Below, piece after piece: positions 1-64,000 of a DNA stretch of 64,000 nucleotides (within the stretch, counting starts at the first letter, position 1; every line of letters starts with the position of its first letter). Origin of the DNA: Flavobacterium sp. SUN046 (GTDB taxonomy: Bacteria > Bacteroidota > Bacteroidia > Flavobacteriales > Flavobacteriaceae); contig NZ_JAPQNT010000004.1 of NCBI RefSeq assembly GCF_028867965.1, forward strand, positions 62,001-126,000, given 5' to 3'. The notes beneath the pieces are model-generated. The model ran no database searches and was not told the origin of the DNA. It saw only the letters and a program-made list of their open reading frames with translations. Made by a program: the position numbers and the translations under genes.

Positions 1-584
1 GTATTAATAACTGTAGTAATATTATATTCCTCAGTTATTTCTTGAATTAAATTATCAATAACGGTTGCTGTTTTTGGGTCTAAACCAGAGTTGGGTTCGT
101 CACAAAATAAGTATTTTGGATTATTTACAATTGCTCTGGCTATTGCAACACGCTTTTGCATTCCACCCGAAATTTCAGATGGTTTTTTGTGATTTGCATT
201 GATTAAGTTAACTCTGTTTATTACAAAATCTACTCGCTCTTTAATTTCTGATGGAGTTTTAGTTGTAAACATTTTTAATGGAAAACCAACATTCTCCTCA
301 ACAGTCATACTGTCAAATAAAGCGCTACCTTGAAAAACCATTCCGATTTCGGTTCTTAAAGCGCGTCTTTCGTCATCACTTAATTCAGAATAGATTCTTC
401 CGTCAAACGAAATTGTGCCAACATCAGGAGTGAAAATTCCCAATAATGATTTTAATAAAACGGTTTTACCTGAACCACTTTGACCAATAATTAAATTGGT
501 TTTTCCAGTTTCAAAAGTTGTTGTAATTCCTTTCAATACTTTTGAATCTCCAAACGATTTTTCTACTTTATCAACTAGTATCAT
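1..584 (-). CDS. ABC transporter ATP-binding protein, MlaF-like (3' part cut by window edge)
   Basis: ATPase subunit of a phospholipid-transport (Mla-type) ABC importer, expected to sit on the cytoplasmic face of the inner membrane and power lipid trafficking between the membranes. I translated this strand by hand: 194 codons are visible. Walker A GQSGSGKT is at residues 34-41, followed by the Q-loop region, the signature SGGMQKR and Walker B YLFCDEP with NSGLDP. The start codon overlaps the stop of the upstream permease gene by 4 bp (ATGA), which fixes the start and shows translational coupling. The C-terminal end lies beyond base 1. The permease neighbour makes MlaF more likely than a generic ABC ATPase. 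Confidence 0.9.
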   Translation of the reverse strand, partial: MILVDKVEKSFGDSKVLKGITTTFETGKTNLIIGQSGSGKTVLLKSLLGIFTPDVGTISFDGRIYSELSDDERRALRTEIGMVFQGSALFDSMTVEENVGFPLKMFTTKTPSEIKERVDFVINRVNLINANHKKPSEISGGMQKRVAIARAIVNNPKYLFCDEPNSGLDPKTATVIDNLIQEITEEYNITTVIN

Positions 585-1330
585 TTTGCTAAAAGTAATT
601 GAGTTAAAATATAATTCACCAAAATAATTACTACAGATGTCCAAACAAACGCAACAGTACTGGCTTTACCAACTTCTAATGCACCACCTTTCATGTAATA
701 ACCATGAAAAGAAGGAATTGTTGCTAGTAACAAAGCAAAAACCAATGTCTTGATAAAGGCGTAAGCAATATGAAACGGAATAAAATCGGTTTGAAGTCCT
801 GTTATAAATTCATTACTTGATGTAAATCCTCCATAAACACCAGCCATCCAACCGCCAAGAATTCCTAAAAACATTCCAATTCCGATAAGAAATGGATATA
901 ATAAAGAAGCAATTATTTTAGGAAAAACTAAATAGTTTAATGAATTTACACCCATAACTTCGAGAGCATCAATTTGTTCAGTAACTCTCATAGTTCCTAT
1001 ACTAGAAGTTATAAATGAACCCATTTTTCCGGCCATAATGATTGAAATAAATGTTGGTGCAAATTCTAATATTATTGATTGACGTGTTGCGAATCCAATT
1101 AACTCTTTTGGAATCAACGGATTGGTTAAGTTTAAAGCAGTTTGAATAGAAACAACACCACCAACAAAAAACGAAATAAAAGCAACTATTCCGAGAGAAT
1201 CAATAACCAAATCATCAATTTCTTTAAAAATTAAACCGCGCATCACAGACCATTTTGTAGGTTTATTGAAAACTTCCTTTAGCATCAAGAAGTATTTTCC
1301 AATTTGTGATAAATAGCGAATTAGCATCAT
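581..1330 (-). CDS. MlaE/YrbE family ABC transporter permease
   Basis: Inner-membrane permease of the Mla-type lipid transporter. The 249 residues match the usual MlaE length, with about five hydrophobic segments. The conserved family region around residues 100-150 (AGKMGSFITSSIGTMRVTEQIDALEVMGV) is visible in part as GTMRVTEQIDALEVMG, followed by PKIIASLLYPFL. It is the first gene of a two-gene unit with the ATPase, overlapping it by 4 bp. In Proteobacteria this pair works with MlaD, B and C; further members, if present here, lie outside the window on the left. The family call is firm; the direction of lipid transport cannot be read from sequence. Confidence 0.92.
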   Translation of the reverse strand: MMLIRYLSQIGKYFLMLKEVFNKPTKWSVMRGLIFKEIDDLVIDSLGIVAFISFFVGGVVSIQTALNLTNPLIPKELIGFATRQSIILEFAPTFISIIMAGKMGSFITSSIGTMRVTEQIDALEVMGVNSLNYLVFPKIIASLLYPFLIGIGMFLGILGGWMAGVYGGFTSSNEFITGLQTDFIPFHIAYAFIKTLVFALLLATIPSFHGYYMKGGALEVGKASTVAFVWTSVVIILVNYILTQLLLAK

Positions 1331-1405
1331 TTTTTTAATGTTCAGTGTTCAGATTATAGTAAGCAGTAAAAATACTATAATTTGTGTTAGTGTTCTCTTA
1401 AAAGT

Positions 1406-2332
1406 TTAAAACAATTTTTCTTTAATCTTCTGAAGTCGGTAATTACGAATGAATTTAGCTTGTTCATCAGTTACTAAAAATGATTTTTTCTCAGATTTAG
1501 CTTTCCAAAAACCACTAATATAATCAATGAATAGCAATGGTTTTTTCTTCATCATTGCTAATTTAGCCGATGCAATGGCTGTTATCCAAAATCCGTATCC
1601 TAAAGTGTAAAAAGCTTCGCCTTGCTTGTAACGAGCTGCTTTATTGTAGTTTGCACCAGTAGGTTTTAGGTGTTTTACATGTAAAGATTCATCGGTAACA
1701 ATTTTCCAATTATAAAATTTACATAATAATTCGTCAACAGTATCCCAACCCATTGCAGGTTTTAAACCGCCAATTTGTTTAAAAGTTTCTTTTCGATACG
1801 CTTTTAATGCACCACGAATATGATCTTTATCGGTAAGATTTTCTAAAACCCAATTATCATTTTTTTCTTCACAAGTTTCATTTTGCCCAAGGTCGTCAGG
1901 AACCCGATTTTTTTTATCTGAATTTTTATTTTTTGTTCGGGTTTCAATATAGCAAAATCCGCCAACCATTCCGATTCGTTCATCCGATTTGAAATGATTG
2001 ATTATGCTTTCAAAATAGTTTTTTGGAAAAATTAAATCAGAATCTACTTTTACAATAATATCATATTTATCATCAACAGTTTCATATCCTTTTTGAAAGG
2101 CTTGAATTACTTTGCTTCCTGGCAAATGAATAGCATCAGAAGTCTTATTTACTATTGAAATCCATGGGTATTTCTCAACAAATTTTAAAACAATTTCCTC
2201 AGTTTTGTCTGTAGAATTATCATTAACTACTACCACTTTTGACGGTAAAATAGTTTGCTCAACCAACGATTGTAAAGTTAGTGATACAAATTTTTCTTCG
2301 TTGTATGTTGGAATGATAATGTAATAGTTCAT
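1406..2332 (-). CDS. Family 2 glycosyltransferase
   Basis: GT-A fold glycosyltransferase, probably acting on a cell-surface polysaccharide or glycolipid; donor and acceptor cannot be told. The N-terminus has the family 2 start IIIPTYNEE, then VVNDNSTD near residue 38 and the metal-binding DSD at residues 97-99. A later conserved block reads LTDKDHIRGALKAYR. Between GGFCYIE and NDNWVLENL there is a charged Lys/Asn-rich stretch of about 27 residues (131-157) that looks like an insertion in a surface loop. It is the last gene of a three-gene unit, two bases downstream of the small membrane protein. Confidence 0.85.
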   Translation of the reverse strand: MNYYIIIPTYNEEKFVSLTLQSLVEQTILPSKVVVVNDNSTDKTEEIVLKFVEKYPWISIVNKTSDAIHLPGSKVIQAFQKGYETVDDKYDIIVKVDSDLIFPKNYFESIINHFKSDERIGMVGGFCYIETRTKNKNSDKKNRVPDDLGQNETCEEKNDNWVLENLTDKDHIRGALKAYRKETFKQIGGLKPAMGWDTVDELLCKFYNWKIVTDESLHVKHLKPTGANYNKAARYKQGEAFYTLGYGFWITAIASAKLAMMKKKPLLFIDYISGFWKAKSEKKSFLVTDEQAKFIRNYRLQKIKEKLF

Positions 2333-2334
2333 TA

Positions 2335-2706
2335 CTATTTTTTATTAAAAGTAAGTTTATTAAATAATATTACAAGTGCTACTAATAAAATAGATTTAAC
2401 TATATTAAGGTTTTTACTTTCGAGATTATTTATATAGTTTTTTAAAATCAGGATTTGTTGTTTTTCAGTAAGTTTAGTAGAATTAAAATTTAGAGTATTT
2501 TGATAAAATAAAGTGTAAGAAAATATTAGTACAATTAATAAAATAGATAAAACTAAAAAAGATTTAGATTGAAATATTTCAAATTTTTTTTCTGTTGTGA
2601 AGAAATAAAATCTAAAAATTCTAAGTATCAAAAATAATAAAGACAGAATTAAAAGAAGTCCAATTACAATATAGTAAATTCCTGTTTTATCAATAAAATG
2701 TATCAT
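2335..2706 (-). CDS. Small hypothetical membrane protein
   Basis: I do not recognise this 123-residue protein. It has three hydrophobic helices, at about residues 11-32, 48-68 and 102-118, separated by lysine- and asparagine-rich segments. It begins directly after the methyltransferase gene and ends two bases before the glycosyltransferase, so the three genes are surely cotranscribed. That context suggests a membrane helper in glycan modification or export, which is inference only. Base composition is like its neighbours. Confidence 0.65.
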   Translation of the reverse strand: MIHFIDKTGIYYIVIGLLLILSLLFLILRIFRFYFFTTEKKFEIFQSKSFLVLSILLIVLIFSYTLFYQNTLNFNSTKLTEKQQILILKNYINNLESKNLNIVKSILLVALVILFNKLTFNKK

Positions 2707-3231
2707 TTATTTTACTTTTTCCGCATAAACAATGTAGTATCTCGGTGTGAAATATCTCAGCAATGGTCTGAATCCAATTTTCTTAACAGGATGTGTGAAT
2801 TTTTCACGAGCAGTAATTTTCCAACCGGTTTTTTGTAATAACCAGTCCAATTGCCAATCTTCAAATTCATGATAATGTCTGTCCCACATATCAGTTTTAC
2901 TTCTATAGGCTGCAGAAAACCATAAACGCAACGGAATTGAAATTAACAATTTATCACATTTTACATTTTCTAAAATAGTGTACGGATTTAATAAATGTTC
3001 GAAGATTTCAAAGGCAGTAAACACTGAATAAGTTTCTGTCTGTAAAGCGGTTTGGTTATTATCTAAATCTTCACCTTTAGTGTTTTTAACAGTATAACCA
3101 TTTTCCTCCATAATTTTAGAAAAAGGATTTGGAACACCTAAATCAAAAATAGTTTCTGATGTAGGAACATGTTTTTGTAAAAATTCTAAAGTGTGTTTGA
3201 ATCGTTTATTAGGAAATGTTTTTTCGTACAT
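2707..3231 (-). CDS. SAM-dependent methyltransferase-like protein
   Basis: Short class I methyltransferase-like protein. A motif I-like segment (IFDLGVPNPFS) follows the N-terminal helix and an acidic GEDLD segment follows as motif II; the central FTAFEIFEHLLNP block is typical of methyltransferases of the UbiE/ubiG-like superfamily, with the EHL motif. The glycine-rich loop is degenerate (one Gly), so activity is uncertain. I place the start at the second Met (MYEKTF): the Met two codons upstream lies inside a dispersed GTCATTGCGAGG-type repeat. First gene of the operon with the small membrane protein and the glycosyltransferase, so a role in surface glycan methylation is plausible. Confidence 0.7.
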   Translation of the reverse strand: MYEKTFPNKRFKHTLEFLQKHVPTSETIFDLGVPNPFSKIMEENGYTVKNTKGEDLDNNQTALQTETYSVFTAFEIFEHLLNPYTILENVKCDKLLISIPLRLWFSAAYRSKTDMWDRHYHEFEDWQLDWLLQKTGWKITAREKFTHPVKKIGFRPLLRYFTPRYYIVYAEKVK

Positions 3232-3232
3232 A

Positions 3233-3258
3233 GTCATTGCGAGGAACGAAACAATCTC
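3233..3258. repeat. Dispersed GTCATTGCGAGG-type repeat
   Basis: The string begins GTCATTGCGAGGAACGAAAC and continues with AATCTC. From memory this phrase recurs between genes in many unrelated bacterial genomes; only one copy is seen in this window. It sits just upstream of the methyltransferase start and adds two spurious codons to the open frame. Confidence 0.5.
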
Positions 3259-3356
3259 TCGTTCTTTATTTAATTAGGTTACAAAGTTACAAAGTTTTGT
3301 TTCTTTTTTTGCGTTTTTAAACTTCGTATTTTGCATTTCAAACCTCGTACTTTGAC

Positions 3357-4415
3357 TTACATTCTATATACAATAGCGTTTACATTCATTCCAGCTCCAA
3401 CAGATGCAAATAAAATCACATCACCTTTATTAATAGACTGATTTTTAAGTTGACCTCTAACCAAAGAATCATATAAAGTTGGTACAGTTGCCACACTTGA
3501 ATTTCCTAGTTCATGAATGCTCATTGGCATAATTCCTTCGGGAACTTCTTTATTGTAAAGTTTATAAAAACGCTGAATTATAGCCTCGTCCATTTTTTCA
3601 TTTGCTTGATGAATTAGAATTTTCTTTACGTCATCAATGTTAATTCCGCTATTGTCAAGGCATTCTTTCATTGCGTTTGGAACATTTGTTAATGCAAATT
3701 CATATATTTTTCTTCCATACATTTTTATATAACGAACATCGGGATCGTGTTCTTTATTAAATGAATTTCCGAAAAATAAATAATGGGCTTCATCAAATGT
3801 GTAAGAAGCAGTTTCATGAGCTAAAATTCCGCCTTCATCATTTGTAAGTTCTATAATTGTTGCACCAGCGCCATCAGAGTAAATCATTGAATCTCTATCG
3901 TGCGGATCAACGACTCTTGATAAGGTTTCTGCACCAATTACCAGACATTTTTTTGCCATTCCAGCTTTAATAAATGCTTGTGCTTGAATTACACTTTCAA
4001 CCCAACCCGGACAACCAAAAAGCATGTCGTAAGCAACACATTTCGGATTTTTAATACGTAAATTATGTTTTGTTTTAGAAGCTAAACTAGGCAACATATC
4101 GCCTTGAATTGCTCCTTTTTTTACATTTCCAAAATTGTGAGCAAATATTATATAATCTAAAGTTTCAGGATCAATATTAGCATCTTCTATGGCTCTTTGT
4201 GCTGCAATTGTTGCTATATCAGAAGTTTGTAAATCGTTAGAAGCATATCTACGCTCTTCAATTCCAGTAATTCCTTTGAATTTTTGAGTAATTATTTCGT
4301 TAGTTTGTGCAAATGGTGTTCCATCTTCATTTAAGAATTCATGGTTTGAAAAATCGCTATTTGACACTATTTCGGTAGGAATATAACTTCCAGAACCTGT
4401 TATTTTTATATTCAT
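3357..4415 (-). CDS. 3-oxoacyl-ACP synthase III family protein (KAS III, FabH-like)
   Basis: Thiolase-fold ketoacyl synthase, 352 residues. The catalytic triad expected for KAS III is present: Cys135 in LFGCPGW, His269 in IHQANEK and Asn305 in ELGNSSVAT. Housekeeping FabH is usually about 330 residues and embedded with plsX or acpP; this gene stands alone, and it has an N-terminal insert (about residues 22-42) around the NEDGTPFAQTNE segment. It is therefore likely the longer Bacteroidota KAS III paralogue, which could prime with a substrate other than acetyl-CoA. Function as a condensing enzyme is firm, its substrate is not. Confidence 0.88.
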   Translation of the reverse strand: MNIKITGSGSYIPTEIVSNSDFSNHEFLNEDGTPFAQTNEIITQKFKGITGIEERRYASNDLQTSDIATIAAQRAIEDANIDPETLDYIIFAHNFGNVKKGAIQGDMLPSLASKTKHNLRIKNPKCVAYDMLFGCPGWVESVIQAQAFIKAGMAKKCLVIGAETLSRVVDPHDRDSMIYSDGAGATIIELTNDEGGILAHETASYTFDEAHYLFFGNSFNKEHDPDVRYIKMYGRKIYEFALTNVPNAMKECLDNSGINIDDVKKILIHQANEKMDEAIIQRFYKLYNKEVPEGIMPMSIHELGNSSVATVPTLYDSLVRGQLKNQSINKGDVILFASVGAGMNVNAIVYRM

Positions 4416-4536
4416 TATTACCTAAATGTAAATTTGTTGCTAAATTATAAATAATATTCTAAAAGATAGCAATATAATTTATATGCACGCATACTATTAT
4501 TGAATTATTAAAGAATCAAAAACAAAAGTATGATTT

Positions 4537-4920
4537 TTATATTTTTTTTTGTGTATTTGCTATTTTAATTTGCAATACTGTAGCAATATTTAGTGCTTGA
4601 GTCTTTGTTTTCTCTGAATTTTCACCTTTAAATAGTATATCAACAGTTGAATTGAAATGATTTAACCAAATTTTAAACAATTCTGGAGACAAATATTCTT
4701 TGGTATTTATGTCTAAATGAATTTGTGTTAAGTTATTAGTATAACCGCCAGTTCCTAAAATTGCTTGAGACCAAAACGTAACTAAAATTGGTAAATGCTC
4801 TTTAATTTTTATTTTAACAACATCAGTAAAAATATAACTTATTGATTCGTCTGATAGTAATTTTTTGTAAAATTCATCAACCAATAAGTACAGATTGTCT
4901 TGTGTTTTAATGTCTTGCAT
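4537..4920 (-). CDS. Group III truncated hemoglobin
   Basis: Small heme protein of 127 residues with the group III truncated globin pattern: VDEFYKKLLSDE at the B/E start, Phe31, EHLPILVTFW with His42 and Trp50, the Y at 60, and the proximal His68 in QIHLD followed by LFKIWLNHFNSTVD. The usual role proposed for the family is oxygen or nitric oxide chemistry, cytoplasmic. The gene is transcribed alone, with spacers of about 120 and 60 bases on either side. No operator site was recognised. Confidence 0.88.
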   Translation of the reverse strand: MQDIKTQDNLYLLVDEFYKKLLSDESISYIFTDVVKIKIKEHLPILVTFWSQAILGTGGYTNNLTQIHLDINTKEYLSPELFKIWLNHFNSTVDILFKGENSEKTKTQALNIATVLQIKIANTQKKI

Positions 4921-4976
4921 TATAATAAATTTTCAACAAAATTAGTCATTAAATTTCAAAATGCTTTTAATTAAAA

Positions 4977-6230
4977 TTAGGAAACGATTGACTTTTTTTT
5001 GAATAAAAAATAGGTAATAACAATAATAAAAAGTGTTAGAGCAAAAACAAATATTCCATTTTTTAATTGGTCAATAAAACCGGTTATTTGATTTGATTTT
5101 CCAGAAATACGTTCTAAAATCCAGCCAATTGACGTAATTAGAATTAAGCTTGCGCCTACGATTTTTACTTTATTATAAATTGGAAATTTACTTAAAATTA
5201 AAATAGAAGGAATAAATAAAAGAACCACAAAAAGTTGCATCAATTCAATTCCGATATTGAATCCTAAAATGCTCAATAGTAGTTGAGTGTTTTCTAATTC
5301 AAATTCTTCTAATACCGATGCAAATGCCAATCCGTGAACTAGCCCAAATCCTCCAGCAACAAGCATTTCTTTTCCGTAAAATAAGGGTTTAATAGCATGA
5401 ATAGCTGAAATTAATATAGAGATCGCAATCAAAATTTCAATTGGTTGTGACGGTAAAGTTATCCAACCTAAAGTGCTTATTAATAAAGTAAATGAATGCC
5501 CAATTGTAAAAGCGGTTATAACTTTCAGTAATCTTTTTAAAGTATATTTTATGCCACCATAATGACTCCATTTTTTTCTGGTAACCAATAGTGGCGCCGG
5601 AAGTAATAGTACTAAAACAAAAAGTAAATGATCAATTCCTTCTGAAATGTGTTTCATTCCAAGTGAAATCATACTTTTAAATCCTTTCCAATTGGAACCT
5701 TTTTCTAATGAAATATGTAACGGATAAATAGTGTTTGTTGGAACATCAAGTTCAATAATTCCAATTTGTTGATTTTGATTTTCAACACCGTTTTCCCAAT
5801 CGGATGCAATGTAAATTAAGGCTTTTTGATTTATAATTTCGTGAAGAATTGCATCATAATGAAGAGTGAAATCTCGATTGTTTGATCTTAAATTTGGATA
5901 AAAATTCAACTCAAATACAATTTCATCATATTTACCAACAATTTCACTTTTGGTAGGTTGAATTTTATATTTCAACAGTTTTATTTTCCAAAATTGATGG
6001 TTTTTATCTTCAATTTGAATGTGTTTTTTAAAATAATTTGAAATTAATACAGAATCATTTTGATTGACTTTAGATTTTAATGCAATTTCAAAATCCTGCA
6101 AAGGTATTTTTATCAACATAAAAATGCTTTTCGATTTCACACTCACATTTACTGTAGAATTTGGTAATGGATGCGAAAAAGAAATATTTGTAAAAATTAA
6201 AAAAAGTAATATATAGATTTTGTTTTTCAT
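4977..6230 (-). CDS. HupE/UreJ-like membrane protein with N-terminal extracytoplasmic domain
   Basis: A signal peptide (residues 1-19, ending near ISFSHP) precedes a soluble domain of about 170 residues, then six to seven membrane helices from about residue 190. The membrane part holds the HupE/UreJ family marks: a histidine/aspartate segment KHISEGIDHLLF, GHSFTLL, and the motif GFGLVHGLAFA. HupE and UreJ are nickel transporters, but no hydrogenase or urease gene lies nearby; in Bacteroidota such extended homologues are of unknown role, possibly metal transport. The spacer before the next gene downstream contains nothing recognisable. Confidence 0.8.
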   Translation of the reverse strand: MKNKIYILLFLIFTNISFSHPLPNSTVNVSVKSKSIFMLIKIPLQDFEIALKSKVNQNDSVLISNYFKKHIQIEDKNHQFWKIKLLKYKIQPTKSEIVGKYDEIVFELNFYPNLRSNNRDFTLHYDAILHEIINQKALIYIASDWENGVENQNQQIGIIELDVPTNTIYPLHISLEKGSNWKGFKSMISLGMKHISEGIDHLLFVLVLLLPAPLLVTRKKWSHYGGIKYTLKRLLKVITAFTIGHSFTLLISTLGWITLPSQPIEILIAISILISAIHAIKPLFYGKEMLVAGGFGLVHGLAFASVLEEFELENTQLLLSILGFNIGIELMQLFVVLLFIPSILILSKFPIYNKVKIVGASLILITSIGWILERISGKSNQITGFIDQLKNGIFVFALTLFIIVITYFLFKKKSIVS

Positions 6231-6243
6231 CCAAATTGTATAA

Positions 6244-6278
6244 AAAAACCTTGTCTAACAAATTTAAACAAGGTTTTT
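6244..6278 (-). terminator. Intrinsic terminator of the DUF3500 gene
   Basis: A 10-bp stem AAAACCTTGT / ACAAGGTTTT around a 13-base loop, followed on the minus strand by a run of T. It lies 20 bases after the stop codon of the DUF3500 gene. Confidence 0.85.
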
Positions 6279-6297
6279 AAAAGATCTTAAAGATATA

Positions 6298-7650
6298 TTA
6301 TTTTTTTACAAGTTTGTTAGAAGTGCTTTTAACTCCATTAGCTTCAATAGAATACAAATAATTACCAGATTCTAAATTAGATAAATCAGTTGTAATTGAA
6401 TTGTTACCAATAGAAAGCGAACTGTTATAAGGTGTTTTTACCAACTTACCGTTCATATCATAAATATTGATTTTAATTTTAGCATCTTCTTTAAGGTTAA
6501 AGCTAAAAGTAGTGCTTTGATCAACTGGATTTGGGAAATTCATGATTTTTGAAACCGCACTAAAACTATCTGTTTTTAAATTTCCTGTTCCACCATAATC
6601 TTTAGAATGATCTCTCCATATTGAATGTGGATGTTTTGGAGTTAATATAATTCCGTTTTGCGTAGAATACTCAATCCACACACTTGGTCCGTCAATTCTA
6701 ACATAACCGTTTTGTGCATTTAATGTTGAATCTGTTCCCCAACAAATATAAGTTTGGTCAATTTCACTTGTATATTGTGCTAAAATTGTTGCCGCATTAA
6801 CATCATCAACATCATTTACATAAGTAGCAATTGCATCAATAATAAGTTGCTTTTGAGCAGTTGTCAATCCGCTTGCAATTAATCCAGATTTTGTAGTAGG
6901 AAAAGACCAATCTACATGTGGTCCGCAAACTAAGTCAGAAATTGTTGTTGAAAGATGTGCCGTTGCTAATTGGGTGGTTGTGAGTCCGGCAAGCATATTC
7001 ACCAAAGCAGTTTTTTCTTCAATCATTGGTTGATAAGTAGTTCCGCCTTGTGTGAAAGCTGCATAAGGTTCAACAGCAACAAATGATGGTGTTGCACCAA
7101 CTAAAGCACCATTTATGTAAGTATTTGCTACAGTTCTATGATGTCCAGTCATTTGAATTTCAAATGTTCCAGTTAAAGATGGCGTACCAAAAAAACCTAT
7201 ATAAAATTGTCCTGCACCATATTGCGAGCTACTCGCGCCACTTGCAACTAAAAAATCATCTGCCATCCACAAACCATAAACCTCATTATAACCTTCGTTT
7301 CCGGTACCAGTGATGGCTTGAACAAGATTTCGTGCAGCCGTTAATTGAGCAGTAGTTAATGTTCCCAGTCTCAAACCTAATCTTGCCGACATTGCTGCTG
7401 GTAAATTAGACCAAGTTTCAGCATTAGACAATGTGTAATTTAATTGTAACGTTGTTATTTGACTACTACTTAAAGTTGCTTTAAAAGTATTTGCTAAATC
7501 AATAATATTTTGGGTTGTAACAGTTGTATTTAAAGTTGATTTGGGCTTGAATTTTGATATTTCAACTTTGTTGGTATCATCGCTCAATAATCCGAAAAAC
7601 AGGAATAAACTAATAGTTGTTATAAATAAGGTATTGGATATAATTCTCAT
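6298..7650 (-). CDS. Secreted DUF3500 protein with type IX sorting domain
   Basis: A signal sequence (about residues 1-25) leads into a DUF3500-like body: ANTFKATLSSSQ, WSNLPAAM, and the histidine-containing GHH, GPHVDWS and TPKHPHSIWRDHSKDYG segments that could bind metal. The last 75 residues form a type IX secretion (Por) C-terminal domain: FPNPVDQSTTFSF, KINIYDMNGKLVK, LSNLESGNYLY and a KLVKK end. The mature protein is therefore expected to cross the outer membrane through the T9SS and be anchored or released. DUF3500 has no established activity that I can name. Own promoter and terminator, so monocistronic. Confidence 0.85.
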   Translation of the reverse strand: MRIISNTLFITTISLFLFFGLLSDDTNKVEISKFKPKSTLNTTVTTQNIIDLANTFKATLSSSQITTLQLNYTLSNAETWSNLPAAMSARLGLRLGTLTTAQLTAARNLVQAITGTGNEGYNEVYGLWMADDFLVASGASSSQYGAGQFYIGFFGTPSLTGTFEIQMTGHHRTVANTYINGALVGATPSFVAVEPYAAFTQGGTTYQPMIEEKTALVNMLAGLTTTQLATAHLSTTISDLVCGPHVDWSFPTTKSGLIASGLTTAQKQLIIDAIATYVNDVDDVNAATILAQYTSEIDQTYICWGTDSTLNAQNGYVRIDGPSVWIEYSTQNGIILTPKHPHSIWRDHSKDYGGTGNLKTDSFSAVSKIMNFPNPVDQSTTFSFNLKEDAKIKINIYDMNGKLVKTPYNSSLSIGNNSITTDLSNLESGNYLYSIEANGVKSTSNKLVKK

Positions 7651-7681
7651 TTTATTTAATTGTTTAGAATTTAACAGGTTA

Positions 7682-7714
7682 CAAATATTTGTAAATTAAT
7701 TTTTAAAACAAAAA
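7682..7714 (-). promoter_or_regulatory. Promoter of the DUF3500 gene
   Basis: On the minus strand TTTTTG is followed after 19 bases by AATATTTG, one base off the Bacteroidota -7 consensus TAnnTTTG with canonical spacing. It lies about 30 bases upstream of the start codon. Confidence 0.6.
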
Positions 7715-7767
7715 TCTTTGAGGTAAACAAAGCTTTTTTGTAGATGAACCGTTAGTTATTAATAAAA

Positions 7768-7806
7768 AAATCCCAAATTCCTTATAAAAATTGGAATTTG
7801 GGATTT
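7768..7806 (-). terminator. Intrinsic terminator of gcvP
   Basis: A perfect 14-bp stem AAATCCCAAATTCC / GGAATTTGGGATTT with an 11-base loop; on the minus strand it ends in seven T. It is 20 bases past the gcvP stop. Confidence 0.92.
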
Positions 7807-7825
7807 CATAATTGGAATTTATCTC

Positions 7826-10669
7826 TTACATATATGCCTCTATAGGAGCGCAGCTACAAACTAAATTTCTATCGCCATAAGCTTCATCAACACGACGAAC
7901 TGTTGGCCAGAATTTGTTTTCTGCAATATATTCTAATGGAAACGCAGCTTTTTCTCTAGTGTAAGGAAAACTCCAAGTGTCTGTTGTAATCATTGCTAAA
8001 GTATGCGGTGCATTTCTTAAAATATTATTAGCTTCTTCTTTAGTTGAAACTTTAATTTCGTTACGAATTGAAATCATAGCGTCGCAAAAACGATCCAATT
8101 CTCCTAAATCTTCTGATTCGGTTGGTTCTATCATTAAAGTTCCAGCAACTGGAAATGAAACTGTTGGTGCATGAAAACCATAATCCATTAAACGTTTTGC
8201 AATATCAGTTACTTTGATTCCGTTTTCTTCAAATGAGCGGCAATCTAAAATCATTTCGTGTGCTGCGCGTCCCATTTCTCCTGAATATAATATTGGATAA
8301 TGTTCTTCTAAACGCACTTTCATATAATTGGCATTTAAAATTGCAAATTTTGTAGCATTTGTAACTCCTTCTGCGCCAAGCATTGTAATATATCCATACG
8401 AAATTAAGCAAACTAATGCCGAACCATATGGCGCAGCAGAAATAGCAGTAATTGCCTGATTTCCGCCAGTTGGAATTATAGGATTGGTTGGTAAAAACGG
8501 AACTAATTTTTCGTTTACACAAATTGGTCCAACACCAGGTCCACCGCCACCATGTGGAATTGCAAAAGTTTTATGTAAATTCAAATGGCAAACATCTGCG
8601 CCAATTGTAGCAGGATTTGTTAATCCAACTTGAGCGTTCATGTTTGCACCATCCATATAAACCAATCCACCATTTTCGTGAATCAAATCGGTGATTTCGC
8701 AAATAGCACTTTCAAAAACACCGTGAGTTGACGGATAAGTTACCATTAAACAAGAAAGATTGTCTTTATGTTCGATTGCTCTTGCTCTCAAATCTTCTAC
8801 ATCAATATTTCCGTTTTCCATGGTTTTGGTAACGATAATTGTCATTCCAGCCATAGCAGCCGAAGCAGGATTTGTTCCGTGTGCCGATGATGGAATCAAA
8901 CAAATATTTCTGTGATGATCGCCACGAGAAAGATGATAAGCACGAATAGTCATTAAACCAGCATATTCTCCTTGTGCGCCTGAATTTGGTTGTAACGTTG
9001 TACCAGCAAAACCAGTAATTACATTCAATTGATGCTCTAGTTTTTTAAGCATAATTTGGTAACCTTCTACTTGATCAATTGGCGCAAATGGATGAATATT
9101 GTTCCAATTTGCCATTGATAAAGGTAGCATTTCGGCAGCAGCATTTAATTTCATCGTACAAGAACCAAGTGAAATCATCGAATGATTCAACGATAAATCT
9201 TTGCGTTCTAATTTTTTAATATAACGCATCAACTGACTTTCTGAATGATGATTATTGAAAACATCATGCGTCAAAAAAGAAGAAGTTCGTTCTAATGAAG
9301 ACGGAATTGTATTTGAATTAGATAAAGCTAAAATTGTAATTTTTTCTTTTCCTGTTGCTTCCGCAAAAATGGAAATTATTTGATTCAAATCTGAAATTGA
9401 AGTCGTTTCATTAATTGAAATCGAAATTGTATCGGCATCAACATAATAAAAATTTACTTCATTTTTCTCTGCAATTGCTTTTACTTTTTGAGCATCAGCT
9501 TTTACTAAAATCGTATCGAAAAAAGCAGTATTCGTTTGATAAACTCCTAATTTGTTTAAAGCATCAGCCAAAGTTGCAGCCGAATTATGAACTTTATTTG
9601 CAATGTATTTCAAGCCTTTTGGTCCGTGATAAACGGCATACATTCCGGCCATAACTGCCAATAAAACCTGTGCAGTACAAATATTAGAAGTTGCTTTTTC
9701 ACGTTTGATATGTTGCTCACGAGTTTGTAACGCCATTCTCAAAGCTCGATTTCCATTGGTATCAATTGTTACACCGATGATTCTTCCGGGCATCGAACGT
9801 TTGTATTCTTCTCTAGTTGCAAAAAATGCTGCGTGTGGTCCGCCATAACCCATCGGAATTCCGAAACGTTGCGAAGTTCCAACAACAACATCGGCACCCA
9901 TTTCTCCTGGAGGAGTTAATTTTACTAACGATAAAATATCCGAAGCAACAGCTACTTTTATTTCTTTGGCATGCGCATTAGCAATAAATCCAGCATAATC
10001 GTGAACTTGTCCGTATTTTCCAGGATATTGTAAAATAGCTCCGAAAAACTCATTTGAGAAATCAAAATTTTCATGGTTTCCAACAACTAATTCTACACCA
10101 ATAGGAGTAGAACGCGTTTGTAAAACTGATAAAGTTTGAGGTAAAATTTCTTCAGAAACGAAGAATTTATTTACATTATTTTTCTTTTGATCACGAGAAC
10201 GAACGTCGAATAATAACGCCATTGCTTCAGCAGCTGAAGTTCCTTCATCAAGAAGAGAAGCGTTTGCAATTTCCATTCCTGAAAGTTCAATAACTGTAGT
10301 TTGATAATTTAGAATTGCTTCCAATCGACCTTGAGCAATTTCTGCTTGATAAGGCGTGTAAGCCGTGTACCAACCCGGATTTTCAAAAATATTTCTTTGA
10401 ATTACGGCTGGAACAATAGCAGGATTATATCCCAAACCAATGTATGATTTGTACACTTTGTTTTTGTTACCTAACTCTTGAATATGCGATAAATACTCAT
10501 ATTCAGTCATTGGAGCATCCAAATTTAACTCGTTTTTTAAACGAATGTTATCGGGCACCGTTTCGTAAATTAGTTGATCTAAAGTTTCAACTCCAACGGT
10601 TTTAAACATATGTTCTAGGTCGTTCTCACGTGGACCTATGTGGCGTAATGCAAATGCGTCTGTTTTCAT
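7826..10669 (-). CDS. gcvP: Glycine dehydrogenase (decarboxylating), P protein
   Basis: PLP-dependent P protein of the glycine cleavage system: it decarboxylates glycine and passes the aminomethyl group to lipoyl-GcvH. The 947 residues are the full fused (single-chain) form. N-terminal landmarks are FALRHIGPRENDLEHM and YIGLGY; the PLP lysine is near residue 699 in LHKTFAIPHGGGGPG. The C-terminus reads GDRNLVCSCAP. gcvT and gcvH are not nearby. It is transcribed alone, with a clear terminator and a -7 box (TACTTTTG) about 45 bases upstream of the start. Confidence 0.97.
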   Translation of the reverse strand: MKTDAFALRHIGPRENDLEHMFKTVGVETLDQLIYETVPDNIRLKNELNLDAPMTEYEYLSHIQELGNKNKVYKSYIGLGYNPAIVPAVIQRNIFENPGWYTAYTPYQAEIAQGRLEAILNYQTTVIELSGMEIANASLLDEGTSAAEAMALLFDVRSRDQKKNNVNKFFVSEEILPQTLSVLQTRSTPIGVELVVGNHENFDFSNEFFGAILQYPGKYGQVHDYAGFIANAHAKEIKVAVASDILSLVKLTPPGEMGADVVVGTSQRFGIPMGYGGPHAAFFATREEYKRSMPGRIIGVTIDTNGNRALRMALQTREQHIKREKATSNICTAQVLLAVMAGMYAVYHGPKGLKYIANKVHNSAATLADALNKLGVYQTNTAFFDTILVKADAQKVKAIAEKNEVNFYYVDADTISISINETTSISDLNQIISIFAEATGKEKITILALSNSNTIPSSLERTSSFLTHDVFNNHHSESQLMRYIKKLERKDLSLNHSMISLGSCTMKLNAAAEMLPLSMANWNNIHPFAPIDQVEGYQIMLKKLEHQLNVITGFAGTTLQPNSGAQGEYAGLMTIRAYHLSRGDHHRNICLIPSSAHGTNPASAAMAGMTIIVTKTMENGNIDVEDLRARAIEHKDNLSCLMVTYPSTHGVFESAICEITDLIHENGGLVYMDGANMNAQVGLTNPATIGADVCHLNLHKTFAIPHGGGGPGVGPICVNEKLVPFLPTNPIIPTGGNQAITAISAAPYGSALVCLISYGYITMLGAEGVTNATKFAILNANYMKVRLEEHYPILYSGEMGRAAHEMILDCRSFEENGIKVTDIAKRLMDYGFHAPTVSFPVAGTLMIEPTESEDLGELDRFCDAMISIRNEIKVSTKEEANNILRNAPHTLAMITTDTWSFPYTREKAAFPLEYIAENKFWPTVRRVDEAYGDRNLVCSCAPIEAYM

Positions 10670-10715
10670 TAAATGTGTATTCTTAAAGTAAAATTTGTGT
10701 TGTTTTTTGCGATAA

Positions 10716-10723
10716 CAAAAGTA
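10716..10723 (-). promoter_or_regulatory. gcvP -7 promoter element
   Basis: Minus strand TACTTTTG matches TAnnTTTG. No good -33 TTTG was found 19-21 bases upstream, so the call rests on the -7 box and position. The spacer shows no recognisable glycine riboswitch. Confidence 0.45.
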
Positions 10724-10809
10724 ATTATTAAACTTCTAATATTGAGTTAAACAAGACGTAATATTTTGAGAATTTTTGAACTAAAAACCGACTTTATTAA
10801 CAATATTAT

Positions 10810-10817
10810 TAGTTTTG
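10810..10817 (+). promoter_or_regulatory. -7 promoter box directly before a start codon
   Basis: TAGTTTTG matches TAnnTTTG; the ATG of the UbiA-like gene begins after four more bases, so transcription should start at or next to the start codon. No good -33 box was seen. Confidence 0.5.
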
Positions 10818-10821
10818 TAGT

Positions 10822-11607
10822 ATGCTATTTTTCAAGAAACTTCTCGATTTTTATATCAAAACATCGCTTCATGTTGCATTTGCAGTGTTTTGTTTGGTTA
10901 AAATCACAAATTTTGAACTTCAAATAAATGAATATAACTTTTATTCGTTATTGGTTTTTTTCGGAACGATTGTGAGTTATAATTTGTTGAAATATTTTGA
11001 ATTTTTCAGTAATAATAGTTGGAATTTCAATAAACACAAAGCTATATTAGGTGTAACTTTTTTGGCCATAATTGGATATTCTTACCTCTTTTTTAAACAA
11101 AAATCAAATGTTCAAATTCATTTAATTGAAGTTGGAATTCTAGTTTTAGTTTATCCATTTTTGCGAAAGTATGCTATATTAAAAATTTCACTAGTAGCAC
11201 TTTGCGTGGCAATTATTTCTGTACAAATTCCTTATTTGGGAATGAAATTTTTGTCTTTTGATTACTATATAAATTTTGTTCAACGCTTTATTTTTGTTCT
11301 TATTTGGATTATTCCATTTGAAATATATGATAGTAAAACAGATGCAACTACCTTAAATACAATTGTCCAGAAATACGGAATTAAAAGATCAAAATTAATT
11401 GGAATGTTATTAGTAATTCCGTTTTTGATTTTGGAATTTCTGAAATTGAATTATAGTTTTAGTATAATTCTAATTGCTATTGCGTTGGTTTTGTTTTTGA
11501 ATTTTTCTTCAGTAAAGCGAAACGAATATTATACTTCTTTTTGGGTAGAAAGCATTCCGATTTTTTGGTGGATTTTATTTTTGATTTTGAAAAGATTCAT
11601 TTTTTGA
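10822..11607 (+). CDS. UbiA-like polytopic membrane protein
   Basis: A 261-residue protein with seven to nine hydrophobic helices. The segment IIPFEIYDSKTDATTLNTIVQKYGIKRSKLIG resembles, in spacing and the YGIKRSKLIG part, the second Asp-rich loop of UbiA prenyltransferases. The first Asp motif (NxxxD) is not intact: the matching place reads SYNLLKYFEF. It may be a UbiA-fold protein with altered or lost activity. A -7 box TAGTTTTG ends only 4 bases before the ATG, which suggests a leaderless mRNA. Its 3' end overlaps the convergent gene by 33 bp. Confidence 0.65.
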   Translation: MLFFKKLLDFYIKTSLHVAFAVFCLVKITNFELQINEYNFYSLLVFFGTIVSYNLLKYFEFFSNNSWNFNKHKAILGVTFLAIIGYSYLFFKQKSNVQIHLIEVGILVLVYPFLRKYAILKISLVALCVAIISVQIPYLGMKFLSFDYYINFVQRFIFVLIWIIPFEIYDSKTDATTLNTIVQKYGIKRSKLIGMLLVIPFLILEFLKLNYSFSIILIAIALVLFLNFSSVKRNEYYTSFWVESIPIFWWILFLILKRFIF

Positions 11608-11928
11608 AAAATGGATAATAACAGTTAAATATAATGTTAATAATATTGGTAAAATCCAAAAAGGATAGTTGAAAACATCATCAAGATTGAAATCTCTAAA
11701 TAAAAAAAAGATAGCAAAAAATGTTATTGAAAATAAAAGGTAGAATGGAATTAGTGCACTTTTTCTATTTTTCATCCATAAAATAAATGCAATAATTGTT
11801 TGAACAGCTCCTGTGAAAATTAACGAAATAGGTGCATATAGAAAAAAATCGCTATCAATAAAACCTATTAAAAAAAGTAAGAATGGAATCCCTATCGCGA
11901 TAGTATTTGCTATTTTAATTAATTTCAT
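11575..11928 (-). CDS. Small four-helix membrane protein, paralogue 1
   Basis: A 117-residue protein with four predicted membrane helices and no known domain that I can name. It is clearly paralogous to the next gene upstream: shared pattern KIANxIAxGIPxxxxLxGF, then TGxxQTIIAxxxW, then FxLDDVF near residue 80, and to a more distant third copy at the head of the cluster. Last gene of the minus-strand cluster controlled, by inference, by the GbsR-type regulator. Its 3' end overlaps the convergent UbiA-like gene by 33 bp and no terminator is visible. Confidence 0.7.
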   Translation of the reverse strand: MKLIKIANTIAIGIPFLLFLIGFIDSDFFLYAPISLIFTGAVQTIIAFILWMKNRKSALIPFYLLFSITFFAIFFLFRDFNLDDVFNYPFWILPILLTLYLTVIIHFSKNESFQNQK

Positions 11929-11938
11929 AATAATAATT

Positions 11939-12289
11939 TTATTGATTTTCAGATGGAACCTCGTTTGATGTATAAATTATATAGGAAAGGAGTAAGCATG
12001 ATAGAATTGGAAAAAACCAAAATTTCCATTTAAAGACATCATCTAAATCAAATTCATAAAGAACAAAAGTAAATAGGAAAAATATAATGGAAATTACAAA
12101 ATACAATTTAATAAATAGATTTTCCTTGTTTCTACGCCAAAATACTAATGCAATAATGGTTTGAATAATTCCTGTTAAAGTTAACGATACTATTGATAAA
12201 AGAAAAAACCCATGATCAGCAAAGCCAAGTAATAAGATAAAAACTGGAATTCCGAGAGCGATGTTGTTCGCAATTTTAATTGACTTCAT
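11939..12289 (-). CDS. Small four-helix membrane protein, paralogue 2
   Basis: 116 residues, four membrane helices. Tandem duplicate of the downstream gene: both start MKxIKIAN, carry TGxxQTIIA in the third helix region and FDLDDVFKW/FNLDDVFNY in the outside loop. The duplication looks old (about one third identical by eye). It lies four bases after the SRPBCC gene and ten before its paralogue, inside one transcription unit. No function can be assigned. Confidence 0.7.
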   Translation of the reverse strand: MKSIKIANNIALGIPVFILLLGFADHGFFLLSIVSLTLTGIIQTIIALVFWRRNKENLFIKLYFVISIIFFLFTFVLYEFDLDDVFKWKFWFFPILSCLLLSYIIYTSNEVPSENQ

Positions 12290-12293
12290 ACTG

Positions 12294-12743
12294 TTAGTTT
12301 TCTCCTAAATTTTTAATAAATTGATTTCGTTCGACAATGAAATATGTCAAATGTTTTTTCAAAAATAATTTATCAAATATACTACCAAAAATTCCAAAAG
12401 GCGTTTCATACAGAATTTCATCTTTCATAATTGTAACTCCGTTTTCTTCAACAAAATTATGTTTATGTTTGAAACTCTTAAAGCGTCCTTCAACCATCTC
12501 ATCAACAAAATAATTTGGGATTTCCATTTCAGAAATTATGCTTTTATGTGTAAGATATAATCCAAAATGTTTGCCACGCCAAGTTACCGTTTGATCTAGA
12601 TTTATCAATCCAGAAGTTACGCCAGCAATCGCAGTTTCGTTGGATTTGGAAGTTGATAATTTATGAATATCAATATTTCTATTTAGGTCGAAAACTTGGT
12701 TTATTGGTGCGTTTATTTTGGTTATTAATTTAATTGTAGTCAT
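12294..12743 (-). CDS. SRPBCC (START-like) family protein
   Basis: 149-residue protein of the SRPBCC/polyketide cyclase-like fold, with a hydrophobic ligand cavity expected. The N-terminus TTIKLITKINAPINQVFDL is the typical first strand and helix; GLINLDQTVTWRGKHFG, FVDEMVEGRFKSFKHKH and KDEILYETPFG follow in the usual order. Ligand unknown. The start overlaps the end of the upstream membrane gene by 14 bp. In other bacteria SRPBCC proteins of this type are often beside TIGR01777 epimerases, as here, which supports a shared pathway. Confidence 0.82.
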   Translation of the reverse strand: MTTIKLITKINAPINQVFDLNRNIDIHKLSTSKSNETAIAGVTSGLINLDQTVTWRGKHFGLYLTHKSIISEMEIPNYFVDEMVEGRFKSFKHKHNFVEENGVTIMKDEILYETPFGIFGSIFDKLFLKKHLTYFIVERNQFIKNLGEN

Positions 12744-13116
12744 TATTAAAATTTAATTTGAAAATTAATCCGGATAATATTGCAGATAAAGAGTATGATA
12801 TTGTTATGTTATTCATCATACTTCCTTTTATAATATTTGTTGTTATGTTTACATTAAAGACCACAAATAGAATTAAAATTATTTTAGCAAAATTTGAGTT
12901 TATATTTTTAAATCTTAAAAATCGATATATAAAACTGTAAAGTATATAAGTTGGTGTTGAAAATATCAAACCAAAAAGTAATGAAATTGGAAAAATTGCT
13001 AAAACTCCACAAATTTGTTTTGTGTTTTGAATGGTTTGAAACATTATAAGTTGTAGTATAATTGTCCCAAGAAATAAAGTTCCAAACCATTGTTTAATTA
13101 AATAACTCCAATTCAT
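12730..13116 (-). CDS. Hypothetical membrane protein
   Basis: 128 residues with four hydrophobic segments (about 10-27, 36-60, 76-95 and 104-120). I recognise no family. It overlaps the epimerase gene stop by 4 bp (ATGA) and the SRPBCC gene start by 14 bp, so it is translationally coupled on both sides. That tight packing argues that it is a real member of the cluster in spite of being unrecognised. Confidence 0.65.
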   Translation of the reverse strand: MNWSYLIKQWFGTLFLGTIILQLIMFQTIQNTKQICGVLAIFPISLLFGLIFSTPTYILYSFIYRFLRFKNINSNFAKIILILFVVFNVNITTNIIKGSMMNNITISYSLSAILSGLIFKLNFNNDYN

Positions 13117-14021
13117 TTAAGCAAATTTTTAAATGTTTTTTCTAATGTGTCAAATTCAAATGTAAATCCGTTTTCTTGTAATCGTTTCGGAATTACATTT
13201 CTGCTTTTCAATACTAATTCTGTTTCGGTTCCAATAATTTTAGCCCCAATTTTTAAAAGTATTGTTGGTGTTGGTAGTCCAAATGGAATTTTCATTTCAT
13301 GTCGTAATTTTGTCATAAAATCAGAATTCGCAATTGGCTTTGGTGAAATTAAATTTACAACTCCAATTAGTTCTTTTTCTATTATAAATTCTATAGCTCT
13401 GGCAAAATCTTTTTCGTGAATCCAACTTATAAATTGGTTTCCGTTTCCTTGTTTTCCTCCAAGTCCAAATTGTGTTAATCTTTTAATCGGAATAAATGCA
13501 CCACCACTTTTACCCAAAACTATTGAGGTTCTTAAAGCGGTTTTTAATGTTTTAGGAGTTTGTGTTTCAAAGAAAGCTTTTTCCCAACTTTTAGCAATAT
13601 TCATTGAAAAGTCATCACCAATTTCACCAGTATTTTCGTCCATTTGTTTGTCTAATGAAAACCTGTAAATTGTAGATGTTGATGAATTAAGCCAATGTTT
13701 TGGTGGATTTTTACAATTTAAAACGGCTTCATTTAAGATTTTAGTACTGTTAATTCTTGAGTTATAAATTTCCTTTTTATTAGCTTCGTTGTAACGACAA
13801 TCAACAGATTTTCCTGTAAGGTTTATCAAAACTGTTGCATTTTCTAATTCATCTTCCCAACCAGAAAATGACTTTGCATCCCAATTTACATATTTTACAG
13901 TAGTTGTTACTTTAGATTTTGAACGCGTTAAGATTACAATTTCATCAAATTTATCTTTGAAATGGTCAACCAAAACTTGTCCTAAAAACCCTGTTCCTGC
14001 TGCAATTATTAGTTTTGTCAT
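13113..14021 (-). CDS. TIGR01777-type NAD(P)-binding epimerase/oxidoreductase
   Basis: Extended short-chain dehydrogenase of the YfcH/TIGR01777 family, 302 residues. The nucleotide loop AAGTGFLGQ is at residues 7-15, NLTGKSVDCRY is the family block, and the C-terminal DUF1731-like end reads VIPKRLQENGFTFEF. The open frame runs 46 codons further upstream, but the start chosen here overlaps the stop of the DCC gene by 4 bp and gives the Rossmann strand at the very N-terminus. Substrate is unknown for this family; it could act on a lipid or sugar intermediate together with the neighbouring SRPBCC protein. Confidence 0.88.
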   Translation of the reverse strand: MTKLIIAAGTGFLGQVLVDHFKDKFDEIVILTRSKSKVTTTVKYVNWDAKSFSGWEDELENATVLINLTGKSVDCRYNEANKKEIYNSRINSTKILNEAVLNCKNPPKHWLNSSTSTIYRFSLDKQMDENTGEIGDDFSMNIAKSWEKAFFETQTPKTLKTALRTSIVLGKSGGAFIPIKRLTQFGLGGKQGNGNQFISWIHEKDFARAIEFIIEKELIGVVNLISPKPIANSDFMTKLRHEMKIPFGLPTPTILLKIGAKIIGTETELVLKSRNVIPKRLQENGFTFEFDTLEKTFKNLLK

Positions 14022-14845
14022 TGGTTTATATTTATGATGATTATCAAAGCAATTATTCGATATATTACCCAAGTAAATGATAAATATATTGGTAATTCTA
14101 AAATCTTTACTCTTCTTGAGTGTTCTATTAACATTAGTAAAACTGTTATTCCAAACCAACCTAAAGTAATGATTTCTGGAATATTAAAAAAATATTTTAA
14201 AACTATTATCGGAATCAAGATTAAACTTCCCATTAAGGAAATCGTTATTAAATTTCCAATATAATTTAAAATCACTTTTTTGTGTAATATTATTATAAAT
14301 AAACTTTGAAAAACTATCTGACCAAATGCTAAAAATAATTCTCTTAGAATTGTTGATTTAGGTAAAATTTTTATTGTGTTGGAGAATTTGTATAAAACTA
14401 AAGTTGTAATTATACTTGCAAATAAAATATACAAAATACGATATTTGTAATTAAAGTCTGGGATACATTGAAGTTTGACTTCTTTTCTTATTTTACTCGG
14501 CACAATTACTTTTCTGTTGAAAGAAATAATTTTATACAACTTTTTTAGAAAGTAATTTATAGGTTTCCAATTACCTAGTTTTTCCATCCAAGGAAATGAA
14601 AATCCAACTACTTTTAATAAACTATCAATTCCATAAAGAACAGTTTTGTTTATATTGTCTACCAATGCAATTTCGTTGGAAGCTCTTTTTACATCGATAA
14701 AGTTTTTCTCTTCTTTAGATAATTTACAATATGGTTTTTTGCCATTATCATCTAACATTCCAGTTTTAATAAATCCAGAGGTATACATTCGACAAAGCGG
14801 ACAATCTTCGTCGTACAATAAGGTTTGATTTTCTAAAGTTTTCAT
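14018..14845 (-). CDS. DCC-type thiol-disulfide oxidoreductase fused to a membrane domain
   Basis: The first 125 residues are a DUF393/DCC domain: LLYDEDCPLCRMY carries the family CxxC at Cys15 and Cys18, after the DxxC pattern for which the family is named. The remaining 150 residues form about five membrane helices, unlike the usual stand-alone domain of about 130 residues. The protein therefore places a putative thiol-redox site at the membrane. Coupled by a 4-bp overlap to the epimerase. Redox partner unknown. Confidence 0.85.
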   Translation of the reverse strand: MKTLENQTLLYDEDCPLCRMYTSGFIKTGMLDDNGKKPYCKLSKEEKNFIDVKRASNEIALVDNINKTVLYGIDSLLKVVGFSFPWMEKLGNWKPINYFLKKLYKIISFNRKVIVPSKIRKEVKLQCIPDFNYKYRILYILFASIITTLVLYKFSNTIKILPKSTILRELFLAFGQIVFQSLFIIILHKKVILNYIGNLITISLMGSLILIPIIVLKYFFNIPEIITLGWFGITVLLMLIEHSRRVKILELPIYLSFTWVIYRIIALIIIININQ

Positions 14846-14867
14846 TTTATTGTTTTGTCCTTGATTA

Positions 14868-15254
14868 CTATTCGTTCAGTACTCTATTTTGATATGTTTG
14901 TCCTTCTTTCGCTTTGCGTTTTCCTCTAAAGAAAAAGTACAAGTTTAAAAATAACATAATTCCCAAATATATTGTAAATCCTCCAATTTTGTAGCTTAAT
15001 TTTTCTATTAAAAGTTGGTAGCTGTCTTGGTACATATTCATTTCGAGAATCATTAGAGCAAATCCTAAATTCAATAAATAAAATCCGGTTTCAAAGAGTT
15101 TGTTGGTGGCTTCAGCAATTTCTTCTCGACCTTTAAAAATGTCCATCATATAGACTTTACTGTTTTTGAAAAGTGTTTTAGATACATAGTAAGTCAAGAA
15201 TAAAGCGACTGGTAAATAGATTGCGTAACCGATTAAAATTTTTGTAGTTTCCAT
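14868..15254 (-). CDS. Small three-helix membrane protein, paralogue A
   Basis: 128 residues, three membrane helices (about 5-25, 55-72 and 92-110) with a lysine/arginine-rich end. Paralogue of the gene just upstream: both have the order IGYxIYL, a charged loop with E and N, and GxYLLNLGxAxMxL in the second helix. No domain recognised. The positively charged C-terminal tail should be cytoplasmic. Confidence 0.68.
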   Translation of the reverse strand: METTKILIGYAIYLPVALFLTYYVSKTLFKNSKVYMMDIFKGREEIAEATNKLFETGFYLLNLGFALMILEMNMYQDSYQLLIEKLSYKIGGFTIYLGIMLFLNLYFFFRGKRKAKEGQTYQNRVLNE

Positions 15255-15265
15255 AATAAAAGTAT

Positions 15266-15610
15266 TTAAATTATTTTTTTGATGTATTTAGTTAATATGA
15301 TAATGTTGAAATAGTGCATTGTTGCTATCGTGCAAATGATAATTGCCGATTTAAAGCTAATGACTTCAATAAGTTGATGAAACGATAGAATTTTCTCCCA
15401 AGATATTAAGGTCATAGCGCAATAACCTAGGTTTAATAAATAGTAGCCAATGAGTAATATTTGATTGATTTTGTGGCACATTTCTTCGTGATTTGGTATC
15501 AATTCTGAAACGAAAATGTTTCCGTTTTGGTAACATATTCTTCCTACTTTTACTATAATTAATGATGTGATTGTTAGGTAAATTAGATAACCTATTATAT
15601 TGAGGTTCAT
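15266..15610 (-). CDS. Small three-helix membrane protein, paralogue B
   Basis: 114 residues from the chosen start (MNLNIIGYLIYL). The open frame extends 24 codons further, but this ATG overlaps the stop of the upstream gene by 4 bp (ATGA) and gives an N-terminal helix aligned with paralogue A. The shared motif is GYYLLNLGYCAMTL against GFYLLNLGFALMIL. Unrecognised family; role inferred only from its place in the regulated cluster. Confidence 0.68.
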   Translation of the reverse strand: MNLNIIGYLIYLTITSLIIVKVGRICYQNGNIFVSELIPNHEEMCHKINQILLIGYYLLNLGYCAMTLISWEKILSFHQLIEVISFKSAIIICTIATMHYFNIIILTKYIKKII

Positions 15611-15891
15611 AATTCTGTTTTTTGGAAATGGATAATATAACTCAAAAAGAAAATTAAACTTATTGGTAGAGCAAATAGCCAATTGAAATCTGCTCTATTC
15701 CAAAGAAGAAAGAACAAACCAACCAATGCAAAATAGATGTAGATTAGTTTGTTTTTCGGCTTCAAAAGCAAATATAATGCTGCAGCAAAAACCTGTAATG
15801 CACCAGTAATTGCAAGTCCATATCCGCCAAGTAGAAGAAACAATAAGGCGATTATATTTATAATTTTGACTAATTTAAAAAGTGTTTTCAT
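15607..15891 (-). CDS. Small membrane protein heading the cluster, distant paralogue 3
   Basis: 94 residues with three or four helices. The pattern KIxNIIALxxLLLGxY, TGALQVFAAALYLL and an acidic/aromatic loop RADFNWLFA follow the same order as the pair at the distal end of the cluster (IANxIAxG, TGxxQTIIA, DLDDVF), so I read it as a third, shortened family member. Its start lies 18 bases from a palindrome identical to the one before the regulator gene, which makes it the first gene of the regulated unit. Confidence 0.68.
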   Translation of the reverse strand: MKTLFKLVKIINIIALLFLLLGGYGLAITGALQVFAAALYLLLKPKNKLIYIYFALVGLFFLLWNRADFNWLFALPISLIFFLSYIIHFQKTEL

Positions 15892-15906
15892 GATTTAGAT
15901 TATTTT

Positions 15907-15932
15907 AAACTTTCAGAAATAATTGAAAGTTT
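15907..15932. promoter_or_regulatory. Candidate operator 1 of the GbsR-type regulator
   Basis: Dyad ACTTTCA-N8-TGAAAGT, extended by AA/TT on both sides. The same half-sites with the same 8-bp spacer recur before the regulator gene. It lies 18 bases upstream of the first gene of the membrane-protein cluster, where a bound repressor would block transcription. Identity of the two sites is seen; binding is inferred. Confidence 0.65.
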
Positions 15933-15952
15933 TTATTAAATTTTTTTTAGTT

Positions 15953-16456
15953 TTATTTCATTATTTTAATTACCAATCTTCCTAACCAATTGTCTTTAAA
16001 TTCGGTTACTTTCTCAAGCATATTATCCGCTTTCAATACAAAGTCATATAATTTGGTAGTTTGATCTACAAAATGACGTTCTTCTTTAGTTCCATCGGCT
16101 TCAATTGTTGAAACTTCTTTCAAAATTTTGAGAGCTGGTTTGATTTCTCTTTTGCTACGTTCTTTAGAAATTTTCACTGCTAATTCGTCTAAATCTTTTT
16201 CGGCTGTAAAAAATTCTCTTCGTTCGCCAGCTTTGTATTCTTTGTACACAATTCCCCAATCCATTAATGCTCTTAAATTCATAGAAGCATTTCCGCGAGA
16301 AATTTGCAATTCTTCCATAATATCTTCCATCGAAATTGCTTCGTGAGATACCATTAAAAGGGCATGAATTTGAGCCATGGTTTTGTTAATTCCCCATTGG
16401 CTGCCAAGTGCACCCCAAGTTTGAACGAATTTATTTTTTGCTTCTCTGAATTCCAT
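15953..16456 (-). CDS. GbsR/MarR family transcriptional regulator
   Basis: 167-residue winged-helix regulator of the GbsR branch. The N-terminus KNKFVQTWGALGSQWGINKTMAQIHALL and the helix-turn-helix ISMEDIMEELQISRGNASMNLRALMDWGIVYK (residues about 41-72) are typical in order and spacing; the second half is a long helical dimerisation region. Promoter: TACATTTG on the minus strand ends 4 bases before the ATG, suggesting a leaderless mRNA. A perfect dyad overlaps the expected -33 region, so autorepression is likely. The same dyad precedes the adjacent gene cluster. Confidence 0.88.
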   Translation of the reverse strand: MEFREAKNKFVQTWGALGSQWGINKTMAQIHALLMVSHEAISMEDIMEELQISRGNASMNLRALMDWGIVYKEYKAGERREFFTAEKDLDELAVKISKERSKREIKPALKILKEVSTIEADGTKEERHFVDQTTKLYDFVLKADNMLEKVTEFKDNWLGRLVIKIMK

Positions 16457-16460
16457 AGTG

Positions 16461-16468
16461 CAAATGTA
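16461..16468 (-). promoter_or_regulatory. -7 promoter box of the GbsR-type regulator gene
   Basis: Minus strand TACATTTG is a full TAnnTTTG match. Nineteen to twenty bases upstream falls inside the operator dyad (the TGAAAGT half). The start codon follows after four bases. Confidence 0.65.
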
Positions 16469-16481
16469 ATTAATATTTTTG

Positions 16482-16505
16482 AACTTTCAGTAAAAAATGA
16501 AAGTT
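16482..16505. promoter_or_regulatory. Candidate operator 2 (autoregulatory site)
   Basis: Dyad ACTTTCA-N8-TGAAAGT, the same as site 1 in both half-sites and in spacer length, though the spacer bases differ. It lies 27 bases upstream of the regulator start and covers the place of the -33 element. Confidence 0.65.
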
Positions 16506-16544
16506 TATTTTAATTGAATTATAATTTTTGATAAAATAACGACA

Positions 16545-16653
16545 TTGGTGAATATAATCACTGAAATTATATATTATTTGGTGAATACAATCACTAAAAA
16601 AGTATTAAATTGGTGAATATATTCACTAAATAATATATAATTTTGGTGAATAA
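16545..16653. repeat. Phased array of an 18-bp dyad upstream of the AAA/DUF4143 gene
   Basis: Three full copies of TTGGTGAATAyAwTCACT start at 16545, 16578 and 16610, and a half copy (TTGGTGAATAA) starts at 16643. Start-to-start distances are 33, 32 and 33 bp, about three helical turns. Each full copy holds GTGA-N6-TCAC; the third is a perfect 14-bp palindrome GTGAATATATTCAC. Spacers are pure A/T apart from one or two G. The half copy overlaps the -33 box of the ATPase promoter, pointing to regulation of that gene. Confidence 0.85.
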
Positions 16654-16672
16654 AAAATAATTTATATATTTG
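16642..16672 (+). promoter_or_regulatory. Promoter of the AAA/DUF4143 ATPase gene
   Basis: TTTG (16642-16645), a 19-base spacer, then TATATTTG (16665-16672): a full match to the Bacteroidota consensus. The last TTG of the -7 box could be misread as a start codon. Confidence 0.75.
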
Positions 16673-16687
16673 CAAAAAAAAATAGTG

Positions 16688-17803
16688 ATGATAATTAGGG
16701 ATTTAACTTCAGATTTAAAGACAAAACTTCACAAAGGCAAAGTCATTGTGCTTATTGGTCCGAGACAAGTTGGTAAAACAACCTTGATAAATGCTATTTT
16801 GGAAAAAAGCGACTATTTGTTTCTTGATGGCGATGATAATACTGTGGCAGAAACGTTATCAAATGCCAATACTGAAAACTTAAAAAGCATCATTGGAAAT
16901 TATAAATATGTTTTTATTGATGAAGTGCAACGCATTCCAAATATTGGTTTGAAGTTAAAAATTATGGTAGATCAAATAAAAGATGTTCAAGTAATTGTTT
17001 CAGGTTCGTCAGCTTTTGATATTAATAATGCAACGCAAGAACCATTAACTGGAAGAAAATTTGAGTTCCAAATGTTTCCTGTTTCTTGGAACGAGTTTGA
17101 GAAAAATGTTGGTTTTATGAAAGCGCAACAGCAACTCGAATTGCGATTGCTTTACGGAATGTATCCCGATGTGATAAATAATTTTGGTAACGAATATGAA
17201 ATTCTTAAAAACCTAGTTTCTAGTTATTTATATAAAGATATTTTGGCTTTAGCAGGCATTAGAAAATCGAATGTTTTAGAAAAAATTTTACAAGCATTGG
17301 CGTTGCAAGTTGGAAGTGAAGTTAGTTATAACGAAATTGCGCAATTGGTAGGTGTTGATAAAAATACGGTGAATAATTACATCGATTTGTTAGAAAAAAG
17401 TTTTGTGGTTTTTAGATTGAATAGTTTTTCTAAAAATATTCGGAATGAGATTAAAGCCAACAAAAAGATCTATTTTTATGATAATGGTGTTCGGAATATG
17501 GTAATTGGAAATTTTAATTCACTGAATTTACGTCAAGATAAAGGTGCGTTGTGGGAAAATTTTATGGTTTCTGAAAGAATGAAAATATTGTCTTATACTC
17601 AAAGTGTTGCGAAACCGTATTTTTGGAGAACCACTAAGCAACAAGAGATAGATTATATCGAGAAGAATGCCGATGCTGTAAGCGCTTTTGAATTCAAATG
17701 GGCAAATCGTAAAAAAGTAAAATTACCAAAATCATTTATTGATGCTTATAATCCTAGTTTTTTGGTTTTGGATAAGGAAAATTTTAGAGAGTTTTTGAAG
17801 TAG
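16688..17803 (+). CDS. AAA+ ATPase with C-terminal DUF4143 domain
   Basis: 371 residues. An N-terminal P-loop domain has Walker A GPRQVGKTT near residue 24, Walker B YVFIDEVQRIP and a sensor-like VIVSGSSAF. The DUF4143 part contains SYLYKDILALAGIRK, a helix-turn-helix-like stretch with VGVDKNTVNNYIDLLE, and the nuclease-like end LWENFMVSERM, WRTTKQQEIDYI, FEFKWA (D/E-x-K pattern of the PD-(D/E)xK kind). I chose the ATG rather than the TTG 18 bases upstream, because that TTG is part of the -7 promoter box. Biological role of this widespread family is not established; the phased dyad array in front suggests tight, possibly self-made, control. Confidence 0.88.
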   Translation: MIIRDLTSDLKTKLHKGKVIVLIGPRQVGKTTLINAILEKSDYLFLDGDDNTVAETLSNANTENLKSIIGNYKYVFIDEVQRIPNIGLKLKIMVDQIKDVQVIVSGSSAFDINNATQEPLTGRKFEFQMFPVSWNEFEKNVGFMKAQQQLELRLLYGMYPDVINNFGNEYEILKNLVSSYLYKDILALAGIRKSNVLEKILQALALQVGSEVSYNEIAQLVGVDKNTVNNYIDLLEKSFVVFRLNSFSKNIRNEIKANKKIYFYDNGVRNMVIGNFNSLNLRQDKGALWENFMVSERMKILSYTQSVAKPYFWRTTKQQEIDYIEKNADAVSAFEFKWANRKKVKLPKSFIDAYNPSFLVLDKENFREFLK

Positions 17804-17805
17804 AT

Positions 17806-17831
17806 AAACCGAAGTGAATTGACTTCGGTTT
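17806..17831. terminator. Shared bidirectional terminator
   Basis: 10-bp stem AAACCGAAGT / ACTTCGGTTT with a 6-base loop between two convergent genes. Short T runs on both strands; the stem directly abuts the stop codon of the minus-strand gene. Confidence 0.75.
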
Positions 17832-18491
17832 TCATCGTTTATCATCTTTAGAATAATTGGAAATGCCATCAATATTAATTTCAGTTCCTGAAAAATGCGG
17901 TTTTCTATTTCTAGCAACATCAAATACAGATTTAAAAATCGAAAAATATTCTCGAAAGCAGACATAGTTATAATTTCTGTAATCGCCAAGATTCGCAGAA
18001 AAACCAATAGATGCTAATCCAATTTTATTGCCAATATAAATGGCTCGATTAAGATGATATTCTTGCGTTATTAAGATTGCTTTATCGATTTTGAAAATAT
18101 TTTTAGCGCGATACATTGTTGAATAGGTATCGAATCCAGCGTAATCGATATATATTTTGGTTGTGTCAACTCCTTTTTCAAAACAATACTTTTTCATTAC
18201 TGTAAGTTCGTCATGCTCATCATTTCCATTATCACCAGAAAGTAAAATTTTATTGATTTTTTTTGACTTATATAATAAAATTCCAGCATCAAGTCGGTCT
18301 CGTAAATACTTACTGGGTTTATCTCCAATAATTCCTGCTCCAAAAATAATTCCAACATTTTCTTTTGGAAATTCATTTAAAGAATGATAAATCAGAGAAT
18401 CAGTTTTTGATTTTACATAAAAGTTCACTACCAAAAGTACAATCAATCCAAAAATTGAAAGATAAATGAGTCTTTTTAAATATTTTTTCAA
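17832..18491 (-). CDS. SanA/YdcF-like DUF218 family membrane-anchored protein
   Basis: 219 residues with one N-terminal membrane helix (about 9-25) and an extracytoplasmic DUF218 domain. Family marks are the first strand GIIFGAGI, the RLDAGILLYKSKKINKILLSGDNG block and the segment ILITQEYHLNRA, where the family keeps Gln/Glu and His. SanA of enteric bacteria affects envelope permeability to vancomycin; the chemistry is unknown. The gene follows the M3 peptidase on the same strand by 15 bases and may be cotranscribed. Confidence 0.82.
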   Translation of the reverse strand: MKKYLKRLIYLSIFGLIVLLVVNFYVKSKTDSLIYHSLNEFPKENVGIIFGAGIIGDKPSKYLRDRLDAGILLYKSKKINKILLSGDNGNDEHDELTVMKKYCFEKGVDTTKIYIDYAGFDTYSTMYRAKNIFKIDKAILITQEYHLNRAIYIGNKIGLASIGFSANLGDYRNYNYVCFREYFSIFKSVFDVARNRKPHFSGTEINIDGISNYSKDDKR

Positions 18492-18506
18492 TGTGAAACT
18501 TTGTTT

Positions 18507-20537
18507 TTATTTTAATAACCCAGCACGTTTCAAAAGTGCATCCGCATTAGGTTCTTGACCACGAAACCTTTTATACAATTCCATTGGCAATTCGGTTCCG
18601 CCTTTAGAAAGCACATTTTCTTTAAATTTTGTAGCGACTTCTTTATTGAAAATTCCTTTTTCTTGAAAATACGCAAATGCATCAGCATCGAGAACTTCTG
18701 CCCATTTATAACTATAATATCCAGAAGAATAGCCACCAGCAAAAATATGTGAGAACGAGACACTCATACAATTTTCGGCAACATCTGGATATAAGGTCGT
18801 TCCTTTAAAAGCTGCTTTTTCAAACTCTTTTATATTAGTAATTTCAGTCGGATTATTACTATGAAAAGCCATGTCTAGCAATCCAAAACTCAATTGACGC
18901 AACGTTGCAATTCCTTCTTGAAAACTCGCACTTTCTTTAATTTTATTGACAAATTCTTGTGGAATAATTTCGCCAGTTTCATAGTGTTTTGCAAATAATG
19001 CCAATGCTTCTGGTTCGTAACACCAATTTTCCATAACTTGACTTGGTAATTCCACAAAATCCCAATAAACAGAGGTTCCAGATAAACTTGGATAAACGGT
19101 GTTGGCTAACATTCCGTGTAAACCGTGACCAAACTCGTGGAACAATGTAGTAACTTCATTAAAAGTTAAAAGCGATGGTTTGGTTTCGGTAGGTTTTGTA
19201 AAATTACAAACGTTGGAAATATGCGGACGTTCATTTTTACCATCTTTAATAAATTGCGATTTGAAACTCGTCATCCAAGCGCCATTTCGTTTTCCTTTTC
19301 TTGGAAAAAAATCGGCGTAAAAAACGGATACTAATTCGCCAAATTCATCTTTCACTTCGTAAGTGGAAACTTCTTCGTGGTATTTTTCGATGTCGAAAAC
19401 TTCAGTAAATGTTAATCCGTATAATTTTCCAGCGATGGTAAAAGCACCATTTAAAACATTTTCTAATTTAAAATAGGGTTTCAGTTTTTCATCATCCAAA
19501 TTGAATAAATTCTGTTTCAATTTTTCTGAATAATACGCGCCATCCCATTTTTCTAATTGTTCAATTCCGTCTAATTGTTTTGCAAAAGCGGTTAATTGCG
19601 CAAATTCTCTTTCGGCAGCAGGTTTTGCTTTTGCTAATAAATCATTTAAAAATGACTTTACTTTATCAGGATTTTGAGCCATTCGTTCTTCTAAAACAAA
19701 GTGAGAATGGGTTTTATATCCTAATAAATTGGCACGTTCGAAACGTAATTTTGTAATTTTTAGTGTTATTTCTTGATTATCAAATTCATTATTTTGGAAA
19801 GCTTTTTTTCCGGCTGCTATGGCAATTTCTTTTCGCAATTCACGATTATCTGCATACGTTACAAATGGCAAATAACTTGGATGATCTAATGTGAAAATCC
19901 AACCTTCTAAATCGTTGCTTTTAGCTTCAGATTTTGCAGCTTCAATTACGCCTTCTGGCAAACCTCTTAAATCGTTTTCATTGGTAATATGAAGTTGATA
20001 ATTGTTGGTTTCTGCCAAAACATTTTCGCTAAAAGTCAGTTTTAGTTTGGCTAATTCGGTATCAATTTCACGAAGTTTTGCTTTCTTATCTTCCGATAAT
20101 AATGCACCGTTTCTTGAAAAACTTTTGAATTTTTTATCTAATAAGGTAGTTTGTTCAGTTGTTAAATTCAAATTGTCTTTTTGTTCGTAAACCGATTTTA
20201 TTCGTTTAAACAAATCTTCGTTTAAAGTGATATCATTACTGAATTCGGTTAATAAAGGTGTGATTTCTTGTGCAATTTTTTGCATTTCATCTGAAGTTTC
20301 CGCTGAATTTAGATTGAAGAAAATTGATGATAATCGGTCTAAAGCGTTTCCTGAAAACTCCAATACTTCGATGGTGTTTTCGAATGTTGGAACATCTGGA
20401 TTGTTAATGATTGCATCGATTTCAGCTTTAGCGGAAGCAATATTTTCTATAAAAGCTGGTTTGTAATCCTCCATTTTGATTTGTGAAAATGGAGCTGTAT
20501 CGTGTTTTGTATTGAATTTTTGAGTAAGTATTTTCAT
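18507..20537 (-). CDS. M3 family metallopeptidase (peptidyl-dipeptidase Dcp-like)
   Basis: Zinc metallopeptidase of 676 residues, the standard length for Dcp/oligopeptidase A. The zinc motif HEFGHGLH has His467, Glu468 and His471. Upstream conserved blocks include FVTYADNRELRKEI, and downstream GTSVYWDFVELPSQVMENW and FSHIFAGGYSSGYYSYKWAEVLDAD, all characteristic of the Dcp side of the family. No signal peptide, so cytoplasmic, where it would trim short peptides. The frame continues eight codons upstream, but MKILTQKFNTK gives the family-like N-terminus. Confidence 0.93.
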   Translation of the reverse strand: MKILTQKFNTKHDTAPFSQIKMEDYKPAFIENIASAKAEIDAIINNPDVPTFENTIEVLEFSGNALDRLSSIFFNLNSAETSDEMQKIAQEITPLLTEFSNDITLNEDLFKRIKSVYEQKDNLNLTTEQTTLLDKKFKSFSRNGALLSEDKKAKLREIDTELAKLKLTFSENVLAETNNYQLHITNENDLRGLPEGVIEAAKSEAKSNDLEGWIFTLDHPSYLPFVTYADNRELRKEIAIAAGKKAFQNNEFDNQEITLKITKLRFERANLLGYKTHSHFVLEERMAQNPDKVKSFLNDLLAKAKPAAEREFAQLTAFAKQLDGIEQLEKWDGAYYSEKLKQNLFNLDDEKLKPYFKLENVLNGAFTIAGKLYGLTFTEVFDIEKYHEEVSTYEVKDEFGELVSVFYADFFPRKGKRNGAWMTSFKSQFIKDGKNERPHISNVCNFTKPTETKPSLLTFNEVTTLFHEFGHGLHGMLANTVYPSLSGTSVYWDFVELPSQVMENWCYEPEALALFAKHYETGEIIPQEFVNKIKESASFQEGIATLRQLSFGLLDMAFHSNNPTEITNIKEFEKAAFKGTTLYPDVAENCMSVSFSHIFAGGYSSGYYSYKWAEVLDADAFAYFQEKGIFNKEVATKFKENVLSKGGTELPMELYKRFRGQEPNADALLKRAGLLK

Positions 20538-20554
20538 TGTTTTTATGAAATTTA

Positions 20555-20594
20555 ACCGCAAAGTTCGCTAGGAATCAAGCAAAGTTCGCAAAGT
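20555..20594. repeat. Dispersed CCGCAAAGTTCGC repeat
   Basis: Two direct units, CCGCAAAGTTCGC and AGCAAAGTTCGCAAAG, in the purE/M3 peptidase spacer. From memory, strings of this kind are common in flavobacterial intergenic DNA. Function unknown. Confidence 0.45.
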
Positions 20595-20637
20595 TTTTAA
20601 ATTAAGATTGACTTTAAAACTTATTTGAAATAAAAAA

Positions 20638-21123
20638 TTAAAGGTTTAAATTTTCCGATGATTTATTCACTGCTTCTTTAAGACTTTCTTTATAAGAAAT
20701 AATTTTGTCTAAAACCAATTTATCAGAAGAACCAATAATTTGTGCAGCAAGAATTCCAGCATTTTTGGCTCCGTTTAGTGCGACAGTTGCAACAGGAACA
20801 CCACCAGGCATTTGAAGAATTGACAAAACCGAATCCCAACCATCGATTGAATTACTAGATTTTACTGGAACACCAATTACAGGAAGTGGCGACATTGATG
20901 CAACCATTCCAGGTAAATGCGCAGCGCCACCAGCACCAGCAATTATTACTGAGATACCACGATTATGTGCATTTTTGCTAAAATCAAAAAGTTTCTCAGG
21001 CGTTCTGTGTGCAGAAACGATATCGACTTCGGTTTCGATGTCGAATGATTTTAAGATGTCAATTGCTTCTTGCATTACGGGCATATCGGAAATGCTTCCC
21101 ATTATTATGGCTACTTTGCTCAT
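20638..21123 (-). CDS. purE: 5-(carboxyamino)imidazole ribonucleotide mutase
   Basis: Class I PurE, 161 residues: converts N5-CAIR to CAIR in de novo purine synthesis. The N-terminal MGSISDMPVM loop, SAHRTPEKLFDF and IAGAGGAAHLPGMVAS blocks, and PVIGVPVKSSNSIDGWDSVLSILQMPGG contain the nucleotide-binding and catalytic residues (Ser/Asp in GSISD and the active-site His in SAHR). Follows purK on the same strand with a 73-base spacer that holds a 19-bp hairpin. Confidence 0.96.
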   Translation of the reverse strand: MSKVAIIMGSISDMPVMQEAIDILKSFDIETEVDIVSAHRTPEKLFDFSKNAHNRGISVIIAGAGGAAHLPGMVASMSPLPVIGVPVKSSNSIDGWDSVLSILQMPGGVPVATVALNGAKNAGILAAQIIGSSDKLVLDKIISYKESLKEAVNKSSENLNL

Positions 21124-21138
21124 TTTTTATTTTATTTG

Positions 21139-21197
21139 AACACAGATTTCACAAATTTTTACAGATATAATTTGTGCTAATTTGTGGAATTTGTGTT
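21139..21197. repeat. 19-bp hairpin of the CACAGATT family in the purK-purE spacer
   Basis: Left arm AACACAGATTTCACAAATT pairs with right arm AATTTGTGGAATTTGTGTT over all 19 positions if two G-T pairs are allowed; the loop is 21 bases. The right arm touches the purK stop codon. No T run follows on the minus strand beyond the stem, so it is not a standard terminator. It resembles the dispersed CACAGATT repeats near 42.4 kb. Confidence 0.65.
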
Positions 21198-22357
21198 TAT
21201 TTTATTTCACTAATGACTCTAATTGAATTTTTAACATCTTCCGCAATTTTTCTAGCTTCAACCATATCTTGATTCACAATGGTAACATGTCCCATTTTTC
21301 GGAAAGGTCGTGTTTCACGTTTGCCATAAATATGTGGCGTTACACCATTAATTGCCATTATTTTTTCTATGTTTTCATAAATAACTAGACCAGAAAAACC
21401 TTCTTCACCGACCAAATTTACCATAATTCCAGCAACTTTGCTATCGGTATTTCCCAAAGGAAGATTTAAAATAGCACGTAAATGATTTTCAAATTGCGAA
21501 GTATAACTCGCTTCAATAGTGTGATGGCCCGAATTATGTGGTCTTGGTGCAACTTCGTTAACTAATATTTTATCATCTTGGGTTTGAAACATTTCAACTG
21601 CTAACAATCCAACGTGATTGAATTTTTCGGAAACTTGTAAAGCAACTTCTTGTACTTTTTGAGTGACTTTTTCATCAATTCGTGCTGGACAAATTACATA
21701 TTCTACTTGGTTTGCTTCGGGATGAAATTCCATTTCAACAACTGGATAGGTTTTAACTTCGCCAGAAACAGAACGAGCTACAATTACAGCCAATTCATTT
21801 TTGAAAGCAATCACTTCTTCAGCTATACATTCAACATTTGGCAAGTTATCTAAATCTGAAGAAGAACGAACAATTTTCACACCATTTCCGTCATATCCAA
21901 ATTGAGCACATTTCCATACAAATGGTATCTTTACTGCGTTTAATGTGATTGCAGATTTTAGCGTTTCTATATCAGAAAATCGTTGGTGAGTTGAAGTTGG
22001 AATATCATTTGTAACATAAAAATCTTTTTGACTTCCTTTATTCTGTATCAATCGCAAGGTTTTTGGCGACGGATAAACTGGCAAACCTTCATTTTCTAAT
22101 TTTTCTAAAGCATCAAGATTTACATTTTCAATTTCGATGGTTAATAAATTTACAAGTTTTCCAAAATTGTAAACAGTTTCAAAATCCATTAAATTTCCTT
22201 GAATGAATTTAGATGCTCCAAATTGGCTTGGCGCTTCTTCGCTTGGATCAAGAATATACGTTTGAATATCAAATTTTCGGGTTTCAGCAAGCAACATTTT
22301 GCCTAATTGACCACCGCCAAGAATTCCTAGTTTAAAATCGGAAGAAAAATAATTCAT
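21197..22357 (-). CDS. purK: 5-(carboxyamino)imidazole ribonucleotide synthase
   Basis: ATP-grasp enzyme that makes N5-CAIR from AIR, bicarbonate and ATP, upstream partner of PurE. The N-terminal LGILGGGQLGKMLL loop, TIEIENVNLDALE, the ATP-grasp region FVWKCAQFGYDGNG, and VNEVAPRPHNSGHHTIEA near the active site are all visible. 386 residues is normal. First gene of the purK-purE unit; the M3 peptidase gene follows on the same strand. Confidence 0.96.
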   Translation of the reverse strand: MNYFSSDFKLGILGGGQLGKMLLAETRKFDIQTYILDPSEEAPSQFGASKFIQGNLMDFETVYNFGKLVNLLTIEIENVNLDALEKLENEGLPVYPSPKTLRLIQNKGSQKDFYVTNDIPTSTHQRFSDIETLKSAITLNAVKIPFVWKCAQFGYDGNGVKIVRSSSDLDNLPNVECIAEEVIAFKNELAVIVARSVSGEVKTYPVVEMEFHPEANQVEYVICPARIDEKVTQKVQEVALQVSEKFNHVGLLAVEMFQTQDDKILVNEVAPRPHNSGHHTIEASYTSQFENHLRAILNLPLGNTDSKVAGIMVNLVGEEGFSGLVIYENIEKIMAINGVTPHIYGKRETRPFRKMGHVTIVNQDMVEARKIAEDVKNSIRVISEIK

Positions 22358-22453
22358 TTGTCGTAGTTATTGTTTTTTAATTGTCAAATGCAGTCGCTTT
22401 GCAAGTGTCATTATATTGTTGTAGTTGTTTGCGCAAAGATAAACATTTGAAAA

Positions 22454-22981
22454 TTATTTTAGTTGTTTCAAAATATCTTTCACTGCAAACTTGTATCCAG
22501 CAGTTTGATGACTACAATCTCTAGAAAGTAGCGCTTTTAATTCGTCGTTTATCCAATTGTATTTTTTGCCAAGAATAAATAATGTTCTCATAGAATAGGC
22601 CGCGTTTGCAGCTTTATCAGAATCAATTAACCAGTCTAAAAAAGTTTCGATAATTTTTTCTTCTTGATTTTCTGATAGATGAATGTTTTTATTTTTAACC
22701 AAGAATAAACCAATTTTTGAAATGGATCGAATTGCAGAATCAGATTTGTAATTTTTTAAATTCCCACAAAATCCATCAATAAACGGAATAAATAATTCCA
22801 TTCGTTCTTCACAAATTAATTCCAGAATCCAACACGCTTTGTGGTGGTTTTTATCTTTAGTATTGAAAGCAATTTCGGTTAATTCATTCAAATATTCAGA
22901 ATGTAAAAAGATAAAATTTTTGTTGTCATCTCTACTTTTGCGATGTGCTGAACTTGTAGCTATTTGGTTGTAAAATTCCAT
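22454..22981 (-). CDS. HEAT-like helical protein of unknown function
   Basis: About 175 residues, all helical, with the core KDKNHHKACWILELICEERMELFIPFIDGF and NAAYSMRTLFILGKKYNWI, which look like HEAT-type helix pairs. From memory, homologues in flavobacteria are often labelled adenylosuccinate lyase, but no lyase signature (the GSSxMPxKxNP loop) is present, so I reject that name. The frame extends 61 codons upstream into the divergent hpt promoter region; I start at MEFYNQ because a -7 box like TATATTTA lies just in front. Met two codons earlier is an alternative. Confidence 0.65.
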   Translation of the reverse strand: MEFYNQIATSSAHRKSRDDNKNFIFLHSEYLNELTEIAFNTKDKNHHKACWILELICEERMELFIPFIDGFCGNLKNYKSDSAIRSISKIGLFLVKNKNIHLSENQEEKIIETFLDWLIDSDKAANAAYSMRTLFILGKKYNWINDELKALLSRDCSHQTAGYKFAVKDILKQLK

Positions 22982-23050
22982 ATTCATTTTGTAAATATAC
23001 CAAATTGACAAAAAACTCAAAATACTTGTTACTAAATAGTTATTAGTTCG

Positions 23051-23058
23051 TAAATTTG
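23051..23058 (+). promoter_or_regulatory. hpt -7 promoter box
   Basis: TAAATTTG, a full TAnnTTTG match, with CTTG about 22 bases upstream as a weak -33. The start codon follows after about 26 bases. Confidence 0.55.
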
Positions 23059-23084
23059 CTCCTTTATTTTTAAAAACAACACAA

Positions 23085-23615
23085 ATGATACACTTACACG
23101 ATAAAACTTTCGAGCCATTTATTTCTTCTGAAGAAATTGATTTTGCAATTACAAATATGGCCAAACAAATGGACGACGATTTTTTTGACGAAGTTCCAGT
23201 TTTTATTGGAATTCTGAATGGTTCGTTTATGGTTTTGTCAGATTTAATGAAAAAATATCGTGGAATGTGTGAAGTAAGTTTCCTGAAAATGGCTTCCTAT
23301 GAAGGTACACAATCTACAAATGAAGTAAAACAACTTATCGGAATCAACGAAAATCTAGAAGGTAAAACCGTCGTAATAGTTGAAGATATTGTTGATACCG
23401 GAAATACGATTGAAGAATTGAAAACTATTTTCAAAGAAAAAGGAGTGAAGCACTTAAAAATTGCTACTTTATTTTTCAAACCAGAAGCTTATACTAAAGA
23501 CATCAAAATCGATTACGTTGGAATACGAATTCCGAATAAATTCATCGTTGGATACGGTTTAGACTACGACGGATTAGGAAGAAATTTACCAGACGTATAT
23601 CAATTAGCACAATAA
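23085..23615 (+). CDS. hpt: Hypoxanthine phosphoribosyltransferase
   Basis: Purine salvage enzyme that joins hypoxanthine (and usually guanine) to PRPP, giving IMP/GMP. 176 residues, type I PRTase fold: FIGILNGSFMVLSDLM for the early loop, the PRPP motif VVIVEDIVDTGNTIEEL, and the C-terminal YVGIRIPNKFIVGYGLDYDG base-binding hood. Start of a plus-strand unit with adk 35 bases downstream. Divergent from the helical protein. Confidence 0.95.
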   Translation: MIHLHDKTFEPFISSEEIDFAITNMAKQMDDDFFDEVPVFIGILNGSFMVLSDLMKKYRGMCEVSFLKMASYEGTQSTNEVKQLIGINENLEGKTVVIVEDIVDTGNTIEELKTIFKEKGVKHLKIATLFFKPEAYTKDIKIDYVGIRIPNKFIVGYGLDYDGLGRNLPDVYQLAQ

Positions 23616-23650
23616 AATCTTAAATCAAAATTCAAAAATCTTAAATCATT

Positions 23651-24223
23651 ATGATTAACATCGTTCTTTTCGGAAAACCTGGAGCAGGTAAAGGCACGCA
23701 AGCTGAATTTTTAAAAGAAAAATACAATTTAACTCATCTTTCAACTGGAGATATTTTCAGATTTAATATCAAAAATGATACTGATTTGGGAAAATTAGCC
23801 AAAACTTTCATGGATAAAGGCGATTTAGTTCCAGATGAAGTAACCATTAAAATGTTGGAAAGTGAAGTGGATAAAAACCCACACTCAGCTGGATTTTTAT
23901 TTGATGGTTTTCCAAGAACATTGGCACAAGCAAAAGCTTTGGATGCTTTTTTAGAATCAAAAAATCAATCTATAACAGCAACTGTTGCACTTGAAGCCGA
24001 CGACAATATTTTAGTAGCTCGTTTATTAGAAAGAGGAAAAACATCAGGAAGACCAGACGATCAAGATGAAGAAAAAATCAGAAATCGTTACGACGAATAC
24101 AACCAAAAAACAGCTCCATTGATGCATTATTACAAAGCTCAAGGCAAATTTCATGAAGTTGACGGAATCGGAACAATTCAAGAAGTAACCGAGAGATTGA
24201 CAGCAGTTTTTGATAAATTCTAG
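23651..24223 (+). CDS. adk: Adenylate kinase
   Basis: AMP + ATP interconversion with 2 ADP. 190 residues, the short form with a reduced LID. P-loop GKPGAGKGTQ at residues 7-16, LSTGDIFR, the AMP-binding segment LFDGFPRTLAQA and RLLERGKTSGRPDDQ before RYDEYNQKTAPL. It is here rather than between secY and infA where many bacteria carry it. Likely cotranscribed with hpt, linking two nucleotide enzymes; a T-run hairpin follows. Confidence 0.96.
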   Translation: MINIVLFGKPGAGKGTQAEFLKEKYNLTHLSTGDIFRFNIKNDTDLGKLAKTFMDKGDLVPDEVTIKMLESEVDKNPHSAGFLFDGFPRTLAQAKALDAFLESKNQSITATVALEADDNILVARLLERGKTSGRPDDQDEEKIRNRYDEYNQKTAPLMHYYKAQGKFHEVDGIGTIQEVTERLTAVFDKF

Positions 24224-24280
24224 TCACAATATATAAATTTCGAGCATCCAATTTTTTTTCGGATATTTGCAAACAATTAA

Positions 24281-24317
24281 GGAGCTATTTCCAAAATAGG
24301 ATGTAGGCTCTTTTTTT
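24281..24317 (+). terminator. Terminator-like hairpin after adk
   Basis: GAGC (24282-24285) pairs with GCTC (24307-24310) around an inner TATTT/AAATA stem, followed by seven T. The start GGAGCTATTTCC is also a phrase I associate with a degenerate flavobacterial intergenic element, so it may be a remnant of one. Confidence 0.55.
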
Positions 24318-24330
24318 GTAAAATACAATT

Positions 24331-25608
24331 ATGGAAATTTTAATAATTCTTTTTTTAATAATCCTTAACGGCGTTTTTTCCATGTCGGAAATCGCATTGA
24401 TTTCGGCACGTAAAAACCGTTTGGAAACCGCTGCCAAAAAAGGAAATGCGAATGCCAAAGTTGCTTTAGATTTAGTAAATTCTCCCAATAAATTACTTTC
24501 AACAGTACAAATCGGAATTACTTTAATCAGTATCTTAACAGGTATTTTTTCAGGCGATAAAATTACAACTGATGTACAAACTTTTATAGCAACTTTTCCA
24601 GCATTGCAAAATTATGCACATAGTATTGCAGTTGGAATTGTGGTAATGATTTTAACCTTTTTCTCTCTAGTTTTAGGCGAATTATTACCCAAAAGAATCG
24701 GATTAAATTATCCTGAAACAATTGCCAAATCAATGGCGGTTCCAATGAAAATTATCTCTCAAGTTACAGCTCCATTCATCTGGTTATTGACAATTTCAAC
24801 TGACGGATTATTGAAATTATTTAATATCAAACCAACTGCCGACGGAAAAGTAACCGAGGACGAAATCAAAGCCATAATTAAAGAAGGAACTGAAGTGGGT
24901 GAAGTACAAGAAATAGAGCAAGATATTGTAGAACGCGTTTTTCATATTGGCGACAGAAAAGTAAATTCTTTAATGACGCACCGTTCCGATATCGTGTATT
25001 TATCTGTAAATGATTCGGTTGCAGAATTAAAAGTTAAAGTTTTAAACGAATTGCATTCTATTTTTCCAGTTTGTAATGATAGTTTAGATGAAATAATAGG
25101 TATAGTTTCGCTCAAAGATTTGTTTTCTAATTTTGATAAAGAGAATTTCAATTTGAAAACGATTGCAAAAGAACCAGTTTATTTAATCGAACAAACATCG
25201 GCATACAAAGCGTTAGAAAAATTCAAGAAATCAAGAGTTCATTATGCTTTTATAGTCGATGAACATGCCGTTTTTCAGGGAATAATAACGTTAGACGATA
25301 TTCTTGAAGCGTTAGTTGGCGATGCTTCTGATTTTGATGATGACGAATACAAATTGACCGCAAACGATGATGGAACTTGGCTAGTTGACGGACAATATTC
25401 GTTACACGATTTCCTAACTTTTTTCGATATGGATGAGTTAACAACCGATTATGAAGTAACCACCGTTAGCGGATTTTTCATCACCGAATTGGGAAATATT
25501 CCAAAGCAAGGCGAAAAATTAATCTGGAACAAACTAGAATTCGAAGCACAAAAAATGGACGGCGCAAAGATTGATAAAGTGCTGATTAAGACATATAAAG
25601 AGAATTAG
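24331..25608 (+). CDS. CNNM/CorC-type hemolysin family membrane protein
   Basis: 425 residues in three parts: an N-terminal DUF21/CNNM membrane domain (about 1-175) starting with NGVFSMSEIALISARKNRLE, a CBS-domain pair (about 200-335) with LMTHRSDIVYLS and HYAFIVDEHAVFQGIITLDDILEALVGD, and a CorC_HlyC domain to the end with LVDGQYSLHDF and VTTVSGFF. The family is involved in magnesium or cobalt efflux and is still listed as hemolysin-like. Inner membrane. Monocistronic by spacing, with a terminator before it and an intergenic element after it. Confidence 0.92.
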   Translation: MEILIILFLIILNGVFSMSEIALISARKNRLETAAKKGNANAKVALDLVNSPNKLLSTVQIGITLISILTGIFSGDKITTDVQTFIATFPALQNYAHSIAVGIVVMILTFFSLVLGELLPKRIGLNYPETIAKSMAVPMKIISQVTAPFIWLLTISTDGLLKLFNIKPTADGKVTEDEIKAIIKEGTEVGEVQEIEQDIVERVFHIGDRKVNSLMTHRSDIVYLSVNDSVAELKVKVLNELHSIFPVCNDSLDEIIGIVSLKDLFSNFDKENFNLKTIAKEPVYLIEQTSAYKALEKFKKSRVHYAFIVDEHAVFQGIITLDDILEALVGDASDFDDDEYKLTANDDGTWLVDGQYSLHDFLTFFDMDELTTDYEVTTVSGFFITELGNIPKQGEKLIWNKLEFEAQKMDGAKIDKVLIKTYKEN

Positions 25609-25702
25609 GAGCGAGTGGTTTGGGCATTTGAGTAAGCCATTTTCCTGCTTTCCGTCATGCGTGGCATTTCCTCCAATCAGGGCTAGTAAGCAAACCAAGA
25701 GA
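25609..25702. repeat. Structured intergenic element, copy A
   Basis: Ends can pair as TGGTTTG (25616-25622) with CAAACCA (25691-25697). Between them lie TTTTCCTGCTTTCC and CATTTCCTCCAATCAGGGCTA. The same blocks in the same order (CCTGC-TTTCC, ATTT-CC, CATCAGGGCTA) occur in copy B near 46.4 kb, where the closing stem has different bases that still pair. No open frame and no tRNA-like fold. Function unknown. Confidence 0.65.
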
Positions 25703-25740
25703 ATAAAAATAATAGTTTTTTAGATATTTTCCTTAAAAAT

Positions 25741-25772
25741 TTAATATCTAAAATCTAAAATCTAAAATTAAA
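25741..25772. repeat. Short AT-rich tandem repeat before obgE
   Basis: Unit ATCTAAAA repeated three times directly before the obgE start codon. A looser version (AATCTTAAATC) stands before adk. These leaders may be slippage products or help keep the start site unstructured. Confidence 0.6.
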
Positions 25773-26807
25773 ATGACAGAAGGAAATTTTGTAGACTACG
25801 TAAAAATTTATGTTACTTCCGGAAAAGGAGGAAAAGGTTCTACGCATTTACATAGAGAAAAATTTATTGAAAAAGGTGGTCCCGATGGTGGTGATGGTGG
25901 TCGTGGTGGACACGTTTATCTTAGAGGAAACAAAAGTCTTTGGACTCTATTTCATTTAAAATTTGTTAAGCACATGCGTGGAGGTCACGGTGGGGATGGC
26001 GGTAGCTCAAGAAGTACGGGTCATGACGGTGAAGATAAATACGTAGAAGTACCATTAGGAACTGTTGTAAAAGATATTGAAACTGGTGAAATTTTGTTTG
26101 AAATTACCGAACATGGCGAAGAACGAATTCTAGCGCAAGGCGGAAAAGGCGGATTAGGAAACTGGCATTTTAGAAGTTCTACCAATCAAACGCCAAGATA
26201 TTCACAACCCGGAATGCCATCAACAGAGATTGATGTTATACTGGAACTTAAAGTTTTAGCTGACGTTGGTTTGGTAGGTTTTCCAAATGCTGGAAAATCA
26301 ACATTACTTTCAGTATTAACTTCTGCAAAACCAAAAATTGCTGATTATCCGTTTACAACTTTAAAACCGAATTTAGGAATTGTTGCGTACCGTGAATTTC
26401 AATCATTTGTAATGGCAGATATTCCCGGAATTATTGAAGGTGCAGCTGAAGGAAAAGGATTAGGACATTATTTCTTACGTCATATTGAGCGAAATGCAGC
26501 ATTGTTGTTTTTGGTTCCTGCTGATGCCGATAATATCAAAAAAGAATACGATATTTTGTTGGATGAATTACGCCGTTACAACCCAGAAATGTTAGATAAA
26601 GACCGACTTTTAGTGATCTCAAAATGTGATATGCTTGATGAAGAACTTAAAGCCGAAATGAAAGCCTATTTAGATAAAGAAAAATTAGGAATTCCATACT
26701 TATTTATATCTTCAGTGGCACAACAAGGTTTGCAAGAATTAAAAGACAAACTCTGGGAAATGCTTAATGTAGAAGATGAGAAGCCTGAGAATAGTCATGG
26801 ATTGTAA
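25773..26807 (+). CDS. obgE: GTPase ObgE/CgtA
   Basis: Ribosome-associated GTPase with roles in 50S assembly and stress response. 344 residues: the glycine-rich Obg fold (about 1-157) with [18 protein letters not shown] and [19 protein letters not shown], then a G domain with G1 [12 protein letters not shown]3 [11 protein letters not shown] and G4 SKCDML. The variable C-terminal domain of other species is almost absent. Read alone, with a strong terminator 20 bases after the stop. Confidence 0.96.
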
Positions 26808-26826
26808 CCTATAATATTTTAAATTT

Positions 26827-26853
26827 AGCCTCGAATTGTTCGAGGCTTTTTTT
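26827..26853 (+). terminator. Intrinsic terminator of obgE
   Basis: 9-bp stem AGCCTCGAA / TTCGAGGCT, 3-base loop, then a run of seven T. Confidence 0.92.
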
Positions 26854-27007
26854 ATTTTAAAATAAATCATTGAGACAATTAATTGTCAAATCCTCAAAAA
26901 TCACTAAATTAGCACCTCAATTTTTAGCAAATAGTCTGTTAACGTTGTAACAAGTTTTATTTTTAACCGACTAGTAGCGCACAACAAATTAACCTTAATT
27001 TTATATA

Positions 27008-29158
27008 ATGAAAAAAATTATTTTATCCTTAATCGTTACCATTATGCTTTTGCCAATGAGCACAAAAGCTGACGAAGGAATGTGGTTTTTAATGTTCATC
27101 GAACGATTAAATCACAGAGACATGGAAAAATTGGGCTTGCAATTGACAGCCGAAGAAATTTACAGCATCAATCACCACAGTTTAAAAGATGCTATAGTTC
27201 AGTTTAATGGTGGTTGCACTGCCGAAATGATTTCTAAAGATGGTTTGGTTTTAACCAATCATCACTGTGGTTATGACGGAATTGCAGAACTTTCAACACC
27301 TGAACACAATTTGCTAAAAGACGGTTTTTGGGCAGCCAATCATGCTGATGAAAAAAAACCTTCAAGTTTATATGTACGTTTCTTTGTGCGTATGGACGAT
27401 TGTTCGAAACGAATTTTAGCAATTGTAAATCCTTCAATGAGTGAAGCGGATAGAGAAAAAGCAATCAATGCTGAAATCGCAAAAATCGAAAAAGAAAATA
27501 ACGAAGGCGGAAAATATACTGTTTCGGTTCGTCCATTTTTTCAAGGAAATGAATACTATTATTTTGTTTACCAAGATTATAAAGACGTTCGTTTAGTTGG
27601 AGTTCCACCAGAAAGTTTAGGGAAATTTGGTGGCGATACTGACAACTGGGAATGGCCAAGACAAACTGCCGACTTCTCAATGTTTAGAGTGTATGCCGAT
27701 AAAGACGGAAATCCAGCAGATTATTCTACTAGCAACGTTCCATTGCAACCAAAACATTATTTGCCAGTAAATCTTGGTGGCGTTAAAGAAGGCGATTTTG
27801 CCATGATTCTTGGTTATCCAGGTCGAACAAACCGTTGGATGCCAGCCGGTGGAATTGAGCAAAACGTAAAATTTGCATATCCTGCATGGGTTGAAGGAGC
27901 CAAAACAGGAATGGATAATATGAAGAAATACATGGAAATGAGTGATGCACTTCGTTTGGTTTATGCTTCTAAATATGCTTCAACAGCCAATTACTGGAAA
28001 AATCGTCAAGGAATGATTGATGCACTTTCTAAATTTGGAACAGCACAATCTAAAGCAGTTCAGGAAACCAAATTTGATAAATGGGCAAACAAACCAGCAA
28101 ACAAAGCTAAGTATGGTAACGTAGTTTCAACGATCAATAAATATTATTCGTTGACTAATGAAAAATCGCGTCACGATAATTATTTACAACAATTGTTTAG
28201 AACTTCATCGTTTGGAACTATTGGAAGAACTTTAGGAAAACAATTAGATACTTACGTTAAAGCAGATGCCAACAAGCGTAAAGATTTAGCTCCTAAAATT
28301 ACAGAAATGGCAGAAGAATTGTATAAAGATTTATACGTTCCAGCTGAAAAAGATATTTTAGCGGCTCAATTGAAATTGTATTCTACTAAATCAACTGGTT
28401 ATGCTATTGCTCCAATGGTTAAGAAAATCGGTGATGAAAACAATAACGATTTTGTAAAATATGTAAATGCAGCTGTTGATTTGAGTATTTTTTCATCTTT
28501 GGATAAAGTGAAAGCATTTTTACAAGTTCCAAGTCAAGGAATGTTGGATAATGATCCTTTATATGCTTTATCAAATGATATGTTGACTCATTTTGCATCA
28601 AAATCAGATGAAATTGCTAAGGCTCAAAATGATTATGCTGCATCATTTCGTTTGTTAGTTGAAGGTTTAAGAGAATCTAAAATCGGAACAATTAAATATC
28701 CAGATGCCAATTCTACTTTACGTTTAACATACGGAAAAGTTCGTGCTTTGCCAGCTGACAAACGTAATCCAGTTGCTATAAACAATTATACCGATTTAGA
28801 CAGTCAAGTAAAAAAATACAAAAAAGGCGACGAAGAATTTGATTTGCCAGTGAAAGTACTTGAAATGAATAAAAGTAAAAATTACGGTCGTTATGCAGAT
28901 AAAGATGGTTCACTTCACGTAAATTTCCTAACAGATAATGACATTACAGGTGGAAATTCAGGTTCGCCAGTTCTTAACGGAAAAGGTGAATTAATCGGAA
29001 TCGCTTTCGATGGAAACATTGAAGCAATGGCTGGTGACGTAATTTTTGATAAAAAACTTCAACGAACAATTAACGTTGATATTCGTTACGTACTTTGGGT
29101 AATCGAGAATTTCTCAAACGCTAAACACATTGTTGATGAAATGACTTTGGTAAAATAA
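27008..29158 (+). CDS. S46 family dipeptidyl-peptidase, DPP7-type
   Basis: Periplasmic serine exopeptidase that removes dipeptides from peptide N-termini. 716 residues with a signal peptide (1-21, cut near STKA-DEG). The chymotrypsin-like half contains LVLTNHHCGYDGIAELS with the catalytic His, GGDTDNWEWPRQTADFSMFR with the Asp, and GGNSGSPV with Ser651. The S1-specificity residue, 18 positions after the Ser, is Gly669 in AFDGNIEA; DPP7 enzymes have Gly and DPP11 have Arg here, so I expect preference for hydrophobic P1 side chains. Single gene, flanked by terminators; no -33/-7 pair was clear. Confidence 0.93.
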   Translation: MKKIILSLIVTIMLLPMSTKADEGMWFLMFIERLNHRDMEKLGLQLTAEEIYSINHHSLKDAIVQFNGGCTAEMISKDGLVLTNHHCGYDGIAELSTPEHNLLKDGFWAANHADEKKPSSLYVRFFVRMDDCSKRILAIVNPSMSEADREKAINAEIAKIEKENNEGGKYTVSVRPFFQGNEYYYFVYQDYKDVRLVGVPPESLGKFGGDTDNWEWPRQTADFSMFRVYADKDGNPADYSTSNVPLQPKHYLPVNLGGVKEGDFAMILGYPGRTNRWMPAGGIEQNVKFAYPAWVEGAKTGMDNMKKYMEMSDALRLVYASKYASTANYWKNRQGMIDALSKFGTAQSKAVQETKFDKWANKPANKAKYGNVVSTINKYYSLTNEKSRHDNYLQQLFRTSSFGTIGRTLGKQLDTYVKADANKRKDLAPKITEMAEELYKDLYVPAEKDILAAQLKLYSTKSTGYAIAPMVKKIGDENNNDFVKYVNAAVDLSIFSSLDKVKAFLQVPSQGMLDNDPLYALSNDMLTHFASKSDEIAKAQNDYAASFRLLVEGLRESKIGTIKYPDANSTLRLTYGKVRALPADKRNPVAINNYTDLDSQVKKYKKGDEEFDLPVKVLEMNKSKNYGRYADKDGSLHVNFLTDNDITGGNSGSPVLNGKGELIGIAFDGNIEAMAGDVIFDKKLQRTINVDIRYVLWVIENFSNAKHIVDEMTLVK

Positions 29159-29177
29159 TCCAAAATTATTTTAAATA

Positions 29178-29216
29178 AAAAAATCCGACTTGAGTAAAAT
29201 TAAGTCGGATTTTTTT
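29178..29216. terminator. Bidirectional terminator between convergent genes
   Basis: Stem AAATCCGACTT / AAGTCGGATTT with a 10-base loop, flanked by A and T runs so that it works on both strands. The minus-strand macroglobulin gene stops right beside it. Confidence 0.9.
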
Positions 29217-29217
29217 G

Positions 29218-32200
29218 TTATTCTTTAGTAGTTACTCTTATTCCTTTCGTATGACTTGTAAATTCTGGCGCATACATACTTTCAATGGTAGTAATTCCAT
29301 TTGAGAAATTCCCACTATTATTTACTATAATTTCATATTCAATTACATAAGTTCCTTTATTTATTTCATCAAAAAAGAAATGAGTTGCAGCATCTTTTGT
29401 ACTTACATAATAACTTAAATCTGCTTTCCATTCATATTGTGAAATAACATTTATAGGTTCAAAGCAAGAAGCTCTCATGTCTTTTAAATGAATGTACTCT
29501 AAATCTTCTTTAGCAGTAATTATAAGCCTAACTGTTACTAAATCACCAATTTTTAATGTATTTGTTGCAGTTATTTTTTGTAATTCATCACCTTTATTTG
29601 TTTTTTTCTTCAAATACAATTCTTTAGAAGCAGTTAGCATATTATTATTATTATTATTAGTTTTAATTTTATCTAAATCTTCAAAATATTGCCAATAAAG
29701 GCCTCCAAATCCTGGAACTTTAGATTTATTTTCAATTAAAGTCGTTGCCATTTCGGGTTTGATTTCTGTTGATTTCCAATTCAATTTAATATATCCAGTT
29801 TCAGCTTCTTTTTGATTTTCAGAAAGTTTTTTGGCAACAATTTTATCATCTCCAATTTTTATGATAGTATTGTCTTTAACTGAAAGCCAATTAGAGCCGT
29901 TTAATAAAAGTGCATAAATAGCTTCGGTAGTTGATTTTGTAGTTGGCCAGTTTTTGGTTTGCTTATTTTTTAAAAGCCAAACTTTCATTGCATCAATTGA
30001 TTTAGTATCTTTAGTTATTTCAGAAAAAGCCTCAATAACTAATGCTTGAGTTTCAATTGGAGCTTCATACCAATTCCAACCAGGTTTATTTTCTATCCAA
30101 TACATTCCCCAATCTTCATTACTTGCCGAAGTGTCTTTCAAACTTTCAATTATTTTTTCGGCCCTTTCTGATTCTCCAAATCTGTTTAACACTAAGGCAG
30201 CCAAAGCTTTATTATAAATAGAATAATCCAACCATTTTTCGTCAATATTTTCTAATTGAAGTGTAATTATTTTATTCAAATTATTAGATATCGGATACAT
30301 TTTCAGGTAAAAACTTCTCATATACAAATAGTATAAATCTGAATAATTAACTGCATTTTTAGAGTTATTTCGTTCAATAAATTTGGTATCTAAATAAGTT
30401 ATTGCTTTTTTAGTAATTTCAGAAAAGCCATCAGAAGTAATTTTGTTAATCTGTAACTTTTGTAAATGTCCTAAACCTGAAATAATGTGCGTTGTTATAT
30501 ATTCGCTTTCGTTTCCACCGTCAAACCATGCGAATCCACCAGAAGGTTTTTGTTTTGTTTTTAATTTTTCAAAAGTATTTTCTGTCGAAATTTTCATATT
30601 TTCGAGATTAAAGAGTAAAGCTAAATTATTTTTCTTCTCTTCTTCACTTTGAGCTTCTTTTAACCAAGGCGTTTCTGCTAAAATTAATGATTTTAATTCT
30701 TCATTTTGATTCAATTTAGATAATGTTTTCCCGGTTTTTTTCCAATTTTCAAATACTGCAGCAATTTTAGGATTTGTATTAATAATCTCTGACGCAAGAA
30801 CATTTGCATAATATCTTGCAAAGGTTTGTTCAGCACATTCGTGTTCATATTCCATCAAATAAGGCAAAGATTGAATCGCTAACCATGTTGGATTAGAGGT
30901 GTATTCTAAAGTGAACAAATGATTTTTTAAAGTTGTTGAAGTATTATTTTTAAGATTATCAAATGTGTACGCTTTTTTAGAATTTTCTCGAACCCAAATA
31001 GGAATACTTTCAGTTACCAAAATGTTATTGGTCAATACTGGCAAAATACTTTCTTCGCCGTCAGAATAATTGTCAGCTTTTGCAACAACCTTATATTGAA
31101 TTCCTTGAACACCTTCAGGAACAGTAATTTTCCAAGTAACGATTGTATTTCCTGTTGGTGCGATATTGAAATTTCTAACTGCGTTTACATTCATCATTTT
31201 ATTATCAATAGTTTCCATTGTTGTAGCATCGGATAACTGCAAAAGTGCAATTCCATTTTTTACATTAGGTGTTAAATTGGATATTTTGGCAGAAATAACA
31301 ATTGTATCTTTTTCTCTAAAAAATCTCGGCATATTCGGAAATATCATTAATTCTTTTTGAGTTATAACCAGTTTTTCAAGATAGCCAACATTGGCATTTT
31401 TATTGTGTGCAAACAATCTCAATTTCCATTGTGTTAGTTCTTCTGGCGAAGTAAAATTAAAACTTATTTTACCGTTCTTATCTGTTTTTAATTGCGGAAA
31501 AAAGAATGCAGTTTCGTTTCTATTGGTACGAGTTTTTACCTGAGTTAGTTCTTGAACTCCTTTTTTGGTAGTTATAATTATAACTCCATTAGCACCTTGA
31601 GCGCCGTATAATGCTGCTCCTTGCGCTCCTTTTACAACATTAATATCTGCGATTGCCTCTGCAGACATTTGGGCTAAAATAGTTGCGTTTGAAATTTCTC
31701 CATCTATCACAACTAGTGCTTCGTTATTACCAGTAACGGAACGATTTCCTCTCAAAACAATTTTATTAGTAGCAAATGAATACTTATCATATTGTGTCGT
31801 AATTTGCAATCCAGAAACTTTTCCGGCTAATGCTTGTATTGCATTCGGATTTGTTTCTTGAGTGAGTTCTAAAAATGTAACGATTCTTTGAGCTGAAACA
31901 ACTGCGTCTTTAGTTCTTTTAATTCCCATAGCAGTTACGACAACCTCGTTAAGAGTGTTTTCAGACTCTTTTAGGCTAACATCATACTGTTTAGATTTTC
32001 CTATTAAAATAGACGCATTATTAAATCCTAAATATGAAAAAACAAGAGTTTCACCTTTACCAGCTTCAATTTCATAATAGCCATCTAAATTGGTTGATGT
32101 ACCTCTAATTTTTCCTTTTACTATAACATTAGCACCTGGTAACGGTAGTTTTCCATCGGTCAAAATTCCAGAAATCAGTTTTGTATTTGCTGGTTTTCTT

Positions 32201-35200
32201 GCTTTCTTTGTAACTTGTTTTCTGTATTCGTTGGTTATGAATGCATTATTAGGATTTACAAAATCGAAACCAAACCAAATTAAATTTGTTGTTTCATTTT
32301 GGTAATCAATAATTCCAGTTTTGTAATCAAAACTATTATAGTATAAAGTGACAATTTCTGATCCAAGAACTGATTTACCACTGAAATAATCATTATTATA
32401 TCGTCTTGAAATCAAAGGATTCCAATAACTTTTTTTAAATTGTTCTAAAGAAACATCATACATTGAGGCTAAAACTTCAACTTGCGTTTTATCATTATTT
32501 TCTTTAATCTTAAAGGACCAATTTTCAAGTTTTCCTGGTTCTAGTTTATCTCTAAAAGTTTCAATTTCGATTTCCATTTTTGGCCATTCTTCAGGAATTA
32601 AAATATTTTTTTCGGCAATAAAATGGTGATTTTCATACATTGTTTCAATTCCAATTTTGAAGAAATCTTTAAAGTTTTTTTCAATTGGAATTTTAATTTG
32701 AGTACTATAATTTGAAGTAGTTTGATTATTTTCAAAAACTATTTTTCCATCATAAATGACTGAATAATTCAAATAAAGTTCTGGAACAGCACAATTTATT
32801 TGAACTAGAACAAATCCATCTTTTTTAGGATTTTCATTCAATTGACGCATTGTTATAAACTCATTTCCAACAGCAATTTTATCAGCAACTTGATAAAGAT
32901 CAAATAACGACGTTGTTTCAACTGGAATATTCGACCTATCTGTAGCCGAAAAAATTAATTTATAATGGCCTGATTTAAAATTTGAAATAAAGTCTAAAGC
33001 TAATGATTTGTCTTTTTCAGTTGCAACTTTTTTACTGTAAACTAAAGTTCCTTTCAAACTTGAATACATTTCATTTTCATTGAATTCAAACGGAAACAAT
33101 TTTTCGAAATCATCATTAGAAATTCCATTGATTTCAGGTTTTACAAATGTTCTAGGTTTAAATTTTCCTTCAAAATTTTTAAGAAAATATATTTTTACTT
33201 CGCCATTAACAGCGCTAAATTGATTGTTAAGGTTAGTACTGTTTAGTTCAATAGTGTTTTTTTCATTTGAATTTATTTTTGAATTTATTTTTGCTTTTAA
33301 AAGCAGCGATTGATATCCTACGTTTACGAATGTTTCGCCAGTATGAGTTTCGCCATTTATATCTGTAATTTTTACATTTACATAATACGAAAAAACAGGT
33401 TTTTCAACTTGATCAATATCTTCGTATGGAATTGCTTTAAAATCAATTATAAAGTTACCTAAAGCATCAGTTTTTGTTTCAGAAGTGGCTAAAATCTCAT
33501 CGTTGTTATTACCTCTATATTTATTCCAATTATAATTTTTTCTAACTACTTGATAAGAAACTTTAGAATTTGAAATTGAGCTTCCTGTAAATGCTTTTGC
33601 AGTTCCTTTTACTTGAATATCTTGATTTAATGAATATGTATCTTTGATTGGATTGAATATGATTTCAAATTTTGGGCGTTTGTATTCTTCAACACTGAAT
33701 CTAATTTCAGAATGTTCAAAATAAGTAGTATCCCAAAACGGATGTTCCTCCTTTATTTTGTCATAAAGTGGATCTAATTCTAAATCATCTGGTTCATCTG
33801 CTTCAATAGTAAATTCTCCGGTTATTCCATTTTTAGGTAAATTAAATTCTCCTGCAAAGGAACCAAATTCGTTAGTAGTAACTTCAAATGTTTTAATTTC
33901 ATTATAGTTAGCATCATCAATTGTTATTTTAACCAATAAATTAGCAACAATACTATTTTCGCTATTATTTTCTTTTGTTACAATTCCTTTATAGTAAACG
34001 GTTTGACCAGGTCGATAAATAGCTCTATCTAAAAAAAAAGAAACTTTAGATTTTGATTCTTTATCATCATTGTTGTAATATTGATTATTTATGTAACTAT
34101 CTTTTAAAGAAAGAGTATCATTTTTAGAGGTGATTAATAAATCACGATAGTTATAATTTTTTTTAGTTTTATTTGAATTTTCATCAAATGAAACTATTCC
34201 GTTTTTATCTGAAACTAAATCAAAATCAACAGATTTCACTCGACAATCTACAACTGGTTTTCCTGTTTTTCTATTCAGTATTTTATAAGTGGTTATAGTC
34301 GAATTGTTTGATGTTAAAACAATGTTGTTGGAAACAGTAATTATTTGATAATTATTTGTTTTATCATTAATTCCCTCCAAAGAAATTACATAAATTCCTA
34401 GTTCTAGTTTAGGTAAGAGCAATTCTGTTGTATAATTTAAATAATCTTTTTTGTTTAGAAGTTTGTAATTTTTTGTAATAATTGGTTTTAATTTAGAAAT
34501 AAAGTCTTTTAATGTATCTGCTTGTAAACCTATTAAATTAGAATTAATTTTGTAAAAAGAAAGTCTTACGGAATCTAAATTTCTATAGTTAAGTTGTGTT
34601 CTTGTATTTTCATTCTCATAGCAATAGCCTAATAAATTTAGATTTGCTTCTTTCGAAGTAATTTGATATTTTAATAAATTAGCCTTTTTAAAGGTGTTTG
34701 ATTTGTTTTTGAAGTTTAAAATGCTATCCAATTTTGATACCGCTATACTTTTGTAGTCAGGATTAGTTTCTTTATTGGCTAAAGAATTGAAATAAACTGC
34801 TTTTTCATACAGAATTCGTTGAGTCAACATTTCACTCTTACTTCTTTTTTCAAGAGCATTAAGATGTTTTATTAATTCATCATTTTTTAAAATATGTTTG
34901 TGACAAAATAGTATTCTTTCTAATTCTGTGGTTGATGAAGATTCTAAGTAATTTACTTTTTTATATAATTCTATAACCTTTTTAATTTCGGGATCTTTTA
35001 AAGAATCTAATTTTATAGTTTTAAAATCGGTGTTTGTTGCAAAAAGTAAATCTAAATTTGTTTTAGAATTAAAAACTACTGATTTCCAATCATAAATAAC
35101 TGATGAGTAATAGTTTATGTTTTCTTGAAGGATATAATCATAAACCGATGAAACATTATTTTCATCAGTTTTGAACAAATCAAATATTGCTTCATAATCA

Positions 35201-35697
35201 TGTAATGAGGTTTGTTTTAAAATCAATTCTTCTTTTAATGTGTTTTGATAAGCTGCTTCAATTTGGGTATCAAAATCATATTTTGTCCAAGTTAAAAAAT
35301 CGCCAAGTTGAGTAGAATCAACTTTAGTTCTATTCTGTAATAAATAACTATTTTTTTTATAATAAGAATTTAAACATTTGGCATAAACTAAGTTTAAAAT
35401 TGCTTTTGATGGAATAGTTGCAGTGTTAATTTCTTTTCGTAAATTAGAAATTATTTTGCTTTGTGCATTTTCGTCTAATGATTGTATGTATTTCGATTTA
35501 TAGAAAAAGCATTTAATAATTTGAACTTCATTTTTTGAATTATAAGCTATCTTATATATTCTTTCAACCTCATTATTAGCTGATTTAGTTTGCCCTTTAT
35601 TCTCAAGTGCAACAATATTTTCCCAAGATTTGTCATGATTTTGACCACAACTTGATATGTATGTAAATAAAAATAAAATGAATGTAATTTTTTTCAT
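29218..35697 (-). CDS. Alpha-2-macroglobulin family lipoprotein with embedded TonB-plug module
   Basis: A 2159-residue exported protein. A lipoprotein signal ends at Cys17 (TYISSCGQ). An N-terminal helical region of about 450 residues is followed by macroglobulin domains, including MG2 (SFFLDRAIYRPGQTVYYKG). Residues about 1170-1245 form a carboxypeptidase-regulatory domain (SGILTDGKLPLPGANV, VFSYLGF) and about 1245-1378 a SusC-type TonB plug (NEVVVTAMGIKR, ALAGKVSGLQI, VIDGEI, YGAQGANGVIIITTKKG), with no beta-barrel. The macroglobulin then resumes (SPEELTQWKLRLFAHN), with the thioester motif CAEQ at Cys1621 and the helical toroid. Bacterial macroglobulins trap proteases in the periplasm; the plug insert is unusual. 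It lies convergent to an S46 peptidase. Confidence 0.93.
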   Translation of the reverse strand: MKKITFILFLFTYISSCGQNHDKSWENIVALENKGQTKSANNEVERIYKIAYNSKNEVQIIKCFFYKSKYIQSLDENAQSKIISNLRKEINTATIPSKAILNLVYAKCLNSYYKKNSYLLQNRTKVDSTQLGDFLTWTKYDFDTQIEAAYQNTLKEELILKQTSLHDYEAIFDLFKTDENNVSSVYDYILQENINYYSSVIYDWKSVVFNSKTNLDLLFATNTDFKTIKLDSLKDPEIKKVIELYKKVNYLESSSTTELERILFCHKHILKNDELIKHLNALEKRSKSEMLTQRILYEKAVYFNSLANKETNPDYKSIAVSKLDSILNFKNKSNTFKKANLLKYQITSKEANLNLLGYCYENENTRTQLNYRNLDSVRLSFYKINSNLIGLQADTLKDFISKLKPIITKNYKLLNKKDYLNYTTELLLPKLELGIYVISLEGINDKTNNYQIITVSNNIVLTSNNSTITTYKILNRKTGKPVVDCRVKSVDFDLVSDKNGIVSFDENSNKTKKNYNYRDLLITSKNDTLSLKDSYINNQYYNNDDKESKSKVSFFLDRAIYRPGQTVYYKGIVTKENNSENSIVANLLVKITIDDANYNEIKTFEVTTNEFGSFAGEFNLPKNGITGEFTIEADEPDDLELDPLYDKIKEEHPFWDTTYFEHSEIRFSVEEYKRPKFEIIFNPIKDTYSLNQDIQVKGTAKAFTGSSISNSKVSYQVVRKNYNWNKYRGNNNDEILATSETKTDALGNFIIDFKAIPYEDIDQVEKPVFSYYVNVKITDINGETHTGETFVNVGYQSLLLKAKINSKINSNEKNTIELNSTNLNNQFSAVNGEVKIYFLKNFEGKFKPRTFVKPEINGISNDDFEKLFPFEFNENEMYSSLKGTLVYSKKVATEKDKSLALDFISNFKSGHYKLIFSATDRSNIPVETTSLFDLYQVADKIAVGNEFITMRQLNENPKKDGFVLVQINCAVPELYLNYSVIYDGKIVFENNQTTSNYSTQIKIPIEKNFKDFFKIGIETMYENHHFIAEKNILIPEEWPKMEIEIETFRDKLEPGKLENWSFKIKENNDKTQVEVLASMYDVSLEQFKKSYWNPLISRRYNNDYFSGKSVLGSEIVTLYYNSFDYKTGIIDYQNETTNLIWFGFDFVNPNNAFITNEYRKQVTKKARKPANTKLISGILTDGKLPLPGANVIVKGKIRGTSTNLDGYYEIEAGKGETLVFSYLGFNNASILIGKSKQYDVSLKESENTLNEVVVTAMGIKRTKDAVVSAQRIVTFLELTQETNPNAIQALAGKVSGLQITTQYDKYSFATNKIVLRGNRSVTGNNEALVVIDGEISNATILAQMSAEAIADINVVKGAQGAALYGAQGANGVIIITTKKGVQELTQVKTRTNRNETAFFFPQLKTDKNGKISFNFTSPEELTQWKLRLFAHNKNANVGYLEKLVITQKELMIFPNMPRFFREKDTIVISAKISNLTPNVKNGIALLQLSDATTMETIDNKMMNVNAVRNFNIAPTGNTIVTWKITVPEGVQGIQYKVVAKADNYSDGEESILPVLTNNILVTESIPIWVRENSKKAYTFDNLKNNTSTTLKNHLFTLEYTSNPTWLAIQSLPYLMEYEHECAEQTFARYYANVLASEIINTNPKIAAVFENWKKTGKTLSKLNQNEELKSLILAETPWLKEAQSEEEKKNNLALLFNLENMKISTENTFEKLKTKQKPSGGFAWFDGGNESEYITTHIISGLGHLQKLQINKITSDGFSEITKKAITYLDTKFIERNNSKNAVNYSDLYYLYMRSFYLKMYPISNNLNKIITLQLENIDEKWLDYSIYNKALAALVLNRFGESERAEKIIESLKDTSASNEDWGMYWIENKPGWNWYEAPIETQALVIEAFSEITKDTKSIDAMKVWLLKNKQTKNWPTTKSTTEAIYALLLNGSNWLSVKDNTIIKIGDDKIVAKKLSENQKEAETGYIKLNWKSTEIKPEMATTLIENKSKVPGFGGLYWQYFEDLDKIKTNNNNNNMLTASKELYLKKKTNKGDELQKITATNTLKIGDLVTVRLIITAKEDLEYIHLKDMRASCFEPINVISQYEWKADLSYYVSTKDAATHFFFDEINKGTYVIEYEIIVNNSGNFSNGITTIESMYAPEFTSHTKGIRVTTKE

Positions 35698-35746
35698 GTA
35701 TAGGAGTTTCTATTATAGAGTACTTTTAAAATAAAAAGGTTGGAAA

Positions 35747-35754
35747 CAAATATA
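35747..35754 (-). promoter_or_regulatory. -7 promoter box of the macroglobulin gene
   Basis: Minus strand TATATTTG, full match to TAnnTTTG, about 50 bases before the start. The -33 region is weak. Confidence 0.5.
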
Positions 35755-35810
35755 ATTATTTTCAAATTGTAATTTTTTCTATAAATTAAAGCATACTCAA
35801 TACATTTTCT

Positions 35811-35818
35811 TATTTTTG
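35811..35818 (+). promoter_or_regulatory. -7 promoter box of the TPR gene
   Basis: TATTTTTG matches TAnnTTTG. Its terminal TTG is in frame with the gene and could be mistaken for a start. Confidence 0.55.
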
Positions 35819-35836
35819 AACATTATAAATTACAAA

Positions 35837-36529
35837 ATGAAGTTTCTAACGTGTTTATTACTTTTAATCTCTATTCAAATGGTGGCTGAAACCGATTTTG
35901 ATAAGGCTGAAAAATTGTACCAACAAGAGAAATGGCAACAAGCCAAAACTTTGTTCGAATCTTATTTAAAAGAAAATCCAACCAATTTTAAAGCTATAGA
36001 ATATTTAGGTGATATTGCTGGACATCAAAAAAAATGGGATGAAGCTATCAAGCAATACAAAATTTTGAAAGTTCAATTTCCTAAGACGGCAAATTATTGG
36101 TACAAATTTGGTGGCGCAATGGGAATGAAAGCCAAATCAGTAAATAAATTCAAAGCACTCGGCATGATTGATGAAATCGAATCGTCTTTTATAACAGCTG
36201 CTAAATTAGATGCTAAACATATTGATTCCCGTTGGGCTTTAGTTATGCTTTACATAGAATTGCCCGGAATTGTTGGCGGAAGTGAAAAAAAAGCAATAAA
36301 ATATTCTGATGAATTGATGAGTTTGTCTAAAGTTGATGGCTATTTGTCTAAAGGATATATTGATGAGTATTTTGACAGATATTCTAATGCTGAAACAAAT
36401 TATATAAAAGCACACGAAATTGGAAATTCAAAAACTACCTTTCAAAAACTATATAATTTGTATCTCAAAAAACTGAAAGACAAAGTAAAAGCTCAAAAAC
36501 TAAAAGAACAATTTGAAAATAAGGTTTAG
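35837..36529 (+). CDS. Tetratricopeptide repeat protein, exported
   Basis: 230 residues. A signal peptide (MKFLTCLLLLISIQMVAETD) leads to TPR units: ADFDKAEKLYQQEKWQQAKTLF-type, then NFKAIEYLGDIAGHQKKWDEAIKQYKIL, and later ones at about 125-150 and 175-205. TPRs form protein-binding solenoids; the partner is unknown. I moved the start 21 bases downstream of the longest frame because the TTG there belongs to the -7 box and this ATG starts the signal peptide. Periplasmic by prediction; not obviously in an operon. Confidence 0.8.
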   Translation: MKFLTCLLLLISIQMVAETDFDKAEKLYQQEKWQQAKTLFESYLKENPTNFKAIEYLGDIAGHQKKWDEAIKQYKILKVQFPKTANYWYKFGGAMGMKAKSVNKFKALGMIDEIESSFITAAKLDAKHIDSRWALVMLYIELPGIVGGSEKKAIKYSDELMSLSKVDGYLSKGYIDEYFDRYSNAETNYIKAHEIGNSKTTFQKLYNLYLKKLKDKVKAQKLKEQFENKV

Positions 36530-36611
36530 TAGGTTTAAGAGTTTAAAAGGGTTATTAATTTATGATATTTGGTTTATAATTTATTGAATACGAAAACTCC
36601 AAATTTTATAA

Positions 36612-36643
36612 GCGCCTAAACTTCTAAACGCCTAAACTTACAC
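36612..36643. repeat. CGCCTAAACTT direct repeat
   Basis: Two units of CGCCTAAACTT, four to six bases apart, in the spacer between the TPR gene and the Mur ligase gene. Similar TTTAAGAGTTTAAAAGG strings stand at 36534 and at about 44660. Degenerate AT-rich intergenic repeats, function unknown. Confidence 0.4.
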
Positions 36644-36659
36644 CTAATAAAAATTAATA

Positions 36660-38015
36660 ATGCGTACACATTTCATAGCAATCGGCGGAGCAGCCATGCA
36701 CAACCTAGCACTTGCATTACATAATAAAGGATACCAAGTTACAGGAAGCGACGATGCCATTTTTGAACCGTCAAAATCTCGTTTGGATAAGAAAGGTTTA
36801 TTACCAATTGAATTGGGTTGGTTTCCTGAAAAAATCACATCTAATATTGAAGCAGTAATTCTCGGAATGCATGCCAAAGCAGATAATCCTGAATTACTAA
36901 AAGCACAAGAATTAGGTTTGAAAATTTATTCTTATCCCGAATTTTTATACGAACAATCTAAAAATAAAACACGCGTTGTGATTGGTGGTTCTCATGGAAA
37001 AACAACAATTACATCAATGATTTTGCACGTAATGCATTACCATAATATTGAAGTCGATTATATGGTTGGCGCTCAATTAGAAGGTTTTGACACGATGGTT
37101 CACTTAACTCACGAAAATGATTTTATTGTTTTAGAAGGCGATGAATATTTGTCGTCACCAATTGATAGACGTCCAAAATTTCATTTGTATCAACCAAATA
37201 TCGCTTTACTTTCTGGGATTGCTTGGGATCATATTAATGTATTTCCAACATTTGAAAATTATGTAGAACAATTTGAAATTTTTGTAAATCAAATTACTAA
37301 AGGTGGTATTTTAGTGTACAACGAAGAAGACGAAACAGTTAAAAAAGTAGCCGAAGAAACAACAAATACTATTCGTAAATTACCTTATGCAACGCCAAGT
37401 TATTCTGTTGAATATGGAACAACTTTATTAGATACGCCAGAAGGTCCAATGCCAATTGAGGTTTTCGGAGCTCATAACTTAAATAATCTTGCTGGAGCCA
37501 AATGGATTTGCCAAAATATGGGAGTTGATGAAGCCGATTTCTATGAAGCCATAGCAAGTTTTAAAGGTGCTAGCAAACGCTTAGAAAAAATTGCAGAAGG
37601 AAATGGAAAAGTAGCCTACAAAGATTTTGCGCATTCGCCAAGCAAAGTTTCGGCTACGACTAAAGCTGTAAAAGCGCAATATCCTGATAGAAAATTAATA
37701 GCTTGTTTAGAACTTCATACTTACAGTAGTTTGAATGCTGAATTTTTAAAAGAATACGAAGGTGCGCTAGATGCCGCTGATGTTGCCGTAGTTTTTTATT
37801 CGCCAGATGCGGTTAAAATTAAGCAATTGGAAGAAGTAACTTATGAGCAAATCGCACAATCTTTCAAGCGTGACGATTTAATCATTTATACAAATCCAAC
37901 TGATTTTAAAAACTTTTTGTTTAGTCAGAACTTTGATAATTCTGCGTTATTATTGATGAGCTCGGGTAATTATGGTGGATTAAATTTTGATGAGGTTAAG
38001 GAATTGATGAAGTAA
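36660..38015 (+). CDS. mpl: Mur ligase family protein, Mpl-like (UDP-MurNAc:tripeptide ligase)
   Basis: 451 residues. Mpl reattaches recycled L-Ala-gamma-D-Glu-mDAP tripeptide to UDP-MurNAc, in the cytoplasm. The Rossmann N-terminus is HFIAIGGAAMHNLALAL, the ATP loop is VIGGSHGKTTITSMI (about residue 105), and the central and C-terminal Mur ligase blocks VLEGDEYLSSPIDRRPKF, AWDHINVFPTFENY, FGAHNLNNLAGA and DFAHSPSKVSATTKA are all present. The HSPSK variant, in place of the HNPxD/HxP of MurC-F, and SPIDRRPKF fit Mpl better than MurC. Transcribed from its own region. Confidence 0.88.
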   Translation: MRTHFIAIGGAAMHNLALALHNKGYQVTGSDDAIFEPSKSRLDKKGLLPIELGWFPEKITSNIEAVILGMHAKADNPELLKAQELGLKIYSYPEFLYEQSKNKTRVVIGGSHGKTTITSMILHVMHYHNIEVDYMVGAQLEGFDTMVHLTHENDFIVLEGDEYLSSPIDRRPKFHLYQPNIALLSGIAWDHINVFPTFENYVEQFEIFVNQITKGGILVYNEEDETVKKVAEETTNTIRKLPYATPSYSVEYGTTLLDTPEGPMPIEVFGAHNLNNLAGAKWICQNMGVDEADFYEAIASFKGASKRLEKIAEGNGKVAYKDFAHSPSKVSATTKAVKAQYPDRKLIACLELHTYSSLNAEFLKEYEGALDAADVAVVFYSPDAVKIKQLEEVTYEQIAQSFKRDDLIIYTNPTDFKNFLFSQNFDNSALLLMSSGNYGGLNFDEVKELMK

Positions 38016-38060
38016 AAAACTAGAATAATTTTATCGCAGAAAAGAATCTAGTAAAGAACT

Positions 38061-38273
38061 ATGGAAATATTAAGCGCAATAGTAGATTTTTTTAATGTTT
38101 TAGATTCCAAAAACATACTTAGAGAAAAATGGAATGTTTTTAAAGATACAAATGAATATAAAGGAGAAAGAATTTTTGCATTCGTTTCATTTCTTACATT
38201 AGTGATCTTTTATTTGATTATGATTTTTTTTGTTACTTATGTAATTTATAAAAGCATTACTTCTCATATTTAA
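38061..38273 (+). CDS. Small single-helix membrane protein
   Basis: 70 residues with an amphipathic N-terminus and one strong membrane helix (about 40-63). Not recognised. Plausible because it has a normal start, neighbours' codon use and a place just after mpl, but it is short. Its last 17 bases overlap the convergent DUF1287 gene. Confidence 0.5.
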   Translation: MEILSAIVDFFNVLDSKNILREKWNVFKDTNEYKGERIFAFVSFLTLVIFYLIMIFFVTYVIYKSITSHI

Positions 38274-38892
38274 AATGCCCAACAATTTTCCAATTAAATA
38301 AACAATCTTCCAAAACTTGTCCGTGACCTACATTATGAACAACCATTTGGCGTTTTCCGTCAGTAGATTTTTTATTTGTTATAATTCCAATATGTGGTAA
38401 TTTATCATTAATCATCCAAGTTACCAATTCGCCAGTTTTGTAATCATTTGCATTTTCTGTGATTTCTAATTTTTCTCCTTTTCGAGTAAAAAAAACTTCT
38501 AAATTTGGAACTCGTCTATGATCAATATTGGTATCAGAAGTTTTTAAACCCCATTTTTTTAAGTTTGGATATTTTGAAAAATTCGCTTTTAAATCTTCAT
38601 GTACTTCTTTTTGTAAATCAATTCCAAGTTTTCGATAAGCACGAATTACAACATCTGTGCAAACTCCTTTTCCTTTTGGAATATCTCCATTCGGATATTT
38701 TATAGCATAATAAGTTGGATCATATTCAATAGAATCGTCGATAATAGAAATCGCCGCATTGGATAGTTTTTCTTGAAATGTTATTGGATTTTCTATTAAA
38801 TCAGGTTTGTTTTTCTTAACAATTTCGAATTCTTTCGTTTTTTTGCAGCTCAAAGAAATTACTAAAAATAAAAAAAGTGCAATTGGTTTCAT
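38257..38892 (-). CDS. DUF1287 family lipoprotein, NlpC/P60-like
   Basis: 211 residues with a lipoprotein signal ending at Cys16 (VISLSCKK). The DUF1287 region has a cysteine in GVCTDVVIRAYRKLGIDLQ and histidines in PHIGII and VVHNVGHG, the order of a papain-like Cys-His catalytic core. The family is expected to act on cell-wall peptides or amides, but no substrate is known. Periplasmic side of a membrane. Neighbour to the mpl peptidoglycan-recycling gene, which fits a wall role, though on the opposite strand. Confidence 0.83.
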   Translation of the reverse strand: MKPIALFLFLVISLSCKKTKEFEIVKKNKPDLIENPITFQEKLSNAAISIIDDSIEYDPTYYAIKYPNGDIPKGKGVCTDVVIRAYRKLGIDLQKEVHEDLKANFSKYPNLKKWGLKTSDTNIDHRRVPNLEVFFTRKGEKLEITENANDYKTGELVTWMINDKLPHIGIITNKKSTDGKRQMVVHNVGHGQVLEDCLFNWKIVGHFKYEK

Positions 38893-38987
38893 AAATAGTT
38901 TTATACAAAACGAAAATAGTAACCATTTTATTTTGAACTCATTAAAAAAATATTTTTATTTGTACTTTAATAAAAGCCAAAATAACA

Positions 38988-39671
38988 ATGTACACACCAA
39001 TCAACCAATGGGCTGAAGACGATCGCCCAAGAGAAAAATTTCTAATTAAAGGTAAATCTACCTTATCCGATTCTGAATTACTTGCAATACTAATAGGTTC
39101 TGGTTCACGAAATGAAAGTGCCGTGCAGTTGTGCCAACGAATTTTAGCTTCAGCAAACAACAACTTGAACCAACTCGGAAAACTTTCAATAAATCAGTTA
39201 ACCCAATTTAAAGGAATAGGTGAAGCCAAAGCCATTTCAATTGCTGCTGCACTAGAATTAGGGCGAAGAAGACGTTCTGAAGATGTAATCGAATTAGACA
39301 AAATAACGTCAAGCCGGGCCGTTTTTAACATTATGCAACCCATAATTGGCGAATTACCGCACGAAGAATTTTGGATTTTATATCTAAATAATTCCAATAA
39401 AGTGATTCATAAAGCGCAAATATCTAAAGGCGGAATCACAGGAACGGTTGTCGATAGCAGAATAATTTTCAAAACCGCATTGGAATATAACGCAACTTCA
39501 TTAATTTTGACACACAACCATCCGTCAGGAAAATTAGCACCAAGTGATGCCGATAGAGTCGTTACTAAAAAACTCAAATTAGCTGGAGAACAATTGGATA
39601 TTTTAATTTTGGATCATATTATTATTACGGAAATCGGATTTTATAGCTTTAAAGACAGCGACATATTTTAA
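38988..39671 (+). CDS. radC: RadC family JAB-domain protein
   Basis: 227 residues. The N-terminal helix-hairpin-helix domain (residues about 20-95, with LLAILIGSGSRNESAVQLC and LTQFKGIGEAKAISIAAALELGRRR) precedes a JAB1/MPN metal-binding domain with ILTHNHPSGKLAPSDAD (HxHPSG-D). Annotated historically as DNA repair; its real function is unsettled. Start of a three-gene unit: the HAD gene begins three bases after its stop. Confidence 0.93.
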   Translation: MYTPINQWAEDDRPREKFLIKGKSTLSDSELLAILIGSGSRNESAVQLCQRILASANNNLNQLGKLSINQLTQFKGIGEAKAISIAAALELGRRRRSEDVIELDKITSSRAVFNIMQPIIGELPHEEFWILYLNNSNKVIHKAQISKGGITGTVVDSRIIFKTALEYNATSLILTHNHPSGKLAPSDADRVVTKKLKLAGEQLDILILDHIIITEIGFYSFKDSDIF

Positions 39672-39674
39672 AAA

Positions 39675-40358
39675 ATGGAACATATCAAACACGTTTTTTT
39701 CGATTTAGATCATACACTTTGGGATTTTGATAAAAATTCAGAATTGGCATTCGATAAAATATTTAAATTAAATCATCCAACAATTGATACAAAATCATTT
39801 GTTGCCGTTTATGCTCCAATAAACCAAGCGTGTTGGAAATTATATCAAGTAGATAAAATTACTCACGAAGAATTACGTTATAGAAGATTGAAAGATTCAT
39901 TTGATGCTTTGAATTATACTATTTCTGATGATGAAATAAATAGAATTGCCGATGATTATATTACTTTTTTACCCGAAAACAATCAGTTATTTGATGGTGC
40001 TAAAGAAATCTTGGATTATCTAAAACCTAATTATAATTTGCACATAATTACTAACGGATTTGCTGAAGTACAATATAAAAAACTTAATAATTCGGGAATT
40101 TTGGTTTATTTTTTAACGATTACCAATTCTGAAAAAGCTGGAGTTAAAAAGCCACATCCTAGAATCTATGAATATGCTTTAGCTTCTGCAAATGCAAAAA
40201 AAGAAAACAGTATTATGATTGGCGATTGTATTGATGCTGATGTAAATGGTGCGTTAAATTTCGGAATTGACGCCATTCATTTTAATGAAAGTAAAGCTGA
40301 AATTCCAAATCATATAAAACAAGTCAATCACTTAATTGAATTAAAAAATTATTTATAA
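39675..40358 (+). CDS. YjjG-type HAD family nucleotidase
   Basis: 227 residues, HAD superfamily subfamily I. Catalytic loop HVFFDLDHTLWDF with Asp10 (nucleophile) and Asp12; the helical cap spans about 20-90; motif II is HIITNGF, motif III the lysine in KKPHPRIYEYAL, and motif IV MIGDCIDADVNGALNFG. YjjG of E. coli removes phosphate from non-canonical pyrimidine nucleotides, guarding against mutagenic bases. Two bases separate it from the next gene, so it is cotranscribed with radC. Confidence 0.88.
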   Translation: MEHIKHVFFDLDHTLWDFDKNSELAFDKIFKLNHPTIDTKSFVAVYAPINQACWKLYQVDKITHEELRYRRLKDSFDALNYTISDDEINRIADDYITFLPENNQLFDGAKEILDYLKPNYNLHIITNGFAEVQYKKLNNSGILVYFLTITNSEKAGVKKPHPRIYEYALASANAKKENSIMIGDCIDADVNGALNFGIDAIHFNESKAEIPNHIKQVNHLIELKNYL

Positions 40359-40359
40359 A

Positions 40360-41064
40360 ATGAAAAAATTTCTAATCTTACTATTGTTGGTTTCTTCTTT
40401 AGGATTTGCACAAAATTTGAATCAATATAAATATGCTTTAATTCCAGCTAAATTTTCATTTTTGAAAGAACCCAATATGTATAATCTAAATGCATTGACA
40501 AAAATGTATATGGAAAAATATGGTTTTGAAACGTATCTTGATAATGAAACGTATTCTGTTGATTTTGCTAATAATAATTCTGAAAAAATTTATGTTGACG
40601 TTATAGAAAAAAGTAATTTATTCACAACAAAATTGCGAGTGGTTTTAAAAGATTATCAAAATAAAATTCTATTCACATCTGAAGAAGGAACTAGTAATGA
40701 CAAAGAATACAAAGTTTCTTACAATCTGGCTTTACGTATGGCATTTGATAATTTTAATGTTTTGAAAGGGCATAGATACACAAAACGTAATAATTATGAT
40801 TCGGAAATAAAAAATGAGATTGGAGATTCTACTCCAGTTCCTATGGGTGTAAAGTTTAAAACAATTCAAAATCAAATGGGTTTTGATGTTGTTAATGAAA
40901 ATGGTACGGTCATTTTAAAATTATTTAAAACTACTCAAAAAGAAGTTTTTATTGCCGAAAAAGGAAATCAAAAAGGAATTTTAATGAAAATGAATAATGA
41001 ATGGGTTTTCGAATATTATTCAAATAATAATTTGATTTTAGAGCAAGTAGATGTCAAGTTTTAA
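40360..41064 (+). CDS. Exported hypothetical protein
   Basis: 234 residues with a clear signal peptide (MKKFLILLLLVSSLGFAQ). The mature part is mostly beta with SEKIYVDVIEKSNLFTTKLRVVLKDYQNKILFTSEEG, and lacks lipobox or sorting domain. Not recognised. Third gene of the radC unit. Its stop is one base from the stop of convergent rarA, with no terminator between. Confidence 0.7.
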   Translation: MKKFLILLLLVSSLGFAQNLNQYKYALIPAKFSFLKEPNMYNLNALTKMYMEKYGFETYLDNETYSVDFANNNSEKIYVDVIEKSNLFTTKLRVVLKDYQNKILFTSEEGTSNDKEYKVSYNLALRMAFDNFNVLKGHRYTKRNNYDSEIKNEIGDSTPVPMGVKFKTIQNQMGFDVVNENGTVILKLFKTTQKEVFIAEKGNQKGILMKMNNEWVFEYYSNNNLILEQVDVKF

Positions 41065-41065
41065 A

Positions 41066-42343
41066 TCAATACCCATACTTATCTTTCCAACGGTTTTTTA
41101 AAAATTCACGAGTTCCATTTTCTCTCGAATTATTGCCTGGATCATAAAATTTAGTTTCCTTAATTGCATCGGGTAAGTATTCTTGCTCACTAAAATTATT
41201 AGCATAATTATGTGAATATTGGTATTCGTCGCCATAACCCAATTCCTTCATCAATTTAGTCGGCGCATTTCGCAAATGAATTGGAACTGGCAAATCTCCA
41301 GTTTGTTTTACCAAAGCTTGCGCTTCTCCAATTGCCATATAACTAGCATTACTTTTAGGTGAAGTTGCTAAGTAAACCGCACATTGACTCAATATAATTC
41401 TACTTTCGGGATAACCAATTGTTGCAACGGCTTGAAACGTATTATTTGCCATAATAAAAGCAGTCGGATTGGCATTTCCGATATCTTCACTCGACAAAAT
41501 CAACATTCTTCGTGCGATGAATTTTACATCTTCGCCACCTTCAATCATTCGTGCTAACCAATAAACTGCTCCGTTTGGATCGCTTCCACGAATAGATTTT
41601 ATAAAAGCTGAAACAATATCGTAATGTTGTTCGCCAGTTTTGTCATATAAAACGGTGTTTTGTTGCACCAATTCCAAAACTTTATCATTGGTAATTGTAA
41701 TTGCACCTTCTGGACTTGCGTTGACAACCAATTCAAAAATATTAAGTAATTTTCTTCCATCGCCACCAGAAAGTCGTAACAATGCTCCCGATTCTTTGAT
41801 TTTTATTTTTTTAGAAGAAATTATAGTGTCTAATTTTATAGCTCGTTCCAAAAGTGCCAATAAATCTTCCTTGGAAAACGGATTTAGTACATAAACCTGA
41901 CAACGTGACAATAACGCCGGAATAACCTCAAAACTCGGATTTTCAGTTGTTGCGCCAATTAGAGTTACCCAGCCTTTTTCGACTGCCGCCAACAATGAAT
42001 CTTGTTGAGATTTACTAAAACGATGAATTTCATCAATAAACAAAATTGGATTTTTAGCCGTGAACAATCCGCCACTTTGTTTGGCTTTTTCTATCACATC
42101 GCGAATGTCTTTCACACCCGAATTTATGGCACTCAATTCATAAAACGGACGGTTACTTTGCTTTGCAATAATCTGTGCTAAAGTAGTTTTTCCAGTGCCA
42201 GGCGAACCCCAAAAAATCATTGACGGAATTACACCACGCGCAATTTGTTGCGTCAACGAACCGCTCGGTCCAACCAAGTGCAACTGACTGATGTAATCTT
42301 CTAATTTCTGCGGACGAATGCGTTCGGCTAAAGGTGCTTCCAT
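41066..42343 (-). CDS. rarA: Replication-associated recombination protein A
   Basis: AAA+ clamp-loader-like ATPase acting at stalled forks; 425 residues. N-terminus [16 protein letters not shown], Walker [15 protein letters not shown] (about 42-55), Walker [17 protein letters not shown], sensor 1 [11 protein letters not shown] and the C-terminal MgsA/WHIP region with [21 protein letters not shown] and ENIGNANP-like SEDIGNANP. Divergent from the rhomboid gene across a spacer carrying dispersed repeats. Confidence 0.96.
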
Positions 42344-42409
42344 TTGGTAAAATTACAGATTTCAATCTGAACTTGTTTCAGATTCTCATAAATATTGTTT
42401 GTAATTTTT

Positions 42410-42463
42410 AGCCACAGATTCACAGATTTCCAAAATAATTTCATAATCAGTGAATCAGTGGCT
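42410..42463. repeat. CACAGATT-type inverted repeat
   Basis: Left arm AGCCACAGATTCACAGATT and right arm AATCAGTGAATCAGTGGCT pair at 17 of 19 positions. It lies in the divergent rarA/rhomboid spacer and is the same family as the purK-purE hairpin. I see no transposase or target duplication. Confidence 0.6.
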
Positions 42464-42538
42464 ATTTTTTCTGGATCGTAATGTTATGCTGACAAAATAG
42501 CATTAAAACAGAATTGGTTGTATTTTTGATAAACTATT

Positions 42539-42563
42539 GTCATACCGAGCGCAGTCGAGGTGC
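42539..42563. repeat. Dispersed CGAGCGCAGTCGAGG repeat
   Basis: GTCATACCGAGCGCAGTCGA then GGTGC, just upstream of the rhomboid start. It reads through in frame and would add a false N-terminus to that protein. From memory this phrase is frequent in flavobacterial intergenic DNA. Confidence 0.5.
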
Positions 42564-42570
42564 TTTTTTT

Positions 42571-43350
42571 ATGCTACACAACAACGAACTCAACCATTTC
42601 AAATTCACGCCATCTGTTTGGATTATTCCAACATTGATGCTTTTATTGAATTGGTTTGTTTTTTATGTTGATAAATCGTTTCATTTGAATTTAGATTTAC
42701 ACGGAATTTATCCAAGAACTTTATCGGGAATTCAAGGAATTTTATTCAGTCCATTTTTGCACGGAGATTTGAACCATATTGCGAGTAACACGTTACCACT
42801 TTTTATTTTAACGACGGCTTTGATTTATTTTTACCGCGATGTTTCGCTGAAAGTTTTGGTTTACGGAATTTTACTTTCGGGATTTATAACTTGGATGATT
42901 GGTCGTGAATCCTATCATATTGGAGCCAGTAGTTTGATTTATGTTTTGGTTTCGTTTATTTTCTTCAAAGGATTGAAAACCCAATATTACCGATTGATGG
43001 CATTGTCTTTTGCAGTTGTGTTGTTATATGGTGGAATGATTTGGTATGTTTTTCCACAACCCGAAATTGTTGGAGAAAGTTCGATTTCTTGGGAAGGACA
43101 TTTGGCTGGTTTACTATCCGGATTTGTATTCTCAATGCGATTCAAAACACCCGATTATGTCAAAGATATTCAATATGATTGGGAAAAACCTGATTTCAAT
43201 CCGCAAGAAGATGCTTTCATGAAACGATTTGACGAAAACGGAAACTTTGTAAATCCACCAAAACCTGAAGAATTGGAAGTTGTTGAAGAAGAAGTTTTAG
43301 TGCAACCTGTTCGGTACGTTTATGAATTTAAGGAACATCCTAAAGAATAA
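42571..43350 (+). CDS. Rhomboid family intramembrane serine protease
   Basis: 259 residues from the second possible start (MLHNNELNHF); the 19 codons before it derive from a dispersed repeat. Six membrane helices. Catalytic dyad: Ser120 in HIGASSLIY (a GxSx motif, with Ser in place of the common Gly after it) and His177 in WEGHLAGLLSGF. A long acidic cytoplasmic tail of about 60 residues follows (EDAFMKRFDENG). Cuts membrane-spanning substrates; natural target unknown. Confidence 0.9.
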   Translation: MLHNNELNHFKFTPSVWIIPTLMLLLNWFVFYVDKSFHLNLDLHGIYPRTLSGIQGILFSPFLHGDLNHIASNTLPLFILTTALIYFYRDVSLKVLVYGILLSGFITWMIGRESYHIGASSLIYVLVSFIFFKGLKTQYYRLMALSFAVVLLYGGMIWYVFPQPEIVGESSISWEGHLAGLLSGFVFSMRFKTPDYVKDIQYDWEKPDFNPQEDAFMKRFDENGNFVNPPKPEELEVVEEEVLVQPVRYVYEFKEHPKE

Positions 43351-43358
43351 GTTAGAAA

Positions 43359-43877
43359 CTAGCAAAATTGTGTATAACTTCCATCACTACTCCACATCTC
43401 GCTATTAATCATTTTTTTTATAGCTTTATAAACATCAGTATAAATAATTGAATATCTGATTCCGTCTGGTAATTTAACACCTAAATTACTAATTCCTGTT
43501 ATTTCAACATCATCATATGATTCTAGATTTTTTTTTGTAAGTTCTTCTCTTGCTAATTTAGAGATCTTTTTTAAATGATTATTAGATAAATAATTTTCAA
43601 AATCATTTAAAGTTTTTGTTATGATAATGTCTATGCATTCATTTATAATTGACTTATTATCATTATTCATAATTTCTTTAAAACTAATTCCTGTATGTAG
43701 AGGCACTTCTAGAAGGAAAGCAGTTTCAATTAGTTCAATTTTAAATTCATCTAATTCAGTTCTTAAATTTTCAATGTTATCTAATTCTTCATATAAAAAC
43801 AAACAAAAAGTAGTCAAAAAATAGTTTTTCATGACCAATCTATTTATTCCAAATTCTACTGCACTTTCGGTACTCAT
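43359..43877 (-). CDS. Hypothetical protein downstream of rlmB
   Basis: 172 residues, largely helical, with no signal peptide or motif that I recognise; it ends in SSDGSYTQFC. The start codon is three bases after the rlmB stop, so the two are cotranscribed. The region is a little richer in A/T than rlmB. A later Met (MKNYFLTT, codon 16) is an alternative start. Its convergent 3' neighbour is the rhomboid gene. Confidence 0.6.
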   Translation of the reverse strand: MSTESAVEFGINRLVMKNYFLTTFCLFLYEELDNIENLRTELDEFKIELIETAFLLEVPLHTGISFKEIMNNDNKSIINECIDIIITKTLNDFENYLSNNHLKKISKLAREELTKKNLESYDDVEITGISNLGVKLPDGIRYSIIYTDVYKAIKKMINSEMWSSDGSYTQFC

Positions 43878-43880
43878 TAT

Positions 43881-44615
43881 TTATTGTCTTTGTCTAACAG
43901 TCTCATACAAAAACGCACCACAAGCCACAGAAACATTCAGCGAACCAATTGTTCCGAACATAGGCAATTTTGCAGTTTCGTCAACGATTTTTAAAACCGA
44001 TGGGTTGATGCCTCGATCTTCACTTCCCATGATGATTGCTAAAGGTTCGTTTAGTTTTAAATCGTAGATATTGTTTTCAGTTTTTTCAGTTGCGGCTACG
44101 GTTTTGATTCCGCTTCCTTGAAGATAAAAAATGGCATCTTTAATATGATCAACTTTGCAAATAGGCACATTAAAAACCGCGCCAGCCGAAGTTTTCACAG
44201 TATCGCCATTTACTGGTGCAGAACCTGTTTTTTGAACAATAATTCCGTCAACGCCAGTACATTCGGCAGTTCTAATTATGGCGCCAAAATTTCGAGCATC
44301 GCTCAATTGATCCAAGATTAAAAATAAAGGTGTTTTTCCACTTTCTACAACGCTGTCAACAAGTGTTTCAAGTTTTACAAACGTAATAGGAGCAATGGTT
44401 GCCACTGCGCCTTGATGGTTATTGGGAGTTAATCTGTTTAATTTTTCGACAGGAACATAACTAAAATTAATGCTGTTTTTTTTCAATGACTTCATCAATT
44501 CAAACATCAATTCGCTTTGTGCATCGCTTTGCAAAAACACTTTGTCAATTTCTTTTCCAGCGTTGATAGCTTCTAGTATCGCTCTAATTCCGAAGATTTG
44601 GTTTTCTTTTTCCAT
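43881..44615 (-). CDS. rlmB: 23S rRNA (guanosine-2'-O-)-methyltransferase RlmB
   Basis: SpoU-family knotted methyltransferase that modifies the ribose of G2251 in 23S rRNA. 244 residues: N-terminal L30e-like substrate domain (FGIRAILEAINAGKEIDKVFLQ), then the SPOUT domain with LILDQLSDARNFGAIIRTAE, IIVQKTGSAPVNGDTVKTSAGA, IMGSEDRGINPSVL and PMFGTIGSLNVSVACGAFLYE (motifs 1-3). Three of these carry the SAM-binding knot. Followed at once by the hypothetical gene. Confidence 0.93.
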   Translation of the reverse strand: MEKENQIFGIRAILEAINAGKEIDKVFLQSDAQSELMFELMKSLKKNSINFSYVPVEKLNRLTPNNHQGAVATIAPITFVKLETLVDSVVESGKTPLFLILDQLSDARNFGAIIRTAECTGVDGIIVQKTGSAPVNGDTVKTSAGAVFNVPICKVDHIKDAIFYLQGSGIKTVAATEKTENNIYDLKLNEPLAIIMGSEDRGINPSVLKIVDETAKLPMFGTIGSLNVSVACGAFLYETVRQRQ

Positions 44616-44667
44616 GGCGCAAAGGTAAACTTTTTTAAGAAGTTTAAAAGTTTAAATGGTTAAGAGT

Positions 44668-46335
44668 TTAAAAGGTTGCTTTCAAACTAATATGTACAAT
44701 CGAATTCGAAAGTTTTATGGCTTGATCTTTTGTGCTTCCGTTGGCATAAACCAAATTCAGAAGTCCGTTTTTAGTCAGTATTCCAAAACCAAAACCCAAT
44801 CCGAGTAAATTGCCATTTAACTTGGTGGTCTTGTCTTGAAAATAGGCATAATCAATTATCGAATGCACATAGATACTGGGCGAAAGCACATAACGGTATT
44901 CGGTTAAAATGGAAGAAAAGATATTTCCTTGCAAGCTATTTTCATTAAATCCACGAATGGAATTTATACCACCAAATCGGTACAATTCATTAATAATGTA
45001 TTCGTCACTTTGCAGATAAAAATTCTGACTTTTAATATTGATTACGTTTTTATTGTTCAAATAAATATTATGTTTCAAATTCACACTTCCAAAAAACTGC
45101 GCATTTTTCTGAAATTTAGAATCACGTTTTCCAGTTCCGATTTTGATGTTGAAATTACTTTTTTCAGGAAATAAAAAATCGTCGTTTTTGTAGTTCACAA
45201 ATTCAAAATTACTCGTGTAAAATTTGTTTTTATAATCGCTTAAAGTGGCAGTATTCAAATTTTTAATATCGCTAGATTCCGCCGATTGATAACCCAAATA
45301 CAAACGCGTATTGTAATTGAAATAGTAACCAAAATCAATTGCTGTTTGCGTGTTTTGAAACGTACTGTCTTGCTTAAAAATATTCAACTGCGCTTTCAAA
45401 CCAATCGGACTTTTAAAAGCATACGGAATTTCAACACCCAAATTAAATATTTTTTGATCTTGACCGTTACTCTTCCAATACAAAGCCAATTTTTCACCCG
45501 AATTCAAAATATTATTCAAAGTCAAGTCTAAATATCCAGTAAAGACCACTTTCTTATTTTCATCATTTGAAAAGCCTATAAATCCATCAAAATTATTAGC
45601 TTGAGCTTTCTCAACATACACAAAAACCTTAGTAGAATCTTTGGTAAATAAAATTTCAGGATATTTCGTCTGTTTCACAAATCGGTATTGCGCAATGTCT
45701 TTGTACAATTTATCCAAATTATCTTGATTGAAAACTCTTTTTTTATACAACCGCTTCAAGTTGTTTTTATGTCCAATCGGAAACTTATCATAACCATTAA
45801 AAACAATATCATTCAACTGTCGTTTCTTGTCCGAAGTCACATTCAAATCGGCAGTAATGTAGCCGTTGTGTTTTTTAATATTCACCAATTTCACTTTTGC
45901 CATCGAAAAACCTTTAGCTTCCAATTTCTTCAAAGTCGCATTTAAAAAAGCTTCACTTTCCGAAAAAGGCAATTTCAAAGTGTCATTTTTGGCTTCGTAT
46001 AAATTCCAATTTTCGCTTTCCAAATTTCTACCTATATATATATGTATAAAATTCGTTTTTGCGCCAATAGTATAAACGTACTTAAAAGTGCTGTCGTTTT
46101 CCTTTTTAGTTTCCAAAAGTTCTTGTTCCAAAAACCCAAGTTTTGATAACTTCTCCGAAAATAATTTACTTTCATCCACAACATCTTTTGCATTGCTAAA
46201 CGATTTACCATAACCAATCGAATCAATAATTTTGGTTTGCTTTTCGTTTTCTCCAACAATTTTTAAATACATATTCTTTTGCCCAAAACTATTTAGGAAA
46301 AAAAATAAGAATATAAAAGTTAGAATTTTGTTCAT
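44668..46335 (-). CDS. Omp85/BamA-like outer-membrane protein
   Basis: 555 residues, signal peptide 1-18 (NSFGQ-KN). After an N-terminal segment with POTRA-like elements (FSEKLSKLGF, KKLEAKGFSMAKVKLVNI), the C-terminal half alternates amphipathic strands; RFGGINSIRGFNENSLQG is the Omp85 L6 region with the conserved RGF, and the chain ends with HISLKATF, a terminal Phe that fits outer-membrane insertion. It is shorter than BamA and may be a single- or two-POTRA translocation partner or porin-like relative. No partner gene nearby. Confidence 0.83.
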   Translation of the reverse strand: MNKILTFIFLFFFLNSFGQKNMYLKIVGENEKQTKIIDSIGYGKSFSNAKDVVDESKLFSEKLSKLGFLEQELLETKKENDSTFKYVYTIGAKTNFIHIYIGRNLESENWNLYEAKNDTLKLPFSESEAFLNATLKKLEAKGFSMAKVKLVNIKKHNGYITADLNVTSDKKRQLNDIVFNGYDKFPIGHKNNLKRLYKKRVFNQDNLDKLYKDIAQYRFVKQTKYPEILFTKDSTKVFVYVEKAQANNFDGFIGFSNDENKKVVFTGYLDLTLNNILNSGEKLALYWKSNGQDQKIFNLGVEIPYAFKSPIGLKAQLNIFKQDSTFQNTQTAIDFGYYFNYNTRLYLGYQSAESSDIKNLNTATLSDYKNKFYTSNFEFVNYKNDDFLFPEKSNFNIKIGTGKRDSKFQKNAQFFGSVNLKHNIYLNNKNVINIKSQNFYLQSDEYIINELYRFGGINSIRGFNENSLQGNIFSSILTEYRYVLSPSIYVHSIIDYAYFQDKTTKLNGNLLGLGFGFGILTKNGLLNLVYANGSTKDQAIKLSNSIVHISLKATF

Positions 46336-46340
46336 AATTT

Positions 46341-46452
46341 GAAGCGAATGGCTCGGGCTTTATTTACAATCCTTGTTCCTGCTGTCTTTCCAAATCTTTT
46401 TTTACAAAAAAGGATTTTCCCTTGCATCAGGGCTAAACAGCCAACCATTTTA
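46341..46452. repeat. Structured intergenic element, copy B
   Basis: Ends pair as AATGG (46347-46351) with CCATT (46445-46449), and GGCT (46350-46353) can pair with AGCC (46439-46442) instead. The inside carries GTTCCTGCTGTCTTTCC, a hairpin AAATCTTTTTTT / AAAAAAGGATTT and GCATCAGGGCTA, in the order seen in copy A. Lies in the 298-base spacer between the Omp85-like gene and rpsL. Confidence 0.65.
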
Positions 46453-46571
46453 CTTTTTGTTGTCGTTGTAAAAATAACGTAAAAAATAACAGTTTAATAT
46501 ATTTTTTCAGATGAAGAATAAATGTGTTTGAAAATTAATGAATTAACATTTTTTTTATTAAAAATAATTAC

Positions 46572-46579
46572 TACATTTG
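46572..46579 (+). promoter_or_regulatory. -7 promoter box of the str operon
   Basis: TACATTTG, full TAnnTTTG match, about 54 bases before rpsL. -33 region weak. The leader contains CCCC-N8-GGGG, a possible small hairpin. Confidence 0.6.
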
Positions 46580-46633
46580 CAACCCCTAAAAAGTGGGGAA
46601 TTAATAAATTAAAAGAAAAATTAGTATTTAATT

Positions 46634-47017
46634 ATGCCAACAATTCAACAATTAGTAAGAACAGGAAGAACTCAAATCACTAAGAAGAGTAAATCGGTTG
46701 CTTTAGATTCTTGTCCTCAAAGAAGAGGTGTTTGTACGCGTGTTTACACTACTACTCCAAAAAAACCAAACTCTGCAATGCGTAAAGTTGCGCGTGTACG
46801 TTTGACTAATGGAAATGAAGTGAATGCTTACATCCCAGGTGAAGGACACAATCTACAAGAGCACTCGATAGTATTAGTGCGAGGCGGAAGAGTAAAAGAT
46901 TTACCAGGAGTTAGATACCACATTGTTCGTGGTGCGCTAGATACATCTGGTGTAGCAGGAAGAACACAACGTCGTTCTAAATACGGTGCTAAACGTCCAA
47001 AAGAAGCTAAAAAGTAA
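46634..47017 (+). CDS. rpsL: 30S ribosomal protein S12
   Basis: Decoding-centre protein, 127 residues. [18 protein letters not shown] and [12 protein letters not shown] are intact; both lysines whose changes give streptomycin resistance in other species, Lys43 and Lys88, are present, so the wild-type form is predicted. First gene of the str operon. Its 3' spacer to rpsG contains a 20-bp palindrome. Confidence 0.99.
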
Positions 47018-47021
47018 ATCT

Positions 47022-47049
47022 GTAAAGACGCGATTAATCGCGTCTGTAC
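47022..47049. repeat. Palindrome in the rpsL-rpsG spacer
   Basis: AGACGCGATTAATCGCGTCT is a perfect 20-bp palindrome, extended by GTA/TAC across one mismatch. It fills most of the 48-base spacer between two essential genes. No T run, so not a terminator. From memory, this phrase occurs as a dispersed repeat in other genomes. Confidence 0.75.
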
Positions 47050-47065
47050 CAAAAAACAAGAAAAA

Positions 47066-47542
47066 ATGAGAAAAAGAGCGGCAAAGAAAAGACCACTTTT
47101 ACCAGATCCTAAATTTAACGATCAGTTAGTTACACGTTTCGTGAACAACTTGATGTGGGATGGTAAGAAATCAACAGCTTTTAAAGTATTTTATGATGCA
47201 ATGGATATCGTAGAAGCTAAAAAGAACAATGACGAAAAATCATCATTAGAAGTTTGGAAAGATGCGTTAACCAATGTTATGCCTCACGTAGAAGTACGTA
47301 GTCGTAGAGTGGGTGGAGCTACATTCCAAATTCCAATGCAAATCAGACCAGACAGAAAAATTTCTATGGCAATGAAGTGGATGCTTCTATATGCTAGAAG
47401 AAGAAATGAGAAATCTATGGCTCAAAAACTATCAGGCGAAATCTTGGCTGCGGCTAAAGAAGAAGGTGCTGCAGTTAAAAAGAGAATGGATACTCACAAA
47501 ATGGCTGAAGCAAATAAAGCATTCTCACATTTTAGATTTTAA
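47066..47542 (+). CDS. rpsG: 30S ribosomal protein S7
   Basis: Primary 16S 3'-domain binder, nucleating 30S head assembly. 158 residues, normal bacterial length: [48 protein letters not shown] and [13 protein letters not shown] end. In other bacteria S7 represses its own operon. Separated from fusA by 11 bases. Confidence 0.99.
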
Positions 47543-47553
47543 TACAAAAAGAA

Positions 47554-49710
47554 ATGGCTAGAGAACTTAAATATACAAGAAACATAGGAATTGCTGCTCA
47601 CATTGATGCTGGTAAAACAACAACAACTGAGCGTATATTATTCTATACTGGAAAATCACACAAAATTGGTGAAGTACACGATGGTGCTGCAACAATGGAC
47701 TGGATGGCACAAGAGCAAGAAAGAGGTATCACAATTACTTCTGCTGCTACAACTTGTGAATGGAATTTTCCAACTGTTCAAGGTAAAAGATTACCTGAAA
47801 CATTGCCTTACCACTTTAATATTATTGATACACCGGGTCACGTTGATTTTACTGTAGAAGTAAATCGTTCGTTACGTGTACTTGATGGTTTAGTTTTCTT
47901 GTTTTCTGCAGTTGATGGTGTTGAGCCACAATCAGAAACTAACTGGAGACTTGCTGATCAATACCGTGTGCCTCGTATCGGTTTTGTTAACAAAATGGAC
48001 AGACAAGGTTCTAACTTTTTGATGGTTTGTCAACAAGTAAGAGACATGTTAAAATCTAACGCAGTTGCAATCACTTTGCCAATTGGTGAAGAAAATGATT
48101 TTAAAGGTGTAGTAGATTTAGTAAGAAACCAAGCTATCGTTTGGGATGAAGAAGGTATGGGTGCTACTTACGAGATTGTACCAATTCCAGAAGACATGCT
48201 TGCAGATGTTAAAGAATACAGAGATATTCTTATCGAAGCAGTTGCTGACTATGATGAAAACTTGCTTGATAAATATATGGAAGATCCTGAATCTATTACA
48301 GAGGAAGAAATCAACATAGCTTTAAGAGCAGCGGTTATGGACATGGCTATCATACCAATGATTGCTGGTTCATCTTTCAAAAATAAAGGAGTTCAATTCA
48401 TGTTAGATGCAGTATGTAAATACTTACCATCTCCAATGGATAAAGATGGTATCGAAGGAATTCATCCTGATGATGCTGAATTATTAGAAGAAGATCAAGT
48501 TAAAATATTACGTAAGCCAGATGTTAAAGAGCCATTCGCAGCTTTAGCATTTAAAATCGCTACTGACCCATTCGTAGGTCGTTTAGCATTCTTCCGTGCT
48601 TATTCAGGTCGTTTGGACGCAGGTTCTTATGTATTGAATACACGTTCTGGTAATAAAGAAAGAATTTCTCGTATCTACCAAATGCACGCTAACAAGCAAA
48701 ATCCAATCGAATATATCGAAGCTGGGGATATTGGAGCAGCAGTTGGATTTAAAGATATCAAAACTGGAGATACATTGTGTGATGAAAAACACCCAATTAT
48801 TCTTGAGTCTATGAAATTCCCAGCACCGGTAATTGGTATCGCTATCGAACCAAAAACTAAAGCTGACGTAGATAAAATGGGTATGGCTTTGGCTAAATTA
48901 GCTGAAGAAGATCCAACATTTACAGTAAGAACTGACGAAGCTTCAGGGCAAACTATTATATCAGGTATGGGTGAGTTACACTTAGACATCCTTGTTGATA
49001 GAATGAAGCGTGAATTCAAAGTTGAAGTAAACCAAGGTGAGCCTCAAGTTGAATATAAAGAAGCTTTTACAAGATCTGCAACACACAGAGAAACTTACAA
49101 AAAACAATCTGGAGGTCGTGGTAAATTCGGTGATATCGTATTTACATTAGAGCCTGCGGATGAAGTTGATGGTAAAGTTCCTGTAGGATTACAGTTTGTT
49201 AATGCTGTAAAAGGTGGTAACGTTCCTAAAGAATACATTCCTTCTGTAGAAAAAGGTTTCCGTGAAGCTATGAAAACTGGTCCATTAGCTGGATACCAAG
49301 TGGATAGTTTGAAAGTAACTTTAACAGACGGATCTTTCCACCCAGTGGATTCTGATGCTCTTTCTTTTGAATTAGCGGCAAGAATGGGTTATAGAGAAGT
49401 AGCTAAAGCTGCTGGAGCTATCATTCTTGAGCCAATCATGAAAATGGAAGTAATTACACCAGAAGAAAACATGGGAGATATCGTAGGAGATATTAACCGT
49501 CGTAGAGGTCAAGTGAATGATATGGGTGACAGAAATGGAGCTAAGACTATCAAAGCTGATGTGCCTTTATCTGAAATGTTCGGATATGTTACAACATTAA
49601 GAACATTATCTTCAGGTAGAGCAACTTCTACAATGGAATTCTCTCACTATGCAGAAACACCTTCTAACATATCGGAAGCAGTTATCAAAAAAGCAAAAGG
49701 AAACGCCTAA
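47554..49710 (+). CDS. fusA: Elongation factor G
   Basis: Translocation GTPase, 718 residues. G1 AHIDAGKT at 15-22, switch [12 protein letters not shown]3 DTPGH at 92-96, G4 NKMD at 146-149. Domain IV contains the GGRGKFGDI loop. Length and motifs match the canonical EF-G that also drives ribosome recycling. Lies in the rpsL-rpsG-fusA-rpsJ order, with no tuf gene after it. Confidence 0.99.
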
Positions 49711-49721
49711 TATTTATCAAG

Positions 49722-50027
49722 ATGAGTCAAAAAATTAGAATTAAATTAAAATCTTACGATCACATGTTGGTAGATAAATCTGCTGAAAAAATCGTAAAAA
49801 CTGTAAAAAGTACAGGTGCTGTTGTAACGGGTCCAATTCCATTACCAACTCACAAAAAAATATTTACTGTATTACGTTCTCCTCACGTTAACAAAAAATC
49901 GAGAGAACAATTTGAAGTAATGTCTTATAAAAGATTATTAGATATTTATTCTTCTTCTTCAAAAACTATTGATGCTCTTATGAAATTAGAGTTGCCAAGT
50001 GGTGTTGAAGTTGAAATTAAAGTATAA
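49722..50027 (+). CDS. rpsJ: 30S ribosomal protein S10 (NusE)
   Basis: 101 residues: [50 protein letters not shown]. Part of the 30S head, and NusE of antitermination complexes. In many bacteria it opens the S10 operon; here it closes the str unit and is cut off from rplC by a terminator and a new promoter. Confidence 0.99.
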
Positions 50028-50051
50028 TTTTTTCTTTATAAATTGTATGAG

Positions 50052-50085
50052 AATCCGTCAAGCTTTTGTTTGACGGATTTTTTAT
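50052..50085 (+). terminator. Intrinsic terminator of the str operon
   Basis: 10-bp perfect stem AATCCGTCAA / TTGACGGATT, 8-base loop, then TTTTATTT. It lies 24 bases after the rpsJ stop and separates rpsJ from the S10-type operon. Confidence 0.93.
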
Positions 50086-50230
50086 TTAACCCAGATCTCC
50101 TTTTATTAAGAATACTTCTGACAAAATCCTTTTTATAGAATAAAAGAGATTAAATACTTGTTTATTTTGGAGCATTTTTTTTGGTTTTAATAAAGTTGAA
50201 AATAAACATAAAAAATTAAAAAACAATTTG

Positions 50231-50260
50231 TTGCATATATCAAAAAGAAGTTTAACTTTG
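50231..50260 (+). promoter_or_regulatory. Promoter of the rplC operon
   Basis: TTG (50231-50233, in ATTTGTTG), a 19-base spacer and TAACTTTG at 50253-50260, a full consensus -7. Transcription would begin near 50266, about 54 bases before rplC. Confidence 0.78.
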
Positions 50261-50271
50261 CACCCTCAAAA

Positions 50272-50291
50272 GAGGCGACGTGTGTCGTCTC
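50272..50291 (+). promoter_or_regulatory. Leader hairpin of the rplC operon
   Basis: GAGGCGAC / GTCGTCTC forms an 8-bp stem (one G-U) with a GTGT loop, at the expected 5' end of the mRNA. It is short and GC-rich against a very AT-rich background; it may stabilise the message or bind a ribosomal protein. Confidence 0.5.
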
Positions 50292-50319
50292 GAAATTTAT
50301 TAATTAATAAAAGTTTAAT

Positions 50320-50937
50320 ATGTCTGGGTTAATTGGAAGAAAAATCGGCATGACAAGCATTTTCGACGAGAACGGGAAGAATATTCCTTGTACAGTGATC
50401 GAAGCTGGGCCTTGTGTCGTTACCCAAGTCAGAACCAATGCGGTTGACGGGTATGAAGCTCTTCAACTTGGTTTCGATGACAAAACAGAAAAACATGCAA
50501 CTAAAGCTGACTTAGGTCACTTTAAAAAAGCTGGTACTTCTGCTAAAAAGAAAGTCGTTGAATTCCAAGGTTATGAAGGTGAGTTTAAGTTAGGTGACAA
50601 TGTCACTGTGGAGGTTTTCAGCGAAGGAGAATTTGTTGATGTACAAGGAGTTTCTAAAGGTAAAGGTTTTCAAGGTGTTGTAAAACGTCACGGTTTTGGT
50701 GGTGTTGGACAAGCTACACACGGTCAACACAACCGATTAAGAGCGCCAGGTTCTGTAGGAGCATCTTCTTATCCATCACGTGTATTCAAAGGAATGCGTA
50801 TGGCAGGAAGAATGGGAGGAGATAATGTGAAAGTACAAAATCTTAGAGTTTTAAAAGTAGTTGCTGAAAAGAACTTACTTCTTGTTAAAGGAGCTATTCC
50901 TGGATGCAAAAACTCTTATGTAATCATTCAGAAATAA
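50320..50937 (+). CDS. rplC: 50S ribosomal protein L3
   Basis: 205 residues, early 23S binder near the peptidyl-transferase centre. [16 protein letters not shown] at the N-terminus; [17 protein letters not shown] and [34 protein letters not shown] in the central loop. First gene of the long operon; its TAA shares a base with the rplD start codon (TAATG). Confidence 0.99.
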
Positions 50938-51566
50938 TGGAAGTAAAAGTTTTAGATATCAAAGGAAAAGATACTGGAAGAAAAGTTCAACTTTCTGATT
51001 CAGTATTCGGTATAGAGCCTAACAAACATGCAGTTTATTTAGATGTTAAGCAATACTTGGCTAACCAACGTCAAGGAACGCACAAAGCTAAAGAAAGAGC
51101 TGAAGTTGCTGGTAGTACTCGTAAAATTAAAAAGCAAAAAGGTACAGGTACTGCCCGTGCTGGTAGTGCTAAAAATCCATTGTTCAAAGGTGGAGGTACA
51201 GTTTTTGGTCCAAGACCAAGAAGTTATTCTTTCAAATTGAACAAAGAATTAAAAAGATTAGCTAGAAGATCTGCTTTCTCATTGAAAGTTAAAGAGTCTA
51301 ATTTAATCGTAGTAGAAGATTTCACTTTTGAAACTCCAAATACTAAAAACTTTTTATCAGTTTTAAGTTCTTTAGGGTTGGAAAATAAAAAATCTCTAAT
51401 AGTGTTGGGTGATTCAAATAAAAATGTATATTTGTCGTCACGCAATTTAAAGGCTTCTAACGTGGTAACTAACTCTGAATTAAGTACTTATGCGATATTA
51501 AACGCAAATAACTTAGTCTTGTTAGAAGGTTCTTTAGAAGGAATTGAAGAAAATTTAAGTAAATAA
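50937..51566 (+). CDS. rplD: 50S ribosomal protein L4
   Basis: 209 residues from the internal ATG ([10 protein letters not shown]); eleven extra upstream codons lie in rplC and do not resemble L4. The RNA-binding loop RKIKKQKGTGTARAGSAKNPLFKGGGTVFGPRPRSY is complete. In E. coli, L4 represses the S10 operon; no such leader site was recognised here. Confidence 0.98.
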   Translation: MEVKVLDIKGKDTGRKVQLSDSVFGIEPNKHAVYLDVKQYLANQRQGTHKAKERAEVAGSTRKIKKQKGTGTARAGSAKNPLFKGGGTVFGPRPRSYSFKLNKELKRLARRSAFSLKVKESNLIVVEDFTFETPNTKNFLSVLSSLGLENKKSLIVLGDSNKNVYLSSRNLKASNVVTNSELSTYAILNANNLVLLEGSLEGIEENLSK

Positions 51567-51572
51567 CAAGCC

Positions 51573-51863
51573 ATGAGTATCATAGTTAAGCCTATTATTA
51601 CAGAAAAAATCACCAAAGATGGTGAGCTTTTCAATCGTTTTGGTTTCGTTGTAGACAAAAAAGCTAACAAAGTACAAATTAAGAAAGCTGTTGAAGCTAC
51701 TTACGGAGTATCAATAGTAAATGTTAATACAATGAATGTTAGACCAGATAGAACTACTAAATACACTAAAAGTGGTTTGATAAGTGGAAAGTCAAATGCT
51801 TACAAAAAAGCAATTGTTCAAGTACAAGAAGGAGAAACAATCGATTTTTACAACAATATCTAA
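51573..51863 (+). CDS. rplW: 50S ribosomal protein L23
   Basis: 96 residues at the tunnel exit, docking site for trigger factor and SRP. IVKPIITEKITKDGE and FVVDKKANKVQIKKAVEATYGVSIVNVNTMNV are typical. Six bases after rplD and ten before rplB. Confidence 0.98.
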   Translation: MSIIVKPIITEKITKDGELFNRFGFVVDKKANKVQIKKAVEATYGVSIVNVNTMNVRPDRTTKYTKSGLISGKSNAYKKAIVQVQEGETIDFYNNI

Positions 51864-51872
51864 TAGAATAAG

Positions 51873-52697
51873 ATGTCAGTAAGAAAATTAAAACCTATTA
51901 CCCCGGGTCAGCGTTTTAGAGTTGTTAATGGTTTTGACGCCATTACAACTGATAAGCCGGAGAGATCATTGATCGCACCGATAAAAAACTCAGGAGGTAG
52001 AAATAGTCAAGGAAAAATGACCATGCGTTACACAGGCGGTGGTCACAAACAAAGATATCGTATCATTGATTTCAAAAGAACTAAAGTTGGAATTCCAGCT
52101 ACAGTGAAATCAATTGAGTATGATCCAAACAGAACTGCTTTTATCGCATTATTATGGTATGCTGATGGAGAGAAAACGTATATCGTTGCTCAAAACGGTT
52201 TACAAGTAGGACAAACTGTAGTTTCTGGAGAAGGAGCTTCACCTGAAATTGGAAATACTTTACCATTAAGTAAAATTCCATTAGGAACTGTAATTTCATG
52301 TATTGAATTACGTCCTGGTCAAGGAGCTACTATCGCTAGAAGTGCAGGTACTTTTGCTCAATTAATGGCAAGAGATGGTAAATATGCAACAATTAAAATG
52401 CCGTCTGGTGAAACAAGATTAATCTTGTTAACTTGTTCTGCAACAATTGGAGCTGTATCTAATTCTGATCATCAATTGATTGTATCTGGTAAAGCAGGTA
52501 GAACAAGATGGTTAGGTAGAAGACCAAGAACAAGACCGGTAGCAATGAACCCTGTCGATCACCCAATGGGTGGTGGTGAAGGACGTTCATCTGGAGGTCA
52601 CCCACGTTCTAGAAAAGGTCTTCCTGCTAAAGGTTATAGAACTCGTTCTAAAGTTAACCCGAGTAATAAGTATATTGTTGAACGCAGAAAGAAATAA
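51873..52697 (+). CDS. rplB: 50S ribosomal protein L2
   Basis: 274 residues, essential near the peptidyl-transferase centre. The histidine often cited for activity is in the conserved [12 protein letters not shown] block; [15 protein letters not shown] and the basic C-terminal [12 protein letters not shown] are present. Full length, no odd features. Confidence 0.99.
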
Positions 52698-52707
52698 TTA
52701 GATAGAC

Positions 52708-52986
52708 ATGGCACGTTCATTAAAAAAAGGACCTTTTGTACACTACAAATTAGATAAAAAAGTTCAAGAAAACATAGCTGGTGGAAATAAAGGAGTGGTT
52801 AAGACTTGGTCTAGAGCTTCTATGATTACTCCAGATTTCGTTGGACAAACAATCGCAGTACATAATGGTCGTCAATTTGTTCCAGTTTATGTAACTGAGA
52901 ACATGGTAGGACACAAATTAGGAGAGTTTTCACCAACAAGATCATTTAGAGGTCACGCTGGAGCAAAAAATAAAGGTAAAAAATAA
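52708..52986 (+). CDS. rpsS: 30S ribosomal protein S19
   Basis: 92 residues. [71 protein letters not shown] shows the whole S19 pattern (30S head, partner of S13). Confidence 0.99.
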
Positions 52987-52992
52987 GAAGCA

Positions 52993-53403
52993 ATGGGAGT
53001 TCGTAAAAGAGAAACAGCAGATGCGAGAAAAGAGGCTAATAAGTCTATTGCTTTCGCGAAATTGAATAACTGCCCTACTTCACCTAGAAAAATGCGCTTA
53101 GTAGCAGACTTGGTAAGAGGTCAGAAAGTGGAAAGAGCTTTAAATATTTTAAGATTTAGCTCAAAAGAAGCTTCAAGAAAATTAGAGAAATTAGTATTAT
53201 CTGCAATCAACAATTGGGAGCAAAAAAATGCTGATGGAAATGTAGCTGAAGCAGGCTTATTTATAAAAACAATCACTGTAGATGGTGGAATGATGTTGAA
53301 AAGACTTCGTCCAGCTCCACAAGGAAGAGCACACAGAATAAGAAAACGTTCAAACCACGTTACAATCGTGTTAGGAGCTAATGATAACACACAAAGCAAT
53401 TAA
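52993..53403 (+). CDS. rplV: 50S ribosomal protein L22
   Basis: 136 residues, lining the exit tunnel with its long hairpin ([19 protein letters not shown]). The N-terminus has an extra basic extension ([17 protein letters not shown]) before the common [14 protein letters not shown]. The hairpin tip is unbroken, so macrolide-resistance-type deletions are not seen. Confidence 0.98.
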
Positions 53404-53408
53404 TTAAG

Positions 53409-54167
53409 ATGGGACAAAAGACAAATCCAATAGGAAATAGACTTGGAATCATCAGAGGATGGGATTCAAACTGGTATGGTGGAAATGATTACGGTGATAA
53501 AATCGCTGAAGATTATAAAATCAGAAAGTACATCCATGCTCGTTTATCTAAAGCTAGTGTTTCAAAAGTAATCATCGAGAGAACTTTAAAACTTGTAACC
53601 GTTACTATCACTACTGCTAGACCTGGTATTATTATCGGAAAAGGTGGACAAGAGGTAGACAAGTTGAAAGAAGAACTTAAGAAAATTACAGACAAAGAGG
53701 TTCAAATTAACATCTTTGAAATTAAAAGGCCTGAATTAGATGCTTACTTAGTAGGTACTTCTATCGCACGTCAAATCGAAAGTAGAATTTCTTATAGAAG
53801 AGCTATTAAGATGGCAATTGCGGCTGCAATGCGAATGAATGCTGAAGGTATCAAAGTTTTAATCTCTGGTCGTTTGAATGGTGCTGAAATGGCACGTTCA
53901 GAAGGTTTTAAAGAAGGAAGAATTCCTTTGTCAACTTTCAGAGCTGATATTGATTATGCACTTGCTGAAGCTCATACTACTTATGGTAGAATGGGAATCA
54001 AAGTATGGATCATGAAAGGTGAGGTTTACGGAAAACGTGATTTATCTCCACTAGTTGGAATGGATAAAAAACAAGCTTCTGGTGGAAAAGGTGGCGATGC
54101 TCCAAGAGGAGATAGAAAACCATTCAACAAAGACAGAAAACCTGCTGGAGACCGTAAAAGAAAGTAA
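53409..54167 (+). CDS. rpsC: 30S ribosomal protein S3
   Basis: 252 residues. KH domain with [16 protein letters not shown], then [16 protein letters not shown] and [25 protein letters not shown]. The C-terminal tail (about 215-252) is a Lys/Gly/Arg/Pro-rich low-complexity extension ([16 protein letters not shown]), probably disordered. mRNA entry and helicase role. Confidence 0.99.
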
Positions 54168-54186
54168 TTTTTTAAATTAAAGAAAA

Positions 54187-54612
54187 ATGTTACAGCCTAA
54201 AAGAACAAAATACCGTAAGGTACAAAAAGGTAGAATGAAAGGTGTTGCTCAAAGAGGACACGAGCTTTCAAGTGGAATGTTTGGAATTAAATCTGTACAT
54301 GAAACAGGAATGTTTATGACATCTCGTCAAATAGAAGCTGCGCGTATTGCTGCAACTCGTTTTATGAAAAGAGAAGGTCAATTATGGATTAATATTTTTC
54401 CAGACAAACCAATAACAAAGAAACCTCTAGAGGTACGTATGGGTAAAGGAAAAGGAGCCGTAGAATATTGGGCTGCTGTTGTTAAACCTGGAAGAATTAT
54501 GTTTGAAGTTGGAGGAGTTCCTTTGTCAGTTGCAAAAGAGGCATTACGTCTTGCAGCTCAAAAGCTTCCAGTAAAAACTAAATTTGTTGTAGCTAGAGAT
54601 TTCGAAGCATAA
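54187..54612 (+). CDS. rplP: 50S ribosomal protein L16
   Basis: 141 residues; [19 protein letters not shown] and [56 protein letters not shown]. Organises the tRNA-binding region of the 50S. Normal length. Confidence 0.99.
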
Positions 54613-54625
54613 TCTATATAAAATT

Positions 54626-54811
54626 ATGAAACAATCAGAAATTATTAATCTGTCCACTGCTGATTTACAAGCTCAACTTAATCAGTTAAAAAAAGCATAT
54701 GCCGATTTAAAAACGGCTCACGTTATTTCACCAATTCAAAACCCACTTCAAATTAGAACAATGAGAAGAGCGGTAGCAAGAATGGTAACAGAATTAAGTA
54801 AAAGAGACTAA
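54626..54811 (+). CDS. rpmC: 50S ribosomal protein L29
   Basis: 61 residues, two-helix protein at the tunnel exit. [37 protein letters not shown] gives the family pattern (N-P-R). Short but complete. Confidence 0.97.
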
Positions 54812-54822
54812 TCTGCCAAACG

Positions 54823-55083
54823 ATGGAAGAAAAAAGAAATTTAAGAAAAGAAAGAGTTGGGATAGTTACAAGTAACAAAATGGAGAAATCTATTGTTGTT
54901 TCTGAAACTAGAAGAGTAAAACACCCAATGTATGGTAAGTTCGTGTTGAAAACCAAAAAATACGTTGCGCACGACGAAACAAACGATTGTAATATTGGAG
55001 ATACTGTAAAGATCATGGAAACAAGACCTTTAAGTAAACTAAAATGTTGGAGATTAGTTGAAATTATTGAAAGAGCTAAATAA
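54823..55083 (+). CDS. rpsQ: 30S ribosomal protein S17
   Basis: 86 residues; [67 protein letters not shown]-fold protein, primary 16S binder in the 5' domain. Confidence 0.98.
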
Positions 55084-55085
55084 TT

Positions 55086-55454
55086 ATGGTACAACAAGAA
55101 TCAAGACTAAAAGTCGCAGATAACACAGGAGCAAAAGAAGTTTTGACTATCCGTGTATTAGGAGGAACGAAACGTCGTTATGCCTCTGTTGGAGATAAAA
55201 TTGTAGTTTCAATCAAAGATGCAACTCCTAACGGTAACGTTAAGAAAGGTGCTGTTTCAACTGCAGTTGTTGTACGTACTAAAAAAGAAGTGAGAAGAGC
55301 CGATGGTTCTTATATCCGTTTCGATGATAATGCATGTGTTCTTTTGAATGCTGCAGGAGAAATGAGAGGAACTCGTGTTTTTGGTCCAGTTGCAAGAGAA
55401 CTTCGTGAAAAACAATTCATGAAAATTGTATCATTAGCACCAGAGGTGCTTTAA
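55086..55454 (+). CDS. rplN: 50S ribosomal protein L14
   Basis: 122 residues, invariant length. [49 protein letters not shown]. Binds RsfS and the 30S interface. Two bases after rpsQ. Confidence 0.99.
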
Positions 55455-55462
55455 TTTTTATA

Positions 55463-55780
55463 ATGATGACAAAGTTAAAAATCAAAACAGGAGACGTAGT
55501 AAGAGTTATTGCTGGAGACCATAAAGGTTCTGAAGGTAAAGTAGTACGCGTTAACCGTGAGAAAAATAATGCGATTGTTGAAGGTACTAACATGGTTTCG
55601 AAACATACGAAACCAAGTGCAAAAAACCCTCAAGGAGGAATCGTTAAGAAAGAAGCTCCAATTCATATTTCTAATTTGTCTTTGATAGATCCAAAATCTA
55701 AAGAAGCTACAAAAACAGGAACGAGAGTAGAAGGAGATAAAAAAGTAAGATTTTCAAAAAAATCTAATCAAGTAGTATAG
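55463..55780 (+). CDS. rplX: 50S ribosomal protein L24
   Basis: 105 residues. KOW motif [26 protein letters not shown] at residues 9-35, and [17 protein letters not shown]. One of the two assembly-initiator proteins of the 50S. Two adjacent ATGs; the second (one codon later) is equally possible. Confidence 0.97.
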
Positions 55781-55782
55781 TT

Positions 55783-56334
55783 ATGGCATATATCCCTAGA
55801 CTAAAAGAAGAATATAAGAGTAGAGTTATTCCTGCTCTTAAAGAAGAGTTCGGTTATAAAAACGTAATGCAAGTTCCAAAACTTGACAAAATAGTTATTA
55901 GCCGTGGTGTTGGTGCAGCTGTATCAGATAAAAAATTAGTTGACTACGCAGTAGATGAACTAACTAAAATTACTGGTCAAAAAGCTTTAGCAACAATTTC
56001 TAAAAAAGACGTTGCATCATTCAAATTAAGAAAAGGAATGCCGATTGGTGCTAAAGTAACTTTGCGTGGAGAAAAAATGTATGAGTTTTTAGATAGACTT
56101 ATTACTTCAGCTTTACCACGTGTGAGAGATTTTAGCGGAATTAAAGCTACTGGATTTGATGGTAGAGGTAATTATAACTTAGGAGTTTTGGAACAAATCA
56201 TTTTCCCTGAAATTGATATTGATAAAGTGAACAAAATTTCAGGTATGGATATTACTTTTGTAACATCAGCATCTACTGACAAAGAAGCGAAATCATTATT
56301 AGCAGAATTGGGTTTACCTTTTAAAAAGAATTAA
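55783..56334 (+). CDS. rplE: 50S ribosomal protein L5
   Basis: 183 residues: [34 protein letters not shown] and [32 protein letters not shown]. Forms the 5S rRNP and contacts P-site tRNA. Two bases after rplX. Confidence 0.98.
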
Positions 56335-56337
56335 GAT

Positions 56338-56607
56338 ATGGCTAAAGAATCAATGAAAGCCCGTGAGGTTAAGAGAGAAAAAACGGTAGCAAAGTACGCT
56401 GAAAAAAGAAAAGCTTTATTAGAAGCTGGAGATTATGAAGGTTTACAAAAATTACCTAAAAATGCTTCACCAGTTCGTTTACACAATCGTTGTAAATTAA
56501 CAGGAAGACCAAGAGGGTATATGCGTCAATTCGGTCTTTCTCGTGTAACATTCCGTGAAATGGCTAACCAAGGATTAATTCCAGGTGTTAAAAAAGCCTC
56601 TTGGTAA
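56338..56607 (+). CDS. rpsN: 30S ribosomal protein S14 (zinc-independent form)
   Basis: 89 residues. [23 protein letters not shown] is conserved, but the two CxxC zinc pairs of the short form are missing (only one Cys), so this is the C-minus type. KKASW end is typical. The -33 element of a possible internal promoter overlaps its last codons. Confidence 0.98.
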
Positions 56608-56631
56608 TCTCGAAAAAAGTTATTACTTTTG
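56601..56631 (+). promoter_or_regulatory. Candidate internal promoter before rpsH
   Basis: TTG (56601-56603), 20-base spacer, TACTTTTG (56624-56631), a full -7 match. It lies in the 103-base spacer between rpsN and rpsH, the largest gap of this operon before rpsD, and could add transcription of the downstream half. Confidence 0.6.
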
Positions 56632-56710
56632 CAAACCAAAAAATAGTTTAATTGATTAAAGGTTCATTTGATGAGTATCTTTTGAAAACCATAATCACAA
56701 ATTTATACAC

Positions 56711-57109
56711 ATGTATACAGATCCAATTGCAGATTATCTTACGAGAGTTAGAAATGCAGCTAGAGCAAGCCACAAAGTGGTTGAGATTCCTGCTTCTAAT
56801 CTTAAAAAAGAAATCACAAAGATTTTATTCGATCAAGGATATATCTTAAGTTACAAGTTTGAAGATTCAACCGTTCAAGGTTCTATCAAAATTGCTTTAA
56901 AGTATGATAAAGATACTAAAGAGTCAGTAATTAGAGATATTCAAAGAATTAGTAAACCAGGTCTACGTAAGTACGCTGGAGCTTCTAAATTACCAAGAAT
57001 TCTTAATGGATTAGGTATTGCTATTGTTTCTACATCAAAAGGTTTGATGACAGGAAAACAAGCTAAGCAATTGAATGTTGGTGGAGAGGTAATTTGTTAC
57101 GTATACTAA
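56711..57109 (+). CDS. rpsH: 30S ribosomal protein S8
   Basis: 132 residues; DPIADYLTRVRNAARASHKVVEIPAS, LRKYAGASKLPRILNGLGIAIVSTSKGLMT, VGGEVICYVY. Primary 16S central-domain binder and, in E. coli, translational repressor of the spc operon; the preceding spacer was not seen to hold an S8-like site. Confidence 0.98.
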   Translation: MYTDPIADYLTRVRNAARASHKVVEIPASNLKKEITKILFDQGYILSYKFEDSTVQGSIKIALKYDKDTKESVIRDIQRISKPGLRKYAGASKLPRILNGLGIAIVSTSKGLMTGKQAKQLNVGGEVICYVY

Positions 57110-57126
57110 TTTAAAGCTAAACGACG

Positions 57127-57669
57127 ATGTCAAGAATAGGAAAAAACCCAATAGTAGTTCCAGCTGATGTAACTGTTACAGTTGCTGAAGGTTTGGTTAC
57201 AGTTAAAGGTAAATTAGGACAACTAACACAGGAGTTTTCGGACGTAACTGTTAAGTTAGAAGAAGGTCAAGTAATTGTGGAAAGATCATCAGACCACAAA
57301 GATCAAAGAGCTAAACATGGTTTATACAGATCATTAATCAATAATATGATTATAGGTGTATCAACTGGTTTCACTAAAGAATTAGAGTTAGTGGGTGTGG
57401 GATATAGAGCATCTAATCAAGGACAAAAACTTGATTTGGCTTTAGGATTTTCTCATAATATCGTTTTAGAAGTTGCGCCAGAGGTTACTTTGGAAACAAT
57501 TTCTGAAAAAGGTAAAAACCCTATAGTAAAACTTACTTCTTACGATAAACAACTTTTAGGTGCTATCACTGCGAAAATTAGAGATTTCCGTAGACCAGAA
57601 CCATATAAAGGAAAAGGTATCAAGTTTGTAGGTGAAGTATTAAGAAGAAAAGCAGGTAAATCAGCTTAA
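57127..57669 (+). CDS. rplF: 50S ribosomal protein L6
   Basis: 180 residues, two L6 repeats. MSRIGKNPIVVPADVTV, LELVGVGYRASNQGQKLDLALGFSH, RRPEPYKGKGIKFVGEVLRRKAGKSA. Factor-binding side of the 50S. Confidence 0.99.
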   Translation: MSRIGKNPIVVPADVTVTVAEGLVTVKGKLGQLTQEFSDVTVKLEEGQVIVERSSDHKDQRAKHGLYRSLINNMIIGVSTGFTKELELVGVGYRASNQGQKLDLALGFSHNIVLEVAPEVTLETISEKGKNPIVKLTSYDKQLLGAITAKIRDFRRPEPYKGKGIKFVGEVLRRKAGKSA

Positions 57670-57680
57670 AAATATAGGTT

Positions 57681-58034
57681 ATGTCATTAACAAAATCTGA
57701 AAGAAGACAGAGAATCCAGTATAGAATAAGAAAGATTGTTAGCGGTACTGCTGCTAGACCAAGACTTTCTGTATTCAGAAGTAACAAAGAGATCTATGCG
57801 CAAGTAATTGACGATGTAAATGGTGTTACTTTATTAGCTACATCCTCTAGAGATAAAGGAGTAGATATTAAAGGTACAAATGTTGAAGTTGCAACAGCGG
57901 TTGGAAAGCTAGTTGCAGAAAAAGCATTAAAAGCCGGTATCGATACAGTAACTTTTGATAGAGGAGGTTATTTATACCATGGTCGTATTAAATCATTAGC
58001 AGAAGGCGCAAGAGCCGCTGGACTTAAATTCTAA
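57681..58034 (+). CDS. rplR: 50S ribosomal protein L18
   Basis: 117 residues; [64 protein letters not shown]. 5S rRNA-binding protein; normal length. Confidence 0.98.
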
Positions 58035-58040
58035 TATATT

Positions 58041-58562
58041 ATGTCTAAATACAAAAATGTAGAATTAGTAAAACCTAGTGGTCTTGAATTAAAAGATCGT
58101 CTGGTAAGTGTAAATCGTGTTACCAAAGTAACAAAAGGAGGTAGAGCTTTCGGCTTTTCTGCTATTGTTGTTGTAGGTGATGAAAACGGAGTAGTTGGTC
58201 ACGGATTAGGAAAATCAAAAGACGTTTCTGAAGCAATTGCGAAAGCAGTAGAAGATGCTAAGAAAAATCTAGTTAGAATTCCTTTAAGTGGACAATCAGT
58301 TCCTCACGAACAAAAAGGTAAATTTGGTGGAGCGCGTGTGTTTTTAATGCCTGCATCTCACGGTACAGGAGTTATTGCTGGTGGTGCTGTTCGTTCAGTA
58401 CTTGAATCAGTAGGTATTCACGATGTATTATCAAAATCTCAAGGTTCTTCTAATCCACACAATGTGGTTAAAGCAACTTTTGATGCATTATTACAAATGA
58501 GAAGTGCTTACACTGTTGCAAAACAAAGAGGTGTTTCTTTAGAGAAAGTTTTTAAAGGTTAA
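58041..58562 (+). CDS. rpsE: 30S ribosomal protein S5
   Basis: 173 residues. Double-stranded-RNA-binding N-part [35 protein letters not shown]-part [43 protein letters not shown]. The loop linked with ram and spectinomycin changes reads VTKGGRAF and is wild-type-like. Confidence 0.99.
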
Positions 58563-58574
58563 TTCAAGGAAATT

Positions 58575-58757
58575 ATGGCTAAATTATTAGTAAAACAAAC
58601 AAGAAGCAAAATCAACTGCCCACAAACTCAAAAAAGAGGTTTAGAAGCATTGGGTCTTCGTAAGATGAATCAAGTTGTAGAACATGATTCAAATCCAACT
58701 ATCCTTGGAATGATAAATAAAGTTAAACACTTAGTTTCCGTAACGGAAGTTAAATAA
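58575..58757 (+). CDS. rpmD: 50S ribosomal protein L30
   Basis: 60 residues; LLVKQTRSKINCPQTQKRGLEALGLRKMNQVVEHDSNPTILGMINKVKHLV. Small, but in place between rpsE and rplO with 12- and 11-base spacers. Confidence 0.97.
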   Translation: MAKLLVKQTRSKINCPQTQKRGLEALGLRKMNQVVEHDSNPTILGMINKVKHLVSVTEVK

Positions 58758-58768
58758 CAATTATAGTT

Positions 58769-59221
58769 ATGAATTTAAGTAACTTACAACCTGCTGAAGG
58801 TTCTACACACAATCAAAATAAAAGATTAGGTAGAGGAGAAGGTTCTGGTAAAGGTGGTACTTCTGCAAGAGGTCACAAAGGAGCAAAATCTCGTTCTGGT
58901 TATTCTAAGAAAATTGGTTTTGAAGGAGGTCAAATGCCACTTCAAAGACGTGTGCCTAAGTTTGGTTTCACGAACATTAATAGAATTGAGCATCAAGGTG
59001 TAAATCTTGATACTCTTCAAGCTTTAGTTGACAACGGAATTGTAACAGATACTGTAGATTTTTCAGTATTAGTTGAAAACCGTTTAGCTACCAAATCTGA
59101 ATTAGTTAAGATTTTAGGTAGAGGAGAATTAAAAGCTAAACTAAAAGTATCTGCTCACAAATTTACTGCTACTGCTAAAGCTGCTATTGAAGCTGCTGGT
59201 GGTGAAGTAATAACATTGTAA
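58769..59221 (+). CDS. rplO: 50S ribosomal protein L15
   Basis: 150 residues. Gly/Arg-rich N-terminal tail (RLGRGEGSGKGGTSARGHKGAKSRSG) that threads into 23S rRNA, FEGGQMPLQRRVPKFGF, and a globular end LKVSAHKFTATAKAAIEAAGG. Late 50S assembly. Confidence 0.98.
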   Translation: MNLSNLQPAEGSTHNQNKRLGRGEGSGKGGTSARGHKGAKSRSGYSKKIGFEGGQMPLQRRVPKFGFTNINRIEHQGVNLDTLQALVDNGIVTDTVDFSVLVENRLATKSELVKILGRGELKAKLKVSAHKFTATAKAAIEAAGGEVITL

Positions 59222-59233
59222 TATTCTGACTTT

Positions 59234-60577
59234 ATGAAGAATTTTATTGAATCGTTTAAGAATGTTTGGAAAATAGAAGAGTTGAAGAACCGTATTTTAT
59301 TTACCTTAGGATTACTATTGGTATATAGATTTGGTGCTCACGTAACTCTTCCAGGAATCGATGCAACCCAACTTGGAGGTCTTGCTGGTCAAACTAATAA
59401 AGGAATTGGATCAATTCTTGATATGTTTACTGGTGGTGCTTTCTCTAAAGCTTCAGTTTTTGCATTAGGTATTATGCCTTACATTTCTGCTTCAATTGTT
59501 GTTCAGTTAATGGGTATTGCAATTCCATATTTACAAAAACTACAAAAAGATGGTGAAAGTGGTAGAAAGAAGTTAAATCAAATTACACGTTGGTTGACAA
59601 TTGGTATCACTTTATTACAAGGTCCTGGTTATATTTATAACCTTAGACAAACTATCCCACACGATGCTTTTTTGTTAGGTTTTGATTCTTTCGCTTTCTT
59701 GTTTTCATCGGTTTTAATTTTAACTACAGGTACAATATTTGCTATGTGGTTGGGTGAAAAAATTACAGACAAAGGAATTGGAAATGGTATTTCACTTTTA
59801 ATCATGGTTGGAATTCTTGCAAGATTACCACAAGCTTTGATTCAAGAATTTACATCAAGAGTTACCAATAATAGTGGTGGATTAATGATTTTGGTTTTTG
59901 AAGTTATTGTTTGGCTGTTAGTAATTATTGCTTGTGTTTTATTAGTAATGGCAATTAGAAAAATACCTGTTCAATACGCACGCAGAACGACTTCTGGTGA
60001 TTTTGAGCAAGATATGATGGGTGGTAATAGACAATGGATACCTCTAAAATTAAATGCTGCAGGTGTAATGCCAATCATTTTTGCTCAAGCAATTATGTTT
60101 ATACCAGCCGCTTTAGCTAGGTTATCTCAATCAGAAACATCTCAATCTATTGCTGGTGCTTTTAGTAACATGTTTGGATTATGGTACAATTTAGTTTTTG
60201 CTTCATTGATTATCATTTTCACATTCTTTTACACCGCAATTACGGTTCCAACAAATAAAATGGCAGATGATTTAAAAAGAAGTGGTGGTTTTATACCAGG
60301 TGTTAAACCAGGAACAGATACTGCAGATTTCTTAGATAAAATCATGTCATTAGTAACTTTACCAGGTGCTTTATTCTTAGCTTTAATAGCTGTGTTCCCA
60401 GCGATTGTAGTAAGTTTAGATGTGCAACAATCATGGGCAATGTTCTATGGTGGAACTTCTTTAATCATTATGGTTGGAGTCGCAATTGATACTATTCAAC
60501 AAATAAATTCTTATTTATTGAATAAACATTATGATGGTTTGATGAAAAGTGGTAAAAATAGAAAAGCAGTAGCTTAA
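59234..60577 (+). CDS. secY: Preprotein translocase subunit SecY
   Basis: Channel protein of the Sec translocon; 447 residues with ten membrane helices. [27 protein letters not shown], the plug region, [43 protein letters not shown] and [13 protein letters not shown] in the cytoplasmic loops that bind SecA or the ribosome. Directly upstream of infA, with no adk or map between. Confidence 0.98.
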
Positions 60578-60582
60578 TTTTT

Positions 60583-60798
60583 ATGGCAAAACAATCAGCA
60601 ATAGAACAAGACGGATCAATAATAGAAGCATTGTCAAATGCTATGTTCCGTGTGGAATTAGAAAACGGACATATCGTTATCGCACACATTTCTGGAAAAA
60701 TGCGTATGCATTACATTAAGTTGTTACCTGGTGACAAAGTAAAACTAGAAATGAGTCCTTATGATTTGTCAAAAGCAAGAATCACTTACAGATACTAA
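60583..60798 (+). CDS. infA: Translation initiation factor IF-1
   Basis: 71 residues, OB-fold. [65 protein letters not shown] is a textbook IF-1, A-site binding. Five bases after secY. Confidence 0.98.
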
Positions 60799-60809
60799 AG
60801 TTATTAAAA

Positions 60810-60926
60810 ATGAAAGTAAGAACATCAGTTAAGAAAAGAAGCGCAGAATGTAAGATTGTGCGTAGAAAAGGAAGATTATACGTTATTAACAAAAAGAATC
60901 CTAGATTTAAACAAAGACAAGGATAA
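60810..60926 (+). CDS. rpmJ: 50S ribosomal protein L36 (zinc-independent form)
   Basis: 38 residues, found by reading the infA-rpsM gap: [20 protein letters not shown] start and PRFKQRQG end. The zinc ligands CxxC...C...H of the C-plus form are reduced to one Cys, so this is the C-minus type. Eleven bases after infA, two before rpsM. Confidence 0.96.
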
Positions 60927-60928
60927 TT

Positions 60929-61303
60929 ATGGCAAGAATAGCTGGGGTAGATATACCAAAAAACAAAAGAGGTGTTATAGCACTTACCTATATCTTCGGA
61001 ATAGGAAAAAGTAGAGCTATTGAGATTTTAGATAAAGCTCAAGTTAGCCAAGATACTAAAGTTCAAGATTGGAATGATGACCAAATCGGAGCAATTCGTG
61101 ATGCGGTTTCATATTACAAAATTGAAGGTGAATTACGTTCAGAAACTTCATTAAACATTAAACGTTTAATGGATATCGGATGTTATAGAGGAATTCGTCA
61201 TAGATCTGGTCTTCCATTAAGAGGACAAAGAACTAAAAACAATTCTAGAACAAGAAAAGGTAAGAGAAAAACTGTTGCTAACAAGAAAAAAGCAACTAAA
61301 TAG
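60929..61303 (+). CDS. rpsM: 30S ribosomal protein S13
   Basis: 124 residues; [65 protein letters not shown]. 30S head, contacts P-site tRNA through its basic tail. Confidence 0.99.
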
Positions 61304-61311
61304 TAAGTAAT

Positions 61312-61695
61312 ATGGCTAAAGCAAGTACAAAAAAACGTAAAGTTATTATTGAATCTTCAGGTGAAGCTCATATTAATGCAACTTTTAACAACATCATCAT
61401 TTCGTTAACAAACAAAAAAGGTGAAGTTATCTCTTGGTCTTCTGCAGGTAAAATGGGCTTTAGAGGTTCTAAAAAGAACACTCCTTATGCTGCTCAAATG
61501 GCAGCTGAGGATTGCAGTAAAGTAGCATTAGAAGCAGGTCTTAAGAAAGTAAAAGTGTATGTAAAAGGACCAGGTAACGGACGTGAGTCTGCTATCAGAT
61601 CTATACATAACAGTGGAGTAGAAGTAACAGAAATCATTGACGTTACTCCAATGCCACACAACGGATGTCGTCCTCCTAAAAGACGTAGAGTATAA
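61312..61695 (+). CDS. rpsK: 30S ribosomal protein S11
   Basis: 127 residues; [92 protein letters not shown]. Platform protein near the mRNA exit. Confidence 0.99.
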
Positions 61696-61743
61696 TTTTA
61701 TACAGATTAATTTCAGTATATAATATATAATTAAGTATAACAA

Positions 61744-61800
61744 GAGTTAGAAAATAGATTATCGAAGGATTTATTGACCTGAATTCATAATCTCTAACTC
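61744..61800 (+). promoter_or_regulatory. Candidate RNA leader structure before rpsD
   Basis: GAGTTAGA (61744-61751) pairs with TCTAACTC (61793-61800), and GATTAT (61757-61762) with ATAATC (61787-61792), leaving a 5-base bulge and a 24-base apical loop containing GAAGGATTTATTGACC. It ends 14 bases before the S4 start codon, in a 119-base spacer. S4 autoregulates in other phyla, so a binding site is a fair guess. No -7 box was seen within. Confidence 0.5.
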
Positions 61801-61814
61801 AAAACAATTTTAAA

Positions 61815-62420
61815 ATGGCAAGATATACTGGTCCAAGTACAAAAATCGCACGTAAATTCGGCGAAGCTATTTTCGGAGAAGACAAAGCCTTCGAAAAAAG
61901 AAATTATCCTCCTGGACAACACGGGATGGCAAAAAAAAGAGGTAAAAAGTCAGAGTACGCAGTACAATTGATGGAAAAGCAAAAAGCTAAGTACTCATAC
62001 GGTATTCTTGAAAAACAATTCAGAAACTTATTTGAAAAAGCAGCAGCTTCTAAAGGTGTAACAGGTGAAATCCTTTTACAATTATGTGAAGCTCGTTTAG
62101 ATAACGTAGTTTTTAGAATGGGAATAGCTTCTTCTAGAAGAGCAGCAAGACAAATTGTTTCTCACCGTCACATTACTGTAAATGGTGAATTAGTAAACAT
62201 TCCTTCTTACCACCTAAAACCAGGTGATGTAGTTGCTGTTCGTGAAAAATCAAAATCTTTAGAGTCAATTGAGCGTTCTTTATCAAACTCTAGTCACGTT
62301 TACGAATGGATTACATGGAATAACGATACTAAATCTGGAACTTTTGTTACTGTACCAGCTAGATTGCAAATTCCAGAAAATATCAAAGAACAATTAATCG
62401 TAGAGTTGTACAACAAATAA
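61815..62420 (+). CDS. rpsD: 30S ribosomal protein S4
   Basis: 201 residues: [93 protein letters not shown] (S4 RNA-binding domain). No zinc-binding Cys cluster. Assembly initiator. Preceded by a long spacer with a hairpin. Confidence 0.99.
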
Positions 62421-62441
62421 TAATTGACACTAGTCTAAATT

Positions 62442-63434
62442 ATGGCAATATTTAATTTTCAAAAGCCCGATAAAGTTATCATGATCGATTCAACCGATTT
62501 TGAAGGTAAGTTTGAGTTCAGACCTTTAGAACCTGGTTACGGATTGACTGTTGGTAATGCACTTAGAAGAGTTTTACTTTCTGCGTTAGAAGGTTATGCA
62601 ATTACATCGACAAGAATTGAAGGTGTTGAGCATGAGTTTTCAACCATACCAGGAGTTGTTGAAGATGTTACTGAAATTATCCTTAGTCTTAAACAAGTAC
62701 GTTTCAAACGTCAAATTGAAGACATCGATAACGAATCGGTAACAATATCTATAACAGGTAAAGAACAAATCACTGCTGGCGATTTTCAAAAATTCATTTC
62801 TGGTTTTCAAGTTTTGAATCCAGAATTGGTTATCTGTAATCTAGATTCAAAAGTTAATTTCAATATGGAATTAACAATTGAAAAAGGTAGAGGATATGTT
62901 CCTGCAGAAGAAAACAAAAAGCAAAATGCTGCTATCGGTACAATCTTTACAGATTCTATCTTTACACCAGTAAAAAACGTGAAATATGCTATTGAAAACT
63001 TCCGTGTAGAGCAAAAAACAGATTATGAAAAATTAGTTTTTGAAATAAAAACTGATGGTTCAATCAATCCAAAAGACGCTCTTACTGAAGCTGCAAAAGT
63101 TTTAATTCACCACTTTATGTTGTTTTCTGATGAGAGAATTACTCTTGAGGCAGACGAAATTGCTCAAACAGATTCGTATGATGAAGAATCATTACACATG
63201 AGACAATTGCTTAAAACTAAGCTTGTTGATATGGATTTATCTGTAAGAGCATTAAATTGCTTAAAAGCAGCTGAAGTTGATACATTAGGAGACCTTGTCT
63301 CTTTTAACAAACACGACTTAATGAAGTTCCGTAACTTCGGTAAAAAATCTTTAACAGAACTAGACGAACTAGTAGCAGTTAAAAATTTAACCTTCGGAAT
63401 GGATTTGTCAAAATATAAATTAGATAAAGACTAG
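62442..63434 (+). CDS. rpoA: DNA-directed RNA polymerase subunit alpha
   Basis: 330 residues. N-terminal dimerisation domain with [61 protein letters not shown], then the linker and alpha-CTD (about 250-325) with [21 protein letters not shown] and [16 protein letters not shown], which contacts DNA and activators. Confidence 0.99.
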
Positions 63435-63464
63435 TTTCTTTATCAAGTTAAATAGCATTTTAAA

Positions 63465-63956
63465 ATGAGACACGGAAAAAAATTCAATCACTTAAGCAGA
63501 CAGACTGGACATAGAAAATCTATGTTAGCTAATATGGCTTGTTCTTTAATCGAGCACAAACGTATTAACACAACTGTTGCTAAAGCAAAAGCGCTTAAAC
63601 AATTCGTTGAGCCTTTAATTACAAAATCAAAAGAAGATACTACTCACAATCGTCGTGTGGTTTTTGCTTACCTAAGAAATAAATATGGTGTAACTGAACT
63701 TTTCAGAGAAGTTGCAGCTAAAGTTGGTGACCGTCCAGGTGGATACACTCGTATCATCAAAGTTGGAAACCGTCTTGGAGATAATGCAGATATGGCAATG
63801 ATCGAATTAGTAGACTTCAATGAAATCTACAACGGTGGTAAAAAAGAAGAGAAAAAAGCTAAAAGCCGTCGTGGTGGAAAAGCTAAAAAATCGGAAACTC
63901 CAGCTACTGAAGCACCAGCTGCTTCAACTGAAGAAACTACTGAAAGTGCAGAATAA
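63465..63956 (+). CDS. rplQ: 50S ribosomal protein L17
   Basis: 163 residues. The common L17 core ([53 protein letters not shown]) is followed by a C-terminal extension of about 40 residues, first Lys/Arg-rich then Ala/Thr/Glu-rich, which is longer than in E. coli. Last gene in the window; the remaining 44 bases show nothing clear. Confidence 0.98.
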
Positions 63957-64000
63957 TGAATTCATATTCATAAATAAAAAAAGGATAAGCTTTATAGTTT

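Follow-up and report, generated by a model that had tools for sequence, protein, structure and literature searches.

A phased array of dyads before a DUF4143 ATPase gene, a probable operator read by the ATPase itself

The dyad array and its surroundings

The locus raises the question of which protein reads a row of palindromic sites placed ahead of the gene of an AAA_14/DUF4143 ATPase, and with what effect on that gene. In the window, by which we mean the whole 64-kb stretch of DNA that was analysed, the dyad array was confirmed to be real as described: the original prediction had claimed three full copies and one half copy at steps of 33, 32 and 33 bp, with the last copy overlapping the -33 box, and both claims were borne out (sites at 16545-16652). 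The features are as follows.

16545..16564, + strand: dyad 1, full dyad (TTGGTGAATA/TAATCACTGA), from sequence inspection and site scan
16578..16597, + strand: dyad 2, full dyad, 33 bp step from dyad 1
16610..16629, + strand: dyad 3, full dyad, 32 bp step from dyad 2
16643..16652, + strand: half site TTGGTGAATA, 33 bp step from dyad 3, overlapping the -33 element
16642..16645, + strand: -33 element TTTG of a Bacteroidota-type promoter (consensus according to the excerpted text of PMC2483708)
16665..16672, + strand: -7 element TATATTTG, 19 bp 3' of the -33 element, matching the -7 box consensus TAnnTTTG (same excerpt of PMC2483708)
16688..17803, + strand: gene of the AAA_14/DUF4143 ATPase (371 aa, PADLOC PDC-S01), ATG at 16688
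17357..17365, + strand: codons of D224, K225 and N226, the dyad-tracking residues where the predicted recognition helix starts (co-variation and predicted structure)

The GTGA-N6-TCAC cores of dyads 1 to 3 start at 16548, 16581 and 16613, and these three are the only perfect copies of the core in the 64-kb window. Genome-wide, exact matches to TTGGTGAATANANTCACT are the three full dyads of the array only, and when up to three mismatches were allowed the count over the whole genome was at background level (31 for the forward pattern vs 37 for the reversed-pattern control). A general genome feature was rejected as an account of the array, since exact matches are confined to the ATPase promoter; the scatter over unrelated loci that would have counted against the original prediction is thus not seen in the window genome.

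Directly upstream of the ATPase gene lies a divergently transcribed gene for a GbsR/MarR-type regulator (15953-16456), which by its position is a candidate for another transcription factor binding the array. This gene is flanked by exact ACTTTCA-N8-TGAAAGT dyads at 15909-15930 and 16483-16504, one copy standing ahead of the regulator gene itself and one ahead of the small-membrane-protein operon below, and a third exact copy is present on contig C12. This differing palindrome is probably the regulator's own operator, and on that ground the GbsR-type neighbour was rejected as reader of the array. Moreover, a GbsR-type relative adjoins only 7/81 loci, and the 54 loci under 70% identity are absent from all 14 of the largest families of neighbouring genes, which indicates that the array is not accompanied by a neighbouring regulator. 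Binding by GbsR would also leave unexplained why the dyad tracks residues 224-226 of the ATPase (see below), and we regard a foreign reader, this one or another, as very improbable.

Conservation of the array among homologues

The original prediction had proposed that arrays be sought before related genes in Bacteroidota, and close homologues do carry them. The homologue set comprised the best 80 of 176 homologous loci from a scan of the genome collection, with the window itself left out; one locus with 4 bp of upstream DNA was dropped, leaving 79, and 1375 windows from the same loci served as controls. A pair of dyad sites 32 or 33 bp apart was found in 48/79 homologue upstream regions vs 1/1375 control windows, a site scoring at least 16/20 in 55/79 vs 3/1375, and at least one near-consensus dyad in 73/79 vs 82/1375. 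A model-free repeat scan was run on 176 upstream regions, made up of the 80 loci, the window and further homologues found in other genomes. The best direct repeat (at least 13/16 matches) fell at 32 or 33 bp in 93 of them (32 bp in 65, 33 bp in 28), and one shuffle of each of the 176 regions yielded none with this best spacing. In the nearer subfamily (at least 37% identity, 200 bp upstream) the spacing was present in 91/136 regions as compared to 2/408 Markov shuffles and 13/1039 control windows, and a combined dyad-and-spacing score exceeded the 99% shuffle level in 89/138. The 32/33-bp geometry thus reappears over the subfamily, on dyads of many different sequences, and is not peculiar to one gene. 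The plan of the dyad is constant, its half sites being 10 nt long and variable in the core formed by positions 4-7; distant members of the array-bearing group keep the spacing and carry TTTGATATTG-type, TTTGGAAGTT-type, TCCGTCAGTT-type and other dyads. The window genome itself holds two paralogues of the ATPase (L002 and L003, 46% and 41% identical), which are preceded by TTCC- and GTCA-type dyads, respectively, at 32/33-bp spacing, and the GTCA array is found in the genome only ahead of L003's own gene.

In the distant subfamily the 32/33-bp array was detected in 1/38 upstream regions, and single long palindromes stand in its place, 13/38 of them above the 99% shuffle level. At 25-32% identity, GGA...TCC accompanied D-x-K helices in 7/8 members vs 4/30 with other helices. 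Five distant DUF4143 ATPase genes (L187, L188, L196, L202 and L209) show a lone palindrome with 14/14 pairs just 5' of the start codon. Repeats about 22-23 bp apart, i.e., two turns and not three, were seen in a gammaproteobacterial plasmid member (L322) and in a distant Bacteroidota member (L203). Outside Bacteroidota one clear 32-bp array was found, in a plasmid member from Treponema saccharophilum; a Desulfosarcina member has no clear 32-bp repeat, and eight loci from a spread plasmid search (seven from Proteobacteria or Thermus, one from Runella) displayed no 32-bp array by eye, the Spartinivicinus locus among them having repeats about 23 bp apart.

Among 397 genomes of the taxonomic family, of which three are of the window's genus, seven contain the array pattern. 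It stands before the ATPase gene in the window genome, G135 and G389. In two species of one genus (G199 and G367; loci L119 and L120) a GTGA array with half site precedes an ABC-transporter ATP-binding gene, the 3-kb locus being free of DUF4143 genes, and both genomes carry elsewhere a 49-51% identical ATPase homologue with another array. G064 holds an array remnant and no detectable ATPase homologue in its genome, and G077 shows the pattern at a locus without a homologue, which is probably chance. Orphan arrays of this kind may be relics or captured promoters. At L118:862-900, in a genome where no homologue was detected, one full and one half dyad stand 32 bp apart just 3' of a deaminase-like gene, perhaps the scar of a lost ATPase gene. 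Orphan arrays, which occur in three of the seven genomes with the pattern, and the patchy presence of the gene itself (at E 1e-50, 81 of 325 genomes from the class have a homologue) would accord with the repeats being an inert remnant or belonging to a mobile cassette, as its ends or its target sites; since a position locked to the promoter, palindromic units and co-variation of dyad and helix are not expected of transposon ends, we find this account scarcely credible and the least probable of those considered.

The winged helix of the ATPase and the sequence of the dyad

Both Pfam domains of the ATPase score above their cut-offs (AAA_14, 103.8 bits against 27; DUF4143, 146.4 against 28.1), and the PADLOC profile PDC-S01 matches the full length of the protein (E 1.7e-167 over residues 1-370), which places it by sequence in this putative single-gene candidate defence family. 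Among the matches listed, NCBIfam gave no family above cut-off, PHROGs gave nothing beyond weak ATPase matches, and the WYL family is absent from the 12 Pfam matches. In an alignment of 86 sequences, G24, R26, G29 and K30 are invariant and D78 and E79 nearly invariant, and these we take to be the Walker A and B residues. E320 and D322 are likewise invariant and E335 and K337 nearly so, on predicted strands 320-327 and 330-336, presumably forming the D...E-x-K active-site pattern of the PD-(D/E)XK nuclease superfamily; fold comparisons scarcely reach past residue 307 and leave this C-terminal domain barely sampled. The helix-turn-helix-like stretch noticed in the original prediction has its counterpart in a Pfam HTH_11 match at residues 197-239 (E 3e-4, below the Pfam cut-off) and in the predicted structure (mean pLDDT 92, pTM 0.91), which shows a clear winged helix at about residues 194-246 with helices 194-206, 214-221 and 225-237 and a strand 241-246. 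The layout is that of a Walker-type ATPase core followed by the winged helix and then by the C-terminal PD-(D/E)XK-like part. As 225-237 is the third helix of the predicted winged helix, residues 224-226 lie at the start of the recognition helix.

Dyad similarity was compared with local protein similarity per segment of residues, given the similarity of the rest of the protein, in a partial Mantel scan of 62 non-redundant proteins. In this first scan, which was partly hand-curated in that some dyads were set after the helices had been seen and L053 stood in the wrong register, the correlation peaked at 0.505 for residues 219-227, the largest of 300 permutation maxima being 0.297, and the top single columns were 226 (0.58), 225 (0.49) and 224 (0.31). 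Because of the hand-set dyads the scan was repeated without curation. With automatic dyads (44 proteins) the peak was 0.534, again at residues 219-227, as compared to 0.324 for the best segment outside 200-245 and a permutation maximum of 0.353. A version without any dyad model, based on 6-mers and 7-mers common to the 140 bp upstream in 71 proteins, peaked at 0.325 and 0.354, respectively, at residues 221-229 (outside residues 200-245 the best segments gave 0.156 and 0.176, and the permutations at most 0.176 and 0.185), and co-variation with a control region at -330 to -190 was at most 0.07. Column 226 ranks first in all blind upstream versions, and column 225 second with automatic dyads; in the k-mer versions columns 149 and 61 outrank 224 and 225. 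Corrected for relatedness, dyad similarity thus peaks in segments within residues 218-229 of 371, and the dyad sequence tracks the residues with which the recognition helix of the ATPase itself begins. It is this co-variation that suggests that the recognition helix may determine the operator sequence.

The relation can be stated as a code between the triplet at residues 224-226 and the core of the dyad. A helix-blind caller assigned a core to 95/223 loci at a score reached by 0/223 shuffles, and paired DKN with GTGA in 53/54 loci and SKN with GTCA in 18/18 (one tied), as well as DKK with GGGA and NKI with GTCA (3/3 each) and DNH with TGGA, NHH with GGAA and DRA with TAGA (2/2 each). At a lower call score the expected core was found in 26/27 SKN loci and in 62/99 DKN loci, the other DKN loci giving no dyad call (33/99) or another word alone (4/99). 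The rule was fixed before new genomes were fetched and then applied to 85 new loci, which may include near-copies of old loci. It covered 41 of them and was correct, with dyad and 32/33-bp spacing, in 36 (GTGA 8/12, GTCA 15/16, TTCA 1/1, GGA 12/12); none of the 41 carried an array of another class, and 3 of the 12 new DKN loci had a GGA dyad without the spacing. Among the 44 loci outside the rule, 2 fit a TTCA array, 1 a GTGA array and 6 the GGA array, so the GGA class is loose. Three residues of the ATPase hence largely predict the palindrome used.

On a tree built without the helix residues, dyad and triplet changed 19 and 22 times. NKI/GTCA has at least three separate origins and DKK/GGGA at least 2 separate changes on starred branches, and L173, a DKN/GTGA member, is placed with moderate support inside the SKN/GTCA clade. 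Independent pairs on well-supported branches numbered 4 and 3, which is below significance, and none goes the wrong way. Genome G417 has six paralogues (L138, L163, L164, L165, L167 and L170) with six different recognition triplets. Across 67 proteins from 28 genomes, 1/57 same-genome paralogue pairs shared a triplet vs 3.5 expected from relatedness-matched pairs, which is suggestive of insulation between paralogues via differing triplets and is not significant.

Probable autoregulation and comparison with known systems

Considering geometry, conservation and co-variation, it is very probable that the ATPase binds the array and autoregulates, most likely represses, its own gene. The original prediction had named the ATPase as a possible binder, and the co-variation of the dyad with the residues at the recognition helix start, a comparison of sequences, makes the link far stronger than could be known from the window. 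We propose that the array acts as operator for the ATPase gene, in which residues 224-226 would contact the variable 4 bp at the core of every half site, with the winged helix that does the reading preceded by the ATPase core and followed by the PD-(D/E)XK-like domain. Half sites are 10 bp apart and dyads 32/33 bp, i.e., three turns, so that the half sites lie on about one DNA face, along which a row of protein dimers could form, possibly by cooperative binding. As the last site covers the -33 box, binding would most likely repress, resulting in negative autoregulation, and release could follow from the ATP state or from an invader-derived signal. Each paralogue would have its own array and its own helix.

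The ATPase might instead bind the array to activate the promoter or to nucleate another assembly, for nuclease targeting or for plasmid-type partition or replication, with regulation being secondary. Against this speaks that the arrays are fixed on the promoter: a -7 box follows 66 GTGA sites at a distance of 20-24 bp, such a box being present in 81/99 DKN loci, and other clades put a full dyad at the promoter position where the half site stands here. Activation or assembly is accordingly judged rather improbable, and repression by the ATPase of its own promoter is preferred. A wider reading, which we put forward tentatively and consider doubtful as a whole, is that across DUF4143/PDC-S01 one polypeptide serves as sensor, repressor and presumed nuclease effector, with residues 224-226 as a simple code diversified between paralogues. 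A STAND-like ATPase would then be held by its winged helix, in oligomeric form, at the promoter of its own gene and would leave or change state once an invader-derived ligand or DNA is sensed, while the diversified code would keep copies in the same cell from cross-regulating.

DUF4143 belongs to the domains of unknown function, and PDC-S01 is a widespread candidate defence. The fact that the operator can be predicted from three residues offers the family a direct assay of which protein state binds and of what releases it, and also a naturally occurring series of orthogonal repressor-operator pairs.

In the excerpted text of PMC12988326, PDC-S01 is described as a fusion of an ATPase with a PD-(D/E)XK-type domain and ranked fourth among prokaryotic defences by frequency, its activity not being validated; the excerpt of a second survey also has it as very common and not validated (PMC13356809). 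A DNA-binding helix, an operator or regulation, as proposed here, is not mentioned in the part of PMC12988326 that was available. A Thermus DUF4143 gene was raised 6.6-fold when plasmid and Argonaute were both present, according to the excerpt of PMC4406477. No published account of such an operator for DUF4143, PDC-S01 or COG1373 was found in a search outside which most subscription papers fell. The archaeal ATPases SSO1545 (2fna) and PABY2304 (2qen) match the protein up to near residue 274, with only 15-19% identity, and no report on their operators was found in the literature searched. In comparison with the NB-ARC/STAND NTPases (RPP1, CED-4, Apaf-1) and with Cdc6/Orc1, the ATPase described here appears to lack sensor repeats, and its winged helix appears to read the promoter of its own gene.

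A further parallel is that of the WYL-domain repressors BrxR and CapW, which likewise use palindromic operators at defence-associated promoters. BrxR is reportedly a repressor of defence operons. CapW represses CBASS (excerpt of PMC9122588). In those systems a separate regulator with a WYL domain controls the effector genes, whereas here, with no WYL domain among the Pfam matches and no partner gene, regulator and presumed effector would be one protein. Autoregulation through operators is already known; new would be a single-gene ATPase of such architecture which, as its sequences suggest, regulates its own gene sequence-specifically and with a code that has diversified.
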